A stretch of DNA of 15,586 bases from an uncultured Clostridia bacterium (GTDB taxonomy: Bacteria > Bacillota > Clostridia > Oscillospirales > Ruminococcaceae). Position 1 is the first letter of the stretch; every line of letters begins with the position of its first letter. Positions 1-15,586 of this stretch are shown in pieces. A program made the translations under genes and the position numbers. Under the pieces are notes generated by a model, which saw nothing but the letters and a program-made list of their open reading frames with translations, did not search any database and was not told the origin of the DNA. Location of the stretch: the NCBI GenBank assembly GCA_937901805.1, contig CALDJI010000119.1, positions 1-15,586 on the forward strand. Reading direction: 5' to 3'.

Positions 1-562
1 CCTGCCGGAGTTGTTCCGACGTATAACCAAAAAACGGACCGCCTGATGCTGTCAAAATGATTTTATTCACCCGGTTAATGGGATTATGCCCGCCTAAAGA
101 CTGGAATATTGCAGAATGCTCACTGTCAACCGGCAAAATTTTCACGCCATTGCGCTGTGCGGTTTCCATAACAAGCTTTCCGCCCGCCACCAAAGTTTCC
201 TTATTGGCAAGCGCCAATTGTTTTTTTGTCTCCAGAGCAGCCAGAGTAGGACGAAGGCCCACCATACCGATCACCGAATTCAACACCATATCCGCATCAT
301 CCATCGCCGCAAGCTCACACAAGCCATCTTCCCCGCTGAGAACGCGGGTATCCGTATCCGCAATACGCTCTTTTAAATCTTTGGCCGCGTCCTCCTGTAC
401 CATACAAGCCACACGGGGACAAAATTCCCGCACCTGCTGTTCCATCAAACCGACATTGGAATAGGCAGATAAACCTAAAACCTGAAACCCATGTTTTCGT
501 ACAACGTCCAGCGCCTGTGTTCCAATGGAACCAGTAGAGCCTAAAAGAACCAGTTGTTTCAT
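1..562 (-). CDS. dxr: 1-deoxy-D-xylulose 5-phosphate reductoisomerase (N-terminal part, runs off the left edge)
   Basis: DXR makes 2-C-methyl-D-erythritol 4-phosphate from DXP, the first committed step of the MEP isoprenoid pathway, using NADPH and a divalent metal in the cytoplasm. The visible 187 or so residues start MKQLVLLGSTGSIGTQALDV, containing the GSTGSIG nucleotide-binding loop. LANKETLV, PVDSEHSAIFQ and LTASGGPF follow in family order, so this part reads cleanly with no gap. The 3' half, with most of the metal-binding and C-terminal domains, lies outside the window. The start is the ATG at 560-562, with AGAGAGTGAAAG upstream as a modest ribosome site. It is the last visible gene of the pyrH-frr-uppS-cdsA-dxr operon, 121 nt after cdsA. 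Linkage to uppS and cdsA fits supply of isoprenoid precursor for undecaprenyl diphosphate. Confidence 0.95.
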   Translation of the reverse strand, partial: MKQLVLLGSTGSIGTQALDVVRKHGFQVLGLSAYSNVGLMEQQVREFCPRVACMVQEDAAKDLKERIADTDTRVLSGEDGLCELAAMDDADMVLNSVIGMVGLRPTLAALETKKQLALANKETLVAGGKLVMETAQRNGVKILPVDSEHSAIFQSLGGHNPINRVNKIILTASGGPFFGYTSEQLRQ

Positions 563-683
563 AAAACTTTCACTCTCTCATGATGAAAATTCAGTCAGCC
601 AGTGCACTGCTTGCTTTCCGGTCTTCCGCTGCGATACGGAAAAGTTCAAAGCGGGTATCTCTTCCGCTTTTGTTGAAACCCCG

Positions 684-1514
684 TCAGCCCGCAATCGGGA
701 AATAATTGACCACTAAAAAGACAAAAGGCGCTACAAACATCAAGCTGTCAAACCGGTCAAGGATTCCTCCATGCCCCGGCATGATGGAACCAAAATCCTT
801 TATTCCGCACTGGCGTTTGATACAGGAAGCGGAGAGATCTCCCAATTCCCCAATAATCGAAGCGGTACATCCCGTCAGGGCAAGCAGCGGATAATGGATT
901 TCGATTGTCATACCGGAAGATGCGGCAATTGCCTGATAAATAAGTCCGGCAGCCACTGCGCCAATGGTGCTGGCAACGACTCCGCCCACTGCACCTTCCC
1001 AGGTTTTATGCGGGCTGATATAGGGCGCCATCTTATGCTTACCAAACAGACGTCCGGTAAAGTAAGCGCCGCTGTCCGTAATCCACGCCGCAATAAACAT
1101 AATAAAACAGTAGAACATACTGTGCTGCGGATGGAGCACCTTCATATAAGCAATGGTACTGAATGCAAAAGACGTGACAAAGGTGGTAAAAAACATAGTT
1201 GCCACTTGAGAAACCATGACCCGTTTGGAATCTGCAATTACCACAATAAACTGCGCAATTACATAGAGGAATGTAACTGGCATAACATACCGGCTCAAAC
1301 CAGACACCATAAAAAAGGGAACCAGTGCGGAAAACGCAAAATTCACAATAGAAAGAGGGATATTTTTCAGTAGGCCATATGCGTGCAGGATCTCATAGGT
1401 TGCCATCATACAGATGATGCTGACAATCACATTAAAGACCGGCGTATAGTAAAAAAACAGCGCGGCAAAAAGAATTACAATCAAAATTGCCGCAGTGATA
1501 ATACGCTGTTTCAT
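684..1514 (-). CDS. cdsA: Phosphatidate cytidylyltransferase
   Basis: CdsA converts phosphatidic acid and CTP to CDP-diacylglycerol, the branch point for phosphatidylglycerol and other phospholipids, at the cytoplasmic membrane. The product is 276 aa, a usual family length, with a run of hydrophobic segments starting at residue 5. DSGAYFTGRLFGKHK and SPHKTWEGAVGG occur mid-protein. The C-terminal signature SCIKRQCGIKDFG followed by PGHGGILDRFD (about residues 230-256) matches the family consensus. A longer reading frame extends upstream into uppS, but I chose the ATG at 1514 because the protein starts MKQRIITAAILIV and GGGGGAATATAAGGGC precedes it. That start lies only 4 nt after the uppS stop, so the two are probably translationally coupled. 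No disruption is seen. Confidence 0.95.
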   Translation of the reverse strand: MKQRIITAAILIVILFAALFFYYTPVFNVIVSIICMMATYEILHAYGLLKNIPLSIVNFAFSALVPFFMVSGLSRYVMPVTFLYVIAQFIVVIADSKRVMVSQVATMFFTTFVTSFAFSTIAYMKVLHPQHSMFYCFIMFIAAWITDSGAYFTGRLFGKHKMAPYISPHKTWEGAVGGVVASTIGAVAAGLIYQAIAASSGMTIEIHYPLLALTGCTASIIGELGDLSASCIKRQCGIKDFGSIMPGHGGILDRFDSLMFVAPFVFLVVNYFPIAG

Positions 1515-1518
1515 GCCC

Positions 1519-2169
1519 TTATATTCCCCCAAATCTTCTGTTTCTGCTCTGAAATTCCTCAATTGCCGCATCCAGATGCTTTTCTTTAAAATCCGGCCAG
1601 AGTACATTCATATCTACAAATTCCGGATCCGGCTGGCCTGCCGTGTAAAGTTCATCTGAGAAAGTCCCTTCGGTAATTTCCTGCACCGAGAGTTTCCTAT
1701 CCAAAACTTTCTGAACCAGCTTCTGCGCCGCCATCACAATCTCTGCACGGCCGCCATAATTGACCGCCACATTTAAAATCATGCCTGTAGAATCTTTTGT
1801 CCGCTCCTCTGCATCCGTCATCATCCGGCGGATATCCTCTGCAAGGGGCCTGCGGTCACCGATAAAACGCACAATAATATCTTTCCTGGTCTGCTTAAAC
1901 GAATTTTTCAGATAACTGCGCAACAAGTCCATAATCGTTTCCACTTCTTCCTGCGGTCTGGCCCAATTTTCTGTGGAAAAGGCGTAAACAGTTAAAACCT
2001 CTACTCCAATTTTTGCGCAATAATTCGTAATTTTCTGGAAAGTATCCGCGCCGACTTTGTGTCCGGCCGTCCGCGGCAGACCTCTCTGCTTTGCCCAGCG
2101 GCCGTTTCCATCCATGATAATCCCGATATGGCGCGGCACGCCATCCATTTTCTGTGGTTCACGGCCCAT
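1519..2169 (-). CDS. uppS: Undecaprenyl diphosphate synthase-like protein with an internal deletion of the IPP-binding motif
   Basis: UppS condenses farnesyl diphosphate with eight isopentenyl diphosphates to make the C55 carrier lipid for peptidoglycan. The N-terminal part is canonical: HIGIIMDGNGRWAKQRGLPR (catalytic Asp near residue 20), AFSTENWARP, RFIGDRRPL and NVAVNYGGRAEI. The C-terminus VLWPDFKEKHLDAAIEEFQ is also canonical. Between them, LYTAGQPDP runs directly into EFVDMNVLWPDF (junction near residue 182, nt about 1624). Family members have about 24 more residues here, including the RTSGE...RxSNF segment whose arginines and serine bind the IPP diphosphate. The frame is kept, giving 216 aa instead of about 240. 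I chose the ATG at 2169 because TATGGGGAGG lies 10 nt upstream; an earlier in-frame ATG at 2211 has no better site. Activity is doubtful if the deletion is real. Confidence 0.85.
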   Translation of the reverse strand: MGREPQKMDGVPRHIGIIMDGNGRWAKQRGLPRTAGHKVGADTFQKITNYCAKIGVEVLTVYAFSTENWARPQEEVETIMDLLRSYLKNSFKQTRKDIIVRFIGDRRPLAEDIRRMMTDAEERTKDSTGMILNVAVNYGGRAEIVMAAQKLVQKVLDRKLSVQEITEGTFSDELYTAGQPDPEFVDMNVLWPDFKEKHLDAAIEEFQSRNRRFGGI

Positions 2170-2200
2170 TTTGCCCGTGCCTCCCCATAATGTATTTGAA

Positions 2201-2235
2201 GCGCAGCCCATCCGGAAAACTCCGCCAGGCTGCGC
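2201..2235 (-). other. Stem-loop between frr and uppS
   Basis: An 8-bp GC-rich inverted repeat, GCGCAGCC at 2201-2208 against GGCTGCGC at 2228-2235, lies in the 84-nt gap between the frr stop and the uppS start. No T-run follows on the minus strand, so it is unlikely to be an intrinsic terminator. It could be an RNA processing or stability element inside the operon transcript. This is inference from sequence only. Confidence 0.35.
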
Positions 2236-2253
2236 CTTGTCCGATATCCAGTG

Positions 2254-2808
2254 TTAGATTTCCATAATCTCTTTTTGCTTTTTGGCGACCACTTCATCGA
2301 CCAGTTTACAGTATTTATCAGTCAGATTCTGGAAATCTTTCTCAGCCTCTTTCAAATCATCCTCTGTGATTTCAGAGTTCTTTTTCATTGCCTTAAACTT
2401 ATCAATGCCATCCCTGCGGATAGAACGGACAGCAACCTTTCCCTCTTCACCGTATTTGGAAATCTGTTTGGTCAGTTCCTTTCTGCGTTCTTCCGTCAGC
2501 TGAGGGAATGCAATTCTGATAACACGGCCGTCATTCGTAGGATTAATCCCGATATCAGAAGCCATGATCGCCTTTTCAATGGTTTTAAGCGCAGACATAT
2601 CCCAAGGCTGGATCACCAGGATACGGGCATCCGAAACGGAAACCGCAGCCATCTGATTAATCGGAGTAGGTGCTCCATAATAATCCACAAGTACTTTATC
2701 CAAAACTGCCGGATTGGCACGTCCTGCACGGATGGTGGCAAGTTCCTTTTCAAGAGCATGCACGCTCTTCTGCATTTTTTCCTCAAAAGGTTTGTACTGT
2801 TCGTTCAT
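2254..2808 (-). CDS. frr: Ribosome recycling factor
   Basis: RRF works with EF-G to split post-termination ribosomes in the cytoplasm. The 184-aa product is full family length and collinear from end to end. It starts with the helical segment MNEQYKPFEEKMQKSVHALE, followed by LATIRAGRANPAVLDKVLVD and YYGAPTPINQMA of the second domain. IQPWDMSALKTIEKAI, GINPTNDGRVIRI, FPQLTEERRKEL and RSIRRDGIDKFK follow. The ATG at 2808 has AGGAGGAACACCCCT upstream, a strong site 10 nt from the start. It lies 23 nt after the out-of-frame natural stop of pyrH, which is the usual pyrH-frr arrangement. It is one of the few genes here with no sign of damage. Confidence 0.97.
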   Translation of the reverse strand: MNEQYKPFEEKMQKSVHALEKELATIRAGRANPAVLDKVLVDYYGAPTPINQMAAVSVSDARILVIQPWDMSALKTIEKAIMASDIGINPTNDGRVIRIAFPQLTEERRKELTKQISKYGEEGKVAVRSIRRDGIDKFKAMKKNSEITEDDLKEAEKDFQNLTDKYCKLVDEVVAKKQKEIMEI

Positions 2809-2831
2809 AGGGGTGTTCCTCCTGTATCTGC

Positions 2832-3513
2832 TTATTTTACGAGAGTGCCAATTGGCTCTCCTTTGACTGCTTTCACAAGGTTTTCCGGCTGTTCAATATT
2901 AAACACAAGGATGGGGAGGTTATTATCCCTGCATCACCGCCAGCTCTTTATTGAGGACCTCGCTGAAAGTCAGCTCCTCATATTTCACAGCATCGGCATA
3001 TTTATGCGGATCCTTGTCATAAACCCCGTCCACCATAGTGGCCTTAAAGATGATATCCGCGTCAATTTCTGCTGCACGCAGTGCAGAAGCGGTATCCGTC
3101 GAGAAAAACGGGTTACCAGTTCCACACCCAAAAATGACAACCCTTCCCTTTTCCAAATGGCGCACTGCGCGGTTGCGGATATAGGGTTCTGCCACCTGCT
3201 GCATGGAAATCGCCGTCTGTACACGGACAGGGACGTCCAACTGTTCCAGAGCATCCCCCAGTGCGAGTGCATTCATTACTGTGCCGAGCATACCGATATG
3301 GTCGGCGCGGGTTCTATCCATTTGTCCGCTTGAACGCCCTCTCCAGAAATTGCCGCCGCCGACAACGATACCAATTTCCACACCAAGCTCCGCACATTCT
3401 TTGATGTATTTGCAGATATTCAAAATCACATCAAAATCAAGGCCGAATTTTTTTTCCCCAGCAAGCACTTCTCCGCTGAGTTTAATCAGGATGCGTTTGT
3501 ATTTCAAAGACAT
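2832..3513 (-). pseudogene. pyrH: UMP kinase, broken by a short deletion near the C-terminus
   Basis: PyrH phosphorylates UMP to UDP at the start of pyrimidine nucleotide supply. From the ATG at 3513 (AGGGAG 8 nt upstream) the frame gives 194 canonical residues: [56 protein letters not shown] and [14 protein letters not shown]. After KELAVM it meets an early stop at 2923-2925. The missing C-terminus continues in another frame: [11 protein letters not shown], then [18 protein letters not shown] and a TAA at 2832-2834. Relatives have DSTAASLC-like residues at this point. Restoring about 23 nt at 2931/2932 gives 705 nt, or 234 aa, the normal size. I see a deletion, probably between TG repeats, rather than a divergent end. 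As printed, the protein lacks part of its nucleotide-binding region. Confidence 0.9.
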
Positions 3514-3544
3514 CGAAATCACTCCCTAGTTTTCTCTCTTTGTT

Positions 3545-3573
3545 ATTGTACAATAATGAAAGTTTGATGTAAA
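3545..3573 (-). promoter_or_regulatory. Sigma-A promoter of the pyrH-frr-uppS-cdsA-dxr operon
   Basis: On the minus strand, TTTACA (3568-3573) and TACAAT (3545-3550) are separated by exactly 17 nt. They lie about 32 nt before the pyrH start, leaving a short leader. This gives pyrH its own promoter. rpsB and tsf, which often precede pyrH, are not next to it here. Confidence 0.85.
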
Positions 3574-3950
3574 GAGAAAAATAAAAGCTTCCTCTTACCG
3601 CAAAGTTTTTCAGGATTCCGTTCTATCTTCCTACAGGAAGAGATTGCATGTTTTCTCTTTCCGCAGTATACGGCCGCTCCGCTCCATACTATGGGGCCAT
3701 ACCAAACCGCTATCTATAAACCGCAGTATGGTGGCTTGTCCGCATGTCTTTTATTCCAAAATGGTTGATTGCAGAAAAATCTTACCGATACATCTTTCTT
3801 TGTACTAACTCTTACAAATCTATGGATTTGCAGTTTTTTGACGCCTCTATTTCCCGAAGTTCTTGCAGCAGATTCACATATTTTCATATTGTCTGAAAAT
3901 CCCAAAAGCTCTTCTTTCACAGCCAAATGTACTTACTAACTGGGATTTAT
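3574..3950. other. Intergenic stretch with no convincing gene
   Basis: This 377-nt stretch separates the pyrH promoter from the DUF3592-like gene. A 70-codon minus-strand frame (3714-3926) resembles no family I know, has poor composition and no clear ribosome site, so I do not call it. A short inverted repeat, TCTTCCT/AGGAAGA, lies near 3626-3642. CCGCAGTAT recurs at about 3661 and 3721. The stretch may be relic sequence; nothing functional can be supported. Confidence 0.4.
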
Positions 3951-4391
3951 CTAAATAATCCACACAAGAAATGCTGCAATTAAACCACATAGTACAGTTA
4001 TGCTCCCCAAAATCAAACATACTATAGAAGAAATATTGTCCTCTTTATAACCATCTATATAACTATACTCCGGATTGCTTTTATCATACCATATTTTTAC
4101 TTTATCACCACTTTTATATTGGCAATATGTTGTTCCAAAATTAATTTCGACTTTTATAACTTCCTTTCCAACTACATATTCATAGGTTGGAAAATAAGTA
4201 CGTCTTAGATTTTTACTAGCTGACATTGAACTAACATTAACAACCTTTCCATACGTTTTTTGTACACATCTACGTTTTTTATCCCTTTTAATTTTAAAAT
4301 AGCAATATCCTTGATTTGCAAAAAAACTTCCTATTAAACAAAATAACAATGGAAGAACTATTCCAACCATTATTTTTTCTATAAAAGTCAT
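3951..4391 (-). CDS. DUF3592-like membrane protein with two transmembrane segments
   Basis: The function is unknown. The 146-aa product has an N-terminal hydrophobic helix (about residues 8-26), a basic stretch KIKRDKKRRC, and a soluble middle. A second hydrophobic helix (about 120-144) ends the protein. The middle contains GKVVNVS, YFPTYEYVVGKEVIKVE, YKSGDKVKIWYDKSNPEYSY and a following YIDG. The pattern of two helices flanking a beta-rich segment, with 'GDKVKIWYDKSNPEYSYI', resembles DUF3592 proteins; this is recognition by pattern. The ATG at 4391 is preferred over an upstream TTG because AGGTGATATT sits just before it. The gene is far more AT-rich than its neighbours and has its own promoter. 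It lies beside a tRNA gene, all of which would fit acquisition by transfer. Confidence 0.65.
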   Translation of the reverse strand: MTFIEKIMVGIVLPLLFCLIGSFFANQGYCYFKIKRDKKRRCVQKTYGKVVNVSSMSASKNLRRTYFPTYEYVVGKEVIKVEINFGTTYCQYKSGDKVKIWYDKSNPEYSYIDGYKEDNISSIVCLILGSITVLCGLIAAFLVWII

Positions 4392-4439
4392 AATATCACC
4401 TACCAATAAAATTCCAATTTATCGTTATCTTTATTAAAC

Positions 4440-4468
4440 ATTATATCATTAGAAAATTAGGTAGTCAT
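4440..4468 (-). promoter_or_regulatory. Probable promoter of the DUF3592-like gene
   Basis: A perfect TATAAT (4440-4445) on the minus strand has ATGACT (4463-4468, 4 of 6 to consensus) 17 nt upstream, about 49 nt before the gene start. The rest of the AT-rich gap up to the tRNA terminator at 4653 shows no gene. Confidence 0.6.
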
Positions 4469-4652
4469 TCTTTTTCGGACATTGAAAAAAACTATTTTTC
4501 AAAAATTGATATGGTTTGGTATAAGTCGTTATATAGGGCTCTTTCATTAACTATAATATCGTTTTGAATTTTTTCTTATGAAATTGATGTTAATCCATTA
4601 AATGTAGTAACTTTGGGCTGTTTTGGCTAAAGGTATCTTTTTGAAAAGATTA

Positions 4653-4682
4653 AAGCCCTCTGCCAAAATTGGCAGAGGGCTT
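4653..4682 (-). terminator. Terminator of the tRNA-Gly transcript
   Basis: AAGCCCTCTGCC pairs perfectly with GGCAGAGGGCTT across an AT loop, immediately 3' of the tRNA on the minus strand. The following TAATCTTTTC is only moderately T-rich. Position and stem strength support an intrinsic terminator. Confidence 0.75.
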
Positions 4683-4755
4683 GGAGCGGATAGCGGGAAT
4701 CGAACCCGTAACCTCAGCTTGGGAAGCTAATATTTTACCATTAAACTATATCCGC
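4682..4755 (-). tRNA. tRNA-Gly (anticodon CCC)
   Basis: The minus strand folds as a 74-nt cloverleaf. The acceptor arm is GCGGATA/TATCCGC, the D arm GTTT-AATGGTA-AAAT, and the anticodon arm TTAGC-TTCCCAA-GCTGA with anticodon CCC. The T arm contains GGGTTCGATTCCC, followed by discriminator T and an encoded CCA. One outer T-stem position (A-C) is unpaired. It resembles other bacterial tRNA-Gly genes, differing from the usual TCC isoacceptor in the anticodon loop. It would read GGG glycine codons. It stands alone with its own promoter and terminator. Confidence 0.93.
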
Positions 4756-4769
4756 ACGTCTATTTTAGT

Positions 4770-4798
4770 ATTATAGAAGATTCTTTCTAAAATTGCAA
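4770..4798 (-). promoter_or_regulatory. Promoter of tRNA-Gly
   Basis: Minus-strand TTGCAA (4793-4798) and TATAAT (4770-4775) are spaced by 17 nt and lie 14 nt before the mature tRNA 5' end, a normal distance for a short 5' leader. Confidence 0.8.
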
Positions 4799-4927
4799 GA
4801 GGATTTTAATTTTTTTCTTTTTTCCCTTCCAAACTATCAAAAAATTAACAGATTTATATCAACATCTCCTGGTATGGTACATAGGATAACAATGAGTTCG
4901 ATTTTATAAATATGGAGGAATTTCTCT

Positions 4928-5671
4928 ATGCCCATTATCTATTTAAGCCCTTCCACCCAAGAGTGGAACCCCTATGTAAACGGCGGCAACGAAGAATACT
5001 ACATGAACTTAATTGCCGATGCAATGGAACCATATCTGCGTGCAAACGGAATCCAATTTATCCGCAATACTCCGGACATGACAGCAGCTTCTTCCATACG
5101 GGCATCCAACGCAGGGAATTATGATTTGCATGTTGCACTGCATTCCAATGCGGCACCTGCGGGACGGGAAGGGCAAGTCCGCGGGAGCGAAGTATATTAT
5201 GCCGCTGTCAGTCGGAATGGAAAACGAGCTGCCGACATTATTGTCAACAATCTCAAACTAATTTACCCGGATCCCAATCGGGTGCGTGCACTGACAACGA
5301 CAAATCTTGGTGAAGTCACCAAAACAAAGGCTCCTGCTGTCTTAATTGAATTTGCCTACCATGATAACCCGGAAGATGCACAATGGATTCGAGATAATAT
5401 TGATGCAATTGCCCAAAACGTTGTCCTCTCTTTAACGGAATATTTCGGTCTCCCCTTTGTAACACCCTCTCCAATCCGATACGGGAGAGTTCGGGTTTCC
5501 CCTGGAAGTTCCCTGAATATCCGTTCACGTCCATCTTTGGACGCACCCGTTATCCGCAGGGCATATAACGGAGAAACAGTAGCCATTGTCGGGCAAACAG
5601 ACGGATGGTATGTTGTTGAGATTGACGATGTTATTGGGTATGCTTACAGCGACTACATTGTAATGCCGTAA
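4928..5671 (+). CDS. N-acetylmuramoyl-L-alanine amidase (Amidase_3-like) with C-terminal SH3b domain
   Basis: A 247-aa protein predicted to cut the bond between N-acetylmuramic acid and L-alanine in peptidoglycan. The catalytic domain (about residues 1-175) has candidate zinc or catalytic residues in NEEYYMN (E22/E23), LHVALHSNA (H72) and VLIEFAYHDN (E141). The usual N-terminal zinc histidine (DPGHGG) is replaced by YLSPSTQEWNPYVNGG. I recall this variant from other clostridial amidases, but its metal site is unverified. Residues of about 185-247 (VRVSPGSSLNIRSRPSLDAP, then GWYVVEIDDVIGYAYSDYI) form a bacterial SH3 domain for wall binding. There is no signal peptide, so it may act after lysis, in sporulation, or leave by another route. 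The ATG at 4928 has GGAGGAA 8 nt upstream. Upstream, TCAACA-17-TAGGAT (about 4857-4885) is only a weak promoter candidate. Confidence 0.85.
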   Translation: MPIIYLSPSTQEWNPYVNGGNEEYYMNLIADAMEPYLRANGIQFIRNTPDMTAASSIRASNAGNYDLHVALHSNAAPAGREGQVRGSEVYYAAVSRNGKRAADIIVNNLKLIYPDPNRVRALTTTNLGEVTKTKAPAVLIEFAYHDNPEDAQWIRDNIDAIAQNVVLSLTEYFGLPFVTPSPIRYGRVRVSPGSSLNIRSRPSLDAPVIRRAYNGETVAIVGQTDGWYVVEIDDVIGYAYSDYIVMP

Positions 5672-5680
5672 TCTTCCAAA

Positions 5681-5713
5681 ACAGGCGCAGGGAATTCCCT
5701 GCGCCTGTTTTTA
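5681..5713. terminator. Bidirectional terminator between the amidase and the small protein gene
   Basis: A 28-nt perfect palindrome (5681-5708: ACAGGCGCAGGG, AATT, then its complement) is followed by TTTTTATT on the plus strand and by a T-run on the minus strand. It begins 10 nt after the amidase stop and ends 2 nt from the stop of the convergent small gene, so it can serve both. Confidence 0.9.
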
Positions 5714-5914
5714 TTCGCCGACTACGATTTTATTAGGAGCATGTGCACGCAGCGGACAAAATTGAGAAGCCGTACACCCTACCATGGAATTATACGCGCA
5801 GTTCTCTCCATCCGCCGTATAAACCTTCCCATCTTCAGACGAATAGTGGACATCAATACTATACTCCATCTGCATGGATGGGCAAAAACCATCATAGGAA
5901 ACCCATTTTTCCAT
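5711..5914 (-). CDS. Small cysteine-containing protein of unknown function
   Basis: The product is 67 aa, starting MEKWVSYDGFCPSMQMEYSI. I do not recognise a family. It has four cysteines: one in GFCPSM, one in GENCAYN, one in VGCTAS and one in QFCPLRAHAP. That spacing might hold a metal or disulfides. It is short, soluble and acidic to neutral, with YSSEDGKVYTADGE in the middle. The ATG at 5914 is preferred over the GTG at 5923 because AAAGGTG lies 6-7 nt before it. A real gene is supported by an extended -10 promoter about 50 nt upstream, a ribosome site, and a terminator right at its stop. Confidence 0.65.
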   Translation of the reverse strand: MEKWVSYDGFCPSMQMEYSIDVHYSSEDGKVYTADGENCAYNSMVGCTASQFCPLRAHAPNKIVVGE

Positions 5915-5964
5915 TCTACTCACCTTTGCTTTAAGAATCTTTCCAGAAATTACTTTCTATTTTG

Positions 5965-5993
5965 ATTATAGCATGTCCATTTCCCTGTTACAA
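5965..5993 (-). promoter_or_regulatory. Promoter of the small protein gene
   Basis: Minus-strand TTGTAA (5988-5993) and TATAAT (5965-5970) with a 17-nt spacer. The -10 is extended (TGCTATAAT). It lies about 50 nt before the start codon, and the -35 is covered by the palindrome at 5988-6007. Confidence 0.75.
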
Positions 5994-6007
5994 GAAATTT
6001 CCTGTAA
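5988..6007. promoter_or_regulatory. Near-perfect 20-bp palindrome over the -35 box (possible operator)
   Basis: TTACAAGAAATTTCCTGTAA matches its own reverse complement at 18 of 20 positions and covers the -35 box of the minus-strand promoter. Such placement suits a dimeric repressor. No regulator can be assigned from this window. Confidence 0.4.
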
Positions 6008-6028
6008 GATAAAATGGAAAAATATTGA

Positions 6029-6048
6029 AATAAATCCAGGGATTTATT
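6029..6048. repeat. Perfect inverted repeat in the gap before the acetyltransferase
   Basis: AATAAATCC and GGATTTATT are perfect 9-bp complements separated by AG. The repeat lies between two divergent promoters (5965-5993 minus, 6120-6148 plus). It could be a protein-binding site; there is no adjacent T-run strong enough to call a terminator. Confidence 0.35.
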
Positions 6049-6119
6049 GTGAAATTGAAAACATAATGTTAAATCATACAGATTTTCACTTTATTTTTTA
6101 AAGAAAATATGGTTTTAGC

Positions 6120-6148
6120 ATGATTTTTTTTAAGAGATATGTTATAAT
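6120..6148 (+). promoter_or_regulatory. Promoter upstream of the acetyltransferase
   Basis: A perfect TATAAT at 6143-6148 is preceded by TG one base away (TGTTATAAT), an extended -10 that tolerates a poor -35. The -35 position (ATGATT) is weak. The transcript would begin near 6155 with a leader of about 100 nt before the acetyltransferase. Confidence 0.65.
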
Positions 6149-6169
6149 GGAAAAAAGCTGATAGAAAGA

Positions 6170-6247
6170 ATGGCAAAAGACATATACTTCTATGGTATGT
6201 CCGCCCAAGTGGACGGCCAATTTTATTTCAGCCAACTTTGCCAATAG
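6170..6247 (+). CDS. Possible 25-residue leader peptide or gene remnant before the acetyltransferase
   Basis: An ATG at 6170 opens a 25-codon frame, MAKDIYFYGMSAQVDGQFYF followed by SQLCQ and a TAG at 6245-6247. AGAAAG lies just upstream as a weak ribosome site. The frame fills most of the leader of the extended -10 promoter. Its stop overlaps the AGGAGG site of the acetyltransferase, 11 nt before that start, a layout suited to translational coupling. The opening MAKDIYFYGM resembles starts I recall from PfkB-type sugar kinases, so it may instead be the stub of a larger deleted gene. Neither reading is proven. Confidence 0.35.
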   Translation: MAKDIYFYGMSAQVDGQFYFSQLCQ

Positions 6248-6258
6248 GAGGAATCGAT

Positions 6259-7077
6259 ATGTTTGAACTAAATAAAAAAAGAACCAGCGATGATGTTGAT
6301 CTTCTGTTTTCTGATTGGTATGACGATATGACTTTGCTTGCTCTGGAAGAAGGAAAAACAGATGCACATATCTATGTGGACAATTTGAATTTTGCCCATG
6401 TCGCGATTATCCTTCGTGGTTTCCGTATGAGAATTGCCGGCGATCCGTTGGATAAAAGTGTTGTAGAATCTGTAGAAGAATTTTTTAACACTGTCTTAAT
6501 TGGAAATCAGGATCCTGATTTGCCAAAATACCTGATTATTTACTATCAGGAGCCCGAATGGCAGAACGTCCTGCTGGATATTCTCTCAAAACTCGATCCA
6601 AAATACTTTGCCCGTACTTATTTCCGCTTAAATATGCTGGATCATATTCCCGATGTCTCTCTGCCGGATGGGCATCATTTTGTGGATATTGAAGAAGTTT
6701 ACAATACCATGCAGGATTACGAAAATTATGACATTGTTGTACGGGAAATGCAGTCAGAGATCTCGACACCCGAAAATTTCTTGAAATACTGTTTTGGTGT
6801 TTGTACAGTCAAAGATCATACTATCACCGGATGGGCAATGGCCGAATATGTAAATCTTTCTGGATGTGAAGTCGGTTTCGGCGTTTCAGAAGGATATCAG
6901 GAGACAGAAAACACAGCTCCGGCTCTTATTGCTGAGTTTATGCGCAGAGCAAAAGATCGCGGCCTGCAATATGTAGGATGGAGCGGATATAAGCACAACA
7001 CATTTGGTTCTGAAGCAGTACAGGCTGCCGGAATGAAGCATACAAAAGATTATCCCTGCATTTATGCAGATCTATAA
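6259..7077 (+). CDS. GNAT-family N-acetyltransferase
   Basis: A 272-aa protein whose C-terminal half looks like a GCN5-related acetyltransferase that would transfer an acetyl group from acetyl-CoA to an unknown amine. KDHTITGWAMAEYVNLSGCE and VGFGVSEGYQETENTAPALI form the central strands and acetyl-CoA region. They are followed by AEFMRRAKDRGLQYVGWSGY and HNTFGSEAVQAAGMKHTKDY, the closing strand-helix pattern with an xxN..S..A..AGF-like end. The N-terminal half (VDLLFSDWYDDMTLLALEEG, IIYYQEPEWQNVLLDIL) is typical of the longer two-domain GNAT_acetyltran group. The ATG at 6259 has AGGAGGAATCGAT upstream; an in-frame TTG at 6238 has no such site. No disruption is seen. Confidence 0.75.
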   Translation: MFELNKKRTSDDVDLLFSDWYDDMTLLALEEGKTDAHIYVDNLNFAHVAIILRGFRMRIAGDPLDKSVVESVEEFFNTVLIGNQDPDLPKYLIIYYQEPEWQNVLLDILSKLDPKYFARTYFRLNMLDHIPDVSLPDGHHFVDIEEVYNTMQDYENYDIVVREMQSEISTPENFLKYCFGVCTVKDHTITGWAMAEYVNLSGCEVGFGVSEGYQETENTAPALIAEFMRRAKDRGLQYVGWSGYKHNTFGSEAVQAAGMKHTKDYPCIYADL

Positions 7078-7090
7078 TCAAAAAAACAAA

Positions 7091-7128
7091 ATCCCCTCCT
7101 GTTTAAAAAAAGCAGGAGGGGATTTTTA
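7091..7128 (+). terminator. Terminator of the acetyltransferase
   Basis: ATCCCCTCCTG (7091-7101) pairs with CAGGAGGGGAT (7113-7123) and is followed by TTTTA. It starts 13 nt after the acetyltransferase stop. Because an A-run precedes it, it can also work on the minus strand. Confidence 0.9.
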
Positions 7129-7131
7129 TCA

Positions 7132-7165
7132 AAAAAGGGAGCCTTTTGAAAAAGGCCCCCTTTTT
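7132..7165 (-). terminator. Terminator of the decarboxylase beta/gamma operon
   Basis: A 16-bp hairpin with one mismatch joins AAAAAGGGAGCCTTTT and AAAAGGCCCCCTTTTT, followed on the minus strand by a run of six T. It lies 6 nt beyond the stop of the small gamma-like gene. Confidence 0.85.
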
Positions 7166-7171
7166 ATTTTC

Positions 7172-7300
7172 CTATTTACTGGCAAATTTATTGAGCAATG
7201 TCATAATCAGAATAATCACAACAATGACAATGAAAATTCCCAGCATTCCCCAGCCCATAATGGGAAGAGAATTCAAAAATGCTCCGAAATCGATTTTCAT
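7172..7300 (-). CDS. Very short gamma-subunit-like membrane protein of a Na+-pumping decarboxylase
   Basis: A 42-residue protein, MKIDFGAFLNSLPIMGWGML followed by the hydrophobic run GIFIVIVVIILIMTLLNKF and then ASK. It has one transmembrane helix with a short polar tail. The gamma subunit (OadG type) anchors the decarboxylase complex to the membrane and usually has a longer tail; this one is little more than the anchor. The assignment rests on the single helix with its MGxGMxGIF motif and on its position 13 nt downstream of the beta-subunit gene. TAGGAGGAGAAC gives a strong ribosome site before the ATG at 7300. The operon terminator follows at once. Confidence 0.7.
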   Translation of the reverse strand: MKIDFGAFLNSLPIMGWGMLGIFIVIVVIILIMTLLNKFASK

Positions 7301-7313
7301 AGATGTTCTCCTC

Positions 7314-8427
7314 CTATCTGGCAACCAGGCTCAAAATTAAACCGCCCGCGATAACAGACGCAATCTGTCCCGAGACATTTGCGCCGACCGCATGCATCAA
7401 CAGGAAGTTTTGAGGATCCTCTTTCAAGCCCATTTTATGGATGACGCGCGCGGACATTGGGAATGCAGAAATACCTGCCGCACCTACCATTGGGTTAATC
7501 TTCTTTTTGGTAAACAGGTTGAGGAATTTCGCAAAGAACACACCGCCGACTGTATCAAAGATAAAGGCAATCAGACCAAGACCCATGATCAGCAGAGTCT
7601 CCGGAGTAAGGAAATATTCCGCCTGCATTTTTGTAGCAATCGTGATACCAAGTAAAAGGGTAACCAAATTGGCAAGCGCGTTCTGAGCAGTCTCGGAAAG
7701 AGAATTGAGCACGGATCAAGTTTCCAAACGTCAAAAAGCCAATCAGCGAAACAGAACGCGGAGCGACAATTCCCGCTACCATCGTAATCAAAATCGGGAA
7801 CAGGATTCTTGTCATTTTGGAGACGTTTTTCTGTTCATAAGGCATACGAATCATACGTTCTTTTTTGGTAGTGATTAAACGGATGACCGCCGGCTGTACA
7901 ATTGGAACCAGCGCCATATAAGAATAGGCGGCGACAATAATGGCGCCGATATACTTGGATTCGAAATAGTTCGCGGCAAAGATGGAAGTCGGACCGTCTG
8001 CCGCGCCGATAATACCAATAGAGGCAGCATCCCTGATATCAAACCCAAACAAAGACGCCAAGCTGATGGTAAAGAAAATACCAAACTGAGCCGCCGCGCC
8101 GAACAAAATCATTTTTGGATTGGAAAGAAGCGGGCCAAAGTCGATCATGGCTCCGATTCCGATGAAGAGCAAAAGCGGAAACAACTCATTTGCAATACCG
8201 CTGTTAAACAGGATGTCAATAACACCCTCTTCTGTGCCAGTATCATATGTTTGCGTGACCGCACCGGAAAGCGGAAGGTTGACAAGGATTGCTCCAAAGC
8301 CCATTGGCAGCAGCAACGTCGGTTCCATCTCTTTCTTGATTGCAAGATAGATTAGGATACCGCCAATGACCCACATGACCATTTGCTGCCAGGTAATGTT
8401 GAGTACATTTGAAAATAGATCTCCCAT
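7314..8427 (-). pseudogene. oadB: Na+-translocating decarboxylase beta subunit (OadB/GcdB family), frameshifted
   Basis: The beta subunit is the membrane Na+ channel of biotin-dependent decarboxylases, coupling decarboxylation of an oxo or CoA acid to Na+ export. The first frame gives about 238 residues: LIYLAIKKEMEPTLLLPMGF, FIGIGAMIDFGPLL and SIGIIGAADGPTSIFAANYF, where the Asp of ADGPT (about 144) is the family's key Na+ residue. It reaches LIGFLTFGNLIR. The second frame resumes with LNSLSETAQNALANLVTLLL and ends HAVGANVSGQIASVIAGG...SLVAR. Relatives read NLIRECGVLNSL here, so about 11 nt are missing near 7711-7714, probably between two GTG repeats. Restoring them gives 374 aa, the normal size. 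I chose the ATG at 8427 because AAGGA lies 8 nt upstream. No alpha or biotin-carrier subunit is in the window. Confidence 0.88.
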
Positions 8428-8516
8428 AAATCCCATCCTTCAGTTTAATTTTATCAATCAATCCAATAATCACAGAGAATGATTTTGGATTCATTTCCAT
8501 ACAGAGAAATCTCCGC

Positions 8517-8566
8517 AAAAAAAGACCTTTATGACAGGGTGCTCAAAGCAGCTGTCATAAAAGTCT
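8517..8566 (-). terminator. Riboswitch-controlled intrinsic terminator in the oadB leader
   Basis: On the minus strand AGACTTTTATGACAG (8566-8552) and CTGTCATAAAGGTCT (8537-8523) form a 15-bp stem with one mismatch and a 14-nt loop, followed by six T (8522-8517). Its 5' arm contains the 3' strand of the aptamer's closing helix (8563-8556). The two structures therefore exclude each other, the layout of an ON switch. It may also stop read-through from tetR. Confidence 0.85.
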
Positions 8567-8650
8567 CGCTTTTTAAAGTATGTGCAGATTTTTACAAAAT
8601 CGGTATGGTGCGACATACTACGGAGCATCCGCAAGCTACTCCCCTTTATG
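8556..8650 (-). promoter_or_regulatory. yybP-ykoY-type (Mn2+) riboswitch aptamer upstream of oadB
   Basis: The minus-strand leader contains CATAAAGGGGAGTAGCTT (8650-8633), carrying the AAAGGGGAGUAGC signature of the yybP-ykoY aptamer. The fold follows the known one. P1 is CATAAAGG/CTTTTATG, loop L1 is GGAGTA facing GAGA, and an upper helix is GCTT/AAGC. The P2 hairpin is CGGA-TGC-TCCG. The P3 arm is GTATGT/ACATAC, with an asymmetric loop CGCACCATACC below GATTTT/AAAATC. Yybp-ykoY aptamers bind Mn2+ between L1 and the P3 loop and usually control Mn2+ exporters. The P3 loop differs somewhat from the consensus, so ligand identity is less certain than class. Ligand-stabilised P1 would block the terminator and turn on the genes downstream. 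Confidence 0.8.
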
Positions 8651-8681
8651 AAAAGATGTTTGCTTTTTCTTAACAAAACAA

Positions 8682-8710
8682 ATTATATCGGTTCCGAACA
8701 AACTTGTCAA
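8682..8710 (-). promoter_or_regulatory. Perfect consensus sigma-A promoter of the riboswitch-oadB operon
   Basis: TTGACA (8705-8710), a 17-nt spacer and TATAAT (8682-8687) on the minus strand match the consensus at every hexamer position. Transcription would start near 8675, giving a leader of about 250 nt that holds the aptamer and terminator. A consensus promoter fits control exerted after initiation. Confidence 0.93.
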
Positions 8711-8721
8711 GAAAATTGTTT

Positions 8722-9207
8722 CTAAAATGCCTCTCCAATAAACGGGGCGGATTGCTGACTTTTTGCTTTTTCCGGATTTAATAATCCCTCAAAAATCACC
8801 TGCAGTATTTTTATACATTCTTCCTGGTAGCAAAAGGCCCCGTTTTCATGTACCCAAAGCAGGCTTATCCCATTCATGGCATAGATAATTGTCTCTACAA
8901 TATCTTCTGCCTTCAGAGTATTGATAATTTTCCCCGATAACTGTGCTTTTTGAATTAAATACACATAGTTTTTCCACTGTGCCGCATGATGCGGCGTAAT
9001 TTTTTCCACTCCGCGATCCGCATGACGTTTGAGCGCTATCCGTAAAATTTCCGGGCCCAGATCCGCAATATAATCCAAAAATATTCGGACAATTTTCTGA
9101 AACAGCTGACGGCAAATATCCGTAACCGAAACGTTGCGGTATCCCTTTTGGCGGATCATACCGACCGCCGTATTGACAATTTTACTCCTTGTGCTCTGTT
9201 CAGCCAT
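8722..9207 (-). CDS. TetR-family regulator lacking its DNA-recognition helix
   Basis: A 161-aa protein. Its start, TRSKIVNTAVGMIRQKGYRN followed by VSVTDICRQ, is the first two helices of a TetR DNA-binding domain. The next residues should be the turn and recognition helix (AGVSxxTFYxYFxSKxxL type), but ICRQ runs straight into LFQKIVRIFLDYIADLGPEI, the ligand-binding domain. About 35-40 residues seem lost in frame (junction after residue 34, nt about 9105), since relatives are near 200 aa. The remainder reads cleanly to GLLNPEKAKS. The ATG at 9207 has AGGGAG upstream. It is divergent from the dehydrogenase gene and probably controls it and itself. As printed it should dimerise but not bind DNA normally. 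Confidence 0.85.
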   Translation of the reverse strand: MAEQSTRSKIVNTAVGMIRQKGYRNVSVTDICRQLFQKIVRIFLDYIADLGPEILRIALKRHADRGVEKITPHHAAQWKNYVYLIQKAQLSGKIINTLKAEDIVETIIYAMNGISLLWVHENGAFCYQEECIKILQVIFEGLLNPEKAKSQQSAPFIGEAF

Positions 9208-9230
9208 AATTTCATCTCCCTATTCCCTGC

Positions 9231-9260
9231 ATTATACCCCAAAGCCCTGGGAATCCGCAA
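9231..9260 (-). promoter_or_regulatory. Promoter of the tetR-type gene
   Basis: Minus-strand TTGCGG (9255-9260) and TATAAT (9231-9236) with an 18-nt spacer, 23 nt before the start codon. It is back to back with the dehydrogenase promoter. Confidence 0.7.
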
Positions 9261-9307
9261 GTTTTCCTTTTGCTTATAATTTTTACTTATTTTAAATCGA
9301 TGAATAT

Positions 9308-9336
9308 TTAACAAAGTCTATATTCTGTGCTATAAC
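9308..9336 (+). promoter_or_regulatory. Promoter of the short-chain dehydrogenase
   Basis: TTAACA (9308-9313), 17 nt, then TATAAC (9331-9336), each 5 of 6 to consensus and with an extended -10 (TGCTATAAC). The start site would fall near 9343, inside the palindrome that follows. Confidence 0.85.
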
Positions 9337-9337
9337 A

Positions 9338-9358
9338 AAACTATACACTATACAGTTT
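9338..9358. promoter_or_regulatory. Candidate operator of the TetR-type regulator
   Basis: A 21-bp imperfect palindrome centred on 9348 has AAACT/AGTTT outer arms and matches at 16 of 20 non-central positions. It lies over the predicted start site of the dehydrogenase transcript. It also contains a tandem ACTATAC repeat (9340-9353). Location between divergent regulator and target is typical for TetR operators. Confidence 0.6.
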
Positions 9359-9401
9359 CGTATTTCTGTTTCGATTACCTTACTAGAGAGGAGAATTTTT
9401 T

Positions 9402-10203
9402 ATGAACAAAACAGCAATTATCACCGGCGGTTCCAGGGGAATCGGGGAAGCTATGGTTCTGAAACTGGGAGAAATGGGATACGACGTCGTCATCAATTAC
9501 CGCAGCGACAGCAGCAAAGAATTGAGTGAAAGCCTGGTGGCAAAGCTGAAAAGCGAATATGGCAGAGACGGCCTTACTGTCCAGGCAGACGTCAGCCGCT
9601 ATGAAGACTGCAAAAACTTGTAGAAGCCGCGGTCGCAAAGTTTGGCGACGCAATTGATGTTCTTGTCAACAATGCCGGAATTACGAACAACTGTAATTTT
9701 ATCGACATTACAGAAGAACAGTATACCCGTGTCCATTAACACGAACCTGATGAGTTTCCCTGCATATGTGCCACCTGTCTCTTCCGTATATGGTGAAAAA
9801 CGGCGGGCCTATTATCAACACCTCTTCCATCGGTGGTTTGACGGGCGTCCCCAATCAGGCGGATTACTGTGCTGCGAAATCCGGCGTCATTGGCCTGACC
9901 AGGGCTTTGGCGGTGGAATTTGCCTGCCAGAATATCCGCATTAATGCAATTGCTCCGGGTATGATCTGGACGGATATGCTCCGCGTCGTCAATCAGGATG
10001 AAGTTCAGGCACTCAACCTCTCCATCCCAATGGGAGAAACCGGGGATGTAGATGATATTTCTGAATGCATGGAATATCTCATCAACGCGAAGTATGTCAC
10101 CGGACAGGTCATCTCTCCAAACGGCGGCATTGTCATGCCCGAAGTTTTCTTTTCCAGAAAAAACCACCTCTTTCCCACAGGAAAGAGGTGGTTTTTTCAT
10201 TAA
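9402..10203 (+). pseudogene. Short-chain dehydrogenase/reductase (FabG-like), broken by three single-base indels
   Basis: An NAD(P)-dependent oxidoreductase of the classical SDR type; the substrate is unknown. The first frame gives AIITGGSRGIGEAMVLKLGE (Rossmann loop TGGSRGIG) and VVINYRSDSS, whose Arg suggests NADP. It stops at 9623. Next, LVEAAVAKFGDAIDVLVNNA continues in a second frame after one missing A near 9613-9617. An extra C near 9711 and an extra T near 9750 break the frame again. The rest, from MCHLSLPYMVKNGG, carries INTSSIGGL (catalytic Ser) and ADYCAAKSG (YxxxK). Net change is +1. After SPNGGIVMP (10140), where relatives end, no stop occurs and the frame runs through the terminator to 10203. 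AGGAG precedes the ATG. The gene is probably non-functional as printed. Confidence 0.88.
10158..10197 (+). terminator. Terminator of the dehydrogenase gene
   Basis: AAAAAACCACCTCTTT (10158-10173) pairs perfectly with AAAGAGGTGGTTTTTT (10182-10197) around CCCACAGG. The T-run supports plus-strand termination; the leading A-run would allow use from the other side too. Confidence 0.9.
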
Positions 10204-10212
10204 CCGGTTTTA

Positions 10213-10244
10213 TAAAAAATCGGGACAGCGACACTGTCCCGATT
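10213..10244 (-). terminator. Terminator of the aldolase gene
   Basis: AATCGGGACAG and CTGTCCCGATT are perfect complements around CGACA, followed on the minus strand by TTTT and more A/T. It lies 26 nt beyond the aldolase stop. Confidence 0.88.
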
Positions 10245-10270
10245 CAAAAACACAATTTTTCAATAAGGGC

Positions 10271-11044
10271 TTACGCCTTATTGACAGAACCGAAAAGTTC
10301 CATCTTCTCTTTGACTTTTGCCTTGATTGCCTCAAAGCCCGGTGCAAGGAGTTTCCGCGGGTCAAAGCCTTTCCCCTGCTTATCCTTACCGGCCTCGATA
10401 TACTGACGGGTAGCCTCTGCAAAGACAAGCTGGCATTCTGTGTTAACGTTGATTTTTGCAACGCCGAGAGAGATTGCAGTTTTAATCATATCGTCAGGGA
10501 TACCGGTACCGCCATGCAAAACCAGAGGAATTCCATTGGTTGCTTCCTGGACTTTTGCAAGGACATCAAAATTGAGGCCTGTCCAGTTTGCCGGATACAC
10601 GCCGTGGATATTGCCGATACCAGCGGCAAGAATGTCCACACCCAAATCCGCAATCATCTTGCATTCGTTCGGATCTGCCACCAGCTCTTTGGTCTTGGCA
10701 ATGTTTTCTTCAATCGGATAGTGAGAGCCGTCAAACATGACGGAAGAGAAGCCGGCCTCGATGCACTTCTTCGTGCCCTCGTAAGTACCATGATCCAGGT
10801 GCAGAGCAACTGGAACGGTAATACCAAGTTCTTCAATCATACCGTTTACCATGCCTACAACCGTTTTAAATCCGCACATGTATTTGCCTGCGCCCTCGGA
10901 AACACCGAGGATAACCGGAGAATTGCATTCCTGTGCAGTCAAAAGGATTGCCTTGGTCCATTCCAGGTTGTTGATGTTGAACTGGCCGACAGCATATTTG
11001 CCAGCTTTTGCCTTCTGGCACATTTCAGTAAGAGATACTAACAT
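10271..11044 (-). CDS. fba: Class II fructose-1,6-bisphosphate aldolase with an internal deletion
   Basis: FBA splits fructose 1,6-bisphosphate into dihydroxyacetone phosphate and glyceraldehyde 3-phosphate in glycolysis, using zinc. Visible motifs: YAVGQFNINNLEWTKAIL, SPVILGVSEGAGKYM, VALHLDHGTYEG (Asp84 and zinc ligand His85), GNIHGVY (His147), PLVLHGGTGIP (His177) and AKINVNTECQ. After DGSHYPIEENIAKTKEL (about residue 121) the sequence jumps to VADPNECKMIADLGVDILAA. Bacillus-type aldolases (about 285 aa) have about 28 more residues here, including the VSVEAELGxxGG segment with a metal/active-site glutamate and the mobile loop. The frame is kept, giving 257 aa. AGGAGG lies before the ATG at 11044, and promoter and terminator are normal. 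Loss of activity is expected if the deletion is real. Confidence 0.9.
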   Translation of the reverse strand: MLVSLTEMCQKAKAGKYAVGQFNINNLEWTKAILLTAQECNSPVILGVSEGAGKYMCGFKTVVGMVNGMIEELGITVPVALHLDHGTYEGTKKCIEAGFSSVMFDGSHYPIEENIAKTKELVADPNECKMIADLGVDILAAGIGNIHGVYPANWTGLNFDVLAKVQEATNGIPLVLHGGTGIPDDMIKTAISLGVAKINVNTECQLVFAEATRQYIEAGKDKQGKGFDPRKLLAPGFEAIKAKVKEKMELFGSVNKA

Positions 11045-11088
11045 TTTAAACAGCCTCCTATTAAAATTCGGATGTAAACTCTACACAT

Positions 11089-11117
11089 ATTATACGTGAT
11101 TGACAGGAAAAAATCAA
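11089..11117 (-). promoter_or_regulatory. Promoter of the aldolase gene
   Basis: Minus-strand TTGATT (11112-11117) and a perfect TATAAT (11089-11094) with a 17-nt spacer, about 45 nt before the start codon. Confidence 0.75.
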
Positions 11118-11310
11118 ACCATTTTTCTATCAGCCGTCCCTGCCGGCTGGCCGGAGGATTCTGCCGCAGTCTTCGCAGCGGAGACAGGAAAAGCTGAAAT
11201 TGTTTAAAAACCGCTCCCCTTTTTTGATTTTCAGAAGTAAAAACCTGTTTTTTTCCTGAAAACGCATGGATTTGCTGAAAAAATCAGCTTTCATTCTTCC
11301 TGATTTTTAT
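11118..11310. other. Divergent intergenic stretch between the aldolase and the chloride transporter
   Basis: I see no gene here. A GC-rich part has CAGCCG/CGGCTG arms near 11130-11150 and CCGC/GCGG nearby. A small GCTGA-AAAAA-TCAGC hairpin lies near 11274-11288. None has the T-run or signature needed to call a terminator or riboswitch. Confidence 0.4.
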
Positions 11311-11339
11311 TTGCAAGTGCTTTCGGAATGTTGTATCAT
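11311..11339 (+). promoter_or_regulatory. Promoter of the ClC transporter gene
   Basis: TTGCAA (11311-11316), 17 nt, TATCAT (11334-11339), about 48 nt before the start codon. Confidence 0.6.
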
Positions 11340-11386
11340 AAGAGTGCCTTATTTTGGGCAAAAATCACCAAAAGGTGTGAATCAGT

Positions 11387-12967
11387 ATGTCCTATAACAG
11401 GAAGACAAAAAGTGAAACAAGACACACACTGGAACTGATCGGAAAAATCAGGCTCCCCTTACTGCTGAAGGCAGCTCTCATCGGAGCCGGAGGCGGATTG
11501 ATCGTCTGCTCGTTCCGATACCTGCTCTCTCAATCGGAGACCTTCGTCCGCAGTGTATTCCATTTTATACGCGGACATCTGATCTGGCTGCCGCTTTTAT
11601 TCCTTTCCTATCTTGGGATTGGGCTGTTGGTTGGGTGGATTGTCAAATCCGAACCCATGATCAAGGGCAGCGGTATCCCACAGGTAGAAGGACAGTTGAT
11701 AGGTGCTTTTCACATCAACTGGCTGCCGGCCTTGCTAAAAAAATACTTGGGCGGACTGCTGTCCATTGGCTCCGGGTTGTTCCTCGGAAGAGAAGGCCCC
11801 TCTATTCAGCTTGGCGCCCTATCCGGCCAAGGCGTCGCCGATTTTCTGCACTGCCCGGACTATGAGAAAAAAATCCTAATCACTTGCGGAGCAAGCGCCG
11901 GGCTTTCCGCGGCCTTCAGCGCCCCGCTGGCAGGCGTTCTGTTTGCGTTGGAGGAAATCCATAAAAATTTTTCCAGCGTTATTCTGCTGACTTCCATGGT
12001 GTCTTCGGTCTGTGCATCTGTGGTTGCGGGAATCCTGTTTGGGACAACGCCAAGCCTTTATGTCGGGCAGCTTTCCCCGCTGCCGGTGAACCTCTATCTT
12101 CTGGTCGCACTGCTTGGGGTTGCCCTTGGTCTGTTTGGATTCCTTTACAACCGGATACTGCTGAAAACACAGTCTCTATATGCAAAAATCCGCCGGTTTA
12201 CGCCCTTTTCTCAAATCCTGATCCCATTCCTGCTGCTGATCCCAGTAGGACTGCTTTTCCCGCAGCTGCTGGGCGGCGGACACCACATTATCACCCTGCT
12301 GGAGACGCAGTCTTTCCCGCTTGCTACCCTGCTGCTCTATCTGGCTGTACGGTTTCTTTTCTCCATGATTTCCTACGGCGGCGGAGCGCCCGGCGGAATC
12401 TTCCTCCCCTTGCTTGCCCTAGGCGCTTGTTTTGGCGCACTATTCGGAAACAGTGCGCAGCTGATCCTGGGTTTTGAAAAGACTTATGTCCTCAATTTTA
12501 TCGTCTTTGCTATGGCGGGATTTCTAACTGCCGTTGTACGCTCCCCGATTACGGCAAGTATCCTGATTACCGAAATGAGCGGCAGTTTCCGCAATTTTCT
12601 GCCCGTGATCCTGGTCTGCCTGCTCGCCTATGTAACCGCACAGCTTTTACCCGAACAGCCCATCTACGAATCTTTGCTGCAGAGAATGCTCCCAAAACAT
12701 CAGCGGCCCTATAATTCTACAGGCAAAGAAATTATTGAACTAACTGTAGAGCCTGGCAGTTACATGGAGCACATGCGAATCAGAGAGCTTGTCCTGCCGA
12801 GGGAAAGCCTGTTGGTTGCGATTCACCGAGGTTCCCTGGAAATAATTCCGAAAGGAGATACGATGTTGGAAGCCCAGGACAATTTGATCGTGCTGACAGA
12901 CGGTGCCTTTCTGAATGAAGTGCGATCCAAGTTGGAAAGCGCAGCAACCGGATCCTCTGTTTCCTGA
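11387..12967 (+). CDS. clcA: ClC-family chloride/proton antiporter with a C-terminal TrkA-C-like domain
   Basis: A 526-aa membrane protein that probably exchanges chloride for protons, as in acid-stress ClC proteins. The chloride filter motifs are all present: GSGIP (94-98), GREGPSIQLG (from 134, with gating Glu136) and GGIFLP (336-341). The Tyr in PEQPIYESLL (Tyr427) is in place too. The inner proton glutamate position is Glu in LFALEEIHKNF (189-190), which favours an antiporter over a channel. From about residue 445 a soluble tail, ELTVEPGSYMEHMRIREL followed by DNLIVLTDGAFLNEVRSKL, looks like a TrkA-C/RCK_C domain that may bind a regulatory ligand. The start ATG has AAAGGTG 9 nt upstream. 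The gene is intact, unlike many neighbours. Confidence 0.92.
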   Translation: MSYNRKTKSETRHTLELIGKIRLPLLLKAALIGAGGGLIVCSFRYLLSQSETFVRSVFHFIRGHLIWLPLLFLSYLGIGLLVGWIVKSEPMIKGSGIPQVEGQLIGAFHINWLPALLKKYLGGLLSIGSGLFLGREGPSIQLGALSGQGVADFLHCPDYEKKILITCGASAGLSAAFSAPLAGVLFALEEIHKNFSSVILLTSMVSSVCASVVAGILFGTTPSLYVGQLSPLPVNLYLLVALLGVALGLFGFLYNRILLKTQSLYAKIRRFTPFSQILIPFLLLIPVGLLFPQLLGGGHHIITLLETQSFPLATLLLYLAVRFLFSMISYGGGAPGGIFLPLLALGACFGALFGNSAQLILGFEKTYVLNFIVFAMAGFLTAVVRSPITASILITEMSGSFRNFLPVILVCLLAYVTAQLLPEQPIYESLLQRMLPKHQRPYNSTGKEIIELTVEPGSYMEHMRIRELVLPRESLLVAIHRGSLEIIPKGDTMLEAQDNLIVLTDGAFLNEVRSKLESAATGSSVS

Positions 12968-13011
12968 AAAAATCCCTATTCGAACCGTTCGTTTTTCAGC
13001 GTTCCTTTTGA

Positions 13012-13368
13012 TGTTTCCTATACAGTCCAGTACATCACCCTTTATATGCAGTCTGTCCCCAATCCCGTCCACTGGCAGGCAAGCCTTTCCTCCAGTTTTC
13101 CGAGTTGGAAAACCAACACCTGATTCTCTTTGGGGAAAACTACAAATCCAATCGGCGCTGGAGACAATCACTGCACGACCGCAAACTCCGATGCGGACAC
13201 ATCGCGAAAAAGACAACGCTGTATAGACGAGATCACTGGCTTTTTCTACTTTTTCCAGATTCCTCTTATCCAAAAATCCCGCTGCACCGTTATCCCGTTT
13301 CATGGGGATGTCAACTGGTCCCTATGCCTGTTTATAAAAAGGAATTCATTGAAAACCCCGGGAAATAA
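13012..13368 (+). pseudogene. C-terminal fragment of a LysR-type regulator
   Basis: The frame open from 13012 to the TAA at 13366-13368 encodes a piece of a LysR effector-binding domain. HPLYAVCPQSRPLAGKPFLQ, FSELENQHLILFGENYKSNR and RWRQSL match the family's 'HPLA...LxDLxxExxILFxxxYxxxR' region. The end, YPVSWGCQLVPMPVYKKEFI, resembles the 'W.....KG.YLSPAAKxFIEF' finish. The middle (LRCGHIAKKTTLYRRDHWLF) is degenerate. There is no N-terminal winged-helix domain, no ribosome site and no start, and the fragment begins about 45 nt after the clcA stop. It is best read as a decayed gene. The family call is by recognition of short patterns. Confidence 0.5.
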
Positions 13369-13412
13369 AATTGAAAAAAATTCAATCGGGTTCTTCCCAA
13401 AAAATCAACTTA

Positions 13413-13456
13413 AAAAACAGCCCGTGTGCAGGATTATCTGCACACGGGCTGTTTTT
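13413..13456. terminator. Bidirectional terminator between the LysR fragment and the MFS gene
   Basis: A 19-bp perfect stem, AAAAACAGCCCGTGTGCAG (13413-13431) with its complement (13438-13456) around GATTAT, has T-runs on both strands. It lies 21 nt from the MFS stop. Confidence 0.9.
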
Positions 13457-13477
13457 ACCTATACTGCAAAACCGGGA

Positions 13478-14725
13478 TTATTCTTTCTGCTGTGCTCTCG
13501 CTTTTTCCGAGAGCCAGAGCAGGATATAACCTGCAATAAAAAGTGCTGCCAGAGCCAGAACCCCATAGGTGGAAGTTCCGAACAAAAATGCGCAGACGGC
13601 AATGAGCATGGGACCGAAAAAGTCCGCAAATTTTCCGAAAATATCAAAAAAGCCAAAGTATTCGTTGGATTCTTCCTTTGGAATCATCTTGCCAAAGCAG
13701 GAACGGGACAGGGACTGTATCCCACCCTGGCACATCCCAACAGCAACGGCAAGCACCCAGAATTCCCAAGCCTTATCGAGCTGATAGCCAAAGATACAGA
13801 TTCCAATATAGATGAGGATAAAAATCCGAATCATCCGGATGGAGCCGAATCTCTTTGCCAGACGGGCACTGTAGATTGCGCAGGGGAATGCAACCACCTG
13901 GGTGAGCAGCAGTGCCAAAATCATACTTGTATCCCCGATGCCAACCTCCGCGCCATAGGTGGTCGCCATGGAGATAATCGTATATACACCGTCAATGTAG
14001 CAGAAATAGGAGAGGATATAGAACAAAAGACGCCTGTCCTTTTTGATTTTTCCAAAGGTTTTCCCCAGCCTGCGGAAAGCATCCCGTACTTTTCCCCTGC
14101 GGTTTTGCAGATAATATGTCTGCCGGACATTTTTAAGCAGAGGAACGGTCAGGGCAACCCACCAGACCGCTGTAATTAAAAAAGAAATCTGCGTAGCGAG
14201 CATGGTGCTCAGACCAAAGGGCTTTGCAAAAATCAGGACAATCCCAATGAGAAACGGGATACAGCTCCCAATATAGCCCCAGGCATATCCATGGGAGGAG
14301 ATCCTGTCCATCCGCTCATCTGTTGTCACATCAGTGAGCATGGAATCGTAAAAGACATTGCACGCAGAATACCCCAGTCGCGCAACCACAAAGAAAATTA
14401 GAAACGCCATCCAGTTCCCCGTCAGGCTCAGCAGGATCAAACCGCCCACACCCAATATCAGGAAAAAAACGAACAGCCGCTTTTTCATCCCCTAATAGTC
14501 GGCAATAGCCCCCAATATAGGAGAAAGCACTGCCAGAATTAAAACTGACACTGCAGTCACAGTTGCCCAGATGCCGGAAGCATAGACGGTATCAACCTGT
14601 GCGGAATCTGTAAGGCCTTTGAAAAAAATCGGGATGGTAGTGGACACCAGAAGAATAAACGCGGAATTTGCAATGTCGTACAAAATCCAGCTTTTTTCTG
14701 TCCGGGTTATCTTGTTGTCATTCAT
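13478..14725 (-). pseudogene. MFS transporter of the UMF1/Atg22-like group, interrupted by an in-frame amber codon
   Basis: A 12-helix-type permease of unknown substrate, probably an exporter or amino acid/peptide transporter. The N-terminal part contains SWILYDIANSAFILLVSTTI (the W..YD.ANSAF signature of the group) and SPILGAIADY, then a TAG at 14492-14494 (codon 78). The same frame continues GMKKRLFVFFLILGVGGLIL, NVFYDSMLTDVTTDERMDRI, SSHGYAWGYIGSCIPFLIGI, MCQGGIQSLSRSCFGKMIPK and EESNEYFGFFDIFGKFADFF to a TAA at 13478. Relatives have Lys or similar at the stop (IADYKGMKKR), so one base change explains it. Without it the protein would be 415 aa, a normal length. The ATG at 14725 is preferred over 14740 because AGGTAAG precedes it. 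Confidence 0.88.
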
Positions 14726-14788
14726 ATTCTTACCTGCCATTCACAAAAAATTTAAAGTTTTGTACATGCTTATTTTACACGAGTCTGT

Positions 14789-14817
14789 TTTGCAAAGCTA
14801 GCCCTTTCCTGTATAAT
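14789..14817 (+). promoter_or_regulatory. Promoter of the phospholipase-like gene
   Basis: TTTGCA (14789-14794) and a perfect TATAAT (14812-14817) with a 17-nt spacer, about 62 nt before the start codon. It is divergent from the MFS gene. Confidence 0.7.
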
Positions 14818-14879
14818 ATAAGTTAGATTTTTTGTATTTTCCATTTTTAAGATAGAGATTTTATAGAGGAGATGATCCA

Positions 14880-15586
14880 ATGGCCGATTTTGTAACCCAT
14901 ACCGTATTTGGAGAACGAATGATTCCAGAACTTCCCGCTACAGCGCAGCGCGTCTTCCACCAGCATCCCGCCGCCTATTACTGGGGCTGCCAGGGACCGG
15001 ACCTGCTCTTTTTCCGAAAGGCGCTGTTCGGTTCCGGACCGTTATACAAATACGCTTCGCTGATGCACAATGAAAAAAATACAGAGTTATTTTCCCGTAT
15101 GCTCCAGTATATCGACGCGCTGGACGACAAGGACAGGGACGCCGCCCTCTCCTACTTTTACGGATTCCTCTGCCACTATGCGCTGGACAGTGAAATTCAT
15201 CCATACGTCTATTGCAGGCAATATGAACTGGCGGAAAAATATCCCTCGGTCAGCGGTTCCGCCCTGCACTGCCAGATCGAAACCGACATTGACAGCGCTT
15301 TGTATCCCCGGCTGAAAAAAGAGCCGGTCACCTCTTTTTCTCCGGAAAAGCTGTACACAATTTCCAAAGAGGACTGTTGTCATCGCTCGGATATACACCT
15401 ACCTGCTCAAAAAGGTATACGGGCAGTCCGTCCCCTATGAACAGATTGTCAAATGCTTTTCGGACATGCTTACTATCCAAAAGCTGCTGTTTTCCGGTTC
15501 CAGGGCCGTTTTCGCAGCAACCAAGGGTATTGATACGCTGATATGCTCCAAAAACCTGGTTTCCTCACATGTCAAAGGGAAAGAGC
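14880..15586 (+). pseudogene. Zinc-dependent phospholipase C-like protein, frameshifted and cut by the right edge
   Basis: The family (Zn_dep_PLPC) is related to bacterial phospholipase C, but many small clostridial members have no proven substrate. The first frame starts MADFVTHTVFGERMIPELPA and has YYWGCQGPDLLFF, LMHNEKNTELF, FLCHYALDSEIHPYVYC and LHCQIETDIDSALYPRL. The repeated His and Asp residues are likely zinc ligands. After YTISKED (about 15374) it falls into CCHRSDIH and a stop at 15440. Another frame continues TVVIARIYTYLLKKVYGQSV and PYEQIVKCFSDMLTIQKLLF to the window edge. The join is explained by loss of 2 nt from a GACAC repeat (GACAC to GAC). GAGGAGAT lies 8 nt before the ATG. 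No signal peptide is seen, so it is probably cytoplasmic. Confidence 0.8.

Follow-up and report, generated by a model that had tools for sequence, protein, structure and literature searches.

Mn2+ riboswitches are known from exporters. Their described representatives (Rfam RF00080; yoaB of L. lactis, X. oryzae, and mntP and alx of E. coli) have an L1 loop GGGAGUAGC, a GCRAGAC segment and an invariant adenosine in loop L3, all of which recur in the leader analysed here. According to the accessible part of PMC6754395, Mn2+ is contacted by the N7 of this adenosine, A41 in L. lactis and A48 in X. oryzae. In L. lactis, Mn2+ holds helix P1.1 and prevents termination (excerpts of PMC11087558 and PMC9190785), and the alx and mntP switches of E. 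coli both respond to Mn2+ (excerpt of PMC9603457). One review describes Mn2+ riboswitches as OFF switches (excerpt of PMC11477304). A different RNA, the Na+-I riboswitch (DUF1646 motif), likewise stands before oxaloacetate decarboxylase genes in other bacteria, where it is ion-responsive and activating (excerpt of PMC9337991); it is absent from the Rfam matches in the window.

The stretch of DNA that we analysed, 15,586 nucleotides from an uncultured Clostridia bacterium and here called the window, has a leader of the Mn2+ kind before oadB, a gene of the Na+-translocating decarboxylase beta subunit family. From sequence comparison we consider it very probable that this leader is a Mn2+-type ON riboswitch controlling a sodium-pump module of OadB and a small gamma subunit (mini-gamma). 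Its P1.1 switch helix, and a terminator that shares the 3' strand of P1, are the same as in known Mn2+ riboswitches (PMC11087558 and PMC6754395, each in part). Unlike those, the oadB leaders score below the RF00080 cut-off and would control an OadB module; in addition, 19 of the 23 leaders in our alignment A1, the window's among them, have by eye no insert able to form P4.

We found no report of oadB with a riboswitch in the literature searched, and an earlier mention may exist in subscription papers such as the founding ones of 2015. A search combining yybP-ykoY with oxaloacetate decarboxylase returned only the Na+ riboswitch paper, the accessible part of which places the decarboxylase under another RNA class (PMC9337991). 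The presence of the leader before oadB, in the window and in many related Clostridia, suggests that the handling of manganese and that of sodium are connected in a way yet to be explored. If a sodium-pump module is truly a frequent target of Mn2+ switches in Clostridia, Mn2+ homeostasis would be tied to the Na+ cycle.

Leader, terminator and genes in the window

On the minus strand of the window, a consensus promoter, the aptamer, a terminator, oadB and a mini-gamma gene follow one another in a row.

8682..8710, minus strand: putative promoter (-35 TTGACA at 8710-8705, 17-nt spacer, -10 TATAAT at 8687-8682)
8556..8649, minus strand: yybP-ykoY-type aptamer (match to covariance model R2; covariation in 23 aligned leaders)
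8649-8643 with 8563-8557, minus strand: aptamer helix P1.1
8642-8637, minus strand: aptamer loop L1, GGAGUA
8636-8635 with 8569-8568, minus strand: aptamer helix P1.2; P2, then P3 with L3, also lie in the aptamer
8602..8608, minus strand: L3 core CCAUACC, the A at 8606 aligning with A41 (L. lactis) and A48 (X. oryzae)
8517..8565, minus strand: predicted intrinsic terminator, from fold and sequence; the P1 3' strand lies in its 5' arm, and seven U follow
7314..8436, minus strand: oadB, Na+-translocating decarboxylase beta subunit family (PF03977, TIGR01109), frame broken near 7712
7172..7300, minus strand: mini-gamma ORF, 42 aa, OadG-related small subunit (NF040909)

The promoter matches the consensus at 12 of 12 positions and is the sole site to do so in 7000-9400, a region in which 7 promoter-like sites were found against 5.6 expected. 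An ORF of 161 residues (8722-9207), also on the minus strand, terminates immediately upstream of it; its sole profile match, to an autoregulator-binding factor, lies below the cut-off. Both structural hallmarks of the aptamer, the L1 loop and the 3' GCRAGAC that closes P1, are present in the window and conserved in A1. The terminator reads GACUUUUAUGACAG...CUGUCAUAAAGGUC followed by seven U and, as it contains the P1 3' strand (8563-8557), P1 and terminator are mutually exclusive. The leader as a whole (8670-8505) folds at -53.6 kcal/mol (z = -4.72), lower than all of 200 shuffles. This low energy is owed to the terminator; the aptamer part by itself (8655-8560) folds no better than shuffled sequence (z = -0.58, 44 of 200 shuffles as good).

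An earlier note on this DNA had described a perfect consensus promoter, a complete yybP-ykoY-like aptamer and a terminator sharing the P1 3' strand, and all three descriptions hold; for the aptamer this is confirmed by R2, a model built without the window, which gives the leader 74.8 bits (E = 9e-17). The note's further claim, of a leader followed by an oadB/gamma pair, is right as to gene order, but the oadB frame of the window is broken. Of its two pieces, the one in frame 8436-7555 corresponds to positions 2-227 of the TIGR01109 profile and the one in frame 7712-7314 to positions 232-353, and PF03977 and TIGR01109 match both pieces as well as the intact OadB of a relative (L027). Compared with another relative (L002), an 11-base stretch is absent near 7712 (7700-7712), causing a frameshift; therefore the output may be lost in this sequence, or the assembly may be wrong. 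Judged by eye from relatives and from a ribosome-binding-like AAGGA, the start of oadB is more likely at 8427 than at 8436. The mini-gamma product, queried without its last residue, matches NF040909 with 25.3 bits (cut-off 25, E = 1.1e-5). Inspection of the ORFs of the window by eye revealed no alpha subunit or biotin carrier. Elsewhere the window holds a tRNA gene (4685-4755, minus strand, 62.9 bits) and a ClC-type chloride channel with a TrkA-C domain (11387-12967, plus strand).

From sequence and homology, the switch would work as follows. A metal bound between L1 and L3, with A 8606 as the Mn2+-selective contact, would hold P1.1 together (8649-8643 with 8563-8557). By the base pairing, strand 8563-8557 would then be kept out of the terminator (8565-8517) and the polymerase would continue into oadB and mini-gamma, while with no ligand the terminator would form. 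This P1/terminator pairing speaks for an ON switch, contrary to the OFF behaviour given in the review. The P1 strand is shared with the terminator in 26 of 29 leaders inspected. The terminator pattern was passed by 27 of the 29, of which one (L012) was discounted by eye as too weak; of the other exceptions, L047 has no terminator and L030 no P1 3' strand found in the slice.

Class membership and distribution of the leader

A scan for OadB yielded 80 loci (L001-L080), three of which (L041, L068 and L070) have no OadB ORF and were omitted from the counts. Of the remainder, 72 offer 400 nt or more of sequence upstream of the OadB ORF, and in 28 of these 72 oadB is immediately preceded by the leader, so that the conservation in relatives on which the earlier note had made its proposal depend is indeed found. 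No leader was detected directly before oadB in the other 44 same-clade loci, and since many of the relatives' records are metagenome bins, such absences carry little weight. The note had also considered that a Mn2+ exporter might normally lie between leader and oadB. This is the case in one locus, L023, where leader, mntP, oadB and mini-gamma follow in a row, but not in the 28 loci with the leader directly before oadB; a motif scan of the 80 loci, covering the MntP family alone, found no intervening mntP beyond L023.

In A1, which comprises 23 aligned leaders, RNAalifold agrees with a count of the named pairs on 28 pairs, and in 20 of these both partners vary. The proportion of cells that are paired is 92.0% against 75.3% after shuffling, and the covariation score is 0.512 against 0.203 (sd 0.015), with none of 500 shuffles as high. 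Slid out of register, the structure scores at most 0.135, a comparison in which the true register has an advantage, the structure having been derived from A1 itself.

Two covariance models were built, R1 from 23 oadB leaders (that of the window and 22 others, these 22 being among the 28 loci above, with six outside R1) and R2 from 90 R1 matches in other genomes, with the window excluded. In 24 kb of E. coli K-12, R1 has two matches at E <= 10, one on the alx leader (23.9 bits, E = 0.0005) and one on the mntP leader (23.5 bits, E = 0.0006). R2 likewise finds both.

RF00080, the check that had been proposed for the window, finds nothing at E <= 10 in the 301 bases searched (8420-8720), its cut-off being 45 bits. 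The result does not discriminate, as the same model also misses mntP leaders of relatives. The cut-off is reached at none of 20 oadB leader loci, and in 10 of these, searched at E <= 10, there is one weak match (L049, 24.1 bits, E = 0.011). None of nine mntP leader loci of related genomes is matched at E <= 1; the 20 related-genome loci that include these nine yielded one match, to a P-type ATPase leader (18.5 bits). Even in E. coli, RF00080 gives the mntP leader 41.6 bits, below the cut-off, and alx is absent from its results at E <= 0.1. Four whole genomes with an oadB leader contain two weak matches, both in one genome, and of 14 control genomes nine have matches, above the cut-off in two. 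In view of these results, the miss in the window is a statement on the model more than on the RNA. R2 matches 243 of 391 genomes of the class, and R1 matches 89 of 197 genomes in the order to which G001, the Bittarella genome with L017, belongs; set beside the 0 of 20 oadB and 0 of 9 mntP loci that reach the RF00080 cut-off, the reach of R2 suggests that RF00080 overlooks part of the class.

Only one Rfam family, RF02617 (SSRC10, Streptococcus sRNA 10), matches over the aptamer, with 36.0 bits against a cut-off of 56 (E = 0.0012). This family also matches the leaders of L003, L008, L027 and L079 and some mntP and ATPase leaders. Its consensus, a 113-nt model filed as an sRNA, shows similar L1, L3 and GCGAGAC elements, and we suspect that SSRC10 may itself be a leader of the Mn2+ class.

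We read the next gene for 176 matches. These consist of 90 R1 matches (30 loci and 60 fetched), taken mostly from the top of the list with some skipped, and 86 R2 matches (26 new loci and 60 fetched, with one repeat dropped) from a longer set. Counted by the product of the next gene, 46 matches stand before MntP, 40 before OadB, 38 before P-type ATPases, 33 before Na+/Ca2+ exchangers, five before CitMHS-type transporters and two before Na+/Pi transporters. The remaining 12 are other or unclear, and include one that is MntP-like (L268) and one weakly like a piece of a P-type ATPase (L240). Re-testing by blastp showed no disagreement for the 164 that were assigned, and ten examples were verified with Pfam. 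The proportions are biased, because the models start from oadB leaders and the matches were taken from the tops of the lists. Two genomes, G165 and G197, each have leaders before OadB, Na+/Ca2+ exchanger and MntP.

Several rarer arrangements were observed. In L196, L239, L243, L257 and L277 an ABC-transporter ATPase follows the leader at a distance of 59-229 nt (identified by Pfam for L196 and L277, by sequence likeness for the other three). Leaders also precede SPFH/Band-7 proteins (L198, L258) and a Kup-type K+ transporter (L234). Two leaders of the class stand in tandem in L237:85-318 (68.7 and 47.3 bits), and L175 (G493:C83) has two about 1.1 kb apart on the same strand.

The L3 loop and the signal sensed

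The column of A 8606 holds A in 23/23 rows of A1, 90/90 of A2 and 89/89 of A3, where A2 and A3 are model-fitted alignments and two matches are entered twice in A3, L229 being a repeat of L175. The L3 region of the window, GCA-CCAUACC-G, differs from the GCG-UCANUAC-G common among relatives, and the earlier note had taken its diverged P3 loop to leave open another ion as ligand. We do not find this borne out: the Mn2+-sensing A is kept, the odd pair (A-U for G-C, columns 47/80) is compensatory, and L107, a leader likewise before OadB, has a GCACCA core identical to that of the window. The window core CCAUACC is also close to the X. oryzae loop ACAUACU (excerpt of PMC6754395) and to the mntP-type loop AACAUAC. 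Given this compensatory pair, these similar loops and the shared core in L107, the P3 loop of the window lies within the range of the class.

The unusual L3, together with the frame-shifted oadB, could be read as the mark of a vestige, that is, of a leader before a decayed oadB that no longer has a function in this organism. We regard this as decidedly unlikely, as promoter and terminator are undamaged, and so are the pairings of P1, P2 and P3; the unusual base pair in L3 is compensatory, and the 11-base gap may be a fault of sequencing or assembly.

Across the class, L3 is of two main types that sort with the controlled gene, even inside one genome. The alx-like type, of which CGUCANNAC is the usual form and CGACA and CACCA are examples of variants, is found before OadB in 40/40 leaders, before the Na+/Ca2+ exchanger in 30/33 and before CitMHS-type genes in 5/5, rows that are related and were typed partly by eye. 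The mntP-like type (AACAUAC-like) is found in 44/46 MntP leaders (the MntP leaders L187 and L246 are intermediate), while P-type ATPase leaders divide into 26 mntP-like and 12 alx-like. The E. coli alx core, CGUCAUUACG, is that of the oadB leaders. Typing was by pattern and then by eye, which placed L098, L099, L102, L108, L121, L137, L269, L113 and L124 with the alx-like and L168 with the mntP-like leaders. The P1 3' strand often differs along with the L3 type (GACUUUUAU versus GACUCAUG).

That OadB, exchanger and CitMHS-type leaders have one L3 type and MntP leaders the other would fit with the former having changed their ligand and sensing Na+ or another monovalent ion, in keeping with the controlled Na+ pump, and so would the Na+-I riboswitches before oxaloacetate decarboxylase genes in other bacteria (PMC9337991, in part). 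Against this, the Mn2+-contacting A and the neighbouring C are invariant in A1, A2 and A3, the same L3 type occurs in E. coli alx, which responds to Mn2+ (excerpt of PMC9603457), and the L. lactis aptamer has a similar L3, UCAAUUC (excerpt of PMC6754395). A change of ligand to a monovalent ion therefore seems to us very improbable indeed.

The Rfam searches bear on the same point. Rfam 15, which we take to contain the Na+-I, Na+-II and Li+ riboswitch models, gave no match to these families, either across the whole window (E <= 1) or within 8420-8720 (E <= 10); the Na+ (DUF1646) and Li+ (nhaA) models had been named as a check in the earlier note. A Na+ riboswitch as an alternative control of leaderless oadB was likewise discarded, no Na+ or Li+ riboswitch being found in 20 such loci at the gathering threshold.

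A different refinement, compatible with Mn2+ sensing, is that the oadB switch resembles alx in having alkaline pH with basal Mn2+ as its main signal, Na+ cycling being important at high pH. E. coli alx responds to alkaline shock as well as Mn2+, and the mntP element of E. coli binds Mn2+ 17- to 22-fold more tightly at alkaline pH (both in the accessible part of PMC9603457); the L3 core is common to the oadB leaders and alx. However, alx-like L3 also occurs before Na+/Ca2+ exchangers and the 12 P-type ATPases, and we hold pH as the main signal to be possible, though on the unlikely side. For the Mn2+-type switch that we favour, raised Mn2+, possibly together with alkaline pH as for alx and mntP of E. 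coli, would induce the OadB/mini-gamma membrane module.

The OadB paralogue and its partners

The leader-type OadB resembles that of the Na+-translocating oxaloacetate decarboxylase: the intact L027 protein matches the beta chain 6iva with E = 2e-95, in addition to PF03977 and TIGR01109. We take 6iva to be the OadB of S. enterica. The motifs ADGPT, SYMALVP and NV-G--S, which presumably hold catalytic residues, are common to it and the leader-type OadB. The two nevertheless differ, as the leader-type proteins form a separate paralogue clade, usually with no alpha subunit nearby and with mini-gamma present. Among 30 genomes with a leader before OadB, 26 have two OadB, and in 19 of these 26 the second, of the separate clade, adjoins alpha, the other being under the leader. 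In a tree of 141 OadB, which contains six or so repeats, one branch with 100% local support separates 26 rows from 115 (which represent 109 distinct proteins). At 23 alignment positions each of the two sets is nearly uniform, but with a different residue. A mini-gamma homologue follows 111 of the 115 leader-type OadB (110 of 111 where at least 200 nt are available downstream), as against none of the 26 of the other clade. Where found in leader-bearing rows, gamma has at most 55 residues in 48 of 58. A sodium-pump module as a frequent target of Mn2+ switches would make the role of this widespread stand-alone paralogue testable.

Within the locus DNA examined, alpha occurs in two of 77 loci of L001-L080. 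In L051 and L071, alpha and biotin carrier precede the leader-type OadB, and in G037 leader, oadB, mini-gamma, alpha and biotin carrier form one run; these three cases rule out that the leader-type OadB never meets alpha. Somewhere in the genome an alpha match is present in 82 of 86 genomes with leader-type OadB, four having none at E <= 1e-60. Both 86 and 82 were counted by eye, taking at least 58% identity to the L027 OadB as the stand-alone type, and part of the alpha matches around E = 1e-125 to 1e-150 may represent fragments or pyruvate carboxylase.

These observations bear on whether OadB/mini-gamma might itself serve, without alpha and under the same Mn2+ switch, for Mn2+ efflux or Na+/Mn2+ exchange within a clostridial manganese regulon. 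Such a role would fit the company that the leader keeps, 164 of the 176 matches preceding MntP, OadB, P-type ATPase, Na+/Ca2+ exchanger, CitMHS-type or Na+/Pi transporter genes, and the mntP that adjoins the leader-type oadB in L023. It would also fit the separation of the switched clade, with its clade-specific positions, from OadB that are mostly beside alpha and biotin carrier, the shortness of gamma, the scarcity of alpha in the loci and the four genomes with no alpha match. On the other side stand the alpha matches in nearly all genomes, the alpha and carrier genes beside leader-type OadB in G037, L051 and L071, and the retention of the three 6iva motifs. MntP, moreover, is present in 29 of the 30 genomes with a leader before OadB (weakly in G037), so that no substitute exporter is needed; OadB as a replacement for MntP was ruled out on these grounds. 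We judge the transporter role unlikely, and the pump reading the more likely of the two because of alpha in 82 of 86 genomes and the G037 run with alpha and carrier.

For a sodium-pump module, alpha and biotin-carrier subunits of the decarboxylase would usually be supplied from elsewhere in the genome, and its induction would most likely serve to provide or rebuild the Na+ gradient during export of Mn2+ and related cations. Inside the leader-type OadB clade, gain and loss of the leader amount to 20 label changes on the tree.
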